Below, one piece after another: positions 1-64,000 of a stretch of DNA of 64,000 bases. Both the position numbers and the translations under genes were made by a program. The DNA lies in contig QGFZ01000002.1 in NCBI GenBank assembly GCA_003149065.1, positions 248,001 through 312,000 of the forward strand. Reading direction: 5' to 3'. Position 1 is the first letter of the stretch. Each line of letters opens with the position of its first letter. Below the pieces are notes generated by a model, which searched no databases, was not told the origin of the DNA, and saw nothing but the letters and a program-made list of their open reading frames with translations. Source of the stretch: Ruminococcaceae bacterium R-25 (GTDB lineage Bacteria > Bacillota > Clostridia > Saccharofermentanales > Saccharofermentanaceae).

Positions 1-2
1 AG

Positions 3-935
3 CTTAAGAACAGCGAGAGCTATATTCTCATCAACAGCAAGAACGCGAATAATCCTATAATCGTGTCCCTCCACGGCGGTCCCGGATCGCCCACGGGATA
101 TATGGATCACTGCACTTTTGATTATTTCGTCGATGACTATACCATCGTCCATTGGGACCAGACCGGATGCGGCAGATCTTACTACCGTGAGCTCGAAAAA
201 GGCAACTCAAGCCTTGCGACTGTCGAGATGCAGGAAGAGGACTTAGACGCACTGGTCGATTATCTCTGCCGGAGATTCAATCAGGATAAGGTCATTCTCG
301 TAGGCCACTCCTACGGTACAGTACTCGGTACCTTGTATGCCCAGGCTCACCCTGAAAAAGTAGCTGCTTATGTAGGCATCGGACAGGTCGTAAATTTCCA
401 GGGCCTTGCGAGCGAGCACTATTCATATAACGATGCTCTTGCACAGGCAAAAGCCAGGGGCGACGACACGACTGAACTCGAGAGAGTTTACAAGGCATTC
501 TGCGACGATCCTTCTGTCACGAACATGTCTGCTCTCCGTGCGGCAACAGGCGTTTACCATCAGGCAACGGTTACCGAAGACGAGACATTCGATGCGCTCT
601 TCTTCTCGCCCTATATCGGCGTTGATGACATAAGATGGCTCATAGTCGAGTATTCCATGATGTTCGGCGACACGACATACGAGAGTCTTCAGGGAGAGAT
701 CATGCCTGAACTTTATAATTTCAACCTGAATGAACATGATACCGAATATCAGGTTCCCGTCATGTTCGTATCAGGCTCTGCTGACTGGGTATGCCCTTGC
801 GGAATGGTAAAGGAATACTACGAATCGATAAATGCTCCCAAAAAGAGCATGTACGTAATGGACGGCTGTGGCCACGCACCACAGACACAGCTGCCTGAGG
901 ATTTCGCGAAGGCAGTAAAACAGTTCCTGAAATAA
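3..935 (+). CDS. alpha/beta hydrolase, proline-iminopeptidase-like (5' end cut)
   Basis: The reading frame is open to the window edge, so the true start lies upstream. The sequence shows the oxyanion motif HGGPGSP, then DQTGCGRS, the nucleophile elbow GHSYGTVLG (Ser), a late Asp in SADWVCP and a catalytic His in DGCGHAP. This order is that of the S33 proline iminopeptidase branch of alpha/beta hydrolases, which release N-terminal proline or hydrolyse related amides and esters. No signal peptide can be judged because the N-terminus is missing. A hairpin terminator follows, so it is not co-transcribed with pheST. The fold is clear; the substrate is not, and an esterase or other small-molecule hydrolase is equally possible. 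Confidence 0.85.
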   Translation, partial: LKNSESYILINSKNANNPIIVSLHGGPGSPTGYMDHCTFDYFVDDYTIVHWDQTGCGRSYYRELEKGNSSLATVEMQEEDLDALVDYLCRRFNQDKVILVGHSYGTVLGTLYAQAHPEKVAAYVGIGQVVNFQGLASEHYSYNDALAQAKARGDDTTELERVYKAFCDDPSVTNMSALRAATGVYHQATVTEDETFDALFFSPYIGVDDIRWLIVEYSMMFGDTTYESLQGEIMPELYNFNLNEHDTEYQVPVMFVSGSADWVCPCGMVKEYYESINAPKKSMYVMDGCGHAPQTQLPEDFAKAVKQFLK

Positions 936-980
936 ACCTTTTCGAAGATCCGTTTTCCCTGTATTAATGTTTTCGAAAAT

Positions 981-1016
981 GGGGTTGTCTCGCTATAGAG
1001 GCAACCCCAATTTTAA
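981..1016 (+). terminator. intrinsic terminator of the hydrolase gene
   Basis: GGGGTTG pairs with CAACCCC, extended by a wobble and CTC/GAG around a 7-nt loop, and is followed by a T-rich stretch. It separates the hydrolase from the T-box leader. The loop-side sequence resembles that of the terminator after the CrtI-like gene near 14.9 kb. Confidence 0.75.
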
Positions 1017-1106
1017 ATTTGTGAACAAATAAACCCTGTTCCGTTCAATATAAGCCGTTATCTCAAAAATCCGCTTGTTTTAGAGGGATTTGGTAAATTC
1101 CGTTGC

Positions 1107-1135
1107 TTGACTTTTTTCGATCTCCATATTATAAA
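1107..1135 (+). promoter_or_regulatory. promoter of the pheST T-box transcript
   Basis: TTGACT (1107-1112) and TATAAA (1130-1135) are separated by 17 bp, close to the sigma-A consensus. Transcription would start near 1142, just ahead of the T-box Stem I region. Confidence 0.7.
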
Positions 1136-1141
1136 TAAGTC

Positions 1142-1420
1142 CTGCAATGAAGGTGCGTAAGTAGTCTTCATGCTTCCGGAAAAGAGAGTCGTGTCTTGGG
1201 CTGAAAGCACGATCCGAAGGGCATAAAGATGAATTTCAACACTGGAGCTTTCTTGCGAAAACGGTATTTTGCCGATTAAGTAAGATGCGTGCGGCGGCAT
1301 TACAGCGCAATATAAGTGCGGATGGTTATAACGGCTTTCCGAACATGGGTGGTACCGCGAAGGTGCAAATTTAAATGCTGATTCGTCCCATGGCAACGAC
1401 AAAGTTGCCGTGGGATTTTT
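1142..1420 (+). promoter_or_regulatory. T-box leader for tRNA-Phe controlling pheST
   Basis: The conserved T-box core TGGGTGGTACCGCG is at 1346-1359. It is followed by a strong terminator: TCCCATGGCAAC (1386-1397) pairs with GTTGCCGTGGGA (1402-1413), then a T-run. A candidate Phe specifier codon TTC followed by A lies at 1235-1237, on the 3' side of a long structured Stem I region. In known T-boxes, uncharged tRNA pairs its anticodon with the specifier and its acceptor end with the T-box bulge, stabilising the antiterminator so that the synthetase genes are expressed. The class assignment is secure. The specifier position is my reading and was not folded computationally. Confidence 0.95.
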
Positions 1421-1453
1421 TAATTGCAAGGCAAGGAAAAAGAGGAGGAAAAC

Positions 1454-2497
1454 ATGGCTGAACTTAGTGAATTAAGTGAGAAGTTATCCGCTATCAAGAG
1501 TCAGATCGAAACTGATCTGGCAGGACTTACGAGCTCCAAGGCAGTCTTCGAGTACAAGAAGAGCGTCATGGACTCAAAGGAAGGCAAGATCGGCTCTCTC
1601 ATGAAGGAGATGGGCAAGATCCCGAAGGAGCAGAAGGCCGAGTACGGCAAGATGGTAAATGAACTCAGAAACTGGGCTACAGAGAAGTTCGACACTATGG
1701 ATGCAGAGTTCAAGGCAGCTGAGCAGAAGGCACGTTATGAGGCTGAGGCTATCGACGTAACGCTTCCTTCCAAGAAGCTCAAGAAGGGCTATCTCCATCC
1801 CAATACTCAGGTCAGAAACCAGATTGTGGATATTTTCGGTTCAATGGGCTTCGAAGTTTATGAAGGCAACGAGATCGAGACAGATCACTATAACTTCACG
1901 GCTTTGAACATCCCGAAGGATCACCCTTCACGCGATATGCAGGACACATTCTACTTAAGCCCTGAGTTCCTTTTGAGAACGCAGACTTCAGCAGGTCAGG
2001 TCCATGTCATGGAGACACAGAAACCTCCGATCAAGATCATCTCACCGGGTAAGGTTTTCCGTTCCGATGACGACGCTACACACTCACCGATGTTCTCCCA
2101 GATGGAAGGACTTGTAGTTGATGAGGGCATCACGCTCTGCGACCTCCAGGGAATGTTAGACGTATTCGTAAAGAAGATCTTCGGCGAAGAGACAAGAACA
2201 CGCTTAAGGCCTTCATACTTCCCGTTCACAGAGCCTTCCGTAGAGGTTGACGTTTCCTGCTTCCAGTGCGGCGGCAAGGGCTGCAAGCTCTGCAAGGGAA
2301 CAGGCTGGATCGAAGTTTTGGGTGCAGGCGTAGTTAACAAGAAGGTTCTTGAAGGCTGCGGAATCGACAGCGACAAATACAGCGGTCTGGCTTTCGGTAT
2401 CGGTATCGATCGTATTGCCATGCTCAAGTACGGCATCAACAACATCAAGCTCCTGTTTGAGTCTGATCTCCGCGTACTTGAACAGATCGATGACTAA
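1454..2497 (+). CDS. pheS: phenylalanyl-tRNA synthetase alpha subunit
   Basis: This is the catalytic subunit of the (alpha-beta)2 class II synthetase that charges tRNA-Phe in the cytoplasm. At 347 residues it has the usual length. It carries an N-terminal coiled coil (about 1-90), the class II core starting at [11 protein letters not shown], motif 2 around [20 protein letters not shown], and a C-terminal [14 protein letters not shown] motif 3. The [17 protein letters not shown] stretch is the cysteine-rich insertion common in Gram-positive PheS. I chose the ATG with AGGAGG five bases upstream rather than an earlier in-frame ATG inside the leader, which has no ribosome site. It is followed by pheT after 22 bp and is controlled by the T-box. 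Confidence 0.97.
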
Positions 2498-2519
2498 GGT
2501 TAAAGGAGGCAAGTGATTT

Positions 2520-4937
2520 ATGTTAGTACCATTAAGTTGGCTTAAAGATTATGTAGATATTGACGTTACTCCGGACGTGCTCGAAGAAAAGCTCTTCAGC
2601 TGCGGCTTCGAAGTAGAGGAAAAATACGAAGTAGGCAAGGACATTTCCAAGGTCGTTGTCGGCGAAGTTAAGACATGCGAAGTTATCGAAGGCACACACC
2701 TTCATCTCTGCACTGTTGATGTCGGCGAAAACGGTATCCTTCAGATCTGCTGCGGCGCAGATAACGTTGAAGCAGGCGGCAAGTATCCTTTGGCGTTGAT
2801 CGGCGCTCAGGTCTATGCAACAGCAAAAGACCATGTAACAGTTGAAGGCGTCATGACGATCGGCCAGGGCAAGCTCCGTGGCTACGATTCATACGGCATG
2901 CTCTGCTCAGGTGTTGAGATCGGTGTTACCGAGGATATGTTCCCCGGCGCAGGCTACAACGGACTTTTGGTTCTTCCTGCTGACTCCGTTCCGGGTGCAG
3001 ACGTTAAGCCTATCCTTGGCTTGGACGATTATATTTTCGACGTTTCCATCACTGCAAACAGACCTGACTGCCAGTCTATCTTCGGTATCGCAAGAGAAGT
3101 TGCTGCAGTACTCGGAAAGCCCGTTAAGGAACCCGCTCTTGATTACACAGAGAGCGATGTTGCAATCGACTTCAACATCAGAGTTTCAGCACCTGATCTC
3201 TGCCCCAGATACATCGGTCACTATGTATCTGACGTTACTATCGGTGAGTCACCGCTCTGGATGAAGAGACGTCTTGCTTTGGTCGGCTGCTCTGCGATCT
3301 CCAATGTCGTAGACATCACAAACTATGTTCTTTATGAACTCGGCCAGCCGATGCACGCTTTCGATTTCTCTTACCTTGAGGGCGGTGAGATCCACGTACG
3401 CCGCGCTGAAGCAGGCGAGAAGATCGTAACTCTGGACGAGAAAGAGTTCGCTCTTACACCCGATAACCTCGTTATCTGCGACGGCAAAAAGCCCATTGCA
3501 CTTGCAGGCATCATGGGCGGTCTCAATTCCGAGATCCTCGATACAACTACTGCAGTCATGTTCGAAGCTGCAAAGTTCGCTCACGACAATATCCGTAAGA
3601 GCTCCAAGGCATTGGGCCAGGTATCCGATTCTTCAATGAGATTCTCCAAGGGCGTTGACGAGTACACAACAGTCATGGCAATGAAGCGTGCCCTCCACCT
3701 CATCGAGGAATTAGGCTGCGGCAAGGTATCCAAGACATCTTTCGACGTTAACACAGGAAACTCCGTTGAGCCCAGAAAGCTTACAGTCAGTGTTAACCGC
3801 GTAAACGGCGTTCTCGGAATCAAGGTGCCCGACGAGGATATCGTCCGCATTCTGACCGGCCTTAACTTCGCACCTGAGCTTAACGGCGATGAGCTCACGA
3901 TCTACATTCCCGGCTACCGTGTCGACATGGAGTCTTACCAGGATGTTGCCGAAGAAGTTATCCGTATGTACGGCTACGACCACATCACGCCTACATTTAT
4001 CCCGACAGCAAAGGTTACATCCGGCGGATACAATCTCAAGCAGCGTTCAGAGCTCAAGATCAAGAGGGCACTCTGCGCAGCAGGCGCTTCCGAAGGTGTT
4101 CACTATTCATTCTTCTCACCTTCAGATTTCGACCTTCTGAGACTTCCTGAAGAAGCACCCGAGCGCTTTGCGATCAAGCTCATCAACCCGATCAACATCG
4201 ATCTTTCACTGATGCGTACTACTCTCGCACCTCAGATGATCAAGGCGATGGCCAGAAACCAGAAAAACGCTATCCTCTCAGGCCGCATCTATGAGATGGG
4301 CAACAAGTTCCTGCCCAAGTCCCTGCCCCTCACAGAATATCCTGACGAGCGCGAGACGATCTGCATCGGCGTCTTCGGCGACGATGAGGATTTCTACTCA
4401 TTGAAGGGCCTCGTTGACGTCATCGCTGACGCACTCGATATCAAGTTCGATTACGAAAAGGATGTCAAGACATTCCTGCATCCCGGCAGAACTGCAAAGG
4501 TCCTCTGCAACGGTGAAGAAGTAGGTTACCTGGGCCAGGTCCTCTACGAGATCTGCGACGAGCTCGACATGAGAGTTCCCGCATATGTAGCTGAGATCAA
4601 CCTCCGCGCCCTTAGCAAGTACTACGGCAAGGACAGAAAGTTCATACCTCTTCCGAAGTTCCTCGAAGAGAAGCGTGACTTCTGCTTTGTTATGGACAAG
4701 TCCGTTACATGCGCAACAGTTGAAAAGGAGATCGAAGCTTCCTGCGAGTACATCACAAAGATCGACCTCTTCGACATCTACGAAGGCGCACAGCTCGGCG
4801 AAAACAAGAAGAGCCTCGCATTCAGCGTCGTCTTCACACCTAAGGACGAAGAGTTCAAGCCTGAGGTCATTGACGGCTTCGTATCTTCAATCCTTAAGAA
4901 TCTCGAAGAGAAATACGGCATCACTTTGAGAGCGTAA
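2520..4937 (+). CDS. pheT: phenylalanyl-tRNA synthetase beta subunit
   Basis: This is the beta subunit of PheRS: it binds tRNA, edits Tyr-tRNA-Phe and completes the tetramer with PheS. The full-length 805-residue protein has an EMAP-II-like tRNA-binding domain (about 40-150), the B3/4 editing domain (about 210-380, with SNVVDITNYVLYELGQPMHAFD), B5 (about 400-470), a pseudo-catalytic core (about 490-690) and a C-terminal ferredoxin-fold anticodon-binding domain (about 710-805). AAAGGAGG stands before the ATG. It is second in the T-box operon, and a hairpin terminator follows directly. Nothing is missing or shifted. Confidence 0.97.
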   Translation: MLVPLSWLKDYVDIDVTPDVLEEKLFSCGFEVEEKYEVGKDISKVVVGEVKTCEVIEGTHLHLCTVDVGENGILQICCGADNVEAGGKYPLALIGAQVYATAKDHVTVEGVMTIGQGKLRGYDSYGMLCSGVEIGVTEDMFPGAGYNGLLVLPADSVPGADVKPILGLDDYIFDVSITANRPDCQSIFGIAREVAAVLGKPVKEPALDYTESDVAIDFNIRVSAPDLCPRYIGHYVSDVTIGESPLWMKRRLALVGCSAISNVVDITNYVLYELGQPMHAFDFSYLEGGEIHVRRAEAGEKIVTLDEKEFALTPDNLVICDGKKPIALAGIMGGLNSEILDTTTAVMFEAAKFAHDNIRKSSKALGQVSDSSMRFSKGVDEYTTVMAMKRALHLIEELGCGKVSKTSFDVNTGNSVEPRKLTVSVNRVNGVLGIKVPDEDIVRILTGLNFAPELNGDELTIYIPGYRVDMESYQDVAEEVIRMYGYDHITPTFIPTAKVTSGGYNLKQRSELKIKRALCAAGASEGVHYSFFSPSDFDLLRLPEEAPERFAIKLINPINIDLSLMRTTLAPQMIKAMARNQKNAILSGRIYEMGNKFLPKSLPLTEYPDERETICIGVFGDDEDFYSLKGLVDVIADALDIKFDYEKDVKTFLHPGRTAKVLCNGEEVGYLGQVLYEICDELDMRVPAYVAEINLRALSKYYGKDRKFIPLPKFLEEKRDFCFVMDKSVTCATVEKEIEASCEYITKIDLFDIYEGAQLGENKKSLAFSVVFTPKDEEFKPEVIDGFVSSILKNLEEKYGITLRA

Positions 4938-4963
4938 GGCTTAATACAGAATTGGTTTATAAA

Positions 4964-4994
4964 GGCCCCGAAGCTTTGGCTTTGGGGCTTTTTT
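4964..4994 (+). terminator. intrinsic terminator of pheST
   Basis: CCCC-g-AAGC pairs with GCTT-t-GGGG around a short loop and is followed by six T residues. Confidence 0.85.
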
Positions 4995-5082
4995 AGCACA
5001 TGGCGCGCGGGGACCGCGTCAAGGGACGATAACTCTCGCCCTTTGGGCGCCCTTGACCCGCCCGCTTGCATGTGCTTTTTTG
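4995..5082. other. 82-nt near-continuous hairpin with T-tail (possible small RNA, double terminator or miniature element)
   Basis: AGCACATG (4995-5002) pairs with CATGTGCT (5069-5076). Inside it, GCGGG pairs with CCCGC, GTCAAGGG (5018-5025) with CCCTTGAC (5050-5057), and CGCCC with GGGCG around a TTT loop. Six T residues follow. This is much longer than an ordinary terminator and comes straight after the pheT terminator. I see no clear promoter of its own. It could be a structured RNA, an extra terminator or a small palindromic insertion. Overlapping open frames on both strands look like by-products of the palindrome. Confidence 0.6.
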
Positions 5083-5139
5083 GTGTTCAAGAGGCTAAGC
5101 GCCTCCTGCCATCTACCGATGCAGGACTCAGATTGAAGG

Positions 5140-5480
5140 TTGTCGGAGGACCCCGACTGACAAGGTCCGGGACTATAGTTCGTTGTCGGTTGTTTCAGAG
5201 GTTTTCGGTGGTATTTTGCAGGTTTCTTGTCGGCTTTTGTCGGGAAAAGGCCTGGTTTGTCGCTTTTTCGGAGTTTTCTTGTCGGTTTTTCTTTGTAGGA
5301 ATCGGAGCTTTTGTCGGTCACGTTTAATTTTCAACGCAGCCGACAAAACCTCCGAAACCCCGCACTGAAATCCCTGAAGGTTTAAGACAAAAACCGACAA
5401 AGCAGGACTAGAACCTGCAATTACCTACAAGGAACCGACAAAAAAGCTTGGAAAAGCACTGAAAAACCCCGCACTGAAAT
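5140..5480. repeat. nested foldback built on TTGTCGG / CCGACAA
   Basis: TTGTCGG occurs at 5140, 5183, 5227, 5237, 5279 and 5311. Its complement CCGACAA occurs at 5340, 5394 and 5435. All copies left of about 5328 are forward and all to the right are reversed. Inner arms 5302-5317 and 5340-5355 match at 15 of 16 positions; a 12-bp perfect pair (5279-5290 with 5389-5400) encloses them. The word CCCCGCACTGAAAT is directly repeated at 5358 and 5467. No gene is credible in this 620-bp gap; open frames here are overlapping and compositionally odd. Confidence 0.7.
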
Positions 5481-5493
5481 ATAGATAAAACCA

Positions 5494-5524
5494 AAAGCGT
5501 CTGCCATTTTCCGGCAGACGCTTT
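5494..5524 (-). terminator. terminator of the first MATE gene
   Basis: AAAGCGTCTGCC and GGCAGACGCTTT form a perfect 12-bp stem with a 7-nt loop. Read on the minus strand it is followed by TTTTGGTTTTAT, placing it just past the MATE stop codon. Confidence 0.8.
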
Positions 5525-5559
5525 CGGTTCGGGTTTTTGAATATTCTGGTAGGGAGAAT

Positions 5560-6975
5560 TTACGAAGCTTTTTTGTGGAGCGCGATGATTTTCGCGCCGC
5601 TGTGGATAGGCTGTGATTTAACAGGAGATGCAGCTGTGATGAAGCCGGCGCTCCTGACCTTTGTGATATATCTGACTAATGCAAAGAAACCGCTGATGAA
5701 CCAGGTAAGACCTGCAGAGAGCCAAATTCCCCAAACGCCTAAGACGGGGAACAGGCCAAGGAGGAGGGGAAAGCCTATTCTGCCGATGACTTCGACTACG
5801 CCGTTGCTTAATGAGAAGCCTGCGTCGCCGATGCCGTTAAGGACTCCGCGGCAGACGTATATCGTGCCGAGTGCGAAGTAGAAGGCGCTTGTGATGCGGA
5901 GTGCATTTGCACCCATATGTATGATCTCAGGGTCTTCGACGAAGAGCTTCATTACTGTTTCACCGCCAACCTGGGCAAGAGGGAGGACTATGAGGGAGAA
6001 CACGGTCATGATGATCATGCCCTTGGCAAAGCCTTCCTTGATGCGCTTGTAATTGCGAGCTCCTAAGTTCTGGCCGGCATGTGTGGACAATGCCATGCTG
6101 AGTGAACCATAGGGCTGCTGTACGATCTGCTCGATCCTTCCTACAGCGGTGAATGCTGCGACGGTCATGGAGCCGAAGCCGTTGACGTAGCGCTGCAGAG
6201 CGATGCATGATACTGCGATGAGAGACATCTGGAGTGCGAGCATGGAACCCATTCTTGTGCACTCCCTGATGATCTTTGCATCAGGACGGAGGAGATCTTT
6301 ATTGATCTTGAAGTATTCATTCTTAAGGTAAGCGAAAAGGAGGCATCCGATTCCGGATACGAACTGTGCTATCAAAGTTGCGACTGCTGCGCCTGTTACG
6401 CCCCATCCGAAAACGTTTACGAAAAGAAGATCCAGGCCGATATTTAAAAGGCACGATACGAGTAAGAATACGAGCGGCGTGACAGAATCTCCCAATGCCC
6501 TGAGCATTGCGGATGCGTAGTTGTACATTCCGATGAGAGGGATGCCGAGGCACATTATCCTTAAGTAAAGGGTTGCGAGTGTAAGGATGTCTGAAGGTGT
6601 GTCCAGAACTCTTAAGATCCAGGAGGACACTGCAAAGCCCAAGACTGCCATGAAGACTGATGCTGCGAGCATCATGTAGGCGCCGTTGACGATTACCTTT
6701 CTGACCCTTTGGTCATCCTTGGCGCCGAAGTATTTGGAAGCGGTGATTCCGCCGCCGTTGGCAACGCCTAAGCAGAATGAGAAGAATAAAAAAGAAAGGG
6801 AGCCGGTAGAGCCTACTGCTGCCAGGGCATCAGGTCCAACAACACGTCCTACTATTGCGGAGTCGGCAAGATTATAAAGCTGCTGAAAGATGTTTCCGAC
6901 GAGCATGGGTAATGAGAACTCCAGAAGGAGCTTTACCGTATTACCCTTTGTCATATCGCGAACGAGTGTGCTCAT
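5560..6975 (-). CDS. MATE-family multidrug/toxin exporter
   Basis: A polytopic membrane protein of 471 residues with about 12 hydrophobic segments, typical of MATE transporters, which export cationic drugs or metabolites in exchange for Na+ or H+. The N-terminal region (DMTKGNTVKLLLEFSLPML, then NLADSAIVGRVVGPDALAAVG) and the mid-protein repeat QQPYGSLSMALSTHAGQNLGA are family hallmarks. The frame stays open 51 codons upstream, but that extension is not MATE-like and crosses the promoter region, so I start at the ATG of MSTLVRDM. It is divergent from an AraC-type regulator with inverted repeats between them, suggesting local control. Two further MATE genes lie in this window. The substrate is unknown. 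Confidence 0.92.
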   Translation of the reverse strand: MSTLVRDMTKGNTVKLLLEFSLPMLVGNIFQQLYNLADSAIVGRVVGPDALAAVGSTGSLSFLFFSFCLGVANGGGITASKYFGAKDDQRVRKVIVNGAYMMLAASVFMAVLGFAVSSWILRVLDTPSDILTLATLYLRIMCLGIPLIGMYNYASAMLRALGDSVTPLVFLLVSCLLNIGLDLLFVNVFGWGVTGAAVATLIAQFVSGIGCLLFAYLKNEYFKINKDLLRPDAKIIRECTRMGSMLALQMSLIAVSCIALQRYVNGFGSMTVAAFTAVGRIEQIVQQPYGSLSMALSTHAGQNLGARNYKRIKEGFAKGMIIMTVFSLIVLPLAQVGGETVMKLFVEDPEIIHMGANALRITSAFYFALGTIYVCRGVLNGIGDAGFSLSNGVVEVIGRIGFPLLLGLFPVLGVWGIWLSAGLTWFISGFFALVRYITKVRSAGFITAASPVKSQPIHSGAKIIALHKKAS

Positions 6976-7032
6976 GTATGCCTTACCGGTCCTTCTTTTA
7001 AGTCGGCTAACTTTAGCATTTCGGACAGGGGT

Positions 7033-7072
7033 CAACAATGAACTTTCGTACACGAAAATTGATATATTGTTC
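7033..7072. promoter_or_regulatory. nested inverted repeats in the MATE / AraC divergent region
   Basis: TTTCGT-AC-ACGAAA (7044-7057) is a perfect 14-bp palindrome. Around it, AACAAT (7034-7039) mirrors ATTGTT (7066-7071). TTGACC on the minus strand (7030-7035) touches the outer arm and may be the -35 of the MATE promoter. A binding site for the adjacent AraC-type regulator is the simplest inference. Confidence 0.45.
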
Positions 7073-7163
7073 ACTCTGACCTTTACAAACGCGGGTTTAT
7101 AGTAGAAAATCGTATAAAAATGTTGCATTTTTGTGCAGTCTTTTTGAAAGGACCCAAAACAAA

Positions 7164-7943
7164 ATGATCAATGTTCTTTATTCGGGATTCAGTTATCTTC
7201 ACGAAGACGGCCTGGTCTACGACACGGACAGGGGAAGGGTCGGATTTGAGAGTTACCAGATGCTCTATACACATACGCCGGCATTGTTCTGGGTCGACGG
7301 CGAGCTGCGCTGGTATCCCGCGAAATCCGTTATTTTATTCACTCCAGGCCATAGAAAGTACTACAGTTCGCTGCCCGGAGAGCCTTATAAGAACGACTGG
7401 ATCAGATTTGATACCGATGAGGAATTTATCGAGAATTTTCCTGTTACCAACGTTCCGTTTTCGCCGGCAGATCCGGATTTTGTACATAACCTTTTCAAGC
7501 TGATCGCGTGGGAGAGCAATGCGAAAAAGGAGACCGATGATCCGGAAATGCTCGCGCTATTTAAGATCCTCTTCGCGAAATTGTCCGATGACAGCATTGA
7601 CTTATTGAGCAGTCCTTACCATCATGAATTGACGGCGCTTCGAAGAGACATGATGCTCCATCCTGAATTTGACTGGTCCGTCGACTCCATGATCAGGCGC
7701 ATCAACTTAGGGCGCACGAGATTTCAGACTCTGTATAAAGAAACCTTTGGGATCAGTCCTATCGACGACGTAATCAATGCGCGAATCAGGCTCGCGAAAG
7801 ACAGGCTCAAATACACGACGAGATCGATATCGGAAGTTGCCGACATGTGCGGGTATAAGAGCACCGAACATTTTATCAGGCAGTTTTCGAAGATGACGGG
7901 AATGACGCCCGGCAATTTCAGGCGCTATGGACAGCAAACATAA
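7164..7943 (+). CDS. AraC-family transcriptional regulator
   Basis: A 259-residue protein: an N-terminal cupin-like sensor half (about 1-155) and a C-terminal pair of helix-turn-helix motifs (about 160-258), with the family signature SISEVADMCGYKSTEHFIRQ followed by FSKMTGMTPGNFRR. AraC regulators bind a small ligand with the N-terminal half and DNA with the C-terminal half. I use the ATG preceded by GAAAGGA, not the upstream in-frame ATG, which lacks a ribosome site. The gene is divergent from a MATE exporter across a 188-bp region containing inverted repeats, so it may regulate that pump and itself. The ligand cannot be read from sequence. Confidence 0.9.
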   Translation: MINVLYSGFSYLHEDGLVYDTDRGRVGFESYQMLYTHTPALFWVDGELRWYPAKSVILFTPGHRKYYSSLPGEPYKNDWIRFDTDEEFIENFPVTNVPFSPADPDFVHNLFKLIAWESNAKKETDDPEMLALFKILFAKLSDDSIDLLSSPYHHELTALRRDMMLHPEFDWSVDSMIRRINLGRTRFQTLYKETFGISPIDDVINARIRLAKDRLKYTTRSISEVADMCGYKSTEHFIRQFSKMTGMTPGNFRRYGQQT

Positions 7944-7952
7944 TGTTATAAT
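7944..7952 (+). promoter_or_regulatory. extended -10 TGTTATAAT directly before the small Cys protein
   Basis: TG-T-TATAAT ends six bases before the ATG at 7959, so the predicted transcription start falls on or next to the start codon. There is no ribosome-binding sequence. This implies a leaderless mRNA. Confidence 0.55.
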
Positions 7953-7958
7953 CAGTTT

Positions 7959-8189
7959 ATGAGCATTTTAATTAAAGACACAACCAGAGAAGAACGCGAA
8001 AAGATCGTCGCTGAGTCCATCGGAAATATCAGCGGTTCCTGTGACGGATGCATGTCCGGTCTTGTCGAGATGTATCAGGATTACATCGACGGCAAGAAAG
8101 AGATCCGCGATATCAACATGGAATTTCGTGCCCACTACGAATCGGGCATGGACGGTCCGACTAAATCCGGTTGTGAACACATGAGTTAA
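7959..8189 (+). CDS. small conserved cysteine-containing protein, function unknown
   Basis: A 76-residue soluble protein opening MSILIKDTTREEREKIV, with a CDGCMSGLVEMYQDYIDGKKE centre and a final Cys in SGCEHM. Small proteins of this design are frequent in Clostridia; I recall them carrying misleading annotations (such as PurH), but no function follows from the sequence. The cysteines (CxxC plus one) could bind metal or be redox-active. The gene starts only six bases after a TATAAT box and has no Shine-Dalgarno sequence, so its message is probably leaderless. It lies between the AraC regulator and a lipoprotein gene on the same strand. Confidence 0.75.
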   Translation: MSILIKDTTREEREKIVAESIGNISGSCDGCMSGLVEMYQDYIDGKKEIRDINMEFRAHYESGMDGPTKSGCEHMS

Positions 8190-8229
8190 CAGCAAGGCAC
8201 CGCATTCACTGTTCGGAGGGAGATGCCAG

Positions 8230-8850
8230 ATGAACTTGTTAAAGAAGACAGCTGCAGGGATACTTGTCCTTGTTTTCGCGCTGGCCGGAACAGCATGTTC
8301 GAAAAGATTATCCCTCGATAACGTTACCAAAGTTGCAGAAGAGTGCGGACTTGAACAGACGGAAGATCTCTCCCGTATCTTAAATGACGTCAGCGGCACT
8401 CAGGATTATAACGAGCAGGTTTTCTGCTATGCCGAAAAGACGGAGCTCGCGCAGCAGATCTACGATGTCGTCTATAACAGATCCAACACATATCCCAAAC
8501 ACGAGATCCAGTCGGCTGCCGTTATGTACACGAATGCAATCAACGGCGAAGGAAAAGCCGTGAGGGAAAATGCTTATCTGTTCACCTTTAAGAGCGGCAA
8601 GAAAGCTTCCGAGTTTTACCAGATGCTGGTAGACGAGTTCGGTGTTTTAGAGCACGCCGAAGGAAAAGACAAATATCAGTACACGCTGTATCTCAGCGTC
8701 GGCGAAAAGAACGTTGTGCAGCAGGGGATCTATCTGGAAGGAAAGACCGTTGTCATCGTCAGCGGCATCGGATACGGCATGAACGACTTTATGCTCGTTG
8801 ACCGCTGCTGCAAGGAAATGGATCTGATCGCGCCGGAATCTTTGAAGTAA
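8230..8850 (+). CDS. putative lipoprotein, function unknown
   Basis: This 206-residue protein begins with a charged n-region, a hydrophobic core (LVLVFALAG) and TAC before a Cys at about residue 23, matching a slightly off-consensus lipobox. After export it would be lipid-anchored at the outer face of the membrane. The mature part is hydrophilic, mixed alpha/beta, with no recognised motif. GGAGGGAG stands ahead of the ATG. It is followed after 16 bp by the GT-C-like membrane protein on the same strand and may share a transcript with it and the ABC exporter further on. Confidence 0.7.
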   Translation: MNLLKKTAAGILVLVFALAGTACSKRLSLDNVTKVAEECGLEQTEDLSRILNDVSGTQDYNEQVFCYAEKTELAQQIYDVVYNRSNTYPKHEIQSAAVMYTNAINGEGKAVRENAYLFTFKSGKKASEFYQMLVDEFGVLEHAEGKDKYQYTLYLSVGEKNVVQQGIYLEGKTVVIVSGIGYGMNDFMLVDRCCKEMDLIAPESLK

Positions 8851-8866
8851 CCCGGGCAATTTTAGC

Positions 8867-10903
8867 ATGAAGAATAAGACTCTCAAAACAATCCTGCTGA
8901 TACTGATAATCCCGCTTATTGCCGAGGTGTTCTTTTTCAATTTCAGATTCTGGGAGTCTCTCTTTTTCAAGAAACAGATCGATTGTCTCAGTATAAAGAC
9001 CGGAAATTGCATTACTATTCCGGAGATTAATGAGCCGGTGAAAAATATCCGTCTCGATCTTTCGGAAAGCGGCATAGGCAAACAGGTCGTTCACTTTAAG
9101 ATACATCTCTATGACGAGGCAAATTCCGATCTCGAGCTCCATGTGACCGAAGTGATTCCGCAGATAGAAGAGAGTAGTTATATAAGGATTTATCCTGACG
9201 GAAATGTAAGAGAACTCACGATCGAATTCGACAGGAATGAAGTTCCTGACACAGGAAACATCGGAATAAGACTTAATGAGACAAGACCTTTCTGTTTCCA
9301 TGTCTTAAGATTTATCCTGATGGTCATAATAGTATCGCTTTTCATGATCTTCAGACCGGGATCTATGATCTACAAGGTGCCTTTGTGCGGCGCAGATAAA
9401 AAGATCACTGACAGGAACAAGATCTTCTCCTTGCTGATGATGTCATCCTTGATCATTTTGTGGATAATCCTGGTCTATGCATTCAATATCGATACCACAG
9501 CCTACTACAAAGCAGGTCATGTCGAAGCGATATACACTTATCAGGCCGAGTCGTTCCTGAAAGGTCACGCGTGGCTGGATTACGATCCTCCGGGGTATCT
9601 CTCCGAGATGGAAAACCCTTACGATTTTAATGCGAGACTGGCTCTGGCAAAAGAGACAGGCGAATCCTTCAAGCTTGATTTCGCATTCTTTGAAGGGAAG
9701 TATTACAGCTACTACGGCGTTGTTTCGACACTTCTTTTTTATCTTCCTTTTGTAGCGCTGACAGGGCTTCACCTCAACAACTCTGTACCGATCCTTCTTA
9801 TGGGCATCGTATATATTCTGTTCTCGTTCCTCCTGATCTATAAGATCATCAGGAGGCATTATCCGGAAATTTCATTGGGAATCTATTTCCTGCTTACTGC
9901 GGTATTTGTTTTCGGCACCGGTGCGTTTTACTGCGCACAGACACCGCACATCTATTCTGTCGCATTCATATCGGCACTGATGTTTACAGTGATAGCACTC
10001 TATAACTGGATATCCGCGACAGACAAGCGTTTTGCGGATCTTAGCAAGCCCCTGTCAAAGGCAAGGCTCATCTTAGGCGCTGTTTTCATGGGCCTTGCGA
10101 TAGGTTCAAGGCCCGTGTTCGGATTATATGTTTTCCTCGCATTCCCGCTGTTTTATTACGAAATCAGGGAAAAACTGTTCTTCTCGAAAAAGGGTATTGC
10201 CAACACGCTCTGCGTAATTGTGCCGCTCCTTCTTATCGGTTCTGCGGTCCTTTATTTCAACAAGATACGTTTCGGCAGCTTTTTCGATTTCGGAAACACA
10301 TATAACCTCTCCGAGATGGATCTCCAGAACAGGCATTTTGGCATAAGAAGGCTCTGGCTGGGGTTCTTTGAATACCTGTTCCAGCCATTGAAGATCACAG
10401 GCAAGTTCCCTTATATCGAGAGTGTTTTCGACTACCAGAAGACTGATACTGACTATATGGGATATTTGTTCTTCGATCCCGTCTACGGCGGTTATTTTGC
10501 GCTTTGCCCGATCTGCCTTACGGTATTCTTCGTAAGGATATGCAAAAAGATCCTCACAGAAATGAAGGCCTATTGGTTCTGCGTTGTCTCGCTGGCATTT
10601 GCAGCGGTTCTTCTCATTTTGGACAACGAAATGACCGGCATCACGTTAAGATACCAGATGGATTTCGGAATGCTGATAGTTATACCGGCGGTCCTTATCC
10701 TTATTGCGCTCATCAGGAAGGCTGAGAATTCCGCATACAAGAAAGCGTTTAAGATCGCACTTCTCGCATTGATAGTATTAGCAGGCATCACGGTATTTAA
10801 TAATCTCTTCATCATGCTGGGCAACGAAAAGGCGAGACCTCTCATGATCACAAGCCCCAGGATGTATTACTCTTTAAAGTATCTCTTTTTCTCGTTGAGA
10901 TAA
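8867..10903 (+). CDS. polytopic GT-C-like membrane protein (PMT/ArnT-type glycosyltransferase candidate)
   Basis: A 678-residue membrane protein: one N-terminal transmembrane helix (about 7-28), an extracytoplasmic segment to about 145, then roughly ten to twelve hydrophobic helices. The first large external loop holds LDYDPPGYLSEMENPYD and FAFFEGKYYSYYGVVSTLLFY, an arrangement resembling GT-C proteins that move sugars from polyprenyl phosphate to a target outside the membrane. The catalytic acidic residue would be expected in the first loop. The translation start has little Shine-Dalgarno sequence but lies 16 bp after the lipoprotein stop, so coupling is likely. Acceptor and donor are unknown; a non-enzymatic membrane protein is possible. 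Confidence 0.65.
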   Translation: MKNKTLKTILLILIIPLIAEVFFFNFRFWESLFFKKQIDCLSIKTGNCITIPEINEPVKNIRLDLSESGIGKQVVHFKIHLYDEANSDLELHVTEVIPQIEESSYIRIYPDGNVRELTIEFDRNEVPDTGNIGIRLNETRPFCFHVLRFILMVIIVSLFMIFRPGSMIYKVPLCGADKKITDRNKIFSLLMMSSLIILWIILVYAFNIDTTAYYKAGHVEAIYTYQAESFLKGHAWLDYDPPGYLSEMENPYDFNARLALAKETGESFKLDFAFFEGKYYSYYGVVSTLLFYLPFVALTGLHLNNSVPILLMGIVYILFSFLLIYKIIRRHYPEISLGIYFLLTAVFVFGTGAFYCAQTPHIYSVAFISALMFTVIALYNWISATDKRFADLSKPLSKARLILGAVFMGLAIGSRPVFGLYVFLAFPLFYYEIREKLFFSKKGIANTLCVIVPLLLIGSAVLYFNKIRFGSFFDFGNTYNLSEMDLQNRHFGIRRLWLGFFEYLFQPLKITGKFPYIESVFDYQKTDTDYMGYLFFDPVYGGYFALCPICLTVFFVRICKKILTEMKAYWFCVVSLAFAAVLLILDNEMTGITLRYQMDFGMLIVIPAVLILIALIRKAENSAYKKAFKIALLALIVLAGITVFNNLFIMLGNEKARPLMITSPRMYYSLKYLFFSLR

Positions 10904-10936
10904 GGCCTCGAAAAAATATAAGTGAGGGATCCGTTT

Positions 10937-11671
10937 ATGATCGAAGCAAAGAATCTGACCATGGTATACGGGAACGGCAATAAGGCGACCGATGATGTTT
11001 CCTTCAATATAAAAGCAGGTGAGATAGTCGGTTTTGCAGGGCCAAACGGCGCTGGAAAAACGACAGTAATAAAGATGCTTACAGGGATCTTAAAGCCGAC
11101 GTTTGGCACCGCCGTGATCAACGGTTACGACATCAATAAAGAACCTCTAAAAGCCAAGATGTCATTTGCTTATATCGCCGATAATCCGGATATCCTTATC
11201 CAGCTTACAGGCCTTGAATATCTGAACTTTATTGCAGATATGTACGAAGTAAAAGAGGATGTCAGAAAAGAGAAGATAGAGATGCTCGCAGGACGCTTCG
11301 GAATGAAGGATGTCCTGAATACTCAGATGAAGGAATATTCCCACGGCATGAGACAGAAGCTCATGGTTATCTCCGCTCTCATTCACGATCCGCCGGCATG
11401 GATCCTTGATGAGCCGATGACGGGCCTTGATCCTTCGGCGGCATTCGAACTGAAGCAGATGATGAGAGAGCATGCGAAGGCAGGCAATGCCGTGCTGTTC
11501 TCGACACATGTTCTTGAAGTCGCTGAGCAGCTCTGTGACAGGATAATAATCATAAACAAGGGAAAGATAGTAAGCGAAGGAACGCTTGAATACTTAAGGC
11601 TCACCAATCCCGGAATGACTTTGGAAGAGATCTTCGTAAAGCTCACGGGCAAGCCGGAGAATGAAGCATGA
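10937..11671 (+). CDS. ABC transporter ATP-binding protein (exporter type)
   Basis: A 244-residue ATPase with Walker A GPNGAGKT (35-42), signature YSHGMRQK (134-141), Walker B ILDEP (156-160) and the switch His in FSTHVLE. It belongs to the ABC-2 exporter branch (CcmA/NatA-like). AGGG lies eight bases before this ATG; a GTG five codons earlier has no ribosome site. Its stop overlaps the start of the permease gene in an ATGA, so the two are translationally coupled and should form one exporter at the cytoplasmic membrane. The cargo is unknown. Confidence 0.93.
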   Translation: MIEAKNLTMVYGNGNKATDDVSFNIKAGEIVGFAGPNGAGKTTVIKMLTGILKPTFGTAVINGYDINKEPLKAKMSFAYIADNPDILIQLTGLEYLNFIADMYEVKEDVRKEKIEMLAGRFGMKDVLNTQMKEYSHGMRQKLMVISALIHDPPAWILDEPMTGLDPSAAFELKQMMREHAKAGNAVLFSTHVLEVAEQLCDRIIIINKGKIVSEGTLEYLRLTNPGMTLEEIFVKLTGKPENEA

Positions 11672-13338
11672 ACAAAGCAAGGTCGCTATACAAGGCATTC
11701 AGTTCAAACCTTGAGATGCCCAAGCCGAACGGCGAAAAGAAGGTCAAGCTCTATAACCGTTTCGGCATGATCGCTTTTATCGGCATTATGGTGCCGGTAT
11801 CCTTGCTTGTGGGATATGTGACCTATGTGCTGACAGACTTTCTGTATATTCTGGACGGCAACTCTTACGGCCTTTTGACCGAACTGGATATCATATCGGC
11901 TTTCGCCATGATCTTCGGGATGCCTTTGATGTTCAGCGTGCTTTTCTTCTCATCGGATCTGTCGTTCCTTACTGCTTTGCCGGTATCGCCGGTAACGCTT
12001 TACAGAGCGAGGTTCTGGCATACATTCAAGGCAGAAAACGTAATGACTTCGAATGTCCTTTTCGCGATCTACATCGGATATTTCATAGCAGCAATAAAGC
12101 ATACTGGCTTTGCGTACGCGCTTCATCCGGTAGCGCTTATAGCTTCTGTTGCCGGATTTTTCGGTTCGCTCCTGGTGCCTTTGCTCTACTGCTCGATCCT
12201 GGCGCTTTTTCTTATGCTTGTCTTAAGGAAGATCAACAGGACAGATATCTACTATCACACGGCGCTTGTGCTGTTTATCGCATTTGCCCTGATGTTCTTT
12301 TTGTCCTTCAGGAGCTACGGAAAGATCAGCATGGCAAATTACCTGGATTCACTAGTAATTGGCGATAACGAATTCACTTCGATATGTAATGTTTTGTTCC
12401 CGACGAACTATCTGACGACACTTGCGATCAGGACTCACAGGATATTGCCTCTCATAGTCTCGGTTCTTTTCGTCGCTACAATCTACGGATTGTCTGTCTT
12501 TACGGCATTTCTTACTTACCGCAAAGGCCTTTTTGCCGCTGCTGTTACAAGTGACAGAAAAGTTCACCGCAAAGTGCATTCCGGAGCTGGCAGCCACAGG
12601 ATATTTGCTTCGCTCGTGATAAAGGAATTCAAGGTACTTATGAGGACAATGACATACAGGATGAACTGCGTTTACGCAAATCTATTGTGGCCCGTTGCCT
12701 CCGTTATCTTTGTTACCCAGGCGCCGAGGCTCGAGGTCATTAAGATATTCAGATATAACCTTAAGACGGGCGATGCGTTAAGCCATGTGATCCTTTTTTC
12801 TGCGGTCATAGCGATGGCATTTATATCTTCGGGCCTGAACTCGATCGCATCGACTTCATTTACAAGGGAAGGCAAACACCTGGATATGCTCAAATATCTT
12901 CCTGCGCCTTTGGACAAACAGATCAAGGCTAAGGTCCTTATCGCGGTCCTCTTCACGTTCATTCCCGTGCTGGTCTCTGTGATCATCGTGGCGGCAGGCC
13001 TGGGCGTTTTTTACATGCTCCCGTTATACACTATCGTGTCTCTTGCGGGCATACTTACTGCGACGATGGTGGGTGTCATAATGGATTCCATCTCGCCTTA
13101 CACGGTCTGGTCTGACGAATTAAGCGCACTTCGAGGCAATCTCAACTGTTTCTTCAATCTCGCTGCCGAGATGGTCGGCGCACTTGTCATCGGAGGCATT
13201 TCCTATGGTCTTTACATGATCTCGAAAAATGCCTTCGTCACTATTCCCGTGATCTCCGCAGTGCTCATCCTCTCTGGCATGATCTGCGTTTTTAAGGGTA
13301 TTTCGAAGGCTCGAAAAAATATCAAACTGCTTAAATAA
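11668..13338 (+). CDS. ABC exporter membrane subunit
   Basis: The partner of the preceding ATPase: 556 residues with around twelve hydrophobic segments and no ATP-binding motif. The first cytoplasmic stretch (KPNGEKKVKLYNRFG) is basic, and the two halves look like a duplicated ABC-2-type permease, which would let one chain form the whole channel. It overlaps the ATPase gene by four bases. No terminator follows; an extended -10 box for the next gene lies 20 bp downstream. Confidence 0.85.
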   Translation: MNKARSLYKAFSSNLEMPKPNGEKKVKLYNRFGMIAFIGIMVPVSLLVGYVTYVLTDFLYILDGNSYGLLTELDIISAFAMIFGMPLMFSVLFFSSDLSFLTALPVSPVTLYRARFWHTFKAENVMTSNVLFAIYIGYFIAAIKHTGFAYALHPVALIASVAGFFGSLLVPLLYCSILALFLMLVLRKINRTDIYYHTALVLFIAFALMFFLSFRSYGKISMANYLDSLVIGDNEFTSICNVLFPTNYLTTLAIRTHRILPLIVSVLFVATIYGLSVFTAFLTYRKGLFAAAVTSDRKVHRKVHSGAGSHRIFASLVIKEFKVLMRTMTYRMNCVYANLLWPVASVIFVTQAPRLEVIKIFRYNLKTGDALSHVILFSAVIAMAFISSGLNSIASTSFTREGKHLDMLKYLPAPLDKQIKAKVLIAVLFTFIPVLVSVIIVAAGLGVFYMLPLYTIVSLAGILTATMVGVIMDSISPYTVWSDELSALRGNLNCFFNLAAEMVGALVIGGISYGLYMISKNAFVTIPVISAVLILSGMICVFKGISKARKNIKLLK

Positions 13339-13355
13339 TAATCCCTCTGAACTAG

Positions 13356-13364
13356 TGATATACT
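13356..13364 (+). promoter_or_regulatory. extended -10 TGATATACT before the CrtI-like gene
   Basis: TG-A-TATACT lies 49 bp before the start codon; no strong -35 is visible, as often with extended -10 promoters. Confidence 0.5.
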
Positions 13365-13412
13365 AACAGCTGTGTCTTCACACTTAAACATACCCAGGGG
13401 GGAATCTAACTG

Positions 13413-14900
13413 ATGAAAAAGGTAATCATTGTCGGAGGCGGAATCTCCGGAATGACTGCAGGTATTATCCTGCAAAACTCAGGATTTGAGACAGAGATCT
13501 ATGAGAAGAATCCTGTTGCAGGCGGCGAGCTTACGGGCTGGAAAAGAGACGGCGTTTACATCGACAACTGCATCAACTATCTTATGTGCAGCAAAAAAGG
13601 CAGTGCCATGAACGAGTTGTGGCACGAGATCGGAATGCTCGACGACAGCGTAAAGATGTATTCAAAAGACTACTTCTTCAAATATCAGGGACACGGCGGA
13701 GAGATCACCTATTGGAGAGATAAAGAGAGAACAAAGCGCGAGATGCTTGAGCTCTCACCTGAAGATAAGGATGTAATCGAAAAGTTTTTCGAGAACGTCA
13801 CAAGAGCCGAGAGCATGATAATGCCTATCGACAAGCCGATGGACAAGATGGGCCCGAGAGATTTCATGAAGCTCGGCGACTTCGTAAAGAATGTTCCTGC
13901 AGCGCAGAAGGCTTATAAGGGTGTCAGTGTAAAGGATCTCGCTGACAGCTTCAAGAGCCCTGTTTTAAGAAGCTCATGCATGCTCACACACCCTGAAATG
14001 ACACAGGCATATTCATTCGTTATGTCCTATGCGATGGTTACATCCGGCAGCGGCGACATTCCTGAGGGCGGCTCACTCGCAGCAGCAATGAGGATCGCAA
14101 ACAGATACCAGGAAAAGGGCGGCAAGCTCCACTTAAACGCACCCGTTAAGAGCATTAAGCTTAACGGCAAAGTTGCTGAGGGAATCGTCCTTGAAGACGG
14201 CACCGAAGTTAAGGCAGATTATGTAATCTGCGCAACCGATGCCAACCACACATTCACAAATCTTCTTCCCGAAAAATACATGCCGAAGAAGCTCAAGAAG
14301 TGCTTTGACGATAAGGAACACTTCTCCGTATTCAGCAAGTATCACGCAGCTTTCATCGTCGACGGCAAGATGAATGTCGATCCCGATACGACTTGCTGGG
14401 AGAGCGACGGAATCAAGGTCTGGGACAGAGAGATCAAGGACATCGGTTTCATCTGCTACGACTACGATCCGGCACTTACACCTGAAGGCAAGACGAGTAT
14501 TCAGATGAAGCTTTTCCAGTACGGCAAGGAAGTCGACAACTGGTTCGAGCTCGCAAAAGATCCCGAAAAGTATGAAGCAAAGAAAATGGAAGTCGCAAAT
14601 GCTCTCATGGCAGAGGTCGAAAAGCAGTTCCCTGAAACAAAGGGCAAGATCAGGATCTTGGACGTATGGACTCCTGTTACATATGCCAAGCATTGCAACG
14701 CATACAGAGGCGCATATATGGCCTTCGTTGCAGACAAGGATACGAAAACAGTTACCACACCCGGCGTCGTTAAGGGCTTAAAGAATGTCTTCCTCGCAGG
14801 CCAGTGGCTCATGGGTTCAGGCGGACTTCCGCCGGCAACCGCGCAGGGCAAATATGCCGCATGGCGTATCTGCAAAAAAGAAGGCGTGGAGTGCAAGTAA
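13413..14900 (+). CDS. CrtI/phytoene-desaturase-like FAD-dependent oxidoreductase
   Basis: A 495-residue protein with an N-terminal dinucleotide-binding motif VGGGISGMTAG followed by the acidic strand end ETEIYEKN, and a C-terminal FAD motif GLKNVFLAGQWLMGSGGLPPA. This is the layout of the phytoene desaturase/carotenoid isomerase/amine oxidase superfamily, which acts on lipid-like or amine substrates using FAD. No carotenoid genes are near, so a carotenoid role is unsupported. AGGGGGG precedes the ATG. A hairpin terminator follows, so it is probably a single-gene transcript. Confidence 0.85.
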   Translation: MKKVIIVGGGISGMTAGIILQNSGFETEIYEKNPVAGGELTGWKRDGVYIDNCINYLMCSKKGSAMNELWHEIGMLDDSVKMYSKDYFFKYQGHGGEITYWRDKERTKREMLELSPEDKDVIEKFFENVTRAESMIMPIDKPMDKMGPRDFMKLGDFVKNVPAAQKAYKGVSVKDLADSFKSPVLRSSCMLTHPEMTQAYSFVMSYAMVTSGSGDIPEGGSLAAAMRIANRYQEKGGKLHLNAPVKSIKLNGKVAEGIVLEDGTEVKADYVICATDANHTFTNLLPEKYMPKKLKKCFDDKEHFSVFSKYHAAFIVDGKMNVDPDTTCWESDGIKVWDREIKDIGFICYDYDPALTPEGKTSIQMKLFQYGKEVDNWFELAKDPEKYEAKKMEVANALMAEVEKQFPETKGKIRILDVWTPVTYAKHCNAYRGAYMAFVADKDTKTVTTPGVVKGLKNVFLAGQWLMGSGGLPPATAQGKYAAWRICKKEGVECK

Positions 14901-14918
14901 ACTAAATATAAATCAAAG

Positions 14919-14948
14919 GGCTGTCTCAAATATGAGGCAGCTTTTTTA
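14919..14948 (+). terminator. terminator of the CrtI-like gene
   Basis: GCTG-t-CTC pairs with GAG-g-CAGC around a five-base loop, followed by six T residues. Confidence 0.8.
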
Positions 14949-15110
14949 TTCTTGGCGAAATTGATATATTACAGTTGTTGGGATGTAATATGTGATAATG
15001 GATTTTATATCCTTGGCAAATAAAATCAGCAGGAAAATAGACTAAGATATATCGGAGTTTGTGAAATTTTCAGGCGTTTTTCAGGCCTTCAAATGCACAA
15101 GTCAACTTGC
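14949..15110. other. gene-free spacer with an 8-bp inverted repeat
   Basis: No gene is seen. ATATTACA (14966-14973) and TGTAATAT (14984-14991) form a perfect inverted repeat around ten bases. A related word, CTTGGC(G/A)AA, appears at about 14951 and 15012. The hairpin array begins right after this stretch. Confidence 0.4.
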
Positions 15111-15414
15111 GACCTTGCATCACGAGTTCAACTGTATCGAAAACCTCGAAAAAAGCCTCCATTTCGATACACGGTCGAACTTTGGTGTATCGAAAACCAT
15201 GAAGAATACCCCGTTTTCGATACAAATTCGCTTTTTTGTATCGAAAATCTCATAAAAGTGCCCCTTGTAGATACAGCATTGAAGTCCGTTGTATCGAAAA
15301 CACATATAAATCAAGCGTTTTCGATACAGGATCACACATTTATATCTAAAACCTCGAAAGTACCCAATTTCGATACAAATACAAGTTTGTCGTGCGGATG
15401 TGTTAGCGCGTTAT
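15111..15414. repeat. hairpin array, copy 1 (TGTATCGAAA / TTTCGATACA, five units)
   Basis: Left arms begin at 15133, 15186, 15237, 15290 and about 15341 (spacing 51-53 bp). Each faces a right arm at 15162, 15214, 15265, 15317 and 15368. Stems are 10-12 bp where intact, with loops of 15-19 nt of differing sequence. Unit 3 has a decayed right arm (only GATACA still matches) and unit 5 a decayed left arm. The element starts at GACCTTG and ends at GTGTTAGCGCGTTAT, and recurs at 18.5 kb. Open frames across it shift with the unit spacing and are not credible genes. Bases 15415-15538 hold only the leader of the next gene. Confidence 0.9.
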
Positions 15415-15538
15415 ATCATGAATTGAATGAACTAAATGAGGTAAGGATGAGCAGGCACATGTGTTTGTCTTTGCTGTTTTGGACTTCTAACTAATTACGA
15501 TAAAATGAAACCATACTGCTTATCACGGGGTGTGGTCT

Positions 15539-17362
15539 ATGAAGCCTTCATTTAAAGAGAGATTAGCTTACTGGTTCGATTCGCGTATGTCTAAAGGTAC
15601 TTCGGACCTTATCAGACTGCTTGCGATAGTATCTGTTCTGGGCATTGCCCTGATCACGGTTCTGCTCGTTGCTTTCGGTTACAGCGAAGCAAATGGTGTC
15701 GATGTTTTCTGGGACAGCTTTGCAACGATAATCAATGCGTGGATGCCGTACTATTCTGACGGTGACGGCTCTATCGGATATCTCGTCATAATGGCAATCG
15801 CTGCCATCATCGGCCTTCTCATTACCAGCGTCCTCATCGGTATCTTCACGACAGCGATCGAGGAATATATCGAAGGCCTCAAAGAAAGCAAATCCACTGT
15901 TCTCGAAAAGGATCACATCATAATCCTGGGCTTTACTCCCGGTGAATATACCCTGATCAAGCAGGTCGTTCTCGCGGCCGGCACCAAGAAGCGCACCATC
16001 GTTATCGGCAGTGATACGAGCAGCGAGGAAATGCGCGAAGCAGTTTACGACAATATCGATGTGCCGAAGAACGTTAAGATCATTTTCCGCACGATCGATA
16101 TTTTCGATCCCCAGTCAATCGAGAAGGTCTCGCCCGCAACCAGCAGGCACATTCTCATAAGTCCGATGGACGACAAGAAGACCATCAAGGTGCTCCTTGC
16201 AGTCTCGCTCCTGATCAACAGCACAGACAACGAGAACGTCCGTGTGAGCGCCCTTGTATCCAAGAACGAATACCAGTTCCCTGAAACGATCGCCGCAAGG
16301 CACAACGTCACTACGATACAGATGCATAACACGATCGCGAAAATGCTGGCCATCTCCTGCACGCAGACAGGCCTTTCCGATGCGTTCAGAGAAGTGTTCG
16401 CATTCGACGGCAGCGAGTTCTATTCGACCGTGATCAAAGATGCTGCAGGTCTCACATATGAAGAACTTACATTAAGACTCGATAAAGCAGTTCCGGTCGG
16501 ATTGATCCACGACGGCAATGTCATGGTAAATCCCGGCAAGTCCGTAAAGATAGAAGAGGGCGACCGCATAATCGTATTTGCCGAAGAACGCGATTCCGGC
16601 ATCCTTGCGAACGTTGACTGCAAGGATCTTCCCACGGCGAAGTATGAATCTTCCGATACAGACAGAACGGTTGCAATAATCGGATACAATTCCTCATTCA
16701 GGACTGTCTACGAAGAGATGCTCGACGAGATCTCAGAAGTTATCGTTGCAGATATCCCGGCTTCCAAGAAAGATGCAGTAATGAAGGTTGCCTCAAGGTT
16801 TAAGGACCGCAAGATCACCATCCTGGAAGACGACATCGACGAAGTCGAGAACATGACGAAACTCGCACAGGAAGTCCATCACATCGTTCTCTTAAGCGAT
16901 TACACGATGGATAATGAAGATGCCGATATCCAGAGCATCTTCCGCATCATGAGATTCAGGGACATCCGTACAAAACTCGGTCTCAAGTTCAACATCACCG
17001 CCGAAATGTGCAAGAAGGCTAACCTCAACCTTATCAGGGAAGACGAGCACATGGACTATGTTGCGTCTTCGAACATGTCCTCGCTCTTCCTCGCCCAGCT
17101 CTCCGAAAACTATGAACTCACACCTCTCATCAAAGAGATCCTGGACAATGACGGTAACGAGCTCCGTCTCAAGAAAGCCAAGGACTTCGGCATCAACGGT
17201 ATCCACACGACACAGCAGCTTAGAAGCATCGCGCTGTCCAACAACTACACTTTGTTAGGTTACCTGCGTCACGACACATACGAGAGCACCTTCAATCCTA
17301 ATCTCACAGATGAGATCGATCTTGACGGCGAAGACAGCCTTATCGTGCTGGCGGAGAATTAA
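15539..17362 (+). CDS. CASTOR/POLLUX-like ion channel with RCK-type domains
   Basis: A 607-residue protein with two N-terminal membrane helices (about 24-46 and 82-105) and a long cytoplasmic part. The opening FKERLAYWFDSRMSKGTSDLI and the junction IEEYIEGLKESKSTVLEKDHIIILGF are typical of the CASTOR/POLLUX/SYM8 family, whose cytoplasmic Rossmann/TrkA-like units gate cation flow. A TrkA-C-like stretch (TYEELTLRLDKAVPVGLIHDG) and a second nucleotide-binding fold (VAIIGYNSSFRTVYEEM) follow. No TVGYG potassium filter is present, as usual for this family. GGGG precedes the ATG. The gene sits between two copies of a hairpin array; a distant paralogue lies at 36-38 kb on the other strand. Confidence 0.85.
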   Translation: MKPSFKERLAYWFDSRMSKGTSDLIRLLAIVSVLGIALITVLLVAFGYSEANGVDVFWDSFATIINAWMPYYSDGDGSIGYLVIMAIAAIIGLLITSVLIGIFTTAIEEYIEGLKESKSTVLEKDHIIILGFTPGEYTLIKQVVLAAGTKKRTIVIGSDTSSEEMREAVYDNIDVPKNVKIIFRTIDIFDPQSIEKVSPATSRHILISPMDDKKTIKVLLAVSLLINSTDNENVRVSALVSKNEYQFPETIAARHNVTTIQMHNTIAKMLAISCTQTGLSDAFREVFAFDGSEFYSTVIKDAAGLTYEELTLRLDKAVPVGLIHDGNVMVNPGKSVKIEEGDRIIVFAEERDSGILANVDCKDLPTAKYESSDTDRTVAIIGYNSSFRTVYEEMLDEISEVIVADIPASKKDAVMKVASRFKDRKITILEDDIDEVENMTKLAQEVHHIVLLSDYTMDNEDADIQSIFRIMRFRDIRTKLGLKFNITAEMCKKANLNLIREDEHMDYVASSNMSSLFLAQLSENYELTPLIKEILDNDGNELRLKKAKDFGINGIHTTQQLRSIALSNNYTLLGYLRHDTYESTFNPNLTDEIDLDGEDSLIVLAEN

Positions 17363-17379
17363 TTACTATCCAAAACAAA

Positions 17380-17880
17380 ATGAACTACCGCAAAGCCAAC
17401 AACGATGAACATAACATTATCTGCGAACAGGTCCGGAGCCGGTCTGTTCTGACTGTATGCTTGTCGGCACCGGTTATACCGGTTGTTGTTCTTGTAGCGT
17501 GCCTTTCGGTCAACATGATGATAAGGCAGAGATACGACAAAGCAACTTTTGTTATCTCAACATTGATGATGGTGTTTTTCGTTGTTGCTGTGGCGATAGC
17601 CATGATCGCGCTCATGAGCGGTTTTATTAAGCGCTTCTCATGCATCAACAAACGAAACTATTCTGTTGCCGACTGTGTAGTGGCAGGCAAAAATCTGCGG
17701 ATAAACCCAAAACACAATCACAGTTTTGTTACCGTAAGTTTACCTGACGGAAATACGCAGACGGCCATGGTTTCGCAAAAAGTTTACTCTCTGGCCCAAA
17801 ACGGTAAACAAGCCTTGCTCATAAAGTACGATGAACCTGATGGAAAGGAAAAGCTTCCGTTTGAGATAGCGGTTTTATGA
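17380..17880 (+). CDS. small two-helix membrane protein, function unknown
   Basis: 166 residues with two hydrophobic helices (about 22-48 and 56-85) and a C-terminal hydrophilic domain of about 75 residues ending in LPFEIAVL. I recognise no family. It starts 17 bp after the channel gene without an obvious ribosome site, suggesting coupling, and its stop region overlaps the possible upstream start of the next gene. Its position makes it a candidate accessory protein of the channel, but this is only context. Confidence 0.6.
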   Translation: MNYRKANNDEHNIICEQVRSRSVLTVCLSAPVIPVVVLVACLSVNMMIRQRYDKATFVISTLMMVFFVVAVAIAMIALMSGFIKRFSCINKRNYSVADCVVAGKNLRINPKHNHSFVTVSLPDGNTQTAMVSQKVYSLAQNGKQALLIKYDEPDGKEKLPFEIAVL

Positions 17881-17909
17881 ATACGGAATCATTAAGAAAG
17901 GAACCACGC

Positions 17910-18440
17910 ATGCAGTATATTACTGAAGAAACTGAACAGAACGGCATTGCAGTGCTTTTGAAACTTGTTGACGGTGATTCGATTCTGGACACGTATCCGG
18001 TTGAATATCCCGAATGCGGTTTTGGAGGTTGTGATCTTATTCAAAGTCCGGATAATAGCATGGTGGTTTTGGCTTTGTTTTCCGGTCAATCCGATTGTGC
18101 TTTCAAGGTGTTTAAAGCAAGTGAAGGCAAGCTTGTTCTGGTGTTTGAGGAAGGCTATTCCTTCGGCGAAGCAATTTACATGTGGAGCAGTGACGGAAGG
18201 AAGTTATATCAAATAGTTGATTCATATCTGTATATGGATGTTTCAGATTTTGAGACGCATCGTGTCGGGACGCTGAATATTTTCGATGTCTTCGAAAACA
18301 GCAAGGAGACAAAAGAGATCACATACGATTTCGCCGGTTTTGATCTGGATGAACTGGATTTCTTCAGAATGACATTTACCATAATTGACGGCAAATCTTG
18401 TGTCGTCATGCCAAATGACGTGATAATGAGCATTGAGTGA
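17910..18440 (+). CDS. hypothetical soluble protein
   Basis: 176 residues, acidic, rich in beta-strand-like segments (NSMVVLALFSG, KLVLVFEEGYSFGEAIYMW), without signal or membrane helix. The ATG here has AAAGGA eight bases before it; an in-frame ATG eleven codons earlier overlaps the previous stop in an ATGA and could also be used. The pattern of short strands with Gly/Asp turns could be a beta-propeller fragment or immunity-like protein, but no assignment is supported. It is the last gene of the channel group, followed directly by the second hairpin array. Confidence 0.6.
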   Translation: MQYITEETEQNGIAVLLKLVDGDSILDTYPVEYPECGFGGCDLIQSPDNSMVVLALFSGQSDCAFKVFKASEGKLVLVFEEGYSFGEAIYMWSSDGRKLYQIVDSYLYMDVSDFETHRVGTLNIFDVFENSKETKEITYDFAGFDLDELDFFRMTFTIIDGKSCVVMPNDVIMSIE

Positions 18441-18510
18441 TGAAAAAGGGCGGAATAATCAGCCATGGATAATTTAAAATATTTTGTAAAAGAATATAAG
18501 AGCAACAGTT

Positions 18511-18814
18511 GACCTTGTATCACGAGTTCAACTGTATCGAAAACCTCGAAAAAAGCCTCCATTTCGATACAAGCTCGCACTTTGGTGTATCGAAAACCAT
18601 GAAGAACCCCCTGTTTTCGATACAATTTCGCGTTTTTGTATCGAAAGCACATAGAAAAGTGAGAGTTTTCGATACAGCATCTCACTTCATTGTATCGAAA
18701 ACACATATAAATCAAGCGTTTTCGATACAGGATCACACATTTATATCTAAAACCTCGAAAGTACCCAGTTTCGATACAAATTCAAGTTTGCCGTGCGGAT
18801 GTGTTAGCGCGTTA
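18511..18814. repeat. hairpin array, copy 2 (TGTATCGAAA / TTTCGATACA, five units)
   Basis: Collinear with the array at 15.1 kb, with one single-base length difference. Left arms at 18533, 18586, 18637, 18691 and about 18742; right arms at 18562, 18614, 18667, 18718 and 18769. Units 1 and 4 are identical to copy 1. Unit 3 here has an intact 10-bp stem, unlike copy 1. AAGTGAGA and TCTCACTT form a further inverted repeat spanning the right arm of unit 3. Differences between the copies fall mostly in loops and spacers. No gene is present from 18441 to 18887. Confidence 0.9.
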
Positions 18815-18851
18815 TTTCCTGAATAAAACCGCACCAAACCAATATCCTTAT

Positions 18852-18881
18852 CAAAAATCAGGGGGCTTTTTTAAAGCCCCC
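18852..18881 (-). terminator. terminator of the cNMP-binding protein gene
   Basis: GGGGGCTTT and AAAGCCCCC form a 9-bp stem; on the minus strand it is followed by TGATTTTTGAT just past the stop codon. Confidence 0.75.
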
Positions 18882-18887
18882 TTGATC

Positions 18888-19790
18888 TTATTTCTTGTTG
18901 TATGTTTCCGTGATCTCTTTACAGGTGTTGATGACATCGATGTTAAGGACTCTTAAGCGGTATGAGAGCTGCTTTAAGATCAGTTCGATCTTAACAGGGC
19001 AGGAGAGGAAAACGGGTTCCAGATACTCTGGCGTAATGAGCTCGATATAGGTGTCATCGGATTCGGAAACGGCAGTGAGATCTCTTGCAGCGCCTGTCAG
19101 CATTCCGAGTTCGCCGAACAATGACACGGGCTGAAGTTCAGATATCTTTTCGCCGTCCTTGTTATACATTCCGACGATGCCGCTTCTTAAGATATACATG
19201 CAGTTTTCGACTGCGCCTTCCTCGTAGATGATGGAATTAGTTGCGAAATTTTGGATGTCGCCGGTTCCTTCGTCTGTGATCGCTTCGAAAGCTTCGTTGA
19301 TCGCTTCTGCACTCGGAGGAGTAACGTATTCCTTGTTGCTCTCATACATGTCGACCTGCTTCTTGATCCTGGAGAACAATGACTTTTTCTTGCTGGCTTC
19401 AGCCTCTTTGACTTCCTTTAAAAGTGCCTTGGCTTCGTTATAGTCGTTGGTCATGGCCTGGACTCTTCTGCCCAGGTGCTGCATGAGCTCCAAGATCTGG
19501 TCGGGATTTTCCTGGAAATATAAGGTCAGGTCATCTTTGGGAATCTCGATTACCCTTACATTGCCGACTGCAACGATGGTTGCGTTTCTCGGATATGAAT
19601 CGATGATTGCCATCTCGCCGAAATATTCGCCTGTATCAAGGAGCGCGATGCGGAACGGTTCCTGGTCCTTTTTGTCCCAGTCTGCATAGACGCTTGCTTT
19701 TCCCTCTAAGAGACGGAAGAAGCTGTCTCCGATATCACCCTCTTTGACAATTACCTCGCCCTTGTAGAAAGACTTCTCAACTACGCTCAT
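18888..19790 (-). CDS. protein with two cyclic-nucleotide-binding domains
   Basis: A 300-residue cytoplasmic protein with two cNMP-binding (CAP-like) beta-rolls, about 5-115 and 185-295. The first has GDSFFRLLEGKASVY and GEYFGEMAIIDSYPRNATIVA, the second NCMYILRSGIVGMY and VSLFGELGMLTGAARDLTAV. The phosphate-binding FGE-(6)-R-(A/D) pattern is present in both, so each may bind a cyclic nucleotide. A charged linker of about 60 residues joins them. There is no DNA-binding or catalytic domain, so it is a sensor or adaptor. GGGAGGAG lies ahead of the chosen ATG; an ATG seven codons earlier overlaps that ribosome site. Confidence 0.85.
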   Translation of the reverse strand: MSVVEKSFYKGEVIVKEGDIGDSFFRLLEGKASVYADWDKKDQEPFRIALLDTGEYFGEMAIIDSYPRNATIVAVGNVRVIEIPKDDLTLYFQENPDQILELMQHLGRRVQAMTNDYNEAKALLKEVKEAEASKKKSLFSRIKKQVDMYESNKEYVTPPSAEAINEAFEAITDEGTGDIQNFATNSIIYEEGAVENCMYILRSGIVGMYNKDGEKISELQPVSLFGELGMLTGAARDLTAVSESDDTYIELITPEYLEPVFLSCPVKIELILKQLSYRLRVLNIDVINTCKEITETYNKK

Positions 19791-19895
19791 ACCGTGACTC
19801 CTCCCTCTCATTTGAATTTCAAGTACATATATATTATATCCGCCTGAGGTTAAATGAACACCACCCGGCGCCTTGAATTATTGGGATCATTGCCG

Positions 19896-19924
19896 TTCAT
19901 TTCGGAGCCTTTGTACCCTATAAT
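19896..19924 (+). promoter_or_regulatory. promoter of the SDR gene giving a near-leaderless mRNA
   Basis: TTCATT (19896-19901), 17 bp, TATAAT (19919-19924). The start codon begins eight bases after the -10 box and no Shine-Dalgarno sequence fits between. Confidence 0.55.
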
Positions 19925-19932
19925 ATTCATGT

Positions 19933-20775
19933 ATGAGTGATATTTTGAAAAACAAGACAGCAATCGTTACCGGAGCAAATTCCGGCATGGGCATGGCTAC
20001 CGTGAAAGCGTTAAGCGACATGGGAGCTAAGGTCATCATGCTCTGCAGGAGCGAAAAGAGGGGCAGGGAAGCAATAGAAAAGCTGACTTCAGATAAGCCG
20101 AGAGATTTGGAACTTATCTTATGCGATCTGGGCGATTATGCTTCCATAAGATCTTTTGCAGAACAGGTCAGAAAGAGCCACAGCCATATAGACATCCTGG
20201 TCAACAATGCAGGCTTTATTTCGCTCGACAGACAGGAGACAAAAGATGGCCTGGAGAGGCAGTTCGGAATTAATCACATCGGCCATTTCCTTCTTACGAC
20301 GAGCATTTTAGATCTCATGGGTGAGGGCGGCAGGATCGTAAATGTTGCATCCGGCGCACACAAGACCGGCAAGATCCATTTCGACGATATCAATCTTCAT
20401 AAAGGGTTTAATGTCATCAAGGCATATTCGCAGAGCAAGCTCGCCAACGTGCTCTTCACAAGAGAGCTTGCAAGACGCGTAAAGGACAGAGGAATAACGG
20501 TCAACTGCTGTCATCCGGGAGCTGTTGCGACCAACATCGGAATCGACCGCAAAACAGGTTTTGGAAAGACCATCACAGGACTTTTAAAGCCCTTCTTCCA
20601 GACTCCCGAACAGGGTGCGCGGACAGCGGTATTTTTAGCATCAAGCGATTCTGTGTCGGGCATCACTGGCGAGTATTTTTATAAGTGCAGGATAGCCAAG
20701 TCTTCGAAGCGTTCCAAGGATATGGAACTTGCAAAAAGGCTCTATGAATTCAGCGAAGAACTGGTGAAATCCTAG
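19933..20775 (+). CDS. short-chain dehydrogenase/reductase (retinol-dehydrogenase-like)
   Basis: A 280-residue classical-type SDR: cofactor motif TGANSGMG (13-20), the NNAG motif after DILV, a Ser in NVASGAH, and the catalytic Tyr/Lys in AYSQSK. The basic residue after the second strand (MLCRSEKRGRE) points to NADP(H). Such enzymes reduce or oxidise carbonyls or alcohols of small lipophilic molecules; the closest branch by look is the retinol dehydrogenase/WWOX-like one. The ATG sits at the predicted transcription start, so translation is probably leaderless. An unrelated membrane protein gene with its own promoter follows. Confidence 0.9.
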   Translation: MSDILKNKTAIVTGANSGMGMATVKALSDMGAKVIMLCRSEKRGREAIEKLTSDKPRDLELILCDLGDYASIRSFAEQVRKSHSHIDILVNNAGFISLDRQETKDGLERQFGINHIGHFLLTTSILDLMGEGGRIVNVASGAHKTGKIHFDDINLHKGFNVIKAYSQSKLANVLFTRELARRVKDRGITVNCCHPGAVATNIGIDRKTGFGKTITGLLKPFFQTPEQGARTAVFLASSDSVSGITGEYFYKCRIAKSSKRSKDMELAKRLYEFSEELVKS

Positions 20776-20778
20776 TCG

Positions 20779-20787
20779 TGTTATAAT
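20779..20787 (+). promoter_or_regulatory. extended -10 TGTTATAAT before the membrane protein gene
   Basis: TG-T-TATAAT lies just past the SDR stop codon and 32 bp before the next ATG, leaving room for an AGGGGGAT ribosome site. Confidence 0.55.
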
Positions 20788-20819
20788 ATTGGAGGAATTA
20801 CATCAGGGGGATAGTAATT

Positions 20820-21605
20820 ATGTTTGATGGCATTTTTTTGGATTTATTGTTGATGCTAATGGCTGTTTTAATAGACATCGCGGCTTTGGTTATCGGCATT
20901 TTAATCACAACGAGCAAGATCAAGTCAACAAAGATACTTGGTATCGGTTATATTATTTCAGCGGCATTAGGTTTCATATCCGATTCGCTCTTTATCTTGC
21001 GTTCCACCCTTAAAAGTCCGGAGCTTGTTGCTTCAATGAGCCCGGTAAATACTGTTTTATCGTTCATGGCAACTGTTGCCGGATTGATATGCATCTGTTT
21101 ATTCATTCACAGGAATTACGGATACAAATGGATCTATTTTCCTTTGCTCGCCCAGCCTGTAGCAAGCACCATTTCTACTTTAGCTTTCAGATTTGTGCTG
21201 ATCCGTATTTGCGGCAGCGATCAATTTATTGCCGGCACAGGCCTCTCGGCCGCAATTACATCTTTGATATTGGGCACAGTTGAGGCATTGATACTGATCC
21301 TTGTTTTCTACAAGAACAGAAAAGCAGAGAAGATCATTCCTCATGCCTGGATCATCAGGATCGTAAGTTTTTGCTGTAGCCTGATCTTGACTGTATCAAC
21401 CATTATTTTCTATGGAAAATGTTTCGCCGCAGGGGCAAAGGGAGACAATCTCTACTTTGCTTTGATAAACAAGTTCACGATGTTCCAGTACTGCTTCTCG
21501 GTCTTCCTTTCGCTTGTGGGATTGGTTATGCCGATCTATATTCTCGTTATGGCAAAGAAGGCAGAGAAACAGCCGGAAGAGACAGCAGCCTATATCGAAG
21601 ATTAA
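20820..21605 (+). CDS. seven-helix membrane protein, function unknown
   Basis: 261 residues with about seven hydrophobic helices and a short acidic cytoplasmic tail (EKQPEETAAYIED). I recognise no family motif. AGGGGGAT is eight bases before the ATG. The gene is followed after 18 bp by a flavin-reductase-like gene on the same strand, so the two may be co-transcribed. Confidence 0.65.
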   Translation: MFDGIFLDLLLMLMAVLIDIAALVIGILITTSKIKSTKILGIGYIISAALGFISDSLFILRSTLKSPELVASMSPVNTVLSFMATVAGLICICLFIHRNYGYKWIYFPLLAQPVASTISTLAFRFVLIRICGSDQFIAGTGLSAAITSLILGTVEALILILVFYKNRKAEKIIPHAWIIRIVSFCCSLILTVSTIIFYGKCFAAGAKGDNLYFALINKFTMFQYCFSVFLSLVGLVMPIYILVMAKKAEKQPEETAAYIED

Positions 21606-21623
21606 TTACAGAGGAGAAAAACT

Positions 21624-22175
21624 ATGAGCAGAAAAAACTTTGGCGCGAAGCCTGTTATGTATCCGCAGCCCGTACTCATTATTGCCACATACGATGAAAA
21701 CGGCGTTCCCAATGCGATGAATGCTGCATGGGGAATCACCACCGATTATAAGGAGATCACGATAAGCCTGAGCGAGCATAAGACTACTGATAATCTCGCA
21801 GTCAGGAAAGCTTTCACGGTCAGCATGGCAACAGAAGACCAGGTCATTCCCTGTGATTATGTCGGTATCGAATCAGGAAGAAAAGTACCTGATAAGTTCG
21901 CTAAGGCCGGATTCCATGCCACAAAGAGCGAATTCGTTGACGCTCCCCTCATAGACGAACTTCCTATGGCATTGGAGTGCAGAGTAAAGAGCTTTAATGA
22001 CGGCATTCTTGTCGGTGAAATAGTTAATGTTTCAGCAGATGAGAGCGTTCTTACAGACGGCAAAGTAGATCCCAAAAAGCTTAAGCCGATTACTTTCGAT
22101 CCGATAAACAACACTTATATCGGACTGGGCGAAGTAGTCGGTGATGCCTTCAAAGACGGCAACAAAATTAAATAA
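21624..22175 (+). CDS. flavin reductase-like FMN-binding protein
   Basis: 183 residues of the split-barrel flavin reductase (FlaRed) family. Visible marks are the N-terminal PVLIIATYDENGVPNAMNAAW, ITISLSEHKTTDNL, the DYVGIESGRKVPDKF segment and the late IGLGEVVGDAFKDG. Members bind FMN and reduce flavins or act as flavin-dependent oxidoreductases in the cytoplasm. GAGGAG stands before the ATG. The gene ends five bases from a convergent small lipoprotein gene, with no terminator between them. The physiological partner is unknown; a second FlaRed domain in this window is fused to a flavodiiron protein. Confidence 0.85.
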   Translation: MSRKNFGAKPVMYPQPVLIIATYDENGVPNAMNAAWGITTDYKEITISLSEHKTTDNLAVRKAFTVSMATEDQVIPCDYVGIESGRKVPDKFAKAGFHATKSEFVDAPLIDELPMALECRVKSFNDGILVGEIVNVSADESVLTDGKVDPKKLKPITFDPINNTYIGLGEVVGDAFKDGNKIK

Positions 22176-22180
22176 TCCGG

Positions 22181-22354
22181 TTAATTCTCCGGAATTGTAA
22201 CCTCTTCTGATATTTCTGTTTCAGGCTGCAGTTCGCCTGCATATTGAACCGGTTTGCTTCCGCCGCATCCGGTAACTGCGACTGCCGTAAGAGCTGCTGC
22301 GATTCCGATTGCGTAAAGAGGCTTCTTATAATCCTTGGACTGTGTGATCTTCAT
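22181..22354 (-). CDS. very small lipoprotein
   Basis: A 57-residue precursor: basic start (MKITQSKDYKKP), hydrophobic stretch, lipobox VTGC, then only about 30 residues, acidic and disordered-looking (ELQPETEISEEVTIPEN). Once processed it would be a short acylated peptide on the outer face of the membrane. AAGGAGGG lies eight bases before this ATG; earlier in-frame ATGs lie on or before the ribosome site. It is divergent from an MBL-fold gene. No function is suggested. Confidence 0.6.
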   Translation of the reverse strand: MKITQSKDYKKPLYAIGIAAALTAVAVTGCGGSKPVQYAGELQPETEISEEVTIPEN

Positions 22355-22470
22355 TTTCATGCCCTCCTTATTTTTCATTCTGTCCTATAAACAGGCAAGA
22401 AGGCAGAAATGTTGCAGCATGTCTGATGTATAATGATTTTACTTTAAAATTTCATGTTAGTGGGGACGAT

Positions 22471-23265
22471 ATGGAAAATATGGAAGAAAAACTCGAATTA
22501 TTCGCTACGAAACTTAAGCCTTGGCTGCACCTTATGGATGAAGGCCACAGGGCTACCGGATACATAGTTGAAGGTGATGAGAAGGTCCTGGTTATCGACA
22601 CCATGAACGGCTTTACTGACATCAGGAGCTATATCAGGAAGTTTACTGATAAGCCCGTTATCGTAGTCAACACGCACGGCCACCCGGACCACATTTTCGG
22701 AAACGTATATTTCGATGAAGCTTATCTCAATCCCAAGGATCTTGACCTTGCGCAGATGTTTATATCAGATCCGAGATTTGTCGAAGCGTGCGAAAAGCAT
22801 AACTTCACGATGCCGCCTTTCAAACCAATAAAGGAAGGCGATGTGATCGATCTCGGCGGAAAGACTTTGGAAGTTTATGAGCTCCCCGGGCATACTGCAG
22901 GCGGAATCTTACTGCTTCTTAAAGAAGAAAGGATCCTCTTTACGGGAGATTCAATAAATCACCATCTTTGGATGATGCTGGACGGCTGTACTCCGATGGA
23001 TGAATTCATTAAGAATCTGGACAGGATCATGTTCCTTGAAGACAAGGCAGATTTCATCCTGCACGGCCACGCGAGGGACTTTGACGATATCTCGCTCATG
23101 AGATGCGTGCGTCAGGGCGCGCTCGAAATATCAGAGGGGAAGACCTCTGATGACGGACCTTATGAATGGTTCGGCGGAGTCGCAAAGCAGCATCACTTTA
23201 AGCTTGTAGACGGCAGGCACTACAGCCCGCACGACAGCAGTTCGATTATTTACAGACCGGCTTAA
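22471..23265 (+). CDS. metallo-beta-lactamase-fold hydrolase
   Basis: A 264-residue cytoplasmic MBL-fold protein. The metal site is formed by NTHGHPDHIFGN (HxHxDH), ELPGHTAGG, FTGDSIN and the late ILHGHARDF. These enzymes hydrolyse esters, thioesters or phosphodiester-like bonds; the glyoxalase-II-like layout fits a thioester hydrolase, but the substrate is open. The frame extends 15 codons upstream into a TATAAT box, which argues for the internal ATG after GGGGA. A shorter alternative starts three codons later. Confidence 0.85.
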   Translation: MENMEEKLELFATKLKPWLHLMDEGHRATGYIVEGDEKVLVIDTMNGFTDIRSYIRKFTDKPVIVVNTHGHPDHIFGNVYFDEAYLNPKDLDLAQMFISDPRFVEACEKHNFTMPPFKPIKEGDVIDLGGKTLEVYELPGHTAGGILLLLKEERILFTGDSINHHLWMMLDGCTPMDEFIKNLDRIMFLEDKADFILHGHARDFDDISLMRCVRQGALEISEGKTSDDGPYEWFGGVAKQHHFKLVDGRHYSPHDSSSIIYRPA

Positions 23266-23323
23266 GCGGCTTCAGAACACAAACCTGAATTTGTATTTCA
23301 GAGCGCAGCTCTTAAGAGTGATC

Positions 23324-24628
23324 TCAGAGCTGAGTTACCTTATTACGGCCATTGTGCTTGGATGCGTACATTGCTTTGTCGAGCCTGTCAAATGCACCGG
23401 CAAAGTCATCATCCTTCTTGATCTCGGTGATGCCGATAGAGCAGGTTATGTGGAAGATGTCAGGGAACTGGTATGCTTCGACTCTCTGCCTAATGGTCTC
23501 TGCCATGGCGGCGGCTTTTTCCTCATCTTTATCGCGGCATACGATTACGAATTCCTCGCCGCCCCAACGGCCTACAGAAGCCCTTTCCTCAACTGATGAG
23601 TCGAGCAGGATCTTTGCGAAAAGCTTGAGCGTTGTATCGCCTGCTGCGTGGCCATAGTTATCGTTTACTGCTTTGAAGTGATCCAGGTCGAGCATCATGA
23701 CGGATACAGGATCATCGCTGTTCTGTCTTCTTGCTATCGCATTGTTTAACTGTGTCTCGATCTCGCCGTGATTAAGGACGCCTGTGAGAGGATCCCTGAT
23801 GGCTTTTTCCTCATACTTTTGGAGCGTGTTCATCAATTCCTTGGAATCGTCATCGATGTCCTGGACCATGAAGACGAATTTGTAGTCTTCATCGTTATAT
23901 GTCTGCGCGCGGCTGAAGATGAGCTTGACCCAGATGAAGTTACCTTCGAGATTTCTCATCATGCAGTCGTAGGAAGATGTACGGCCGGGTGTAAAGTTCT
24001 TTTTCAGATACTCGGGATCCGTGCGGCGCAGGAACTGCTCCTGGTCTTCCGGCCAGATCATGTTTACGATCATCATTCTCCAGTCAGAATACTTGAGGTT
24101 ATAGTTTACGACGTCATCGGAGATCTCGGCGACATTGATGCTGCTCGTAGTATCTGCTACGAGGTCGATATACATTGAGAACAGGTATGTGTTCTGAATC
24201 GTGTTTATCTTCTTTGTCGTTAAGGATTCCTGCAAAGACTCGTTGTCGTCGAATTCATCCATAATGAATATGTATTTCGAAGCGTCATCGAAAGGATATA
24301 CTGTGAGCTGCACGAGGTGGGATACGTCCTCACCATCGAGGACGATCTTAAGCCTTCTGCTGTACTTGGTATTGAAAACGCCTGTATTATCGGCAAATAT
24401 CTGGTAATCGCCGGCGACCATTTCATTCGAATCGTTAAAATGGAACCACAGATCCAGGATCAGGTCGTGATAGATTCCGGATTCATTTAACAGTTTCTCG
24501 AACATTCCGCGGCGGACGATGGCCTTATATGCATCGATCGCAGGGTCTACAACTACGATCGCGCCGACGCTGTCAACAAACTGACCTGCTATGTCGTTAA
24601 TATCATAATCGTATAAGTTCTTACTCAT
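23324..24628 (-). CDS. diguanylate cyclase with N-terminal PAS-like sensor
   Basis: 434 residues: an uncharacterised N-terminal half (about 1-160), a PAS-like segment (about 165-265, ending FVFMVQDIDDDS) and a GGDEF domain (about 275-434) with signature GGEEF (356-360) and DLDHFKAVNDNYGHAAGD for metal and GTP binding. An active site of this kind makes cyclic di-GMP from two GTP. The RxxD inhibitory site expected at 347-350 is replaced by EERA, so product inhibition through that site is probably absent. No membrane helix, hence cytoplasmic. GGAGG precedes the start. It is convergent with the MBL gene. Confidence 0.92.
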   Translation of the reverse strand: MSKNLYDYDINDIAGQFVDSVGAIVVVDPAIDAYKAIVRRGMFEKLLNESGIYHDLILDLWFHFNDSNEMVAGDYQIFADNTGVFNTKYSRRLKIVLDGEDVSHLVQLTVYPFDDASKYIFIMDEFDDNESLQESLTTKKINTIQNTYLFSMYIDLVADTTSSINVAEISDDVVNYNLKYSDWRMMIVNMIWPEDQEQFLRRTDPEYLKKNFTPGRTSSYDCMMRNLEGNFIWVKLIFSRAQTYNDEDYKFVFMVQDIDDDSKELMNTLQKYEEKAIRDPLTGVLNHGEIETQLNNAIARRQNSDDPVSVMMLDLDHFKAVNDNYGHAAGDTTLKLFAKILLDSSVEERASVGRWGGEEFVIVCRDKDEEKAAAMAETIRQRVEAYQFPDIFHITCSIGITEIKKDDDFAGAFDRLDKAMYASKHNGRNKVTQL

Positions 24629-24774
24629 AACGGTTCCTCCATAAAAAAACGCAATACGGAATCTTACGGGTCAATGCCCCGCTTAATAAAAATTATAAAA
24701 TGTTTTTTAGATATTTGTATGAAGTAATTGAAAACAAAGCGTTTAGTTTGTTTTTCGGGTGTGAACGGCAGGGG

Positions 24775-24783
24775 TGTTATAAT
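24775..24783 (+). promoter_or_regulatory. extended -10 TGTTATAAT upstream of the HAD gene
   Basis: TG-T-TATAAT lies 99 bp before the HAD start, giving a leader with a CCGCGCGG palindrome (24811-24818). A second possible -10, TATATT, lies at 24847-24852. Confidence 0.45.
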
Positions 24784-24882
24784 GAACCTCTTAACTGCCA
24801 CAAAAATAAACCGCGCGGCGGTGTTTCACAAAACGCGCCTGTGATATATATTAGGAAAATCTTTTCGCAAAGGTAACGGATA

Positions 24883-25473
24883 ATGATTAAAAACGTAGTG
24901 CTGGACATGGGAAATGTCCTTTTGGATTTCAGGCCTGAATATGTTATGGATCAGTTCTGCTCTTCTGAAGAAGAGAAGGACGTGATCAGGAGAGAGCTTT
25001 TCGAAGGTCCCGAGTGGCCTTTGGGCGACAGAGGCGATATCAAGGATAAGGACAGATTCGACCTGGTCAAGGTAAGAGTACCTGAGAAGTATCACGAAGC
25101 GCTGAAGAACTGCGCGCTCCATTGGGATATCTGCATGGACCCTTTGGATGGCGCGAAGGAATTCTGCGAAAAGGTAAAAGAGAAGGGTTATAAGATCTTC
25201 GTTTTGTCCAATGCGAGCGACCTGTTCTATGTTTATTTCCCGAAGTTCCTGCCGCTCGATTTTTTCGATGGCGTATTTGTATCTTCGGATTATCTTATGC
25301 TCAAGCCCGATGTGGAGATCTATAAGACATTCCTTGATAAGTATGGCTTAAAGGGTGAGGAATGCCTTTTCATAGATGACAGGCAGGACAATATAGAAGG
25401 CGCGGGAAAAGCGGGACTCAATACTTTCCGTTTCGAAGGCGATTACGAAAAAGTACTGGACCAGCTTAAATAA
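24883..25473 (+). CDS. HAD-superfamily phosphatase
   Basis: 196 residues with the HAD motif I variant DMGNVLLDF, motif II in FVLSNAS, motif III Lys in LKPDVEIY and motif IV FIDDRQDNIEGA. The DxGN form of motif I is that of the YihX/HAD-IA group, which dephosphorylates small sugar phosphates or nucleotides in the cytoplasm. A helical cap lies between motifs I and II. AAAGG precedes the ATG. The next gene has its own promoter. Confidence 0.9.
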   Translation: MIKNVVLDMGNVLLDFRPEYVMDQFCSSEEEKDVIRRELFEGPEWPLGDRGDIKDKDRFDLVKVRVPEKYHEALKNCALHWDICMDPLDGAKEFCEKVKEKGYKIFVLSNASDLFYVYFPKFLPLDFFDGVFVSSDYLMLKPDVEIYKTFLDKYGLKGEECLFIDDRQDNIEGAGKAGLNTFRFEGDYEKVLDQLK

Positions 25474-25503
25474 AATATATGCTCTATTACTCTAAAAAGT
25501 AAA

Positions 25504-25512
25504 TGATATAAT
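25504..25512 (+). promoter_or_regulatory. extended -10 TGATATAAT of the sugar-permease genes
   Basis: TG-A-TATAAT lies 33 bp before the first permease ATG. Confidence 0.5.
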
Positions 25513-25545
25513 AAAACATCTGACTTTGTTGTGCGTGGGGGTAAT

Positions 25546-26541
25546 ATGAGCAACAAAAACCGCATAGAAAGGCGATACACTAAATGGGGTTATATCTTTG
25601 TAATCCCCTTTGTTGTTGTCTTTTTGATATTCAGCTTCTGGCCGATGGTCAGCACCATCTATTACGCGTTCTGCTATCTGAAGCATGCCGGAAATACCAA
25701 TCCGGTATTACTTCCTTTGTTGGATGAGCCCAAGCCCTGGTATTATAATTTTAAGGACGTCTTTGTAGCTAAATCTTTCTGGGATGCCCTGAAGAATACG
25801 CTTTTATTCTTCTTTGCTTCAACTATTCCGGAATGGCTCCTGGCATTCTGGCTGGCAGTAATGATGACTGACAGAAGAATGAAGATCAGGGGAAGATTCG
25901 TTTGGAAGACAGCTTTCTTTTTCCCTAAGCTCGTTGCCGGATCGGCATTGGGCTACAGTGTTTTAGACCACATTCTTACAGTCGTCGGACAAGGTTCTTT
26001 TTATACCATAGCTGCATCCGCGATGAACGGTTTCGGTTTTAAGGAGAAAGACTTTGAGTTCTTAACTTCGGTTCAGTTCTTCATCATATTGACGACGATC
26101 TTCATGCACTTCGGCATTACCTTTATCTATGCGGTAGCAGGCATAACGGGAATCCCTGTCGAGGTATTTGAAGCTGCAGAGATCGACGGCGCCAACAGAC
26201 TCCAGACTTTCTTTAAGGTCACGCTCCCTTCAATGCGTCCTATGATGTTCTTCATTACCGTTGTTTCAGTCGTAGACGGAATCGGAATGTATGACATTCC
26301 AAGCTTGTTCGGACCTTTCGATACTTTCAGAAGAAATCTTACGCTCATGATGTATATGGAAAAGCAGGCATTTGCAGGATCTTACGCTTATGACAAAGCG
26401 TCTGCGGCAAGCCTTGTCTTACTTTTGATCTATATCCTCATGTCCGGAATCATTTATTTCCTGTTCCTCAGGGATAGGGACGAAGCGAAGCTTAGAAAGC
26501 TTAATAAGCAGAAGGAAAGAGAGCTTGCGAGGAGCATCTGA
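25546..26541 (+). CDS. sugar-type ABC importer permease (MalF/UgpA-like)
   Basis: 331 residues with six core membrane helices and the EAA loop EAAEIDGANRLQTFFKVTLP that docks on the ATPase. The opening KWGYIFVIPFVVVFLIFSFWP is typical of CUT1-family carbohydrate importers. GGGGGTA precedes this ATG; a GTG five codons earlier overlaps it. The second permease follows after 11 bp. No solute-binding protein or ATPase gene is adjacent, so the pair must work with subunits encoded elsewhere, for instance a shared MsmK-type ATPase. The substrate is unknown; oligosaccharide is the family expectation. Confidence 0.92.
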   Translation: MSNKNRIERRYTKWGYIFVIPFVVVFLIFSFWPMVSTIYYAFCYLKHAGNTNPVLLPLLDEPKPWYYNFKDVFVAKSFWDALKNTLLFFFASTIPEWLLAFWLAVMMTDRRMKIRGRFVWKTAFFFPKLVAGSALGYSVLDHILTVVGQGSFYTIAASAMNGFGFKEKDFEFLTSVQFFIILTTIFMHFGITFIYAVAGITGIPVEVFEAAEIDGANRLQTFFKVTLPSMRPMMFFITVVSVVDGIGMYDIPSLFGPFDTFRRNLTLMMYMEKQAFAGSYAYDKASAASLVLLLIYILMSGIIYFLFLRDRDEAKLRKLNKQKERELARSI

Positions 26542-26552
26542 GGGGAATAATT

Positions 26553-27401
26553 ATGAGTACTAATGAACTGACATTGACTGAAGATAAGAAAAAAACTATT
26601 GCCCTTAAGATAACAACTTATGTTGTCTCTATCTTACTGACTTTCATGATCCTTACGCCTCTTTATTATTTTCTCAGACAGACGTTTTTAGAAGAAGTCA
26701 AGCTGGTCCATGGCGCAGGAGATAATACCCAGCTGGTAATCACTCCGCGTGAGCACATGATAACCTTGAAAGAGTTCGCACAGCTGTTTACTGCTGCAGA
26801 CTTCATCGGTTTCAGGAACTCAATGCTCGTTACATGCACCAGTACTCTCCTGAACATGTATTTTTCTGCGCTGACGGCATACGCGATCACCGCTTACCAG
26901 TGGAAATTGAGACAGGCTTTTGAAAAGTTCATCATCGTTGCCATGATGATCCCCAGCACCGTAGCATCTATCGGTTTTGTCCAGATGTGCTATAAGTTCC
27001 ACCTGATCAATAATCTTATAATGCTCATCATACCGGCACTTGCTACGCCGATGACGGTATTCTTCATCAGAATGTATCTGAAGGCTACATTCTCGAAGGA
27101 GATAGTAGAATCAGCAAGGCTTGACGGTGCAGGTGAATTCAGGATCTTCAACCAGATCATGCTGCCGCTCATGAAACCGGCCATCGCTACGCAGACCATA
27201 TTCTGCTTTGTTGCGAGCTGGACAGATGAATGGGTTCCGAGGATCATTCTCATCGACAACAGTAAAAACATCAAAACACTTCCTCTCATGGGAAGCATAC
27301 AGGGCGCAGGTCTCCTTATGCTGATACCGCCTGTTATTCTCTATGCGTTGCTTTCTAAGCACATCGTCGAAGGTATCGCGTTAGGAAGCGTCAAGGCATA
27401 A
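26553..27401 (+). CDS. sugar-type ABC importer permease (MalG/UgpE-like)
   Basis: 282 residues, six helices, with the EAA-type loop ESARLDGAGEFRIFNQIMLP and a periplasmic-type loop after the first helix (FLEEVKLVHGAGDNT). It forms the heterodimeric channel with the preceding permease. GAGGGG lies ahead of the ATG. A hairpin with a T-run follows, probably ending the transcript without any binding protein or ATPase gene. Confidence 0.92.
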   Translation: MSTNELTLTEDKKKTIALKITTYVVSILLTFMILTPLYYFLRQTFLEEVKLVHGAGDNTQLVITPREHMITLKEFAQLFTAADFIGFRNSMLVTCTSTLLNMYFSALTAYAITAYQWKLRQAFEKFIIVAMMIPSTVASIGFVQMCYKFHLINNLIMLIIPALATPMTVFFIRMYLKATFSKEIVESARLDGAGEFRIFNQIMLPLMKPAIATQTIFCFVASWTDEWVPRIILIDNSKNIKTLPLMGSIQGAGLLMLIPPVILYALLSKHIVEGIALGSVKA

Positions 27402-27416
27402 CCGCCAGAAAACAAA

Positions 27417-27425
27417 TGATATAAT
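27417..27425 (+). promoter_or_regulatory. extended -10 TGATATAAT overlapping the permease terminator
   Basis: TG-A-TATAAT ends three bases before the terminator stem. If used, transcription would start inside the hairpin and serve the DUF4261-like gene. Confidence 0.35.
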
Positions 27426-27428
27426 TAT

Positions 27429-27458
27429 CCTGTCTGTTTTTTCAGGCAGGATTTTTTT
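27429..27458 (+). terminator. terminator of the sugar-permease pair
   Basis: CCTGTCTG pairs with CAGGCAGG (one wobble) around six T residues, followed by seven T residues. Confidence 0.75.
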
Positions 27459-27477
27459 GGGGGTATGAGGTGACCTT

Positions 27478-28227
27478 ATGAGCAACGAGAGAAAGTACTA
27501 CGAAGATATCGGTTACAAGCCTTTTCTGGTCTATGTGATCTTCGGTGTTTCAGGTGATGAGCTTGAAGTATCAAGAGCTAAGCATAATGTGGACGGAATG
27601 CCGGAAGGTTTGGACTTCATTTCCCTCACGCGTCCGGAACACTCGGAATATATTGACGGGATCATTGGCGGCGATATCGGCAAAGTGTTGAGAAGAGCCG
27701 ACAGCGCTCTTTATGAGACCTGCAGTGCCACCGACAAAGTGGTCGTTATCAAGGGCGAGATAAAAGAAGACAGCACGCTCGATTATATGAGAAATACGAT
27801 AGGCATTATTGAAGCCTTCATTGACAAGGGCGCGAAAGGCGTTCTGGATCTCCAGACGTTTACTCTCTATTCTCCCAAGGAATGGACAGACAGGTTCTTT
27901 GGCAAGGAAGTTAATGCCCAGAATCACGTGATCATAATGTTCTCCGAAGAAGAGGGCGGTTACTGGGTCCACACCAGAGGCATGGCCGAGTTCGGCAGAC
28001 CCGATTACGGCATTAGCAATGTTCCCCAAGACAAGCTCGAAGATTATAAGCAGGTCATTGACCAGATGGTCTTCTACGGCGGCCAGGGAATCCTTTTCAA
28101 GGGCAAGGCAAAGCTTCACACCTTTAACGGCAAGACCTTTGAAGTTTCAACCGAATTCGTCAACGATTTCGAAAACGACGACTACAACAACGCTTATTAC
28201 AACGTGACGGTCTTAGGTGAGGCATAA
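27478..28227 (+). CDS. uncharacterised protein, possibly DUF4261-like
   Basis: 249 residues, soluble and acidic. The segment YWVHTRGMAEFGRPDYGI, followed by a short linker and a small C-terminal domain, recalls the DUF4261 family, but I hold this weakly. AKGVLDLQTFTLYSPKEW suggests the substrate or partner face of an alpha/beta fold. GGGGGTATGAGGTG precedes the ATG. Not obviously linked to its neighbours. Confidence 0.5.
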   Translation: MSNERKYYEDIGYKPFLVYVIFGVSGDELEVSRAKHNVDGMPEGLDFISLTRPEHSEYIDGIIGGDIGKVLRRADSALYETCSATDKVVVIKGEIKEDSTLDYMRNTIGIIEAFIDKGAKGVLDLQTFTLYSPKEWTDRFFGKEVNAQNHVIIMFSEEEGGYWVHTRGMAEFGRPDYGISNVPQDKLEDYKQVIDQMVFYGGQGILFKGKAKLHTFNGKTFEVSTEFVNDFENDDYNNAYYNVTVLGEA

Positions 28228-28253
28228 GGCAATTCGGGTATTATAAACGCGCG

Positions 28254-28262
28254 TGTTATAAT
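28254..28262 (+). promoter_or_regulatory. extended -10 promoter GCGCGTGTTATAAT of the tandem membrane genes
   Basis: TG-T-TATAAT preceded by GCGCG. The same 15-base block CGCGCGTGTTATAAT occurs before the GH25 gene near 44.76 kb. The leader to the next ATG is about 30 bp. Confidence 0.55.
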
Positions 28263-28300
28263 AGATGAGATTGATCAACGAAAGAGAAGCGTGACTTAAA

Positions 28301-29917
28301 ATGAAGAAGGAAATCCTCGTCAGAAGAGATGTTTTTTTCGCGATCTGCGCGGCATATCTGACGATTCCGATAGTCATATTCCTGACAGGTTATTTAAAGC
28401 CCTGGATAGGGATTCCTGCTGCATTGCTGATGATAGTATGCACGGTCTTTTCATGCCGGGATTTCTGCAAAGGTCCGGAGAAGAAGCTTTCTGATCAGTC
28501 AAGTTCTTTCACGGGCATGAAGATGCCCCTCAAATATCTGATAATACTTGCAGTCATATCGCTCGTTACGGTTTTTGTGTCTGGTGTCGGAGAATATATA
28601 TATTCGATGGTTGACCACGTTTTCAGAAGAGCAATCTTCAACGACCTTATCAATTACAAGTGGCCTGTCATATACGACTATAAAACCCAGATCAATCCCA
28701 GAGTTATTTCTGTATTGGGCAAGACTGAGGGGACAACGGCACTGGTCTACTACACAACTTTCTGGATGCCTTCCGCATTGGTGGGAAAACTGTTTGGCAC
28801 AGCAGCCGGAAACGTTTTCCTGCTTATCTGGACGTCTTTGGGAGTATGGCTGACTTTAGTCGGAACGACACTTTTTATCAGAAGGATCTCATGGGCTGTA
28901 CCCATCATCTTTATCACGTTTTCCGGACTTGATGCACTGCCCAATCTGGTTTATGAACTTACAGAATATGATGGATATATGGCGGTCGAGCACTGGCTTC
29001 CGACGTTTGCATATATGAGCAATTTTACCCAGCTCTCCAACGTGTTCAACCAGTGCGTGCCGATTTGGATCGTTACAGTGATGTTAATGCTGTCTTCCAA
29101 CGTGAGGTCGGCTGGTTATATCGGAAGCCTTAGTTTTGCTTATTCACCGTGGGCTTCAATCGGTATGATACCGATGGCACTTGCACTTGCATTCAGGAAA
29201 GAATTACAGCCGGAAAAGAGATCCAACGTTATACTTCAGATCTTTAATCCTTTCGGGATCATTTCCTGTGCGGTTATGCTCGGCATTTACGGACCTTATT
29301 ACATGGTCAGCACTTCGGCATCGGATGAGAGTGGTTTTTCATGGACCTTCTGCAGGAACTTCGGAGAATTCCTGTTGTTCTGGCTGCTCCTGATGATCAT
29401 TGAGGTAGTTCCGTTCGTTCTGGTTCTCTGGAAGAAGCAGAAGAAGGAACCGTTGTTCATAGCTTCTGTCATAACACTTGCTTTAATACCTGTTTACAGG
29501 ATCTCATATTTCAACGATTTCTCTATGCGTGCATCACTTCCTGCACTGTTCATTATTTCAGTCATGTTTACGGAGCTCTTTGCCGTGATGTTTGCAGAGG
29601 AAAAACAAAGAGTAAGAAAGCAGATAAAACGCCCCAAACAGGAATCGAAAAGGTGCCTCTTGGCGCTTACTCTCGCAGTCATCTGCATATTCCCGGTATC
29701 TGTTGATCTTCTCCTAATTCTGGGAAGCGAGTTTACCGGCGAACAGCATTATGAGAATGACATCGGTTCATTCGGCTGCATCATTGGTGATGAAGTCGGT
29801 GGCTATTACTCAACTGAACAATATACGGAGTCAGTCATGCTGCGTTTGGCAGACGGTTATGAAGACACGTTCTTTTTTAAGTACTTGGCGGCGTCTTCAG
29901 AAAGCAGGCAGGAATGA
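28301..29917 (+). CDS. polytopic membrane protein, first of two tandem paralogues
   Basis: 538 residues with about eleven hydrophobic helices. An external loop holds GEYIYSMVDHVFRRAIFND and YKWPVIYDYKTQINPRVI, and a second conserved region holds WLPTFAYMSNFTQLSNVFNQ. These are shared, residue for residue in places, with the next gene. The topology (many helices, large first loop with polar residues, Asn/Gln-rich re-entrant region) is GT-C-like, so a lipid-linked-sugar glycosyltransferase is possible, but no catalytic motif is certain. Its stop overlaps the next start in an ATGA. Confidence 0.6.
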   Translation: MKKEILVRRDVFFAICAAYLTIPIVIFLTGYLKPWIGIPAALLMIVCTVFSCRDFCKGPEKKLSDQSSSFTGMKMPLKYLIILAVISLVTVFVSGVGEYIYSMVDHVFRRAIFNDLINYKWPVIYDYKTQINPRVISVLGKTEGTTALVYYTTFWMPSALVGKLFGTAAGNVFLLIWTSLGVWLTLVGTTLFIRRISWAVPIIFITFSGLDALPNLVYELTEYDGYMAVEHWLPTFAYMSNFTQLSNVFNQCVPIWIVTVMLMLSSNVRSAGYIGSLSFAYSPWASIGMIPMALALAFRKELQPEKRSNVILQIFNPFGIISCAVMLGIYGPYYMVSTSASDESGFSWTFCRNFGEFLLFWLLLMIIEVVPFVLVLWKKQKKEPLFIASVITLALIPVYRISYFNDFSMRASLPALFIISVMFTELFAVMFAEEKQRVRKQIKRPKQESKRCLLALTLAVICIFPVSVDLLLILGSEFTGEQHYENDIGSFGCIIGDEVGGYYSTEQYTESVMLRLADGYEDTFFFKYLAASSESRQE

Positions 29918-31509
29918 GCAGGAAAAAATCATCTGGAGTTAAGATACCTTTCAGGCTGTGGTACGGTCTGACAGTCAGCTTTTTGGTTATTCCGGTGGTT
30001 ATTTTCTGCCTAGGGTATCTGAGATGGTATGTAGGAATTCCTTTTGCATTATGCCTTGCTGCTTTTTCTGCTTATGCCGTTTATGACTGCACAAAGATCA
30101 GGGCAGGAAATACAGGTCATGCTTTAAACACGAACGATATAGTCATTCCTCTTAAATATCTGATCGGATATGCTCTTTTTGCAGTATTCCTCGCGTATTT
30201 TTCAGGAATTGGAGAATTCATTTATTCGCTTCAGGATCATGCTATCAGAAGAGCGACATTGAGCGATCTTATCTCATATAAATGGCCTGTCATCTACGAT
30301 TATTCGACCCAGACCAATCCTGACGTTATCAATATCATCGGCAAGACGAGCGGCAAGACCGCCTTGATGTATTATTTCACGTATTGGATGCCTGCTGCTC
30401 TGGCCGGTAAGATTTTCGGGCGCACTGCGGCAGATATATTCCTGATGCTCTGGTCTGCAATGGGAATATTCCTGACGCTTCTTGGAATGGTAAAGATCAA
30501 CGTACGCGCCTGTGTAACGCAGCCGATATTCTTTATGTTTTTCGGAGGCCTCGATGTAATTCCGACACTGGTCTACAGTGCAACAGGGTATCCGTTGTGG
30601 ACATCTATCGAGGGATGGGTTCCAAATATGGCTTACTACTGCAATCTCAGTGAGATCGCAAATGTATACCACCAGTGCATTCCATGCTTCCTTATAACTG
30701 TACTTGTTATGTTGTCTGTAAATACCAGGACATTTGGTCTTACAGGAGGACTGCTGTTCGCATATTCGCCTTTTGGAGTTTTCGGTCTGCTTCCCGTTGT
30801 AGCGACGGCAATGTTCAGAAAAGATATGAGACAGGATATCAAAGGCACGCTTAAAGACCTGTTTACAGTGGTCAACATCGTATCACCGGTAATAATCCTT
30901 CTGGTATTCGGGAGCTTTTATACAGGTAATTCCCAGGCCATCGGAAAGACAGGTTTCACCTGGAAATTCTACGATTCGATCGGGCTTTTTATCATCTGTT
31001 ATCTGTGCTTCATAATAATTGAAGTCCTGCCTGTATCGGCTATTCTTTTCAGCAGGTTTAAGAAAAACGCTTTTTATAGATGCGCAGCGATCTGTCTTAC
31101 GCTCATTCCTCTTTATATGATGACATGGGTCAACGATTTCGCCATGCGCGCTTCAATGCCGTCTAGGATCATAATGTGTATCTTCCTGGCAGGATTTTTC
31201 AAAGACCTTTACGATGAAGATGCAGCACGCCTCGCAAAAAAAGCGAAGATGGGCAGAAAGAAGTTTATCGGTCTCATTTTTATCATTCTCACCATGATAC
31301 TCATGATATTCCCGGGTTTTGTTAATGCTTACCTTATTGCAGGAAGCGAGTTGACCGGTGAACCTGACCGCAAGGAAATGGTCGGTTCTTTTGGCAACAT
31401 CAATCAGGCAGCCGATGAGACGATAGAATATGCATACGTTGTAAATAACCAGTTCTATACTGACGATTATCAGGATTCAATTTTCTTTAAATATCTTGCA
31501 AAGCAATAA
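29914..31509 (+). CDS. polytopic membrane protein, second of two tandem paralogues
   Basis: 531 residues, clearly a duplicate of the previous gene: GEFIYSLQDHAIRRATLSD, YKWPVIYDYSTQTNPDVI, WVPNMAYYCNLSEIANVYHQ and FAMRASMPSRIIM align with the same blocks there. Same topology of about eleven helices. Overlap of four bases with its partner implies coupled translation and perhaps a heterodimer. As for the partner, a GT-C-type transferase is the best guess. Confidence 0.6.
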   Translation: MSRKKSSGVKIPFRLWYGLTVSFLVIPVVIFCLGYLRWYVGIPFALCLAAFSAYAVYDCTKIRAGNTGHALNTNDIVIPLKYLIGYALFAVFLAYFSGIGEFIYSLQDHAIRRATLSDLISYKWPVIYDYSTQTNPDVINIIGKTSGKTALMYYFTYWMPAALAGKIFGRTAADIFLMLWSAMGIFLTLLGMVKINVRACVTQPIFFMFFGGLDVIPTLVYSATGYPLWTSIEGWVPNMAYYCNLSEIANVYHQCIPCFLITVLVMLSVNTRTFGLTGGLLFAYSPFGVFGLLPVVATAMFRKDMRQDIKGTLKDLFTVVNIVSPVIILLVFGSFYTGNSQAIGKTGFTWKFYDSIGLFIICYLCFIIIEVLPVSAILFSRFKKNAFYRCAAICLTLIPLYMMTWVNDFAMRASMPSRIIMCIFLAGFFKDLYDEDAARLAKKAKMGRKKFIGLIFIILTMILMIFPGFVNAYLIAGSELTGEPDRKEMVGSFGNINQAADETIEYAYVVNNQFYTDDYQDSIFFKYLAKQ

Positions 31510-31542
31510 TTTCAGCAGTTTAGGGAATAAGGGGTACAGTTT

Positions 31543-33000
31543 ATGGCTTTGTGGAACAGCAGACCGTTAAATGGAGCGGGGGCAGTAAATCCTTTCGGAG
31601 GCGCTCCCGTAAAGAACAATGGCGAAGGACGTCTTGCGGCAGACTCCGTTAAGTGCCCGTCATGCGGTTCGAATATAGTATATGAACCTGAGCTCAGCGC
31701 CATGATGTGCCGCAACTGCGGTAATATCTACGCGGCAGATACGCTCGAACCTAGAGGATCTTTGGGCATTTCCAAAGAGCACGATTACATGGGTGACAGC
31801 GACATGTCCGAAGAGGACAAGAAGCGTCACGAAATCGTCTGTAACAGCTGCGGCGCGGCTCTCGTAGCAGACGCTAACACGATGTCCACCATGTGTCCTT
31901 TCTGCGGTTCTCCTGCGCTCATCACAAGAAGAATGAGCCGCGAATTCAAGCCCGACTACATTGTTCCTTTCAAGATCGACAAGGATCAGGCCAAGAAGAA
32001 CATGATGGCCTGGCTCGCCACCAAGAAATACACGCCATGGGGCTTCAAGACAAAGAGCAGGCTCACTAATATGACCGCTCTTTATGTCCCGTTCTGGCTT
32101 ATGGACTGCGTCGTCCATTCCGACATGTCCGGTACCGGCAAAGTTGGCAGAGGTACCACTAAGACGATTTACGAAGTCAACACTAGCATGACATACCATG
32201 TAAAAGGTGTTCCTTTTGACGCATCCGTAAAGATCGCCAACAAACTGATGGAAGCTATCGAACCTTTCGATTACAAGGACATGGTCAAGTTCGAGAGCAG
32301 ATATCTGCAGGGATTCTATGCCGACAAATACGAGCAGCTTCCGTCTGACATGACAGAGCGCATCATAAGAAGGATCGGCAAGTTCTCCAGAGACGAGTCC
32401 GACATCGCCTTCAAGAAATACGATCAATTCGAAAAGCGTTTCGACAAGGGATTTACCTGGATCAGCGACGCTTCCGTTAAATACTGCCTGCTCCCCGTCT
32501 GGTTCATGACAGTCGAGTTTGAAGGAAGCCAGTACCAGTTCGCCGTAAACGGACAAACAGGCGAAGCGAGCGGCCAGGTTCCGAATACGAGTGTCATCGA
32601 TAAGCTCGACTGGGCAGTTAAGCTCGCAACAGGCCCTCTTAAATGGTTCCCTATAGCCATTGCAGCGGTTATTTCCATCTTTATCTGGATGATCACCAAC
32701 CAGTCTTATGCAGACGGCTTCCTGGCAGCGCTCCTTACGGTCCTGATAGTAATAGAAGTGATCCTTCTCGGAACCATTGCCGTAGTCAGTGGACTTGCGG
32801 CCACTGCAAAGATCATCTCGAGCCAGATGCGCAAAGCCGCCAATGAGATCAACGACTACGACAAAGATCCGGGCCTTGACGCCTATCTTGATTCGACCAG
32901 TCACACCGATTTTAAGGTCGACGAGAAGTTCCTCCGCCACGTCGTTCTCATCACTGATGACAACGGTCACGTAATAGGCGAGAGATCGATAGAGGTATAA
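31543..33000 (+). CDS. zinc-ribbon membrane protein
   Basis: 485 residues. Two zinc ribbons occupy the N-terminus: CPSCGSNIVY...CRNCG (about 38-60) and CNSCGAAL...CPFCGS (about 102-124). A conserved middle domain follows (FKPDYIVPFKIDKDQAKKNM...ALYVPFWLMDC), then two membrane helices (about 364-380 and 390-430) and a charged C-terminal tail. The same plan recurs in the gene at 62.9 kb, so this is a local family. Databases often name such proteins after helicases because of the ribbons; no helicase domain is present. AAGGGG precedes the ATG. Role unknown; it would face the cytoplasm with a C-terminal membrane anchor. Confidence 0.75.
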   Translation: MALWNSRPLNGAGAVNPFGGAPVKNNGEGRLAADSVKCPSCGSNIVYEPELSAMMCRNCGNIYAADTLEPRGSLGISKEHDYMGDSDMSEEDKKRHEIVCNSCGAALVADANTMSTMCPFCGSPALITRRMSREFKPDYIVPFKIDKDQAKKNMMAWLATKKYTPWGFKTKSRLTNMTALYVPFWLMDCVVHSDMSGTGKVGRGTTKTIYEVNTSMTYHVKGVPFDASVKIANKLMEAIEPFDYKDMVKFESRYLQGFYADKYEQLPSDMTERIIRRIGKFSRDESDIAFKKYDQFEKRFDKGFTWISDASVKYCLLPVWFMTVEFEGSQYQFAVNGQTGEASGQVPNTSVIDKLDWAVKLATGPLKWFPIAIAAVISIFIWMITNQSYADGFLAALLTVLIVIEVILLGTIAVVSGLAATAKIISSQMRKAANEINDYDKDPGLDAYLDSTSHTDFKVDEKFLRHVVLITDDNGHVIGERSIEV

Positions 33001-33035
33001 ATGAATCTCAATTTATTTTCAGGGAGGTACAGGTA

Positions 33036-33497
33036 ATGGCAATAGACAAGGCTGAATGGCAGTACGATACTGCGAGACAGGGCTACTGTGAACAGATGAA
33101 TAAGACACCCGCTGAATTAACTCCCGAAGATGAGGAGATCATTTGGGATTATGCCGGCAACCATATTGCTTTTTTCATCACTTGGCTTATCAGACGCGAT
33201 TATATGGGTGAACTCCATCACGAGGAAGTAATTGAGGAGCAAGACCTGGAAGCCGTTAAGAATCAGGAAAAAACAGGGATGGATATCTTAAGAAAGTACT
33301 GCGATATGTGCTTTACTGACGAAGATTATTCTGAAGAAGTTTCGCTTTTTATACCTAACTATTACGATCCCGGCTTTATGGAAGATTACTGCAGGATCAT
33401 AGGCGAATCCAAAGTGTTGAAGACCGCTTTTTCCTGGGAAGACTATTTGAAGATCGAGCCTGTAATCGACCAGGCATTTTTCGAATTTGGTAATTGA
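33036..33497 (+). CDS. hypothetical acidic protein
   Basis: 153 residues, strongly acidic and helical, with HIAFFITWLIRRDYMGE near residue 48 and a C-terminal WEDYLKIEPVIDQAFFEFGN. The pattern recalls small DUF proteins found near toxin-immunity loci, but I cannot assign a family. GGGAGGT precedes the ATG. The epimerase gene starts three bases after its stop. Confidence 0.6.
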   Translation: MAIDKAEWQYDTARQGYCEQMNKTPAELTPEDEEIIWDYAGNHIAFFITWLIRRDYMGELHHEEVIEEQDLEAVKNQEKTGMDILRKYCDMCFTDEDYSEEVSLFIPNYYDPGFMEDYCRIIGESKVLKTAFSWEDYLKIEPVIDQAFFEFGN

Positions 33498-33500
33498 CAT

Positions 33501-34406
33501 ATGAAAAAGATCCTTGTTACAGGCGGAACAACTTTTGTAAGCAAGTACACAGCAAAGTATTTTGCTGAGTGTGGTTATGATGTGTACGTCTTAAACCGCG
33601 GAACCAAAGAGCAGGTCCCAGGTGTGACTTTGATTAAGTGCGACAGGCATGAGCTTGGCGACTTGATCAGGGAGCAGACCTTCGATGCGGTGCTTGATAT
33701 CACGTCTTATAATGCAGATGACATTAATGCGATTTTAGATGGTCTTGGTTCGTTTGGAACATACATCTTCATAAGTTCCAGCGCGGTCTATCCTGAAACT
33801 GAGAGCCAGCCTTTCAGAGAAGATTCCACTGTCGCTGTGAATAAGTACTGGGGCAAGTATGGCACTGATAAGATCGCTGCAGAAAAGGCCCTTTTTGAAA
33901 GGATTCCTGACGCATATATCATAAGGCCCCCGTATCTTTACGGTCCTATGAATAACTTGTACCGTGAATCTTTTGTTTTCGATTGCGCAATGCAGGACCG
34001 CAAATTCTATCTGCCGGGAGACGGCAGCATGAAGCTCCAGTTTTTCCATGTTGAAGATCTCTGCAAGCTCATGGAGATATTGATCGATACGAAGCCTGAA
34101 GAACACATCCTGAATGTCGGAAACAAGGATGTTGTGACCATAAAGGAATGGGTCGATCTTTGCTATTCGTGCCTGGGAAAAACGCCTGAATTTGTTAACG
34201 TTACGGCAGATGTTGAGCAGAGGCTCTATTTCAGTTTCTATAACTATGAATATTATCTCGATGTAAGCAGGATGCTGAAATTACTGCCTGAAACAAAAGA
34301 CTTTAAAGATGGCCTTAAAGAGTGCGTCTCATGGTATAAAGACAATGAATCTGAGGTAAGAAAGAAGCCGATGATCGAATACATCGACAATAACATGAAA
34401 TATTAG
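33501..34406 (+). CDS. NAD-dependent epimerase/dehydratase family protein
   Basis: 301 residues, an extended SDR: Rossmann motif TGGTTFVS (8-15) in place of the usual TGGxGFIG, Ser in FISSSAVY, and the Tyr/Lys pair in KYGTDK. The end of the motif (V, S) and the C-terminal YFSFYNYEYYLDVSRM segment fit the atypical branch of nucleotide-sugar epimerases and isoflavone-reductase-like proteins. No Shine-Dalgarno sequence is seen; the start lies three bases from the previous stop, so coupling is likely. It probably acts on a nucleotide sugar in the cytoplasm. Confidence 0.85.
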   Translation: MKKILVTGGTTFVSKYTAKYFAECGYDVYVLNRGTKEQVPGVTLIKCDRHELGDLIREQTFDAVLDITSYNADDINAILDGLGSFGTYIFISSSAVYPETESQPFREDSTVAVNKYWGKYGTDKIAAEKALFERIPDAYIIRPPYLYGPMNNLYRESFVFDCAMQDRKFYLPGDGSMKLQFFHVEDLCKLMEILIDTKPEEHILNVGNKDVVTIKEWVDLCYSCLGKTPEFVNVTADVEQRLYFSFYNYEYYLDVSRMLKLLPETKDFKDGLKECVSWYKDNESEVRKKPMIEYIDNNMKY

Positions 34407-34428
34407 TACTGATTTTGAATCAGCCTCT

Positions 34429-34437
34429 TGATATATT
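34429..34437 (+). promoter_or_regulatory. extended -10 TGATATATT before the duplicated zinc-ribbon gene
   Basis: TG-A-TATATT lies 62 bp before the ATG. Confidence 0.4.
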
Positions 34438-34499
34438 ATATGTGTTGGGCAAAGACAAAAACTGATTTAATGTAAGCTTGATTTTTAAGGGAATAAGGA

Positions 34500-36326
34500 A
34501 TGAGCAACATTAATAAACACCAGTGTCCGTCCTGCGGCGGCAGCCTGATAGTCGATAACGAAAAGCAGATGTACTGTTGTACTTCCTGCGGTTCGAGCTA
34601 CGATTACGACTATTTCAGAGAAGAAAAGCTTCATGAGATGGGTGAGACAAACCTGTCCAGAAATGAGTTTGGAGCCGCTGCCGATGCATATAAGCTTGTG
34701 CTGAATAAGGACCCTCACGATTTTCAGGCTCTCAGAGGATTGATGCTCGCAGCAGCTAATCTGAAGGATATGGACGGCCTTGTCCGTAAAGGTGATTCAA
34801 AAAGCTTTTCTTATAATCCAAAATTGGTCAGCGAAGTAATGGCCGGTGCTTCGGAGGAAGATAAAGGGTACTTCAAGGAACTGGGAAAGATCTATTCTGA
34901 CCTGAAAGAGCTCGCGAAGCTCTATTCAGAGATCAGATCTCTTAAAAGTGACAAAGACCGTATCGAAAATACTCTCAGTCTTGAAGAATATGATCACCGC
35001 AATTATGTAATTCCGACAGGGTATTTTGCATCAAAAGCACCACGGCCGACATTCATCGCATTATGGCTCCTCGATCTGTTTCTTTTCATTGTCCTGCTTT
35101 GCATAGTTGTGCCTCTGCTTGCAAGCGGTGCTGTAACTACAGCAGCAGTATTCGGCTTCTTTTTTGTCTTCTTTATAGGCTTGATCGCCTTTGTAAATAT
35201 GACGGAGATCTATCCGGAAGTTAAAGAAGCAAAAGGTCTGGGTGATGATGTAACGAATCTTCAGATTGAATTATCTGCGGCCACAGCGAAGTTAGGAAAA
35301 CTTAAATCCGATGCAGAAGAACTGTCTGTCGATATCAAGAATTCTATCAATGCTTTCGTGGAAAAAGACAGACAGATAATGTCAGCTCCCGTACAGGAAA
35401 AAGCAAAGGAACCGGTATCCGTAAGCAGCAAGATCAAAAAACATCAGTGTCCGTCCTGCGGCGGCAGCCTCAGAGTTGACAGCGATACGCAGATGTATCA
35501 CTGTACTTTCTGCGGTTCGTCTTATGATTATGAATACTTCAAGGAAGACAAGATACATGAGGCGGGTGAGACATATCTCTCCAGAGGAGAGTTTATGGCC
35601 ACAACTGATGCATATGAGTTCATGCTGAAAAAGGATCCTCACGATTTCCTCGCGCTCAGAGGTTTAATGCTCGCTGCAGCTCATATGACAAATATGAATG
35701 AGCTTGATCACGAGATCGAAAAAGAGGATTTCTCTTATGATCCCGAAATGGTCAATCAGGCAATTGAAAGTGCTTTGGAAGAAGACAAGGAATACTTTAA
35801 GGAACTTGCCAGAGTTTATTCGGAAAAGAAGCAACTGATCGAATATACTCAAGAGATTGAAGATCTGCGTAAGGAAAAGAGCAAGATAAATTCCGCAATC
35901 GCACATAACAATATAATGCGTGAAAACTATTATATAAGGGGTCAGGACGGCACCAAATTGCATCCTAAGCCTTCGTTTATTATCATGTGTTTCGTTACTG
36001 CCTTTTTCCTTATGGTGACTGTCATATGTGCTTTCGAACTTGCCAAAGCATATTCTGAGACTCCCGATCATGTCAGCGGATCACTCAGTACGCTTATTTT
36101 GTTTGGCGCAATAACTCTTGGCTTGGGCACATATAACTTCGTATCTTACTTCTATAAGGCCAAGAAAATGAAGAAGCTGGATGACGGAAACTCACAGCTC
36201 TATGTGGAATCCGGCAAGATGGATGAGAAGATAAGAGATCTCGAAAATAAATCTGCTGATCTTCTGAATGACCTTAAGAGGTCCATCCATGAATTCGTGA
36301 AGAAAGACAGACTTATAATGAAGTGA
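34500..36326 (+). CDS. zinc-ribbon membrane protein with an internal tandem duplication
   Basis: 608 residues made of two copies of one 308-residue unit. Each unit has a zinc ribbon (C9, C12, C27, C30; then C317, C320, C335, C338), YDYxYF, a TPR-like helical pair (DPHDFQALRGLMLAAAN / DPHDFLALRGLMLAAAH), a coiled coil, two membrane helices and a second coiled coil ending in KDRxIM. The DNA matches as well, most closely over the ribbon-coding stretch (34521 and 35445 onward), so the duplication is fairly recent or maintained. Orientation by context: ribbons and coiled coils cytoplasmic. It ends 8 bp from the convergent channel gene. No function is known. Confidence 0.75.
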   Translation: MSNINKHQCPSCGGSLIVDNEKQMYCCTSCGSSYDYDYFREEKLHEMGETNLSRNEFGAAADAYKLVLNKDPHDFQALRGLMLAAANLKDMDGLVRKGDSKSFSYNPKLVSEVMAGASEEDKGYFKELGKIYSDLKELAKLYSEIRSLKSDKDRIENTLSLEEYDHRNYVIPTGYFASKAPRPTFIALWLLDLFLFIVLLCIVVPLLASGAVTTAAVFGFFFVFFIGLIAFVNMTEIYPEVKEAKGLGDDVTNLQIELSAATAKLGKLKSDAEELSVDIKNSINAFVEKDRQIMSAPVQEKAKEPVSVSSKIKKHQCPSCGGSLRVDSDTQMYHCTFCGSSYDYEYFKEDKIHEAGETYLSRGEFMATTDAYEFMLKKDPHDFLALRGLMLAAAHMTNMNELDHEIEKEDFSYDPEMVNQAIESALEEDKEYFKELARVYSEKKQLIEYTQEIEDLRKEKSKINSAIAHNNIMRENYYIRGQDGTKLHPKPSFIIMCFVTAFFLMVTVICAFELAKAYSETPDHVSGSLSTLILFGAITLGLGTYNFVSYFYKAKKMKKLDDGNSQLYVESGKMDEKIRDLENKSADLLNDLKRSIHEFVKKDRLIMK

Positions 36327-36334
36327 CCTTGATA

Positions 36335-38449
36335 TCAGTGGTTGCTGAATACGATCAGCTTGTCCTTCTCGCCGACTTTGACGTTGATCTTTGACTGGTC
36401 GCCGCTGAACAGCTTGATCTCTCCGTCCTGGTTTACGATTCCTAAGACGATTGCGATATTCTGCTTTTCAGCCGGAAGCTCGGGATCGTAGGAAGCATCG
36501 AAAACACCTCTGATGAGCTTATCTGCAGTGCATTCGGCAGGCATTCCGGCGAAGAAATCCTTAGCCTTTTTGACGTAGATCTCTTTGCTCTCGTAGCCGT
36601 CGTTGCTGTCGCTGTCATACTTTAAGATATCCTGATAGAATTCGAAGATAGCGTCCTTTTCGCCTATCTGGGTGATCATCTTACTTATGAACCTGTTGCT
36701 TATTACGACGTTCTTAACGCTGTAGCTGCTGACGACGTCGTGGTGCTTAGGGTCGTTGATCTCGGCGATAACATCGATGCTGCCGACGTCAAATCCGGGA
36801 TTGGCTTCGACTTTGTCCCTGATGATGTCCTGGACATAAACGAGGTTGGCAAATGTTCCTGCGTCGACCTCTTCGTCAGGTACCAGGTCGTCTGAAAGGA
36901 TGAGGACGCTTACGTCTTCGTCGTTGAGCTCTAAGAATTCGTTGATCGAATCGCAGATCAGGTCTTTTTCGAAAAGCTCGGCCGCAACGGTCTTGATAAC
37001 GAAAGGATATTCCTTGTAGAAGTTCATCTTTTCGAGACTCTTCTCATCGTCAATGACAACGATGCTGAGAAGGAGCTCATCGGAATCTTTGTAGTCCCAT
37101 TCGGCGAGGAACGAAGCAAAGCCGTTCATGATCTCTTTGCACTTGCTGTTGTGGCCCAGCATGATGATCTTTTTCTTCTCAAGCCAGAAATCCTTATTGA
37201 GCCTGATAGGAATTCCGGAAAGCTTGTCTCCGTTGTTTCTTGCGGCATCCTGGTCGTTTAAAGCCATGAAATAGCTGTAATTCTTATTATTCTCGGACTG
37301 TACGGTGAGAGGGATGATGTGGCTGTTCTTGTCCAGCGTGTTCCTGATGTAGCTCATCTCATTGTTTTCCTTGCAGGGAGCTGTGTAGAATGTCGCGCCC
37401 TTGTTGGAGAGAAGCTCGTTATAGATGGAATTAAGTTCGGGCATCAGTGAGAACTGGGCCATCATCTCGCCAAGGATCTGGTTGACTCTGACGGGAACGA
37501 TATTGCACTTACCGTCGACCTGTTTGCTCCTGATGATCTTCTGGACCAGGTTCCATGTCCAGTCGTCAGTGACCTCAACGATTATCCTCTGGTTGTCTTT
37601 GGAATAAGATGCGGAAGTGATGTCTGATACCTGCATCAGGGTCTTGATAGTAAGAGAATTGCCCTTGTCGAACCTGTCGGCCTTCTCGCTTGCTGCGAAC
37701 TTGCAGAGAGAATTGTTTACTTCCTCGCCCAGGATGACTACCGAAGATGCGCGGTGCAGGGAGATGTCGGAAAGCTGCTTTGACGAGAACACATCGCCTT
37801 CTCTTACCACGATCGTGAGGTTGTTTTTAAACTTATGTTTACTGCAGTATATCTTGCGCGAAAAGAATGACATGTCCTTTGCATCTTCGAAGATCTTGTT
37901 GTTCTCGCGCTTTACGGTCTCATGAAGCCTTTCTTCTATCTGCTTCTCGATCTCGGCTTTGTTTGAACTCACGAGCACGACGACCTTGTTTATCGAATCG
38001 CTGTAAAGGAGGTCATTTACGATCTCCAATGCCCTCGAGTTCCAGTTGAGGATAACGAAGTGGTTGGAAATTAAGAGCTTGCGGTTGCCTGCATTGGAAT
38101 CTTCGATGAAGCTCGAGATGTAGTTTGTGATGTAACCTATGACCGCGCCGGTAAAAGAGATCATGCCGATGATGACGATCAGGAGGCACACAATAGCGAT
38201 AGCTGCATTCTGAGGTCCGATATCTGCTACGACATAAGAGATGCAGCCGGCATCAAGGATCATGCTGATCGTGTAAAAAGCAGACTCCAAAAAGCCCAGT
38301 TCTTCAGTTCCCGTAAGGGACATCTTGCTGATTACAAATGCTGAAAGGAACAGAAATGCGATATTGAATAACAGGATAGAGAGCAGGACTATCTGTCCGG
38401 GATTTTTTGCGAGCCTGATACTGAACCATTCACGGATCCTTCTAAACAT
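36335..38449 (-). CDS. CASTOR/POLLUX-like membrane protein with RCK-type domains (second copy)
   Basis: 704 residues, two N-terminal helices (about 19-42 and 80-110) enclosing a pore-loop-like FYTISMILDAGCISYVVADIG, then cytoplasmic nucleotide-binding folds (HFVILNWNSRALEIVNDLL and KKIIMLGHNSKCKEIMNGF). The order of segments matches the gene at 15.5 kb, but the sequences are far apart, so these are old paralogues. A C-terminal TrkA-C-like end (KINVKVGEKDKLIVFSNH) is present. The filter is not TVGYG. AGAGG precedes the ATG. It is divergent from an HD-domain gene. Confidence 0.78.
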   Translation of the reverse strand: MFRRIREWFSIRLAKNPGQIVLLSILLFNIAFLFLSAFVISKMSLTGTEELGFLESAFYTISMILDAGCISYVVADIGPQNAAIAIVCLLIVIIGMISFTGAVIGYITNYISSFIEDSNAGNRKLLISNHFVILNWNSRALEIVNDLLYSDSINKVVVLVSSNKAEIEKQIEERLHETVKRENNKIFEDAKDMSFFSRKIYCSKHKFKNNLTIVVREGDVFSSKQLSDISLHRASSVVILGEEVNNSLCKFAASEKADRFDKGNSLTIKTLMQVSDITSASYSKDNQRIIVEVTDDWTWNLVQKIIRSKQVDGKCNIVPVRVNQILGEMMAQFSLMPELNSIYNELLSNKGATFYTAPCKENNEMSYIRNTLDKNSHIIPLTVQSENNKNYSYFMALNDQDAARNNGDKLSGIPIRLNKDFWLEKKKIIMLGHNSKCKEIMNGFASFLAEWDYKDSDELLLSIVVIDDEKSLEKMNFYKEYPFVIKTVAAELFEKDLICDSINEFLELNDEDVSVLILSDDLVPDEEVDAGTFANLVYVQDIIRDKVEANPGFDVGSIDVIAEINDPKHHDVVSSYSVKNVVISNRFISKMITQIGEKDAIFEFYQDILKYDSDSNDGYESKEIYVKKAKDFFAGMPAECTADKLIRGVFDASYDPELPAEKQNIAIVLGIVNQDGEIKLFSGDQSKINVKVGEKDKLIVFSNH

Positions 38450-38477
38450 CTTTGTTACCTCTTGAGACGGGGATTGT

Positions 38478-38501
38478 TATACTTATATTGCATTTTATAT
38501 T
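38478..38501 (+). promoter_or_regulatory. candidate -10 boxes before the HD-domain gene
   Basis: TGTTATACT (-10 TATACT at 38478-38483) and TATATT (38496-38501) both precede the HD-domain gene in the short divergent region. Confidence 0.35.
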
Positions 38502-38531
38502 TAGAACGGGCCTGACGCAATGAGGATAGCG

Positions 38532-39110
38532 ATGAATAACGACGAACTGATCAGTGAAGCGGTTGAATATATTAAAGAACTCCAGGGAAAGAATTCCGGC
38601 GGCCACGATGCCGCTCATTCGATCCGCGTTTATAAGAATGCGCTCGTGATCCTGGACAAAGAACCGGCCTGTGACAGGACAGTCGTTTTGCTGGCCGCAA
38701 TCCTTCACGATGCCGACGATCATAAGCTTTGTAACAATGTTAATAACGAAAATACGAGAGCTTTTCTGGCCCGGAAAGGCATTTCTGACGATCTCACGGA
38801 AGAGATCGTGAGGACTATCAATTCCGTGTCGTTTTCGAAGAACCGCGGAAAGAGACCTGAGACTTTGGAGGGGAAGATCGTCCAGGATGCTGACCGTCTG
38901 GATGCCATGGGAGCCATCGGGATCGCGAGGACCTTCGCGTACGGCGGTGAGCACGGCAGGAGCATCGAAGAGTCAGTTCAGCACTTCTACGACAAGCTCT
39001 TACTGCTAAAAGATGAGCTCAATACTGAGACTGCCAAGGAGATCGCGGCAAAGCGCCATGCCTTTTTGGAAGCCTACCTTGCCGAACTTAATGAGGAAAT
39101 TCAGTTATAA
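38532..39110 (+). CDS. HD-domain phosphohydrolase
   Basis: 192 residues with the HD signature: GHDAAHSIRVYKNA, the metal-binding ILHDADDHK, and QDADRLDAMGAIGIAR containing the conserved Asp. This is the YedJ/YpgQ-like branch that hydrolyses nucleotides or other phosphoesters in the cytoplasm with a divalent metal. GAGG is six bases before this ATG; an ATG four codons upstream has no ribosome site. The MATE gene follows after 29 bp, with a -10 box overlapping this stop codon. Confidence 0.88.
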   Translation: MNNDELISEAVEYIKELQGKNSGGHDAAHSIRVYKNALVILDKEPACDRTVVLLAAILHDADDHKLCNNVNNENTRAFLARKGISDDLTEEIVRTINSVSFSKNRGKRPETLEGKIVQDADRLDAMGAIGIARTFAYGGEHGRSIEESVQHFYDKLLLLKDELNTETAKEIAAKRHAFLEAYLAELNEEIQL

Positions 39111-39111
39111 T
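39106..39111 (+). promoter_or_regulatory. -10 box inside a palindrome before the second MATE gene
   Basis: TATAAT is flanked by TCAGT and ACTGA (39101-39116), so the -10 box is the centre of a 16-bp inverted repeat and overlaps the HD gene stop. Confidence 0.4.
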
Positions 39112-39139
39112 ACTGAAACGAGAGGTACGAAGGATAGAG

Positions 39140-40492
39140 ATGGTTTCTTACGGGAAATACAAATCACAATATGAGATGATGACGCAAAAGCCCGTTCCGG
39201 CGCTTATTGTCCAGCTCGGCCTGCCGACGATGGTCAGCATGTTCGTCACGAGCATCTACAATATGGCGGACTCCTACTTTGTAGGGCAGATCAACACGTC
39301 TGCGAGCGGCGCTACGGGTGTCGTTTTAGGTCTTATGGCAATCCTGCAGGCGGTGGGATTCATGTTCGGCCACGGCTCAGGCAGCATTATCAGCAGAAAG
39401 TTAGGCCAGAAGGACATTGAAAGCGCCAGGAAGATCGCGGCAACAGGCTTTTATGCGGCATTGATCGCCGGCTTCTTCTTCCTCATATTCGGAGGTCTTT
39501 TGGTAACGCCTCTGATGCGCCTTTTGGGCAGCACGGACACGATCCTTCCTTATGCCAGAACCTACGCCATATGCATTCTCTGCGCCGCTCCCGCGCTAGT
39601 GTCGAGCTGCGTCATGAACAATATCCTGAGGTATGAGGGCCGCGCGTTCTTTGCCATGATCGGCCTTACTTCAGGCGGCGTCCTCAATATCTTCCTCGAC
39701 ATGCTCTTCATGCAGAAAATGAATATGGGAATCCTGGGAGCAGGCCTTGCAACAGCTATTTCCCAGTATGTTTCATGGGCTTTGCTCCTGACGATGTTCA
39801 TTCTCAAAAAGACCCAGACATCGCTGTCGCCCAAGTATATCAATTTCAACATTTCCACATTGGGAGACATAATAACGACGGGCCTTCCGAGCCTTGCAAG
39901 ACAGGGCCTTGCCAGCATCTCGACGATGCTTTTGAACAACGCTGCCGGCGTTTACGGAGATGCAGCGATCGCGGCAATGAGCATAGCAAACAGGATCAGC
40001 ATGTTTATCTTCAGTGCTGTTCTTGGCATCGGACAGGGCTTCCAGCCTATTGCCGGCTTTAACTTTGGCGCGAAAAAGTATACCCGTGTCCGTCAGGGCT
40101 TCTTTTTCACCCTGACATTCGGAACGCTCCTTTTAGGTATTGCATCCTTTATCGTTTTCTTAAGCGCAGGAAACTGCATCCAGTTCTTCAGAGACGATCC
40201 GGAAGTAATCAGGATAGGCATTCCCGCGCTTCATGCTCAGTGCATCGCCCTCTTTTTCGTGCCCTTCCAGGTATGCAACAACATGATGTTCCAGAGTATC
40301 GGCTACAAGTTCAACGCGACGTTCTTATCGTCACTTCGAAACGGACTTTGTTTTATCCCGATCCTTTTGGTCTTCAGCTTTGTCTTTAAACTTGCGGGAA
40401 TTCAGACCGCACAGGCTGTTTCAGATGTCATGACAAGCCTTATCTGCATACCGTTTACTATCAAGTTTTTCGCAAAACTCCCGAAAGAATAA
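39140..40492 (+). CDS. MATE-family exporter
   Basis: 450 residues, twelve hydrophobic helices. PVPALIVQLGLPTMVSM, NMADSYFVGQINTSASGA and FGHGSGSIISRKLGQKD at the front, and ANRISMFIFSAVLGIGQGFQP at the start of the second half, are family marks. Exchange of a cationic compound for H+ or Na+ across the cytoplasmic membrane is expected. It differs clearly from the MATE proteins at 5.6 kb and 43.2 kb. A small membrane protein gene follows 12 bp later on the same strand. Confidence 0.92.
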   Translation: MVSYGKYKSQYEMMTQKPVPALIVQLGLPTMVSMFVTSIYNMADSYFVGQINTSASGATGVVLGLMAILQAVGFMFGHGSGSIISRKLGQKDIESARKIAATGFYAALIAGFFFLIFGGLLVTPLMRLLGSTDTILPYARTYAICILCAAPALVSSCVMNNILRYEGRAFFAMIGLTSGGVLNIFLDMLFMQKMNMGILGAGLATAISQYVSWALLLTMFILKKTQTSLSPKYINFNISTLGDIITTGLPSLARQGLASISTMLLNNAAGVYGDAAIAAMSIANRISMFIFSAVLGIGQGFQPIAGFNFGAKKYTRVRQGFFFTLTFGTLLLGIASFIVFLSAGNCIQFFRDDPEVIRIGIPALHAQCIALFFVPFQVCNNMMFQSIGYKFNATFLSSLRNGLCFIPILLVFSFVFKLAGIQTAQAVSDVMTSLICIPFTIKFFAKLPKE

Positions 40493-40504
40493 GAGGTCCA
40501 GGGT

Positions 40505-41221
40505 ATGGAAGAAGAAAATAAACCGAAGATCAGCAAATGGAAATTCAGAGTCATCTTGTTTGTCACGTTCTTCTTGAGATCGTTTTTCCCTTTGTTTCTG
40601 CTCAGTCTGGTCTGCCTTATCGTCGGCATCTTCATTAAGGAATTTCTTATTATCGGCACAGTGCTCCTGGCGGTTGACTTCATCGTATCCCTTTATTTCA
40701 CGATAAGAACTAGTATGCTGAAGGGAAGCCACGAGATGTTTAATAAGATCGTTCAGGCTGCCCGGGGCGAAGATCCTTATGGTGATCTGGATAAGATCAC
40801 CGGCGAATGGGAAAACGAAGACTACTACAGCGAAAAGGCCAATGATTTAAGGGGCGAAGCGGGTTCGCTCAAGACCGTCAGTGAGGTTTTCGAGCTCTAC
40901 AAAAAAGAGATCTGCAACCTGGCTTTTTCAGGCGAGAAATATACCGTGTATATCAAGAAAGAAAAGTATTTCTTCGACGATCAGATGCACTATGTCATTT
41001 CTTTCGACCGCATGAGGGAGGTCAATGACGATCTTGAGCAGCATCTTTATATGGATATTCTTTTTTCTCCCGACAGGTTCGAAAGAAAGATCGAGGAGAC
41101 ATTCGAAGGCTTGGGCGGCGGAGATACGGCCGGATTTTTCGATAAGGTCAGGGAATATCTCGAATCAAACGGCCTGATGGAGCTTGAGATCGAAGATATC
41201 AACGTCGGGGCATCGTACTAA
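40505..41221 (+). CDS. two-helix membrane protein, function unknown
   Basis: 238 residues. Two adjacent hydrophobic helices (about 15-45 and 47-68) are followed by a long charged cytoplasmic domain with alternating strands (YTVYIKKEKYFFDDQMHYVISF). AGAGG is eight bases before the ATG and the gene is close behind a MATE gene, so they may be co-transcribed. I recognise no family. Confidence 0.65.
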   Translation: MEEENKPKISKWKFRVILFVTFFLRSFFPLFLLSLVCLIVGIFIKEFLIIGTVLLAVDFIVSLYFTIRTSMLKGSHEMFNKIVQAARGEDPYGDLDKITGEWENEDYYSEKANDLRGEAGSLKTVSEVFELYKKEICNLAFSGEKYTVYIKKEKYFFDDQMHYVISFDRMREVNDDLEQHLYMDILFSPDRFERKIEETFEGLGGGDTAGFFDKVREYLESNGLMELEIEDINVGASY

Positions 41222-41281
41222 GTCCGGTATATTTCCACATTTGTTTACTGTTATTTGTTGTTCTCATCTTGTAAAATATTG

Positions 41282-41303
41282 TTGACGATTTCTTTGACGT
41301 CAA
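41282..41303 (+). promoter_or_regulatory. TTGACGTCAA palindrome upstream of the flavodiiron gene
   Basis: TTGACGTCAA (41294-41303) is a perfect 10-bp palindrome; a further half site TTGACG lies at 41282-41287. It is 21 bp ahead of the ATG, after a possible TAAAAT -10 (41272-41277). A repressor or redox-regulator site is an inference. Confidence 0.4.
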
Positions 41304-41324
41304 TAAACGCGAAGGAGAATAACT

Positions 41325-43115
41325 ATGCAGATTACAAATGACATCATTTACGTTGGCGTCAACGATCACAAGATCGATCTTTTCGAGGGCCAGTATATCG
41401 TGCCCAACGGTATGGCGTACAACTCATACGTTATCAAAGATGACAAGATCGCCGTCATGGATACTGTTGATAAGAATTTTACCCATGAGTGGCTCGACAA
41501 TCTCGAGAGAGCTTTGGACGGCAGAAAGCCGGACTATCTCGTAGTCCAGCACATGGAGCCCGACCATTCGGCTAACATTGTCAACTTTGTAAAATCCTAT
41601 CCTGATGCCAAGATCGTTTCTTCATCCAAGGCATTTGCCATGATGCAGAATTTCTTTGGCACGGCTTTTGAAGACAGGCAGATAGTAGTGGGCGAAGGAT
41701 CCACTCTCGAGCTCGGCAGACACACATTGAATTTTGTTGCTGCACCGATGGTCCACTGGCCTGAAGTCCTCATGACTTACGATTCAGCTGACAAAGTGCT
41801 TTTCTCAGCTGACGGATTCGGCAAGTTCGGTGCTCTCGATGTTGAAGAAGACTGGGCATGCGAAGCCAGAAGATACTACATCGGCATCGTCGGAAAGTAC
41901 GGCGCACAGGTTCAGTCGGTCCTGAAAAAAGCCGCAAATCTTGATATTCAGATAATCTGTCCTCTGCACGGACCTGTCCTTGCAGAGAACTTAGGTTATT
42001 ACATCGGCCTTTATCAGACATGGTCAACATACCAGCAGGAGACCGAAGGCATCGTGATCGCCTATACTTCCGTTTACGGCAACACAAAGTTTGCTGTAGA
42101 GAAACTCGCTGAGATGCTCAGAAATAAAGGCTGTCCCAAGGTCGTGGTAAATGACCTCGCACGCTGTGACATGGCAGAGGCCGTTGAGGATGCTTTCCGT
42201 TACGGCAAGATAATCCTTGCGACCACGACATATAATGCCGAGATCTTCCCATTCATGCGCGAGTTCATCCATCATTTGACCGAGCGTAATTTCGCAAACC
42301 ACAAGATTGGCTTGATCGAAAACGGCTCCTGGGCACCGATGGCTGCCAAGATCATGAAGGGCATGCTCGAAAACTGCAAGAACTGCACATTTGCCGAGAA
42401 TACGGTCCACATCAAGTCTGCCTTAAACGAAGAGAGCTCTGCGCAGCTCGAAGCACTGGCAGAAGAGTTCTGCGGCGAGTATCAGGCAAGAAAGTCTGAC
42501 ACGGCTGACAAGAACGATCTGAGGGCTTTGTTCAACATCGGTTACGGCCTTTACGTCGTTACCTCAAATGACGGCAAAAAAGACAACGGTCTCATCGTCA
42601 ATACCGTTACCCAGGTCACAAACACACCTAACAGGGTTGCCGTAACTATCAACAAGGAGAACTATTCGCATCACGTCATCGAGCAGACAGGCAAAATGAA
42701 TGTTAACTGCCTTTCCACCGATGCACCGTTCTCTGTTTTCCAGCGCTTCGGTTTCCATACCGGAAGAACTGTGGACAAGTTTGAGGGCATCGAAGAGATG
42801 AGGTCCGATAACGGCCTGAGGTTCCTCCCGCAGTATATCAACGCGTTCTTCTCGCTCAAGGTCGAAGATTATGTCGATCTCGGTACACACGGCATGTTTA
42901 TCTGCTCCATAGTTGAATCCCGCGTGATCACCAAGAAGGAGACCATGACATACACCTATTATCAGAATAACGTTAAGCCGAAGCCTGAGACAGAAGGCAA
43001 GAAGGGCTACGTCTGCAAGGTATGCGGCTATGTCTACGAAGGCGATGAACTGCCGGATGACTTCATCTGCCCGCTCTGCAAGCACGGCGCAGCTGATTTC
43101 GAACCGATCGAATAA
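41325..43115 (+). CDS. flavodiiron protein fused to flavin reductase and rubredoxin
   Basis: 596 residues in four modules. (1) MBL-type diiron domain with H76, E78, D80, H81, H144, D163 and H215, the complete ligand set. (2) Flavodoxin domain from about residue 243 (YTSVYGNTKFA). (3) Flavin-reductase-like split barrel, about 405-555. (4) A short rubredoxin with C564, C567, C582, C585. Flavodiiron proteins reduce O2 to water or NO to N2O in the cytoplasm; the fused modules could pass electrons from NAD(P)H through flavin and rubredoxin within one chain. This protects oxygen-sensitive metabolism. GGAG precedes the ATG. A bidirectional terminator follows. Confidence 0.95.
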   Translation: MQITNDIIYVGVNDHKIDLFEGQYIVPNGMAYNSYVIKDDKIAVMDTVDKNFTHEWLDNLERALDGRKPDYLVVQHMEPDHSANIVNFVKSYPDAKIVSSSKAFAMMQNFFGTAFEDRQIVVGEGSTLELGRHTLNFVAAPMVHWPEVLMTYDSADKVLFSADGFGKFGALDVEEDWACEARRYYIGIVGKYGAQVQSVLKKAANLDIQIICPLHGPVLAENLGYYIGLYQTWSTYQQETEGIVIAYTSVYGNTKFAVEKLAEMLRNKGCPKVVVNDLARCDMAEAVEDAFRYGKIILATTTYNAEIFPFMREFIHHLTERNFANHKIGLIENGSWAPMAAKIMKGMLENCKNCTFAENTVHIKSALNEESSAQLEALAEEFCGEYQARKSDTADKNDLRALFNIGYGLYVVTSNDGKKDNGLIVNTVTQVTNTPNRVAVTINKENYSHHVIEQTGKMNVNCLSTDAPFSVFQRFGFHTGRTVDKFEGIEEMRSDNGLRFLPQYINAFFSLKVEDYVDLGTHGMFICSIVESRVITKKETMTYTYYQNNVKPKPETEGKKGYVCKVCGYVYEGDELPDDFICPLCKHGAADFEPIE

Positions 43116-43130
43116 ACTGAATCATTTATA

Positions 43131-43167
43131 AAAAAACCTGCATGCGGACCGTATGCAGGTTTTTTTA
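43131..43167. terminator. bidirectional terminator between flavodiiron and MATE genes
   Basis: CCTGCAT pairs with ATGCAGG, preceded by six A residues and followed by eight T residues, so it works in both directions for the converging genes. Confidence 0.9.
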
Positions 43168-43179
43168 TGCTTGAAATCC

Positions 43180-44580
43180 TTATGTGCTTTCTTCTATCAG
43201 CACGTTCTTTTTCTGCTTTTCGACTACGGATTTACCGTACCATTTTTTCTTGTACCAGTAGTACATGACGATAAGACCCCTGATGCATTCGTCCGTGGCG
43301 GTTCCTGCAAAGATCCCTGCGACACCGACACCCATGACAACGCCGACCAGATATCCTGTCGTAAGGCCTAAGCCCCAGTTGCACATAAGGCCCATGAGGA
43401 GCGGGAAGATATATGCTCCGGCCGCCTTTAGACTGCAGACGAATGTCATGTTAAGGCACCTGCCGATCTCGACAAAGATGTCGACGATCATGATCATCTG
43501 GCCCAGCATTATGATGTTCTCGTTATCAGTAAAGATCTGCAGTGTATATCTGCAGAGGAGCGCATTGATCGAAGCCAATGCGATCGTGATAGGCATCGAA
43601 GTCTTAAGTGTCTTAAATACGCGCTTATATGCGGCATCTTCTTTTCCGGCACCGACTAAGTGTCCCGTGATTATCTGCGTGGACATCGCGCTGGCGTTGG
43701 AGAAGATCATCGCAAAAGCGATCAAGGTATTGCAGTAAGCTCTCGCATTTACCGCGTCATTTCCCATTGCGTTAATGAATGAAAGGAGCGTTGTCTGATA
43801 GAGGTTATATGTGAGGTTTTCGCCTGCCGTCGGAAGTCCGATCTTGATCATCTTTCCCAAAAGCTTAGTGGGGAAGGGCTTCAAATAACGGGGCGAGATC
43901 TTGCCGATCTTTTTCGCGAAGAAGAATACGAAAACAGCGATGACGGCGAACGTTCTTGCGGCAACCGTAGATATCGCAACGCCTGCAACGCCCATGTTCA
44001 AAGGCGCCAGAGGACCGTATAAGAATAAGTAGTTTCCGCCGATGTTGATGACGTTGATCGCGAGCGTTACGTACATGCCGATCTTCGGATAGCCGTTGCA
44101 TCTTAAGATCTGGAGCATAACGTTAAATACCGCCATGAGGAATCCGCCGCCGCCGACAATGTAGATATAGATCATCGAGTAGGGGCGCATCTCATCTGAT
44201 ACGTGCAGGAATCTCATTATCAGAGGATTAGCCGCGCAGAAAGCAGCGCTCAAGACGATGCCGATTACGAGATTTACGAGGACAGCGAGCGTATAGATCT
44301 TGTTCATCTTATCGAAGCGCTTTGCACCGAGATACTGCGCAACAACGACGCTCGTGGCAGTGGCGATAACGTTAAAGAGGATGTTCATCATGAACATGAT
44401 CGTATTGGCATTGCCGACAGCGCCTACGGCATATTCGTCGTAGTGGCTCAACATCAGCGTGTCCACGTTGTTTACCATGGTGTTCAGGAAAAGCTCAAGA
44501 AACATGGGCCCCGCGAGTAAAAGCAGCGGAGTCTTCTCGTCAATAACGACTGTATTTCTCTTTCTGATAGCGCTTTCCAT
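43180..44580 (-). CDS. MATE-family exporter
   Basis: 466 residues with twelve helices. PLLLLAGPMFLELFLNTMV, NNVDTLMLSHYDEYAVGAVG and VVVAQYLGAKRFDKMNK at the front, and GLPTAGENLTYNLYQT at the start of the second half, are MATE marks. It is the third MATE of the window and belongs to a different subgroup from the other two. A basic tail ends the protein. Convergent with the flavodiiron gene and divergent from the lysozyme gene. Confidence 0.92.
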   Translation of the reverse strand: MESAIRKRNTVVIDEKTPLLLLAGPMFLELFLNTMVNNVDTLMLSHYDEYAVGAVGNANTIMFMMNILFNVIATATSVVVAQYLGAKRFDKMNKIYTLAVLVNLVIGIVLSAAFCAANPLIMRFLHVSDEMRPYSMIYIYIVGGGGFLMAVFNVMLQILRCNGYPKIGMYVTLAINVINIGGNYLFLYGPLAPLNMGVAGVAISTVAARTFAVIAVFVFFFAKKIGKISPRYLKPFPTKLLGKMIKIGLPTAGENLTYNLYQTTLLSFINAMGNDAVNARAYCNTLIAFAMIFSNASAMSTQIITGHLVGAGKEDAAYKRVFKTLKTSMPITIALASINALLCRYTLQIFTDNENIIMLGQMIMIVDIFVEIGRCLNMTFVCSLKAAGAYIFPLLMGLMCNWGLGLTTGYLVGVVMGVGVAGIFAGTATDECIRGLIVMYYWYKKKWYGKSVVEKQKKNVLIEEST

Positions 44581-44759
44581 AATTCCCCGAAAACCTTATT
44601 TTTTCCTGATAACGAGCTTGAATGATACTACCGGGGTCCGGATTAATATATTAAAAAGCAGTATATTTCTTGCAAAAACCTATCCGCAAATATTCTTTTT
44701 CGCGCGTGTAATAACAAAAATCGTAAATCAATGACACCAATCTGCCTTAAAATCGCGCG

Positions 44760-44768
44760 TGTTATAAT
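44760..44768 (+). promoter_or_regulatory. extended -10 promoter GCGCGTGTTATAAT of the lysozyme gene
   Basis: TG-T-TATAAT preceded by CGCGCG; 24 bp before the ATG. A related block CGCGCGTGTAATA stands 52 bp upstream (44701-44713). Confidence 0.6.
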
Positions 44769-44791
44769 GTCTTAGCTTTGGAAAGGACTTT

Positions 44792-45517
44792 ATGCGGGCG
44801 GTGAAGAAGAAAAACAAGATAGTAATCTGCGCTTTATCAGGCCTGATCTTATTCTGTGCCGTTATCTGCGCGCTGTTATATTCCAGTGTCATTCACTTAA
44901 ATCACCCGGAACTTTCAGGCTACAATATTAAAGGCGTCGACGTATCTTCTTACCAGGGCGATATCGACTGGAATGTTTTAGCGGGTCAGGGCATTGATTT
45001 TGCTTATATTAAAGCCACCGAGGGGTCTTCTACCGTGGACCGCTGTTTCGAAGCTAACTGGCTCAATGCTTCGAAAACAGACCTCCGCATCGGAGCTTAT
45101 CATTTCTTCAGTTTTGAATCGTCAGGCGAAAAGCAGGCAGCATTATTCTGCAGCACTGTAGAGAGCGTTCCCGGCATGCTCCCACCCGTCATCGACGTCG
45201 AATTTTACGGACATTTCCATGACGTTAATGATATTGATGTGAACGCAGTGAAAAAGGAGCTCCGCTCCATGATCGGCATACTCACGGAACACTATGGCGT
45301 AAAGCCTGTTATCTATGTCAGCAGCGAAACATACGAGTCGATCGTAAAAGATGATTTCAGCGACTGCGGCATCTGGTACAGGAGCGTTTATAAATCTGTT
45401 CCCAAAGACGTCGACTGGACGATATGGCAGTACTCGAACCGCCATGTTTTAAAGGGTTACAAAGGCACTGAGCGTTACATCGACATGAATGTTTTTTCGA
45501 ATGAGGGATGGAAGTAG
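44792..45517 (+). CDS. GH25 lysozyme, membrane-anchored or secreted
   Basis: 241 residues. An N-terminal signal/anchor (about 9-31) is followed by a GH25 domain: KGVDVSSYQGDIDW with D50, then FAYIKATEGSS, and PPVIDVEFY with D135 and E137 as catalytic acids. GH25 enzymes cut the beta-1,4 bond between MurNAc and GlcNAc in peptidoglycan outside the cell. No wall-binding repeats are attached, so it may act locally from the membrane. GGAAAGGA precedes the ATG. Confidence 0.93.
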   Translation: MRAVKKKNKIVICALSGLILFCAVICALLYSSVIHLNHPELSGYNIKGVDVSSYQGDIDWNVLAGQGIDFAYIKATEGSSTVDRCFEANWLNASKTDLRIGAYHFFSFESSGEKQAALFCSTVESVPGMLPPVIDVEFYGHFHDVNDIDVNAVKKELRSMIGILTEHYGVKPVIYVSSETYESIVKDDFSDCGIWYRSVYKSVPKDVDWTIWQYSNRHVLKGYKGTERYIDMNVFSNEGWK

Positions 45518-45625
45518 CTTCCCCCGGAGCTGTGGCCGGCATACGGAAGACACTGTTTTCCGGTGTACAATTGTCATTAGTTTGATGCCGATTTGATTTT
45601 TCGGTAGTGTAAGTTTATTTGTAGA

Positions 45626-45640
45626 TTTTCAGAATCTGAA
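45626..45640 (+). promoter_or_regulatory. TTTCAGAATCTGAAA palindrome upstream of a lipoprotein gene
   Basis: A perfect 6-3-6 inverted repeat directly in front of the ribosome site (GGGAGAT). Could be an operator or a short mRNA hairpin controlling translation. Confidence 0.35.
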
Positions 45641-45656
45641 ATATGGGAGATGAACT

Positions 45657-46547
45657 ATGAAGAAAACTAAGATCTGTGCATTGGCTTTAAGCACATGCCT
45701 GGCGCTGGGCGTTTTCGCAGGATGCGACGACACAAAGTCGTCCACGGGAACATCCTCCGGTACTGACACGACATCATCAGAAACACTGGATTCCATTGTT
45801 TTTACTGACCCTGACAGGGATCTTCCGGACCCGGACGGGGTTGCTGTTGACTCCGATGGTGGTGTTGCAGCCCCTGAACCGGTAATAGAGCCTTCAGCGA
45901 GCGTCATGCCCTCCAAAGATTCCTCCGATGGCGAGATCATCACGTTCTCCGGAGAATCACAGACAAACGCAAATACTTTCATTTCAAACTTCACCGAAGT
46001 CTACTTCGAAAATTTCGATAAGGAAACGGCAGGCGTTGAACGCTATCTCGATTTTGTATTTATTCATTTCAAGATCAATGCAAGCAGCAAGATCGCTGCG
46101 GAGAAGAAGGGCGATATATCTTACGAGACATTCAAGGTCGAGGATGCCAGAAACTCTATCGGCAAGTATTTCTCATATCTTTTGAAGGATGAAGACTGCC
46201 AAAAGCTCTCTGCTCCGCCGTCAACTTACGGCGACCAGCCCTCCGGCCCATACTACGCTGACGGCAAGATCTGGTATCAGTTAGGCGGAGGCGACACTTA
46301 CAACCTTATCGGCATTGTCAATTCCGCAAAGAACAACGGCGACGGCACAATGACTTTAAATTTCACGATCTATCAGATCGACCTTAACACTTTCGAAAAG
46401 CTCGACTCTGCCGGCCTCAAAGAATACTACAAGCTGACACCCGAGAAGGCTGCTGCAAACAAGACCCTCACCAAGGTCAAGACCGGCACCGCCAAGGTCG
46501 GCGTAGGCCAGACAAGTTATTACATGCTGAGTTATAAGACGGTGTAA
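45657..46547 (+). CDS. putative lipoprotein with a Ser/Thr/Pro-rich linker
   Basis: 296 residues. Signal with lipobox VFAGC (Cys about 23), then a low-complexity linker (STGTSSGTDTTSSET and a DP-rich part) to about residue 75, typical of proteins that reach through the cell wall. The C-terminal 200 residues hold aromatic-rich strands (DGKIWYQLGGGDTYNLIG) reminiscent of NTF2-like or lipoprotein sensor folds, without a firm match. GGGAGAT precedes the ATG and a strong terminator follows. Confidence 0.7.
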   Translation: MKKTKICALALSTCLALGVFAGCDDTKSSTGTSSGTDTTSSETLDSIVFTDPDRDLPDPDGVAVDSDGGVAAPEPVIEPSASVMPSKDSSDGEIITFSGESQTNANTFISNFTEVYFENFDKETAGVERYLDFVFIHFKINASSKIAAEKKGDISYETFKVEDARNSIGKYFSYLLKDEDCQKLSAPPSTYGDQPSGPYYADGKIWYQLGGGDTYNLIGIVNSAKNNGDGTMTLNFTIYQIDLNTFEKLDSAGLKEYYKLTPEKAAANKTLTKVKTGTAKVGVGQTSYYMLSYKTV

Positions 46548-46551
46548 TAAG

Positions 46552-46572
46552 CAACACGAACGGAACAGGCGA
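46552..46572. repeat. 21-bp direct repeat, left copy
   Basis: Matches 47021-47041 at 20 of 21 positions; the two enclose a terminator and the hairpin arrays of this gap. Confidence 0.75.
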
Positions 46573-46599
46573 CGGACTAAGATTTAGTCCGTCGTTTTT
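46571..46599 (+). terminator. terminator of the lipoprotein gene
   Basis: GACGGACTAA and TTAGTCCGTC form a perfect 10-bp stem with a 3-nt loop, followed by GTTTTT. Confidence 0.88.
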
Positions 46600-46681
46600 G
46601 TTGCGCTTCAGCCTCTGTCTGGTGTATCAAGTGCAGGCTGTGGGCTTTGCTTTTCGCCTTTTTTGTGCGATTCAGCCCAGG

Positions 46682-46801
46682 TTTTACACCAAACTGATAT
46701 TATTTCGAAATGGTGTAAAAAACGGGCCTTTTTTTACACCAAAATTAAATAATTTCGAAATGGTGTAAAAGTTGAGTCCTTAAAATGTGAAATGGTGTAA
46801 A
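46682..46801. repeat. hairpin array TTTTACACCA / TGGTGTAAAA
   Basis: Two perfect units: 46682-46691 with 46711-46720, and 46732-46741 with 46761-46770. Stems are 10 bp, loops 19 nt, unit step 50 bp. Both loops end in ATTTCGAAA or AATTTCGAAA. A lone right arm TGGTGTAAA at 46793 is the remnant of a third. No gene is present. Confidence 0.85.
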
Positions 46802-46924
46802 GCAGGGTCCCGGATTCAACTTTTTGTCACCAGTTTTCGGATTTGCGTGAAACAAAATGTGAAACAGCTTCACTTGGTGGCGATTCTCTTGCAAATAAAA
46901 GTGAAATAACCGTGTTGCTCGTTT

Positions 46925-47014
46925 TGTAGACGATTTTTCATTTTTCGTCGACAGAATGTGCAAAATTGCGTTGATTTGCTCATTTTGTAGACGATTTTCC
47001 GATTTTCGTCTACA
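46925..47014. repeat. hairpin array TGTAGACGA / TCGTCTACA
   Basis: Two tandem units 61 bp apart: 46925-46933 with 46945-46953 (one mismatch), and 46986-46994 with 47006-47014 (perfect). Loops are 11 nt. The unit starts with TGCTC(G/A)TTTTGTAGACGA and ends with an AATGT word. Between the two arrays lies a GTGAA/TTCAC hairpin (46859-46873). Confidence 0.85.
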
Positions 47015-47020
47015 TAATGT

Positions 47021-47041
47021 CAACACGTACGGAACAGGCGA
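47021..47041. repeat. 21-bp direct repeat, right copy
   Basis: Second copy of the repeat at 46552-46572; one mismatch. Confidence 0.75.
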
Positions 47042-47062
47042 TGAAAACAACCGCATTCAACG

Positions 47063-47097
47063 AAAAAGGGCCGACCCCGCTTCCATGGGATCAGCCC
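47063..47097 (-). terminator. terminator of the FtsX-type ABC operon
   Basis: On the minus strand GGGC-GA-CCC pairs with GGG-TC-GCCC (one mismatch) and is followed by five T residues. It lies about 100 bp past the permease stop codon. Confidence 0.7.
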
Positions 47098-47127
47098 GAT
47101 TCGTCTATTAACCTATTAACCCGTATT

Positions 47128-47143
47128 TCGGCGCCGGCGCCGA
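47128..47143. other. 16-bp perfect GC-rich palindrome
   Basis: TCGGCGCCGGCGCCGA, flanked by ATT on the left and TAAAT on the right, lies in the 3' region of the ABC permease gene. A single site of this GC content is out of character with its surroundings. Confidence 0.6.
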
Positions 47144-47199
47144 TAAATATTCAATTGCTGCTGCCAAATATTCATCCCGCGCCGGCACACACAAAAAAC

Positions 47200-49539
47200 T
47201 TATTCCTCTTTAAGTATTCTTACAGGTTCCAACTTGGTGATTCCTCTGCTGCTCAGGAATGCGGTAACCAGTGCGCAGACGAGGATGAGAGCTGCTGTTA
47301 TTACGAACCAGATAAGATCAGTCTGGAAGATGATCTGCTTGATCCCGAAGAAGGAGAAGACCGTGAGGAACAGCTGGTTCGAGAAGGCGATGTGCAGGAG
47401 GATGCCGAGGATGATACCGATGGTGATGGTCGGCATGTTTGTCATGAGGGTCCTTCTGATCAGTTCGCCGGAGGTGTAGCCTAATGCCTTTGATACGCCG
47501 AGGTCAGTTCTCTCGCGGATGACCTGAGCCCTGGTGAGCAGGAGCTGGGTGAGGATTACGACAAAGCATGTTGCGATGACGAAGATCACGCAGATGCCTT
47601 CCATGGCTTTAACGACTGTCTCGATGGATGAACCGATAACGTCTTCACCAAGCATGAACTGGATATTAGGATAGTCTTTCTCCAACTGCTTCTTAACCTC
47701 TTTCGCTTTGGAAGGATCGTTAAGGAAAATGAGTGCTGACATGTACTGGTAATCAGAGTTGATACGCTTGATGCCTGCTTCACTCATCATGGCCTTCTTG
47801 CCTGTGTTGTTCATCTTCTGATCGATGCCGGAAACAATGTAGGGAACTGTTCCTGTACCGGTCATTGATTTTACATTGACGATATCACCTAAAGTTACAC
47901 CAAGGATATCGGATTCCATGTTGGTAAGAACGATCTCGTTCTCTTTTTCGGGAAGGTGTCCTTCAAGAAAGTAGTTGTTTTCCAGAGCATTTACATTGCG
48001 GTAAACGTCGATGCCGAGAGACGTGGTCTTATCCTGATATGAGACCTCGACCGACTGGAATGTCGTCAATGTATTTACTTTTCTGACTGCTGGATCTTTG
48101 CTGACAGTCTCGATAAAATCTTCGTCGCCGACTGTTCCTGCCTCGATATCCGAGAACTCATATCCGACCAGTTTCAAAAGTGTCTTGTTGTCGAGTGCCC
48201 AGTTCTGGAAAAGGGCGAAGCCGATGCATGTGGACATCGTCAGGAGCGCGATGATGAGGATCACGAAAATGCTCTTCTTAAGCGCACCGAAGTTGTTCTT
48301 GCAGGCAAGCGCAAGAGATAACGGCATGCGGTTTGTCTCAAGAGGGCAGTGGTTCTTCTTGAAATTGTGTGATGTGATGCCGCTCCTCAAAGATTCCAGT
48401 ACTGTGAGTTTCTTATAAGATCTGGTTGCGATGAAAGAACCGACCAGGACCATGAGAGGGATTCCTACGATAGTTGAAACGAGAGCAGGCACGCTGATGC
48501 CGTCAAAGCCTGATAAGCCTGAGAGCATGCCTGAAAGATAGCGCAAAGGATCTGTGCAGAGGACGCCTCCTAAGATGCCTGCAGCAGTTGCGATGACACC
48601 GATTATCATCTGCTCTGTGATGCATGCCAGACGGAGCGATTTAGCAGTATATCCGGTTGCCTGGAGAAGGCCGATATTCTGGATGTTGAGCTCGATAAAG
48701 TTCTTGATCGAGAAGTGCATGATGATGACTGACATTACTATGAGGAGCAATGTGAAAACGATGATGAGCGAGCTCGCGATCGTGGTGATAGCCGTGGTTG
48801 CAACATTCATGGTATCGATCGTTACCGTAAAGGGTGTGATGTCGCTGGGAAGAGCTCTCTGGACAGCTACATCGTAATCATCTATATCGGTTCCTTCTTT
48901 AGTTTTGCAGCTCGCGAAAAGCTGGACGCTTACAGGATCGACTTTTCCGCAGATCTCCTCGAAAACATCGTGGCTGACAAGTGCATAGAAGCCGCTGATA
49001 TTCATCGTTGTCGCGAAATAAAGATTCTCGGCATATCCTTTTACCTTAAAGGCATAGTCCTTGCCGCCGATGATGATATGGTAATCTTCGCCGATGCCGT
49101 TCGTATATGAGAGGTAATAGGGAAGAACTATCTCGTCATCTTTCAGGTTTTTGAACTCTTCAGGAAATGCATTGAGATATGTAGGCAGGGAGGAGTCGAA
49201 AATGTAGTAGGAAAAAGATACTGCATCTTCTGAATCCATGTCGCCGTAGTAGTAATCTGCTGCGATCTGCGCGACCGGAACGATCTCGCATTTTTCGGTG
49301 GCATCGACGGATTCGATTATCTTCCTCAATTCCTCTTTGTCCATCTGAGGCACGTCTACGATGAGGTCTGCTGCGTGATACTTATCTTTGCATACAGAGA
49401 CTGCCTTGTCGCCTGAAAGGATCAGCGTGATGCTGCAGAACAGGAGCATAGCGGCGAGAAACATCAGTGCGAAAAGGATCGCAACTTCGCCTTTGTGCTT
49501 TTTTAAATTGTTTTTTGCTATGAAAAATAACTTGTACAT
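47200..49539 (-). CDS. FtsX-type ABC transporter permease
   Basis: 779 residues: one N-terminal helix (about 19-43), an extracytoplasmic MacB-like domain (about 45-240), three helices, a second long external segment (about 440-640) and three C-terminal helices with the FtsX pattern (VIRERTDLGVSKALGYTSGELIRR; an earlier copy is NIGLLQATGYTAKSLRL). Proteins of this type with a neighbouring ATPase and two-component system usually export, or respond to, antimicrobial peptides (BceB/VexP-like). The ATPase gene is 3 bp upstream in the same operon. The specific compound cannot be read. Confidence 0.88.
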   Translation of the reverse strand: MYKLFFIAKNNLKKHKGEVAILFALMFLAAMLLFCSITLILSGDKAVSVCKDKYHAADLIVDVPQMDKEELRKIIESVDATEKCEIVPVAQIAADYYYGDMDSEDAVSFSYYIFDSSLPTYLNAFPEEFKNLKDDEIVLPYYLSYTNGIGEDYHIIIGGKDYAFKVKGYAENLYFATTMNISGFYALVSHDVFEEICGKVDPVSVQLFASCKTKEGTDIDDYDVAVQRALPSDITPFTVTIDTMNVATTAITTIASSLIIVFTLLLIVMSVIIMHFSIKNFIELNIQNIGLLQATGYTAKSLRLACITEQMIIGVIATAAGILGGVLCTDPLRYLSGMLSGLSGFDGISVPALVSTIVGIPLMVLVGSFIATRSYKKLTVLESLRSGITSHNFKKNHCPLETNRMPLSLALACKNNFGALKKSIFVILIIALLTMSTCIGFALFQNWALDNKTLLKLVGYEFSDIEAGTVGDEDFIETVSKDPAVRKVNTLTTFQSVEVSYQDKTTSLGIDVYRNVNALENNYFLEGHLPEKENEIVLTNMESDILGVTLGDIVNVKSMTGTGTVPYIVSGIDQKMNNTGKKAMMSEAGIKRINSDYQYMSALIFLNDPSKAKEVKKQLEKDYPNIQFMLGEDVIGSSIETVVKAMEGICVIFVIATCFVVILTQLLLTRAQVIRERTDLGVSKALGYTSGELIRRTLMTNMPTITIGIILGILLHIAFSNQLFLTVFSFFGIKQIIFQTDLIWFVITAALILVCALVTAFLSSRGITKLEPVRILKEE

Positions 49540-49542
49540 AAA

Positions 49543-50301
49543 TTACCACCCCATGTCGGAAAGGAAATTGCGGAGTTCCTTGTGACGCTCTTTGTCAGCG
49601 CCGTTGTAAGGCGAGAGTGAGATCTCGTCGCAGATAACGCCGTCTCTTAAATAGAGGATCCTGTTGCCTCTTTCAGCTGCCGTGACAGTGTGCGTTACCA
49701 TTACGATGCTCTGGCCTTTTCTGTTCATCTCTGTGAGGACATCTAAGACCGCTTCGGTGTTCTGTGAGTTCAAAGCGCCTGTAGGCTCATCGGCAAAGAG
49801 GATCTCAGGTTCGTTGATAACTGATCTTACGAGTGCAACTCTCTGCTTTTCGCCACCGGATAACTGGTTAGGGAATTTGTTGTAGCACTTCTCATCAAGT
49901 CCTACCTGACCTAAGAGTTCCTTGGCACGTGCTGCGATAGCTTTTCTGTCGCGGCTCTTAAGGAGGCCTGAAACGATGATGTTATCCAAGACGCTCATGG
50001 TGTCGTTTAAGTAGTTCTGCTGGAAGACGAAGCCGCAGTGCTTTCTTCTGAAGAGCGCGAGCTTATCGTTGTTGTATCTTGAGATCTCTTCGTTGCCGTA
50101 TGTGATGGAACCCAGACTCGGACGGTCCATTCCGGAGAGGGAATAAAGGAGTGTGCTCTTGCCGGCGCCGGAGTCTCCCATTATTACCGTGAAGTCGCCC
50201 TTCCTGATCTCGATGTTGAGGTTCTTTAATACGTGCTGCTGTACGCTCTCGTTGGAGAATGTCTTGCAGAGGTCTGTAGCTTTAAGTATTGCTGTATTCA
50301 T
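49543..50301 (-). CDS. ABC transporter ATPase (LolD/MacB/BceA-type)
   Basis: 252 residues with Walker A GDSGAGKST (42-50), Q-loop FQQNYL, signature LSGGEKQRV, Walker B ILFADEPTGAL and switch His in VTHTV. The DEPTGAL form and QQ loop mark the LolD/MacB/BceA subfamily, whose partners are FtsX-type permeases. First gene of the operon, divergent from a response regulator across 163 bp. Confidence 0.93.
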   Translation of the reverse strand: MNTAILKATDLCKTFSNESVQQHVLKNLNIEIRKGDFTVIMGDSGAGKSTLLYSLSGMDRPSLGSITYGNEEISRYNNDKLALFRRKHCGFVFQQNYLNDTMSVLDNIIVSGLLKSRDRKAIAARAKELLGQVGLDEKCYNKFPNQLSGGEKQRVALVRSVINEPEILFADEPTGALNSQNTEAVLDVLTEMNRKGQSIVMVTHTVTAAERGNRILYLRDGVICDEISLSPYNGADKERHKELRNFLSDMGW

Positions 50302-50447
50302 TTGATTTGTTTGTCCTTTCGGTAGATTGTCAGAATTCTTACACTGCGATTGTACGACTGGATTGGGAAGAATACTTTACACAAGCCTTGCGCAATCCTT
50401 AACTGTTTCTTACATGGTTTCCGAAACGGTCCTGCCCATAGATAGTT

Positions 50448-50457
50448 GTGCTATACT
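50448..50457 (+). promoter_or_regulatory. extended -10 TGC-TATACT of the response regulator
   Basis: The -10 box ends seven bases before the ATG at 50465; no ribosome site fits, so the message is probably leaderless. TTCTTACA is repeated at 50336 and 50407, with ACTTTACA at 50374, in the divergent region; these might bind the regulator. Confidence 0.45.
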
Positions 50458-50464
50458 TCAAAAT

Positions 50465-51154
50465 ATGAACTACAACTGTTTGATAATTGACGATGAATTG
50501 GACCTTTCCCGCATGACGCAGGAATACTTCGAGATGTTCGGAGTAACCTGTGCAGTGTGCGCGTCTTCTGAAGAATGCCTTTCTTTTTTGAAAGATAATA
50601 CCGCTGATATATTCCTTTTGGACATCAATCTCGGCAACGAGAGCGGCTTTGCGCTCTGCAAGACCCTGCGCGAAAAGTATGACACGCCGATCCTCTTTAT
50701 CTCTGCGCGCCAGAGCGATGACGACGTGCTCGTGGCGCTCAACATCGGCGGCGACGACTATATAAAGAAGCCTTATACATTAAGCGTTCTGCTCGCCAAA
50801 GTTAAGGTCCAGCTCAAAAGGCTTGAGGCCGTAAAGCAGGCGGGCGCTCCCAAGGCTGAAACCACTGATGAGATCTTTACGATCGATCCTGCCACAATGA
50901 GCTGCACCGCAGACGGAAAGACTGTATCTCTCAAATCCAAAGAATTCCAGCTTCTTTCCTGCCTCTATGAACATAAGAATACGATAGTTACAAAAGAGAC
51001 CCTTTTCGATGAAGTTTGGGGCGACTCATTCTATTCGGACAGCACGCTGAACGTTCATATCAGGCGCCTTCGCGAAAAGATCGAAAAGGACCCCAATGAG
51101 CCCAGGTTCATTAAGACCGTCTGGGGCACAGGTTATATCCTGGAGACAAACTGA
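50465..51154 (+). CDS. OmpR/PhoB-type response regulator
   Basis: 229 residues: receiver domain (about 1-120) with acidic pair D9/D10, phosphoacceptor D53 and Lys in GGDDYIKKPY, then a winged-helix DNA-binding domain (about 130-229) with FDEVWGDSFYSDSTLNVHIRRLREK. The frame is open 46 codons upstream, but that part is not receiver-like; the ATG of MNYNCLIIDDE is right. The stop overlaps the kinase start (TGATG). Likely target: the divergent ABC operon. Confidence 0.95.
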   Translation: MNYNCLIIDDELDLSRMTQEYFEMFGVTCAVCASSEECLSFLKDNTADIFLLDINLGNESGFALCKTLREKYDTPILFISARQSDDDVLVALNIGGDDYIKKPYTLSVLLAKVKVQLKRLEAVKQAGAPKAETTDEIFTIDPATMSCTADGKTVSLKSKEFQLLSCLYEHKNTIVTKETLFDEVWGDSFYSDSTLNVHIRRLREKIEKDPNEPRFIKTVWGTGYILETN

Positions 51155-52404
51155 TGAAGATCAAGGTAATCGCGGTCGTTTATTCCCTCGTGATCCTTTT
51201 AACAGGCTTTATCCTGTTGAACATGCAGGGCAGGGAAACGGCTCTTTCAATAGATCTTTTAGAGCTGAATACAAAACGCGGCGAGATCGAAGAAGAGCTC
51301 CATGCAGGAAATGACATACAGTCTGTCGAGCAAAAATACGGCTGTGAAATAGTCCTGGTCACAGATAACGATTATCAGTCCACGAATAACCGCTTCATAA
51401 AAGACGGCATGTCTGTTTTTGATTATAACGAGGACGGAAAGATCGCGGGAAAGATCGCTTTTGATGTCAGGAGCAGTGAATATTCCAAAATAATAAAGAT
51501 GTCCGGAACGGAGATGCTGATCACGCTCGGAGCGGCTTATTTTGCAGGCATGCTCCTGCTCTTTGCCGTATGGTATTTCTATATCAAGCCGTTCAGGAAA
51601 CTCACGGATTTTGCAGCGAATGTTTCCAAAGGCAACCTTGATGTTCCGCTCAACATTTACAGGCATAATTATTTCGGCGCATTCACCGAATCTTTTGACC
51701 GCATGAGAGATGCGCTTAAACGCTCAAAAGAGCGCGAAGATGCAGCAAACAGAAGCAAAAAAGAGCTCGTCGCAGAACTTTCCCACGACATCAAGACGCC
51801 TGTTGCCACGATCAAGGCAACATGCGAAGTAATGGAGATCAAGTATAAAGATCCTGATGTCCTTGAAAAAGTTAAGGTCATAAAGTCCAAGGCATCTTCC
51901 GTCGAATCGCTCGTCGACAATATGTTCCGCGCGACATTGGACGACCTGGAGGAACTGAAGGTCACGCCCAGGGAAGAGAGCTCGCTCATAATAGATTCGA
52001 TGTTTAACGACCTGCGTTTCTACGGAACGGTCGAGCGCAAGTCGGATATCCCTGAATGCCTTATCCTTATTGATAAACTGAGGCTCGAGCAGGTAATAGA
52101 CAACATTGCAGGCAATTCTTTTAAGTATGCCGGAACGCCTTTGGAAGTTGATTTCAGGTCCGATAAGGAAAACATCTATGTCATCCTGTCTGACAGGGGT
52201 CCCGGCGTTCCCGAAGATGAGCTCGCAATGCTTACAACAAAATTCTACAGAGGTTCTGACGCGTCAGAATCCGGCAAGGAAGGAAGCGGCTTAGGCCTTT
52301 ATCTCGCATCGCAGTTCATGGAAAAGATGGGCGGCGGGTTAGAGCTCAAAAACCGCGAAGGCGGAGGCTTTACGGCTGAGATAATCATTAAGAAAGTGTC
52401 TTGA
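51154..52404 (+). CDS. sensor histidine kinase
   Basis: 416 residues. Helix 1 (about 5-23), an extracytoplasmic loop of about 95 residues, helix 2 (about 121-143), HAMP (about 144-200), HisKA with H211 in ELSHDIKTPVATI, and HATPase with N box DNIAGNSFKYA, G1 DRGPGVP and G2 GSGLGLYL. The ~95-residue sensor loop is longer than in BceS-type intramembrane kinases, so it may sense its stimulus directly. It is cotranscribed with the response regulator and precedes a lipoprotein gene by 23 bp. Confidence 0.94.
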   Translation: MKIKVIAVVYSLVILLTGFILLNMQGRETALSIDLLELNTKRGEIEEELHAGNDIQSVEQKYGCEIVLVTDNDYQSTNNRFIKDGMSVFDYNEDGKIAGKIAFDVRSSEYSKIIKMSGTEMLITLGAAYFAGMLLLFAVWYFYIKPFRKLTDFAANVSKGNLDVPLNIYRHNYFGAFTESFDRMRDALKRSKEREDAANRSKKELVAELSHDIKTPVATIKATCEVMEIKYKDPDVLEKVKVIKSKASSVESLVDNMFRATLDDLEELKVTPREESSLIIDSMFNDLRFYGTVERKSDIPECLILIDKLRLEQVIDNIAGNSFKYAGTPLEVDFRSDKENIYVILSDRGPGVPEDELAMLTTKFYRGSDASESGKEGSGLGLYLASQFMEKMGGGLELKNREGGGFTAEIIIKKVS

Positions 52405-52427
52405 TTTTCGTAGAGGGGGAGATGGAA

Positions 52428-53738
52428 ATGAAGAAACTGATATCGCTGGTATTGACAGTATCTTTGGCTTTTGGCGTTTTCGCGTGCTCGAAAAAAGATC
52501 CTGATGAGAAACCCACAGAAACGGAATACGAACGTGTTACAACGACCGGGATCCCTGTGAAAAGATACGACGAGACACCTGATTTCCTGCTCGACAGGGC
52601 GAATAAGGAATTCGACGGAAACATCTGGCAGGATAACTGCAAGATGAGTGTCAAATGCACTTCGGAAGAATTCTTATCTCTCGTCAAGTCATATCTCGGC
52701 GGCGAATACTACGAGAAGGAAGAAGGCTCATATGCCGATTTTTATTCCGATGTATTTGAACTCAGGTGTTCTCCGAATCCTCAAGTGATCGACTTTATCG
52801 AGGCCAGATGCACGCTGGTGGAATACCAGACTTTCCATGCGGAATTGTTTTTCATATTCAGAAAGACAGAGACACTGAAGGACACTTACGGCAGAGATGA
52901 CCGCTGGAGGTACTACTACGATGGCGATCCGGGATATGTAGTTGACATGGTGCTTGATAAGACCGGCAAGATCGCGATCGAAACGAATGCCGATGATATC
53001 TTCGTTGCAGATATGATGGGATTTAATGTCACCGAAGATATAATTGCAGCGAGCATCAACAATGAGAATCTGACCGTCCTTCCGGTTCCTTTCCTGAGTG
53101 ATGACGGCAAAGGCGGAAAAGTAACATCCATAGACGTTACAGATCTGAACTCAAATACCAAAGTCTATGACATCAGGATGGCGCAGGTTGTCGGAGAGGA
53201 CCTGGAATTACTTACTGAACGCATGATAAGGCACGGCTTCAAGCTTACGGAAAGAACGGAAGATAAGGCTGTCTATACTTTCAAAAACGTTTCGATCGCT
53301 TTCGACTTAAGAGAATTCGGAACTGACAACCAGGTAGTAGGATTCCATATTAATTTGAATTCAGAAGGCGAAAAGGAGGAACCGGAACCCATGACATTAT
53401 CGGTCAACGACCAGAAATTAAATGTTGTCTGGGAAGATAATGACGCTGTAAAGGCATTAAGGGAAATGGCCGAATCCGGTCCTGTCACGATAAAGATGTC
53501 CCCATACGGCGGTTTTGAGCAGGTAGGTCCTATCGGAAAAGACCTTCCGAACAACGATAAGAATATGACTTCTTCGCCCGGAGATATTTTCCTTTATTCC
53601 GGAAACCAGATAGTTATCTTCTACGGCACGAATACATGGGTCTATACAAGGCTCGGGAAGATCAAGGACATGAGCGAAAAAGAACTTGCTGATCTTCTCA
53701 GCGGATCTGATGTGACGGTTACGATCAGTATCGGATGA
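52428..53738 (+). CDS. putative lipoprotein downstream of the two-component system
   Basis: 436 residues; signal with lipobox GVFAC (Cys about 20) followed by KKDPDEKPTETE. The mature part is acidic and beta-rich, with no family I recognise; a repeat-like pair of domains is suggested by GLFDLRE/KLTERTE-type segments. GGGGGAG lies six bases before the chosen ATG, whereas an ATG two codons earlier directly abuts it. Its position suggests the same operon as the regulator and kinase. Confidence 0.7.
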   Translation: MKKLISLVLTVSLAFGVFACSKKDPDEKPTETEYERVTTTGIPVKRYDETPDFLLDRANKEFDGNIWQDNCKMSVKCTSEEFLSLVKSYLGGEYYEKEEGSYADFYSDVFELRCSPNPQVIDFIEARCTLVEYQTFHAELFFIFRKTETLKDTYGRDDRWRYYYDGDPGYVVDMVLDKTGKIAIETNADDIFVADMMGFNVTEDIIAASINNENLTVLPVPFLSDDGKGGKVTSIDVTDLNSNTKVYDIRMAQVVGEDLELLTERMIRHGFKLTERTEDKAVYTFKNVSIAFDLREFGTDNQVVGFHINLNSEGEKEEPEPMTLSVNDQKLNVVWEDNDAVKALREMAESGPVTIKMSPYGGFEQVGPIGKDLPNNDKNMTSSPGDIFLYSGNQIVIFYGTNTWVYTRLGKIKDMSEKELADLLSGSDVTVTISIG

Positions 53739-53759
53739 TAAGAAAGCGGGTTGTTTCTT

Positions 53760-54416
53760 ATGAACAAAGAGTGGTCGGAACTTAACAAAACGATGCAGGC
53801 ACAGCTCAAGAAAAAGGATACTTTCGATGACGGTATCGCTACTTTGCTTGAACTCAGAAAGCAGCTCTGGAACACGATCTCTTCGTATAAGAAAGAACTG
53901 AAAAGAGAAGATTTCGACAGCATTCCTTTCATCAATGCCGACGGTTACCACAGCAAGACGATTGCATATTCTATGTGGCACATCTTCAGGATCGAAGACA
54001 TTGTGGCGCACACGCTTATTAAGGGCGATGAGCAGGTATTTTTCGCCAAAGGCTATCAGGAAAAGACATGTTCTCCGATAATCACCACAGGCAACGAACT
54101 GGTCAAAATGGAGATATCTGATTTTTCGGGCAAGCTCGATCTGGATGCGCTCTATTCTTATATTTCCGATGTGAAGAAGAGTACTGATAAGATCCTCAAA
54201 GGATTAAGTTTTGAAGATACGAAGAAAAAAATATCAGATGAGAGAAGAAAAGAATTGGAAACGCTTGGTGTTGTGAGCGAAGACGAGAGCGCAATCTGGC
54301 TCATAGATTACTGGTGCGGCAAGGATGTCAGAGGCCTTATCCAGATGCCTTTTTCGAGACACTGGATAATGCATATCGAGGCTTGCGAGAGGATCAAGAG
54401 CAAGATCTGCCGATAA
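53760..54416 (+). CDS. DinB-like four-helix protein
   Basis: 218 residues, all-helical. Candidate metal-binding histidines occur in AYSMWHIFRIEDIV and SRHWIMHIEACERI, spaced like the DinB/YfiT superfamily, whose members bind a metal and often act as thiol-dependent transferases. Whether it is catalytic is unknown. It starts at ATG with weak AAAGCGGG upstream. Co-directional with its neighbours, 22 bp after the lipoprotein. Confidence 0.6.
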   Translation: MNKEWSELNKTMQAQLKKKDTFDDGIATLLELRKQLWNTISSYKKELKREDFDSIPFINADGYHSKTIAYSMWHIFRIEDIVAHTLIKGDEQVFFAKGYQEKTCSPIITTGNELVKMEISDFSGKLDLDALYSYISDVKKSTDKILKGLSFEDTKKKISDERRKELETLGVVSEDESAIWLIDYWCGKDVRGLIQMPFSRHWIMHIEACERIKSKICR

Positions 54417-54439
54417 GATTTTTACGAGGTGAAACTTTA

Positions 54440-55093
54440 GTGTTTTTAAATGACCAGGAAACGAGAAAAGTCCTTGATACATTGAACGGAAAGATTCCGG
54501 AAGATGCAGTACTAAAGGACATGAAGGCTTTCTTTAAAGAGAAGTTTTCGATAGAGATATTGGATTATATCGCTGACCGTGCGAAAAACGGGCGGAAGAG
54601 ACTTACGTTCTTTGTCTGGGGCATCGAGTCGACATGGCCTTTTATAGGCAGTTCCGAATGCAAAAAAGAAAATAAGATCAAAGAGGCTTTCAGCAGATCC
54701 TGCAAAGAACACGGTCTGAATGAGGATTATTTCGACCCGGGAAGTTACTTTGCAATCGTGAGCGATTTTAAGCCGGATGTCGAAAAACTCCTAATGACCA
54801 GGGAAAACATGAAAAAGATCTCAGAGCTCCTTAAAAAGCATCCTGAAGTCAAAAACCACCGTTTCTCGGATTCCACGGTGTTTGTGTTCTACAGTTCAGA
54901 TAAGGACATAAAGACCTATGTCGACAGCGGCTTAACCAAACAGATCTATGACGAGGTCTGTGATCTCTTAAGCAGCATGGTGAATCTGGAAGGTCTGGGA
55001 AGCCGCAAAATAGGCGATGTGCGCTTTTCGAGCATGGAGACATTCGTAATGAAGTACAACAGCAATTTTTATAATTTCTGGCTGGATAACTAA
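54440..55093 (+). CDS. hypothetical protein with GTG start
   Basis: 217 residues, soluble, mixed fold, rich in charged helices. The start is GTG with GAGGTG eight bases upstream; the frame is open further upstream, but only in a region overlapping the previous gene. No family recognised. Part of a co-directional run with DinB-like and MBL genes. Confidence 0.6.
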   Translation: MFLNDQETRKVLDTLNGKIPEDAVLKDMKAFFKEKFSIEILDYIADRAKNGRKRLTFFVWGIESTWPFIGSSECKKENKIKEAFSRSCKEHGLNEDYFDPGSYFAIVSDFKPDVEKLLMTRENMKKISELLKKHPEVKNHRFSDSTVFVFYSSDKDIKTYVDSGLTKQIYDEVCDLLSSMVNLEGLGSRKIGDVRFSSMETFVMKYNSNFYNFWLDN

Positions 55094-55103
55094 GGGGGAT
55101 TTT

Positions 55104-55793
55104 ATGGAACTTAAAAAACTTACTGAACACATTTGGTATATGCCGCACGAGACTGACCGTGACCGCCCAAACTTAGGATATGTATTGGGCAGCAACTGGA
55201 GCCTTGCGATCGATGCAGGGCATTCTGAAGAGCACACTAAGCAGTTCTATTCGCTTCTCGAAAAAGAGAATCTTCCGCTCCCGTCTCTTACTGTCCTTAC
55301 GCACTGGCACTGGGACCATACTTTCGGAATGCATTCGATAAACGGCCGGAGCCTTGCAAATAAGAAAACTAATAAGTACCTTCAGGATTTCAAGGCAAAG
55401 ATAGATGCAGAAGGTCCTTCATTTTTCCTTGCCATGAACGAGAGCATCAGGAACGAATATAAAGACGGCAAGAAAGTTATCGTAGTTCCTGCGGACATGG
55501 TTTTCAATGGCTCCATGACGCTTGATCTGGGCGGCGTAAGTGTCATTGTGAAGGAGACTGAAGCTCCGCACACGGATGATTCCACAGTCGTTTATGTCGC
55601 AGAAGACAAGGTCCTGTTTTTGGGCGATTCCACATGCGGCGATGTTCCGGGCAGCACAAGAAAGAAGCTTGAACTTTGTAAAAAGCTTGATGAAACGATC
55701 AGGAGTTTTGCTCCCGAGATCTGTGTCGAAGGACACTGGGTGCCTGTCGAGACTGAGGATACGTTAAAAGACCTCATGGAAGATGCGGTGTGA
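55104..55793 (+). CDS. metallo-beta-lactamase-fold hydrolase
   Basis: 229 residues with LTHWHWDHTFGM (HxHxDH), the later His in EAPHTDDS, the bridging Asp in FLGDSTCGD and a last His in VEGHWVPV. The fold is sure; the reaction is not. It differs from the MBL gene at 22.5 kb, having HWHWD rather than HGHPD. GGGGG precedes the ATG. Last in the two-component-system run. Confidence 0.88.
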   Translation: MELKKLTEHIWYMPHETDRDRPNLGYVLGSNWSLAIDAGHSEEHTKQFYSLLEKENLPLPSLTVLTHWHWDHTFGMHSINGRSLANKKTNKYLQDFKAKIDAEGPSFFLAMNESIRNEYKDGKKVIVVPADMVFNGSMTLDLGGVSVIVKETEAPHTDDSTVVYVAEDKVLFLGDSTCGDVPGSTRKKLELCKKLDETIRSFAPEICVEGHWVPVETEDTLKDLMEDAV

Positions 55794-55828
55794 TCTTTTG
55801 TTCAATCAGCAATAAAAACTCCTCCCTG

Positions 55829-55842
55829 TGATGTTCACATCA
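55829..55842 (+). promoter_or_regulatory. TGATG-TTCA-CATCA inverted repeat
   Basis: A perfect 5-4-5 inverted repeat in the gap after the MBL gene, ~95 bp before the next start. No T-run follows, so an operator is more likely than a terminator. Confidence 0.3.
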
Positions 55843-55937
55843 GCGAAAAACACCCTGCGCCGTTGAGGCATATCAGGCGAACTGTTAGTATTGATTTCAG
55901 AACGAAGAAGCAGCTTGAACTATGGGGTGAGATTAAT

Positions 55938-56591
55938 ATGCGTGGTATTATCCGTCTGATCTATATGTTCATCAGAAGGCCGAAGGAGGCCCTCTTTGTT
56001 ACCGGTATTATCCTTGTTTTCCCGGCGGTTATCCTGATCTATTTTGGCGTCAGATATGCGATGGGCAGCGTCGCTCCAGTAGATCTTAATAACAGGAATT
56101 GCGACTTTACCCAGGTTACTGATTACACGCATGTTTCAGGCTATGTTTACGATGCCTGGGGACACTTTACCATCCCTGAAAACAATAGCACGTGTTTTTA
56201 TATCATTCCGAAGTTTAATGACGATACCAATCCGGAATATATCGAAAAGGTCCTCGTTATCGCTGTCGAAAATGAAGACAGCAAGGCCTGGAATACCGTT
56301 ACCTCTGCCACGAAAAGATGGTTTACGAGAACGTCTCCGAAGACCGGCACTCCTATCAAGGTGGACAAATATGCCCGCTCAATGGGCGAAAATGTTAAGA
56401 GCGGTGCATTAGGATATCTTCAGGAATGCGGCTTCTCATATGAAGGTGCAGAAAAGGTCTTAGTGCCGTACCTGCTGTTTGACGATTCTTCAGCTATGTA
56501 TAAATCATTTGGTTTCGGAATCCTGTCAGCGCTGCTCTCACTGATCTGCTTTGGCATATGGATCGCCAAGGGCGCAAATTTCAGGAGATAA
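55938..56591 (+). CDS. two-helix membrane protein, function unknown
   Basis: 217 residues: helix near 15-38, an extracytoplasmic region of about 130 residues, helix near 188-208. The domain between has NNSTCFYIIPKFNDDTNP and conserved-looking VENEDSKAWN. GGGGTG lies eight bases before the ATG; a TTG-started frame 25 codons longer is less likely. Convergent with the Ntn-hydrolase gene, 3 bp apart. Confidence 0.65.
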   Translation: MRGIIRLIYMFIRRPKEALFVTGIILVFPAVILIYFGVRYAMGSVAPVDLNNRNCDFTQVTDYTHVSGYVYDAWGHFTIPENNSTCFYIIPKFNDDTNPEYIEKVLVIAVENEDSKAWNTVTSATKRWFTRTSPKTGTPIKVDKYARSMGENVKSGALGYLQECGFSYEGAEKVLVPYLLFDDSSAMYKSFGFGILSALLSLICFGIWIAKGANFRR

Positions 56592-56594
56592 TTA

Positions 56595-58232
56595 TCACTT
56601 CAGATCTTTCACGTTGAACGTATAGACCTTCGTGTAGTCGGCATCAAGGCAGATGCTGACTGTGAAGTCATCAAGATTATAGACGCAGGACCATTCGGTC
56701 GAGGCCCATCCTTTGCCTTTGGCCTTACCCAAAAGTTCCATTGCCTGCTGTTCGGTCATTACGCTGCCTTTTTTCAGGTCATTTTCGATTATGCCGAGAC
56801 GTTCATCGTTATCGCCTTTGCCGTAGAATTTTCCGGGAGCGATGACGGAGTTGGTGCAGCAGGGATATTCTGTTACGGTCATCCCGTTTTCGAGCCACTC
56901 GACAACGACATATCTGCCGGATCTGTCGGTGATGAAAAGGTGGAAGTTACCAATGTCAGAGTGTATATCGTAGGATTCGAGGAGTGCCAGTGCCTCATCG
57001 ACTGAAGCGCACTTATCGAGGATCCCTCTTATTGCGCAGTAGAGCAGGAGGTCAGGCTTGCCGTTATCCTGGTGGGGCTCATCGATCGCGAGCTCTAAGA
57101 TTCCGACGCCGACACCTTTTTCGTTCATGCCGTCGACAACAAAATAAGGGGTGAATACCATTATGAATTTGCCCATTGCAGAATCAGGACTGAACTGGCT
57201 GTTCTGGCCGACCCTGAAAAGTCCCAGATCAGCGACGCCAATTGATTCATAAGCGCCCTTGGGATGTGAATATACCAGCAGTGTGTCCGTCTCAGGATAG
57301 TCGAAATTGCGCCCGAAAATATGATCGCCTTCAGGTGTGACGGCAGCAAAAGCCGCGCATCCGAAATCGAAGCTATCAGCGTCCAGACCGAGATCGATGC
57401 CATAAAGGTGCTTGTCAAAGATCCAGGAGAAGAGCTCGCCGGCGCTCTCGGAATCAGAAGCGAGCATGCCGTCAGTATCAGTGCACACATAGTTTTTCAT
57501 CGTATATAGGCCGCTCGATACCTTCTTTACCGACAGCATGGACCTGATGTGGTTGAAGAAAAGGACCACAGGAATGAGGATCAGAATTGCAGATACGACA
57601 GGAATGACGACCCTCTTTTTGAGCTTGAAAACAAAGCAGATCTCGAAAAGGAGTGATACAAAGAAGATCACTATTCCGAATGGTATGAACGGTATCCAGT
57701 TAAACGCGCTGACCGAAGTGACGTCGATAGAGTAAGGAACGATTAATTCCGTCAGTCTCTGGTGGAACTGTTCCAGTGTGACTTTCTCCCACTCGCCCGC
57801 ATTCTTTTTCGCTTCGTATATGTGATCGTATTCAGCGTAGAGCTTTTCGCAGATCTCGTTGTATTCAGCATCAGTCATGGCCCTTAAGCGGCCTGTGATG
57901 GTAACGTGCTGCAGAGCCTTTGAATAATAGAGGTTCTTATCGTCCTCAGAAAGGCCGGTAAAAACCAGGAGGATCTCATTTCCGTCACCGGTTCTTAAAC
58001 TTCCTATGTATTGGAGGGCCTTGCCTTCCATTTCTATATTTTCGTAGTAGACCAGGATGTCTGTCTTAACGCTCTTTCCAAGGTCTTCGGGAGCTATATT
58101 TTTACAGTCGAGGTCCTTGTAAAACAGCCCTAAAAACCAGCCTCCGAAAAAGCCCGTCAATACCAGCAGGACACCTATAAATATTACTATTGCAGTGATT
58201 GCTATCGCCTTTTTATTTCTCTTTTTCCCCAT
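56595..58232 (-). CDS. membrane-anchored Ntn-hydrolase (choloylglycine-hydrolase/C45-like)
   Basis: 545 residues. The N-terminus is a membrane module: helix about 9-35, a soluble stretch to 178, helices about 180-203 and 209-227. The C-terminal part (about 280-545) is a linear-amide C-N hydrolase: nucleophile C292 after FDFG, then GRNFD with R308, later NEKGVGVG, CTNS and STEWSCVYN. In the CBAH/acid-ceramidase/C45 class the Cys is exposed by autocleavage or Met removal and hydrolyses amide bonds. Here the Cys is internal and deep in the chain, so processing after residue 291 would be needed. If the topology is as predicted, the catalytic domain may sit outside the cell. Confidence 0.85.
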   Translation of the reverse strand: MGKKRNKKAIAITAIVIFIGVLLVLTGFFGGWFLGLFYKDLDCKNIAPEDLGKSVKTDILVYYENIEMEGKALQYIGSLRTGDGNEILLVFTGLSEDDKNLYYSKALQHVTITGRLRAMTDAEYNEICEKLYAEYDHIYEAKKNAGEWEKVTLEQFHQRLTELIVPYSIDVTSVSAFNWIPFIPFGIVIFFVSLLFEICFVFKLKKRVVIPVVSAILILIPVVLFFNHIRSMLSVKKVSSGLYTMKNYVCTDTDGMLASDSESAGELFSWIFDKHLYGIDLGLDADSFDFGCAAFAAVTPEGDHIFGRNFDYPETDTLLVYSHPKGAYESIGVADLGLFRVGQNSQFSPDSAMGKFIMVFTPYFVVDGMNEKGVGVGILELAIDEPHQDNGKPDLLLYCAIRGILDKCASVDEALALLESYDIHSDIGNFHLFITDRSGRYVVVEWLENGMTVTEYPCCTNSVIAPGKFYGKGDNDERLGIIENDLKKGSVMTEQQAMELLGKAKGKGWASTEWSCVYNLDDFTVSICLDADYTKVYTFNVKDLK

Positions 58233-58320
58233 AAGCCGGATACCGTAAACGTATTGTTGCCGCCAAGTTCCTTGGAACAGTTTACTACATTGATGAGACT
58301 TTTAGTATTCCGCCCTAAAG

Positions 58321-58350
58321 TTGCAACAAGTGTGCCCGTAATTGCAACAA
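58321..58350 (+). promoter_or_regulatory. candidate LytTR operator: two TTGCAACAA repeats 12 bp apart
   Basis: TTGCAACAA at 58321-58329 and 58342-58350, exactly 12 bp between them. LytTR regulators are known to bind 9-bp direct repeats with a 12-bp gap, and a LytTR gene lies in the operon that follows. The second repeat could overlap a -35 (TTGCAA), with GTTAAT at 58365-58370 as a weak -10. So autoregulation is likely but inferred. Confidence 0.6.
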
Positions 58351-58420
58351 CTGCTATGAGCTATGTTAATCGTCCCTCTGACCATTTAATATCAGGCCAT
58401 CAGGTTCAGGGAGGATGAAT

Positions 58421-59779
58421 ATGCGAAAAATAAGATCGATTGTAACCGTGATGCTCTTATTCTCTGTCGTGGTCAGCTGCGCGGCTCTTAACGTAAATGC
58501 TGCAGGTCAGAAGACAGATGTTTCAGCTCTTGTCGAAAGCTTCGAAAAAGATACGAAGTGCAGTTCAGTCAGCGTCTGTGTCTTTGACGGAGGAGAAGTA
58601 AGTTTTTACGGCGATCAAAAAGGACTTTACCAGATCGGTTCCATGACCAAAGCCTTCACTGGGCTCGCAGTCCAAAAGCTCATAAGCGAAGGAAAGATAA
58701 GTGAAGACAGTAAAGTCTCGGAATTCCTGGACGGCTTCAAGGCTTACTACGGTTCGAAGCCTTATGAGATAACGATTGGAAACCTTCTCACACAGACGAG
58801 CGGATATACCAATAATGAGACGGACTATCCTGCTGCAGAACCCGGCATGACGCTTAAGGATTGGGCTTACAGCATGTCCGGAAAGGAGCTTAAGACAGCA
58901 CCAGGCACCTTATATGCATACTCAAACGTGAACTTTAATCTGCTCGGTGCAATTATCGAAACCGTTACCGGAAAGACTTACAAAGACTATATGGAAAGCG
59001 AGATCCTTTATCCCTTAGGCCTTATGAATACTTATGTGATTGTGCCTGATGACGCCTCCATTATCCGCGGTTCAAGGCTGGGATACAGGTTCGCTTTTGA
59101 ATATGAGATCCCGGTATCTGAGGGCAGGATCCCCGCCGGATATTTCTATTCCAATGCCGAAGATATGGCACGCTGGACAGGCATCTGGACGGGCGCTGTT
59201 GACGTGCCGGATGACTTCTCGGAAATATTAAACGAAGTGAAGTCACACCTTAAAGAAGAGGGCGATTACTACTCAGGCTGGGAAGTTTTCGGAGACGGCG
59301 TTATCGGGCATTCGGGAGGCACACCGAATTATTCTTCCAGGATCGTCTTTTCGGAAAAGGACAAGACGGGCGTCTGCGTTCTTACTAACCTTAATGTTGC
59401 ATCTTCGACAGACAGTCTTTGCAACGGTATCTTTTCGCTCACGGTAAATGGCAGCAACGAAGGCATTGCGGCAGATGTCTGGACTGTTTTTGATATAATA
59501 TTTTCGATAGTATCGATAGCGGCCATTCTGCTGGCTGTCCTTGCTGCCGCCATAAAGAAACGGGGCATCCTGATAGTGCTCGGCATCGCGGAAACCTTGA
59601 TAGTGATCCTTTGCCTTACCATCCTGCCGGCTGTTTTCGGCGCGGGACTTAAAGCAATCTTCGGCATCTGGGCTCCGTACAGTATGGCAGGCGGCGTGAT
59701 ACTTTTGATAGCAGACGTGATAATTACAGGCATCAGGCTGTTGCTGACAAGAAATGAAGATAGAAAAAAGACAAGTTGA
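58421..59779 (+). CDS. serine beta-lactamase-like protein with C-terminal membrane helices
   Basis: 452 residues: signal peptide (about 1-28), a class C/PBP4-type serine hydrolase domain with S74-M-T-K77, Y167-S-N169 and the third motif HSGGTPN near 295, then three C-terminal helices (about 363-385, 390-410, 425-445). Such proteins hydrolyse D-amino acid peptides, esters or beta-lactams outside the cell; the C-terminal helices anchor it. GGGAGG is six bases before this ATG. Its end overlaps the LytTR gene by 26 bases, so the two are linked in translation. Confidence 0.88.
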   Translation: MRKIRSIVTVMLLFSVVVSCAALNVNAAGQKTDVSALVESFEKDTKCSSVSVCVFDGGEVSFYGDQKGLYQIGSMTKAFTGLAVQKLISEGKISEDSKVSEFLDGFKAYYGSKPYEITIGNLLTQTSGYTNNETDYPAAEPGMTLKDWAYSMSGKELKTAPGTLYAYSNVNFNLLGAIIETVTGKTYKDYMESEILYPLGLMNTYVIVPDDASIIRGSRLGYRFAFEYEIPVSEGRIPAGYFYSNAEDMARWTGIWTGAVDVPDDFSEILNEVKSHLKEEGDYYSGWEVFGDGVIGHSGGTPNYSSRIVFSEKDKTGVCVLTNLNVASSTDSLCNGIFSLTVNGSNEGIAADVWTVFDIIFSIVSIAAILLAVLAAAIKKRGILIVLGIAETLIVILCLTILPAVFGAGLKAIFGIWAPYSMAGGVILLIADVIITGIRLLLTRNEDRKKTS

Positions 59780-60197
59780 CGGAAAACCACTGACGGTCAT
59801 TATCGAATATCCGGAGTGGAACAGAACCGTAGATAATCTGATCCGAAAGATCGGCAAATTGGACATGTCTTATATCGGCAAGTCCGAAGACGGTTCAGTC
59901 ATGGTCAGCATAATGGACATCTACTATATCGAAAATGTCGAGCGCAAGCTTTTCCTATACACCCAAAACGATGTCTACCGTTTAGAGAGTTCTATGGCGG
60001 ATATCGAAAAAGATTCCGAAGCATTCGGCCTTGTCCGCATATCCAGAACCTGCATCATGAACATCGAACATTTAAAAGAGATAAGGCAGATCAGGAACAG
60101 CCATTTGGAAGCCGTGATGGATAACGATGAGCGCCTGATCGTTTCAAGAAAATATCTTCCGGACATCAAGAAAATGTTTAAAAGAGAGAGCCTATGA
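59754..60197 (+). CDS. LytTR-domain transcriptional regulator
   Basis: 147 residues: a short N-terminal part and a LytTR DNA-binding domain (about 45-143) with VMVSIMDIYYIENVERKLFLYTQNDVYRL and FVRISRTCIMNIEHLKEI-type strand segments. There is no receiver domain, so control is not by phosphorylation. In such stand-alone LytTR genes the adjacent membrane protein (here DUF3021-like) is the usual inhibitor. Overlaps the beta-lactamase-like gene and its stop overlaps the next start in an ATGA. Confidence 0.93.
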   Translation: MKIEKRQVDGKPLTVIIEYPEWNRTVDNLIRKIGKLDMSYIGKSEDGSVMVSIMDIYYIENVERKLFLYTQNDVYRLESSMADIEKDSEAFGLVRISRTCIMNIEHLKEIRQIRNSHLEAVMDNDERLIVSRKYLPDIKKMFKRESL

Positions 60198-60580
60198 AAA
60201 AGATACTGCGTGACACATGCATCTTATCAGCACTTACAGTCTTGGCTGTATTCACGGTTTCGATCATCTGGATCGGCGTGACGGCTGAGATCAAACTCGT
60301 GCTGGAACTTTTCGCGCTCTCATTCATAATCTCGGTCGTAAACTTCCTCTTAGATGAGATCACATCTCTTCCCATCTGGGGAAGCTACATCCTCAAATTT
60401 GTTGTCGTTACCGCCATCGTAATGCTGTTCGGATTCATCGCCGGGTGGTTCTTTGCGAGCAACTTCTGGATGGCCTTCATATACGTCGGAATTGTCTTTA
60501 TAGCGGCCTATCTGCTGGATGCGATAAAGATCAAAAAGGACATTGAGTTCATTAATTCCAGGATAAAGGAAAGAACATGA
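60194..60580 (+). CDS. DUF3021-like membrane protein, partner of the LytTR regulator
   Basis: 128 residues with four hydrophobic helices (about 10-30, 36-56, 68-90, 92-112), small loops and a basic tail, as in DUF3021. In LytTR regulatory pairs the membrane protein holds the regulator inactive until a signal comes. It overlaps the LytTR gene by four bases and is followed by a terminator. Confidence 0.8.
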   Translation: MKKILRDTCILSALTVLAVFTVSIIWIGVTAEIKLVLELFALSFIISVVNFLLDEITSLPIWGSYILKFVVVTAIVMLFGFIAGWFFASNFWMAFIYVGIVFIAAYLLDAIKIKKDIEFINSRIKERT

Positions 60581-60614
60581 AAAATGCCCGGATAAGTAAA
60601 TCCGGGCATATATC
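60580..60614. terminator. bidirectional terminator between DUF3021 and a lipoprotein gene
   Basis: ATGCCCGGAT and ATCCGGGCAT form a perfect 10-bp stem with a 6-nt loop, with an A-run before and TATATCTTTTT after. Confidence 0.85.
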
Positions 60615-60635
60615 TTTTTGCCTTAATACACAGCC

Positions 60636-61403
60636 TCAATTGTATTCGGCAATAAGTATCCTTTCGTTGACTATCTGGGTATCAGGAGTAGCTCCATTTA
60701 ACCTGTCGGGACCTTCACCGTACATCATGTATTGGGCGTTTTCGGCAGCTTCGGCGTTCTCATATAAGAAGACATCGTAAAACTTAGTGTTGTTATAAGC
60801 CCTGAAATGCTCGATTGCGCCGTAGCACTGTTGGTGCTCGTTTGAAGGATCCTTGATCATGATCGAGTATCCGGCTTTTTTATATGATTCTGCCAGCGTG
60901 ATCATATCCTCGTTTTTGAGCTCCGGCTTTGTTGTTTCGGCTGTCGTTTGAGTGGTTTTCTCTTCCGTGGGTATCCCGTCAACTATTATAGTTGCTCCTG
61001 AACTCTGCGTTGGGAAGGTTTCCTTGCCGCACTTAGGCTCCGTTATCTCGACTTCATCCACGCCGGTGCCATGTGACTCAATATGTCCCATTACTTTAAA
61101 TGTTCCGCTGTATACTTGTCCGGAACTGTCAATGAGGACATATGAACCTGACGTATAAAAGGTAAAATCGCGAATCTTTGTATCCCCGTTGTCGTATGCG
61201 GTAGTCTTTTCGATCGTCATCCCTGGCTCTTTGCCGTATTTCTCCAGTACCTCTGTAACAACAGCCAATCTGGTTGTTGATTCGACAAGTTTATAGTCGT
61301 TCTCAGACAGTTCCTTCTGCTTTTTACTGCTGCAGCCGAACAGGAACGCTGAAAGCGCCAGAACTAAAGATAAGCAGATGATCCGCTTTAATGTGCCTTT
61401 CAT
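60636..61403 (-). CDS. putative lipoprotein with Thr-rich linker
   Basis: 255 residues: lipobox FLFGC (Cys about 24), a lipocalin-like beta region (about 60-125: TFYTSGSYVLIDSSGQVYSGTF), a Thr-rich linker (EEKTTQTTAETTKPE, about 153-165) and a C-terminal domain with YGAIEHFRAYNNTKFYDVFLYEN. The C-terminal half resembles the fold of the lipoprotein at 8.2 kb by eye (FYQMLVDEFG / NAEAAENAQYMMYGEG). Function unknown. Divergent from the next small gene. Confidence 0.65.
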   Translation of the reverse strand: MKGTLKRIICLSLVLALSAFLFGCSSKKQKELSENDYKLVESTTRLAVVTEVLEKYGKEPGMTIEKTTAYDNGDTKIRDFTFYTSGSYVLIDSSGQVYSGTFKVMGHIESHGTGVDEVEITEPKCGKETFPTQSSGATIIVDGIPTEEKTTQTTAETTKPELKNEDMITLAESYKKAGYSIMIKDPSNEHQQCYGAIEHFRAYNNTKFYDVFLYENAEAAENAQYMMYGEGPDRLNGATPDTQIVNERILIAEYN

Positions 61404-61541
61404 TTTTACCCCGTCTTATTCCGAATGTGGATATGCATTCCAAAATATAAAATAATTTTTATCACTTTGAAATGGAGATAGCAAGACTTGGGCGTGTGAG
61501 TTTTCGCACGAGTTTGATTTTGTGCGTGTAAAAAACTGTAA

Positions 61542-61550
61542 TGTTATAAT
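61542..61550 (+). promoter_or_regulatory. extended -10 TGTTATAAT before a small membrane protein gene
   Basis: TG-T-TATAAT, 33 bp before the ATG of the next gene. Confidence 0.55.
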
Positions 61551-61583
61551 AACAGGCACTAATAAAATTATGAGGATAAGTTT

Positions 61584-61832
61584 ATGAGCAGTGCTGTTTC
61601 GGACATGTTGGCGACGCTTCTGGGTATGGCTTTTTCACTGGCCGGCACGGCATTTTTGGTAGTGTCGGTGATCCTCTTTATCGTTGACGGCATCAAGGCC
61701 AAGAGGGAGCACAGGAAGCGCAAGACCGGAATCAAGGTAATGTTCGTAATTTCGATAGTTTTAGCTACAATAATGGCAATAGTACTCTGCTTGCTTGTCG
61801 CCATGATCGTGGGTTACGTAGCAAATTCATAA
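61584..61832 (+). CDS. small two-helix membrane protein
   Basis: 82 residues: helix about 10-34, a basic loop (IKAKREHRKRKTGIK), helix about 50-78. The arrangement resembles small membrane proteins with a positive cytoplasmic loop. GAGGAT is seven bases before the ATG. No known family. Confidence 0.6.
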   Translation: MSSAVSDMLATLLGMAFSLAGTAFLVVSVILFIVDGIKAKREHRKRKTGIKVMFVISIVLATIMAIVLCLLVAMIVGYVANS

Positions 61833-61883
61833 TCTGAATCTGCTTGGGTCAAAATAAAAACAAAGCACAGAAAGGAAAACGGT

Positions 61884-62237
61884 ATGGGGTTATTTGACGC
61901 TTTTAAGAAGAAAAAGACGGTGAACTTTGAAGAGATCGATTCGATCGGCAAGGCTCAGGAAGAGTGTAAAAAGGGCAACCTCGAGAGAATGTACATCATG
62001 TCGCCCATCTTCGGCGGCACGGCTGACCCGCACAACATCCTTTATGTGCCTGTCGGCATCAACAAGATCAAGGAAGGCATGGACAATACCCTTGCAGATC
62101 TTGTTGAGCAGGGAAAAACTTCGTCTTTTAACTGTAAGCCTGAATACAAGGGCAAGAGCGTAATTCCCAGCAGGATTACCATCACATCCGGAAAAGACGG
62201 CGTCGAAGTTTTCAAGCAGACGATTGAGATCTGGTAA
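61884..62237 (+). CDS. hypothetical small protein
   Basis: 117 residues opening with MGLFDAFKKKK, a common start in small cytosolic proteins, then a mixed fold with MSPIFGGTADPHNILYVPVG and SRITITSGKDG. GAAAGGA precedes the ATG. No family recognised; next to the GNAT gene on the same strand, 23 bp apart. Confidence 0.65.
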   Translation: MGLFDAFKKKKTVNFEEIDSIGKAQEECKKGNLERMYIMSPIFGGTADPHNILYVPVGINKIKEGMDNTLADLVEQGKTSSFNCKPEYKGKSVIPSRITITSGKDGVEVFKQTIEIW

Positions 62238-62260
62238 AAAGATTCAAAAGGGGTAATAGA

Positions 62261-62776
62261 ATGATCCGCAAGGCAGCATTAAAAGATGCGGCCGCTATTG
62301 CTGCGATTGAAGTATCCAGCAGCCGCTACGCATACAAAAATATAGTTCCTGACGAGTGCCTGTTTAACGACCTGTCAGTTGAATCCCGCATCCCGGTCTA
62401 CGAGAGGTGGCTTAATGAAAAGCGCTTCGAATTATATGTTTTCGAAGATTCCGGCACGAATGAGATCAAGGGCATGATGGGCATCGGCAGGTGTGAAGAT
62501 GAAGACAAAGATAATGCCTTTGAGCTCCACTTCATCTATGTTGATCCTGAATATGTGCGAAAGGGCATAGGCGCGCAGATGCTTGAATTCTTTGAGCAGA
62601 AGGGCGCTGAGAGAGGCTTTGGGGAATTCGTTATCTGGGTCCTTGCAGAAAACCGCATGGGCATCAATTTCTACGAAAAGCACGGCTATGGTTCCGACGG
62701 CAAGGAGAAGGTCTTCAAGAGATGGAACCAGCGCGAGATCAGATATGTGAAAGAAATATCGCAATATAGGTTTTGA
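62261..62776 (+). CDS. GNAT-family N-acetyltransferase
   Basis: 171 residues with the GNAT core: LHFIYVDPEYVRKGIGAQML (strand 4 and the acetyl-CoA-binding V-x-R-x-G-x-G/A loop) and ENRMGINFYEKHGY (motif B). The enzyme would transfer an acetyl group from acetyl-CoA to an amine on a small molecule or protein. AGGGG precedes the ATG. A -10 box for the next gene overlaps its stop. Confidence 0.92.
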   Translation: MIRKAALKDAAAIAAIEVSSSRYAYKNIVPDECLFNDLSVESRIPVYERWLNEKRFELYVFEDSGTNEIKGMMGIGRCEDEDKDNAFELHFIYVDPEYVRKGIGAQMLEFFEQKGAERGFGEFVIWVLAENRMGINFYEKHGYGSDGKEKVFKRWNQREIRYVKEISQYRF

Positions 62777-62782
62777 TATAAT
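62774..62782 (+). promoter_or_regulatory. extended -10 TGATATAAT before the last zinc-ribbon gene
   Basis: TG-A-TATAAT, beginning in the GNAT stop codon, 90 bp before the next ATG. Confidence 0.5.
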
Positions 62783-62871
62783 ATTCTCGTTGGGACATGA
62801 TGTTTTAATCTGATTTGATCCAAGATGATGAATTACGGCATATGAGTTAAGGGATATTGAAGGTGGAAACG

Positions 62872-63942
62872 ATGTCGGAAAACAAACAGTTTATCGGTGC
62901 TGTTAATGTTACGAGCTCGGAAGTCAGGTGCCCCGGGTGCGGTGGAACTATTGGTATTAAATACGACCCGGAGAGTTTGAATCTGACATGTCCATTCTGC
63001 GGAAAAGTTTCAACGCTTCCGCAGCCGGGAAAAGTTCCGGTTGTTCAGGAATTCGATTTCAACACGGCTTTGCAGCGTTCCAGTGTAAACTGGGGTCATG
63101 TTAAGAAACTGATAGTGTGCGCAAACTGCGGTGGTCAGACACTTTACGACGCGGAACAGATAACCGGTGCATGCCCATTTTGCGGCTCGACGAGCGTAAC
63201 CCCTGCTGCGGAAAACCCTCAGATCATGGCTCCTCAGTCAGTAATCCCGTTTTCTATTAGTAAGGATAAGGCGCAACAATGCTTTTCAGATCTTATGCAT
63301 AGAAAGCATTGCCTTAGAAAAGGTGTTGCTGACAGCAAACTTGAAAACCTCATTGGTATTTATATTCCGTTCTGGACATTTGACGCTCTAACAGTGTCAT
63401 CTTTTTCGGCATTCTACTACATCGGTAAGTTGAAGAATTATTTCTACGGTACCTGGAATAAGGATTTTGATGACATGATCATTTTCGCATCTGACAAGTA
63501 CCGTAATCCGTTCACGGCAAGAGTTCAGGATTATGATTTTACAAAAGCGGTTCCTTATTCACCTGAATATCTGGCAGGCATTCCTGCAGAACGTTATACG
63601 GTTGGTCTTAACGAGGCTTGGGAGCGCGCCAAAAGCCAGATGCCGAGAAAAATTGAAAGAGCTATTCTCCGGAAGTATGGTATTCATAACTTCATTGATA
63701 ACCTGGCAACCAACTACTACAATGTCAGATTCAGATACTTGTTAGTGCCCATGTATTTTGCTTCTTACAGATTTAAGAAGCGCAGATTTCCGGTCGTCAT
63801 CAATGGGCAGACTGGTAAAACATTCTGTGATGCTCCGACTATCATTCCATTTATAGTGCTTCCGTTAGTAGGCCTCTTTTTGATTCTGGTGTTCATACTA
63901 GTCGTTTATCTTATGATAAAAACCGGAAACTTGGTAATTTGA
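62872..63942 (+). CDS. zinc-ribbon membrane protein, shorter paralogue
   Basis: 356 residues. Two ribbons: CPGCGGTIGI...CPFCG (about 19-45) and CANCGGQTLY...CPFCGS (about 83-107). The middle block (QSVIPFSISKDKAQQCFSDLM, IYIPFWTFDALT) aligns with the gene at 31.5 kb, and the C-terminus is one helix (about 328-352). The frame ends with a stop, but an alternative frame continues from the helix to the window end with a charged tail, so the true end may be longer. AGGTGG is six bases before this ATG, rather than the TTG five codons earlier. Confidence 0.75.
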   Translation: MSENKQFIGAVNVTSSEVRCPGCGGTIGIKYDPESLNLTCPFCGKVSTLPQPGKVPVVQEFDFNTALQRSSVNWGHVKKLIVCANCGGQTLYDAEQITGACPFCGSTSVTPAAENPQIMAPQSVIPFSISKDKAQQCFSDLMHRKHCLRKGVADSKLENLIGIYIPFWTFDALTVSSFSAFYYIGKLKNYFYGTWNKDFDDMIIFASDKYRNPFTARVQDYDFTKAVPYSPEYLAGIPAERYTVGLNEAWERAKSQMPRKIERAILRKYGIHNFIDNLATNYYNVRFRYLLVPMYFASYRFKKRRFPVVINGQTGKTFCDAPTIIPFIVLPLVGLFLILVFILVVYLMIKTGNLVI

Positions 63943-64000
63943 GTCATATTGGCTCTTCGCGGCAGAACATCGATATTGATGACAGCGAGGTCGTTAAGCG

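Follow-up and report, generated by a model that had tools for sequence, protein, structure and literature searches.

The analysed window is a 64,000-nucleotide stretch of contig QGFZ01000002.1 from Ruminococcaceae bacterium R-25. A Castor/Pollux-like channel gene (15530–17362, match to Castor_Poll_mid) closes a gap that opens after a terminator-like hairpin, as originally predicted, and this gap holds a series of inverted-repeat units (array 1, Table 1). Each unit is built of TGTATCGAAA, 19 bases and TTTCGATACA, 39 bp in all. The five units first described are all present, at steps of 53, 51 and 53 bp and then 49 bp to a worn fifth unit, so that the step range first given (51–53 bp) holds for the first four units only; the array itself starts at 15133 and not at 15111, since 15111–15132 lies outside any unit. 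Exact complementarity of the 10-bp arms, originally ascribed to every unit, is found in three of the five (units 1, 2 and 4), while units 3 and 5 have two letters altered in one arm each.

The window contains further arrays of the same kind, one of them (array 2) in a block matching array 1 and another, with an unrelated word, between convergent genes. Arrays 1 and 2 both lie outside predicted genes. Our detector of inverted-repeat units found five chains in the window and none in each of five shuffles; with a rule for similar words added, the count was again five, and none in each of ten shuffles. Within the sequence of the arm TGTATCGAAA there is no inner stem and no REP-type tag. The words, of 10–12 bp, alternate in direction and both loops and spacers vary, which separates the array from CRISPR arrays, whose direct repeats of 24–48 bp are nearly identical and whose spacers are unique, in agreement with the first reading of the locus.

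Table 1. Arrays, units and associated features in the window (coordinates counted from its first nucleotide).
Feature	Position	Strand	Remarks
Terminator-like hairpin, upstream of array 1	14915–14946	+	
Shared block at array 1	15024–15435	+	95% identity over 416 bp to the C3:10637 copy; ends approximate; less shared with other copies
Array 1, unit 1	15133–15171	+	Arms TGTATCGAAA / TTTCGATACA
Array 1, unit 2	15186–15224	+	
Array 1, unit 3	15237–15275	+	Right arm altered to TGTAGATACA, without compensation
Array 1, unit 4	15290–15328	+	Closes the 196-bp core (15133–15328)
Array 1, unit 5	15339–15377	+	Worn; left arm TATATCTAAA
Array 2, block matching array 1	18511–18824	+	90% over 315 aligned bp
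Array 2, unit 1	18533–18571	+	
Array 2, unit 2	18586–18624	+	
Array 2, unit 3	18637–18676	+	40 bp
Array 2, unit 4	18691–18729	+	
Array 2, fifth unit	18740–18778	+	Worn
Third array, word unrelated to TGTATCGAAA	46682–46770	+	TTTTACACCA..TGGTGTAAAA; two 39-bp units, step 50
Unit pair	46922–47019	+	TTTTGTAGACGA..TCGTCTACA; step 61; first unit with one altered arm

Array 1, first noted as a single array, belongs to a module dispersed through the genome. In the window's genome the pair TGTATCGAAA-N(10–24)-TTTCGATACA has 51 occurrences, against none for the reversed control, and the single word TGTATCGAAA occurs 68 + 72 times, against 1 + 1 for its control. We counted 19 loci with this word, 15 of them with a full four-unit core (194–197 bp across the 15 copies); the other four are degenerate (C1:235944), partial (C2:380368 and C2:384343) or a single unit (C2:328287). 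BLAST searches with the array recover four-unit cores with identities as low as 69%, matching all four units in one piece at 14 of the 15 core loci and in two pieces at the other. Recent copies also have flanks in common with array 1, over 416 bp at C3:10637, 377 bp at C1:481011 and 315 bp in array 2. A 133-codon open frame runs across array 1 and might speak for a decayed gene, but it has no Pfam match, arrays 1 and 2 are outside predicted genes and the pair is found 51 times against none in the control; the genome copies already refute a decayed gene or a chance repeat, to which we assign next to no probability, and here the original prediction stands.

Outside this genome the exact TGTATCGAAA pair was found in only one other of the 115 genomes of the family (2 in all). 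In that genome, G067, a lone unit lies within a 532-bp segment that is 93% identical across the two species. The segment (L031:2000–2530, L035:2514–3045) also carries a 106-aa open frame, and one edge falls at the solitary TGTATCGAAA unit. Among public genomes the exact pair occurred in 12 stretches, once in each (one is RUG11004 and the rest are other taxa), so that none of these 12 has more than one pair, in a collection that may lack entries close to the window's genome. There was no match to 15000–15440 in the phage and plasmid collections and no exact TGTATCGAAA pair in the viral contigs, and a phage or plasmid origin of array 1 was dropped on these grounds. Rfam gave no match for 14800–19000 of the window, nor for L286, L087 and L028.

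The original proposal to look for the stem word in related Clostridia was taken up, and relatives contain arrays built in the same way from different words. When three mismatches were allowed, 19 of the 85 genomes of the genus matched, many of them by chance, since the matches are mostly single and eight genomes match once in the control. Arrays with words such as TGTGTCGAAA, TCTATCGAAA and TGTATCGGAA were found in G089, G033 and G018. One G089 array even runs through successive different words, the arms of each unit matching exactly or with one mismatch; complementarity across words is partly a matter of ascertainment, because the families were found by requiring complementary arms. In L152 (G009:C10:62941–63276) the word AAGCCCACTT gives way in mid-array to ATACCTACCT, the build being retained. 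Units with the word TTACGKACTAA are 39 bp long in 78 of 86 cases and follow one another at steps of mostly 73–74 bp, in 23 arrays of four (11), five (5), three (3) or two (4) units. Among 188 genomes of the order, 8 have TACGKACTAA pairs, and each of the 8 belongs to the window's genus; a wider gap range gives 9 of the 85 genus genomes. A two-unit TTACGKACTAA arrangement with centres 178–181 bp apart (L295, L291 and L302) is common to three species.

Arrays of sister species sometimes occupy the same gene gap, with other words. After argG, arrays were recognised by eye at 7 of 29 loci, with five words (that of G009 being a single unit), and none at 21 of 29, the detector flagging 4; as 21 of these gaps have no array by eye, no array in the argG gap is essential. 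In the gap before hisS the detector flagged 5 of 30, each with another word (G089, G014, G017, G051 and, at a step of 40, G082). At L186, the argG gap of G070, the place taken by arrays in other species is occupied by an open frame resembling by eye an IS200-type transposase.

In a word-blind scan, which covered 2.064 Mb of sequence drawn from 16 genomes, adjacent inverted-repeat units were detected at 37 loci, compared with 3 pairs in total from one shuffle per sample. Steps of 46–80 bp were found at 30 of them (7 were outside that range), and these steps are bunched near five, six and seven helical turns, 26 of the 30 falling at 50–53 bp (9 loci), 61–64 bp (7) or 72–74 bp (10) and the outliers being 57.5, 66, 67.5 and 76.5 bp. 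For the 30 loci, which include one coding locus at a sample edge and of low complexity by eye (G026:2074), the step vector length at 10.5 bp is 0.66 with a mean phase of -0.06 bp, i.e. whole turns, and the best-fitting period is 10.9 bp (0.68). Taking one step value per word (26 words, listed by hand and, like the 37 loci, still including hairpin-like repeats such as CGGCTATAGCCG), the vector length rises to 0.84 at 10.5 bp and 0.87 at 11 bp, though p-values for the steps are optimistic (too small) because loci and words are related.

The A/T runs are phased as well. In the 15 cores the power of AAA/TTT peaks at 10.4–10.5 bp, with a value of 21.5, compared with 1.5 when shuffled and 8.1 with the arms masked. 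The corresponding power is 14.4 in 17 other-word arrays (chosen from the detected ones) and 8.7 in 15 TTACGKACTAA arrays, against 2.2 in 211 array-free intergenic stretches and 1.2–1.5 in shuffles at 10.5 bp. A whole-turn step alone feeds this signal, yet masked arms and three different steps peak alike. With run-preserving shuffles, p ≤ 0.01 was reached by 15/15 cores, 15/17 other-word arrays and 3/15 TTACGKACTAA arrays. Phasing is weak in the last of these (7/15 at p 0.05), absent from the third window array (p 0.46) and at p 0.08 in a G020 array, while the A/T runs of the window's family are phased within the 10.2–10.7 bp expected of curved DNA. A wedge model with assumed parameters gives an end-to-end/contour ratio of 0.53 for the window's family and 0.875 for the 211 controls. 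TTACGKACTAA arrays are predicted to curve little (0.80; 2/15 below the control 5% limit), and nine other arrays (of ten, one being too short) are mixed, at 0.66. By this model, strong curvature characterises the window's family and not every array. Array-free intergenic stretches from 17 samples have a slight 10.4-bp A/T periodicity of their own (2.2 vs 1.4 in shuffles).

Whether the arms act as a DNA word or as an RNA stem, the two readings that the original prediction had left side by side, can be judged from the changes they have undergone. The 15 cores (60 units, 120 arms) retain the exact word in 107 arms and complementary arms in 48 of 60 units; in the 12 units with an altered arm, 4 of which represent one inherited change in related copies, the two arms match in none. 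A covariation count in the cores found two-sided change in 0 of 40 pairs, a test of little power because 31 of the 40 never vary. The TTACGKACTAA arms provide a stronger test: in 80 distinct units the variable letter in the two arms reads TT 32, GT 22, TG 17 and GG 9 times, independent between arms (Fisher p 0.63); the two arms share 4 of 86 other departures. Identity across the 15 cores is 98% in arms, 55% in loops and 53% in spacers; among the diverged pairs of cores (41 of 105, with loops less than 50% identical) the values are 97%, 43% and 38%. The arms are preserved singly, as words. Half-sites kept word by word at a helical spacing, with a best period of 10.9–11.0 bp, are what an array of half-sites would present. 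As for RNA, the array folds well (z -7.5 vs shuffles), because inverted repeats must fold so, and the minimum-energy fold joins arms over the middle spacer and between units, not within a unit. The covariance analysis originally put forward gave no compensated change, the independence of the TTACGKACTAA arms being the stronger evidence, and the opposed half-sites are the part of the original alternative that we favour.

Of the word-blind loci with phased steps, 25/26 are outside predicted genes, 11 in convergent, 8 in co-directional and 6 in divergent gaps. The TGTATCGAAA and TTACGKACTAA arrays (n=33, a set overlapping with the former) divide into 13 convergent, 16 co-directional and 4 divergent cases. 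Convergent, co-directional and divergent gaps make up 11%, 56% and 33% of intergenic length, so that for the 33 arrays there is a convergent excess (p 3e-5) and a divergent deficit (p 0.005); the word-blind set shows no such deficit (6/25 divergent). One of 18 TGTATCGAAA arrays (L020) overlaps a predicted frame. A scan of 62 of the 66 flanking proteins, all but the four of L299, revealed no family in more than two of the 62, and a cognate gene adjoining the arrays is not supported. The Pfam listing for these 62 proteins, which covers 25 of 101 families, contains no cas family.

Some arrays can be followed between species. G067, G000 and G071 have one TTACGKACTAA array in common, flanked in all three by the same pair of convergent genes. 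It differs at 8/258 sites between G067 and G000, compared with 78/800 in the flanks (p 0.0003), and at 7/185 compared with 69/800 between G067 and G071 (p 0.03), the G071 copy being without one 73-bp period. A second common array differs at 10/217 sites between G067 and G000 and its flanks at 115/582 (p 1e-8); between G067 and G071 it is no better kept than the flanks (70/217 and 131/487), with changes in 3/44 arm positions and 67/173 loop and spacer positions of the G071 copy. In the comparison of G067 with G000, arms show no clear advantage in conservation over loops and spacers (3/131 vs 15/344, p 0.42). The conservation of the arrays is support and not proof, since they might also seem young through interspecies transfer.

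Whole modules have also been copied to new gene gaps. In G067 a 296-bp module is nearly identical at two sites, and a terminator together with its array is found at three. There was no match to the Y1 (RAYT) transposase in the window's genome, and this gene is absent from 12/16 array genomes (present in G008, G020, G024 and G051), in a search whose control gave matches in 5/14 named genomes. Aligned recent copies, whose ends are approximate, have no target duplication or terminal repeat that is clear by eye.

We give an even chance to the interpretation that array 1 belongs to a dispersed intergenic module, typically of four 39-bp paired half-sites on one helix face, that is read by a protein. 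Its basis in the sequence is the dispersal, the geometry, the phasing, the uncompensated arms, the context and the two arrays conserved between two species. A site consists of two opposed half-sites of 10–12 bp with the word outermost; by eye, most families have an A-run inward of the word, and a central A-run is frequent. The sites would face one side of the helix because neighbours lie about a whole number of turns apart (five here; six or seven in sister families), and in the window's family the phased A/T runs would curve the module. We infer a sequence-specific DNA-binding protein that would sit as dimers on the half-sites and might gather the module into a single curved nucleoprotein block where transcription units end, there perhaps holding supercoils or limiting read-through between adjacent genes. 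The modules are also copied whole into other gene gaps. Given the rule of steps of 5, 6 or 7 turns and independent half-sites, such an array can be searched for without knowing its word.

Double-stranded DNA read by a protein is favoured over RNA hairpins by the uncompensated arms, the whole-turn steps and the phased A/T runs. An array of hairpins with variable loops in an untranslated transcript would account for the complementarity of most units, the folding far better than shuffles and the good preservation of the common arrays between two species. We nevertheless consider it improbable: none of the altered units is compensated, the TTACGKACTAA arms are independent, the predicted fold does not pair each unit with itself, RNA has no need of near-whole-turn steps, Rfam has no match, and polarity is not strict, since 8 of 11 co-directional TGTATCGAAA arrays run along the gene direction and 3 opposite. 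Curved DNA alone, with phased A-runs bending the helix and the words incidental, would explain the strong phasing at about 10.5 bp and the predicted curvature of the window's family, but curvature does not need the words, which are the best-kept part (97% vs 38–43%), and it is weak in the TTACGKACTAA arrays; this explanation seems very improbable.

The main rival of the protein-read module is a selfish element, and both could hold. Its arms would be sites of a transposase or recombinase, a lineage-specific enzyme would produce the differences in word, and only matching copies would be copied, in the manner of REPINs and with no host function. Recombinase half-sites would be one candidate, on account of words like TTATC followed by an A-run. 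We hold a non-autonomous element of this kind to be possible but somewhat unlikely. It would fit the recent whole-module copies (array 1 with C3:10637, in part array 2 and others, and the 296-bp module of G067), the argG gap that has no array in 21/29 genomes and the second common array, whose conservation in G071 does not exceed that of its flanks; a bias to convergent gaps, too, is usual for such elements and is described for some regarded as parasitic (PMC3049150). Against it stand the absence of the Y1 transposase from most array genomes including the window's, the lack of a recurrent family among the flanking proteins and of a clear target duplication or terminal repeat in the aligned recent copies. 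Moreover, in the comparison of G067 with G000 both common arrays are less diverged than their flanks, unlike decaying insertions, and the second keeps its arms in G071 amid drift of loops and spacers.

Going beyond the protein-read module, one could see in these arrays a new class of chromosomal element within one genus, made of helix-phased, often curved arrays of paired half-sites. The geometry (39-bp site; 5, 6 or 7 turns; about four sites) would persist through replacement of the word, from species to species and even inside a single array, and each word would be read by a separate, rapidly evolving DNA-binding protein with the task of organising supercoils at the ends of genes. We think this unlikely. 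The protein-read module, if right, would mean modular bacterial DNA scaffolds spaced in whole helical turns, with a constant design and a word free to change, and would offer a natural test of joint change in a DNA-binding specificity and its many sites. It would also provide a possible chromosome-organising element in this group of bacteria, for which, to our knowledge, none is known.

The original prediction knew no named element like the array, and this remains so as regards Rfam and, judged by titles and abstract openings, the papers listed in literature searches, among which nothing is alike; BIME, REPIN and BOX elements are nevertheless of the same broad kind, and it is to BIME/REPIN and BOX that the arrays come closest. 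BIME/REP sequences are multi-copy intergenic clusters of short palindromic units, often between convergent genes (PMC1525189, PMC3733652), and the present arrays are likewise intergenic, multi-copy and clustered. REPs are, however, hairpins tagged GTAG or CGTC, whereas the array arms are without tag or inner stem, vary independently and are set at steps near whole helical turns. REPINs are dispersed pairs of opposed words, as are the units here, and sometimes form ordered tandem clusters, 71 and 110 bp being common inter-REP spacings in P. fluorescens (PMC3116915). They differ in their link to RAYT, most array genomes being without the Y1 gene, and in that four pairs in a row are common here (15/19 TGTATCGAAA loci, 11/23 TTACGKACTAA arrays). 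Membership in REP/RAYT was rejected, as the transposase is missing from the window's genome and the GTAG/CGTC tag from the arms. Streptococcal BOX elements are modular intergenic repeats with a tandem middle, over-represented between convergent genes (PMC3049150). Modularity, intergenic position and the bias to convergent gaps are common to both, but BOX has boxA/boxC end modules, terminal repeats and a predicted stem-loop, while the array units do not differ in kind and showed no end modules. In many prokaryotic genomes A/T runs recur with the helical period (PMC3940949), and pinning of plectonemes by intrinsic DNA curvature has been reported (PMC6301789). Phased A-tract and plectoneme-pinning DNA resembles the window's family in its helical-period A/T runs; the two abstracts do not mention paired-word arrays, and the phasing of TTACGKACTAA is weak. 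A hairpin-like CGGCTATAGCCG array with a 64-bp step in another genome (L105, G000:C1:176560–176860) is more REP-like than the present family.
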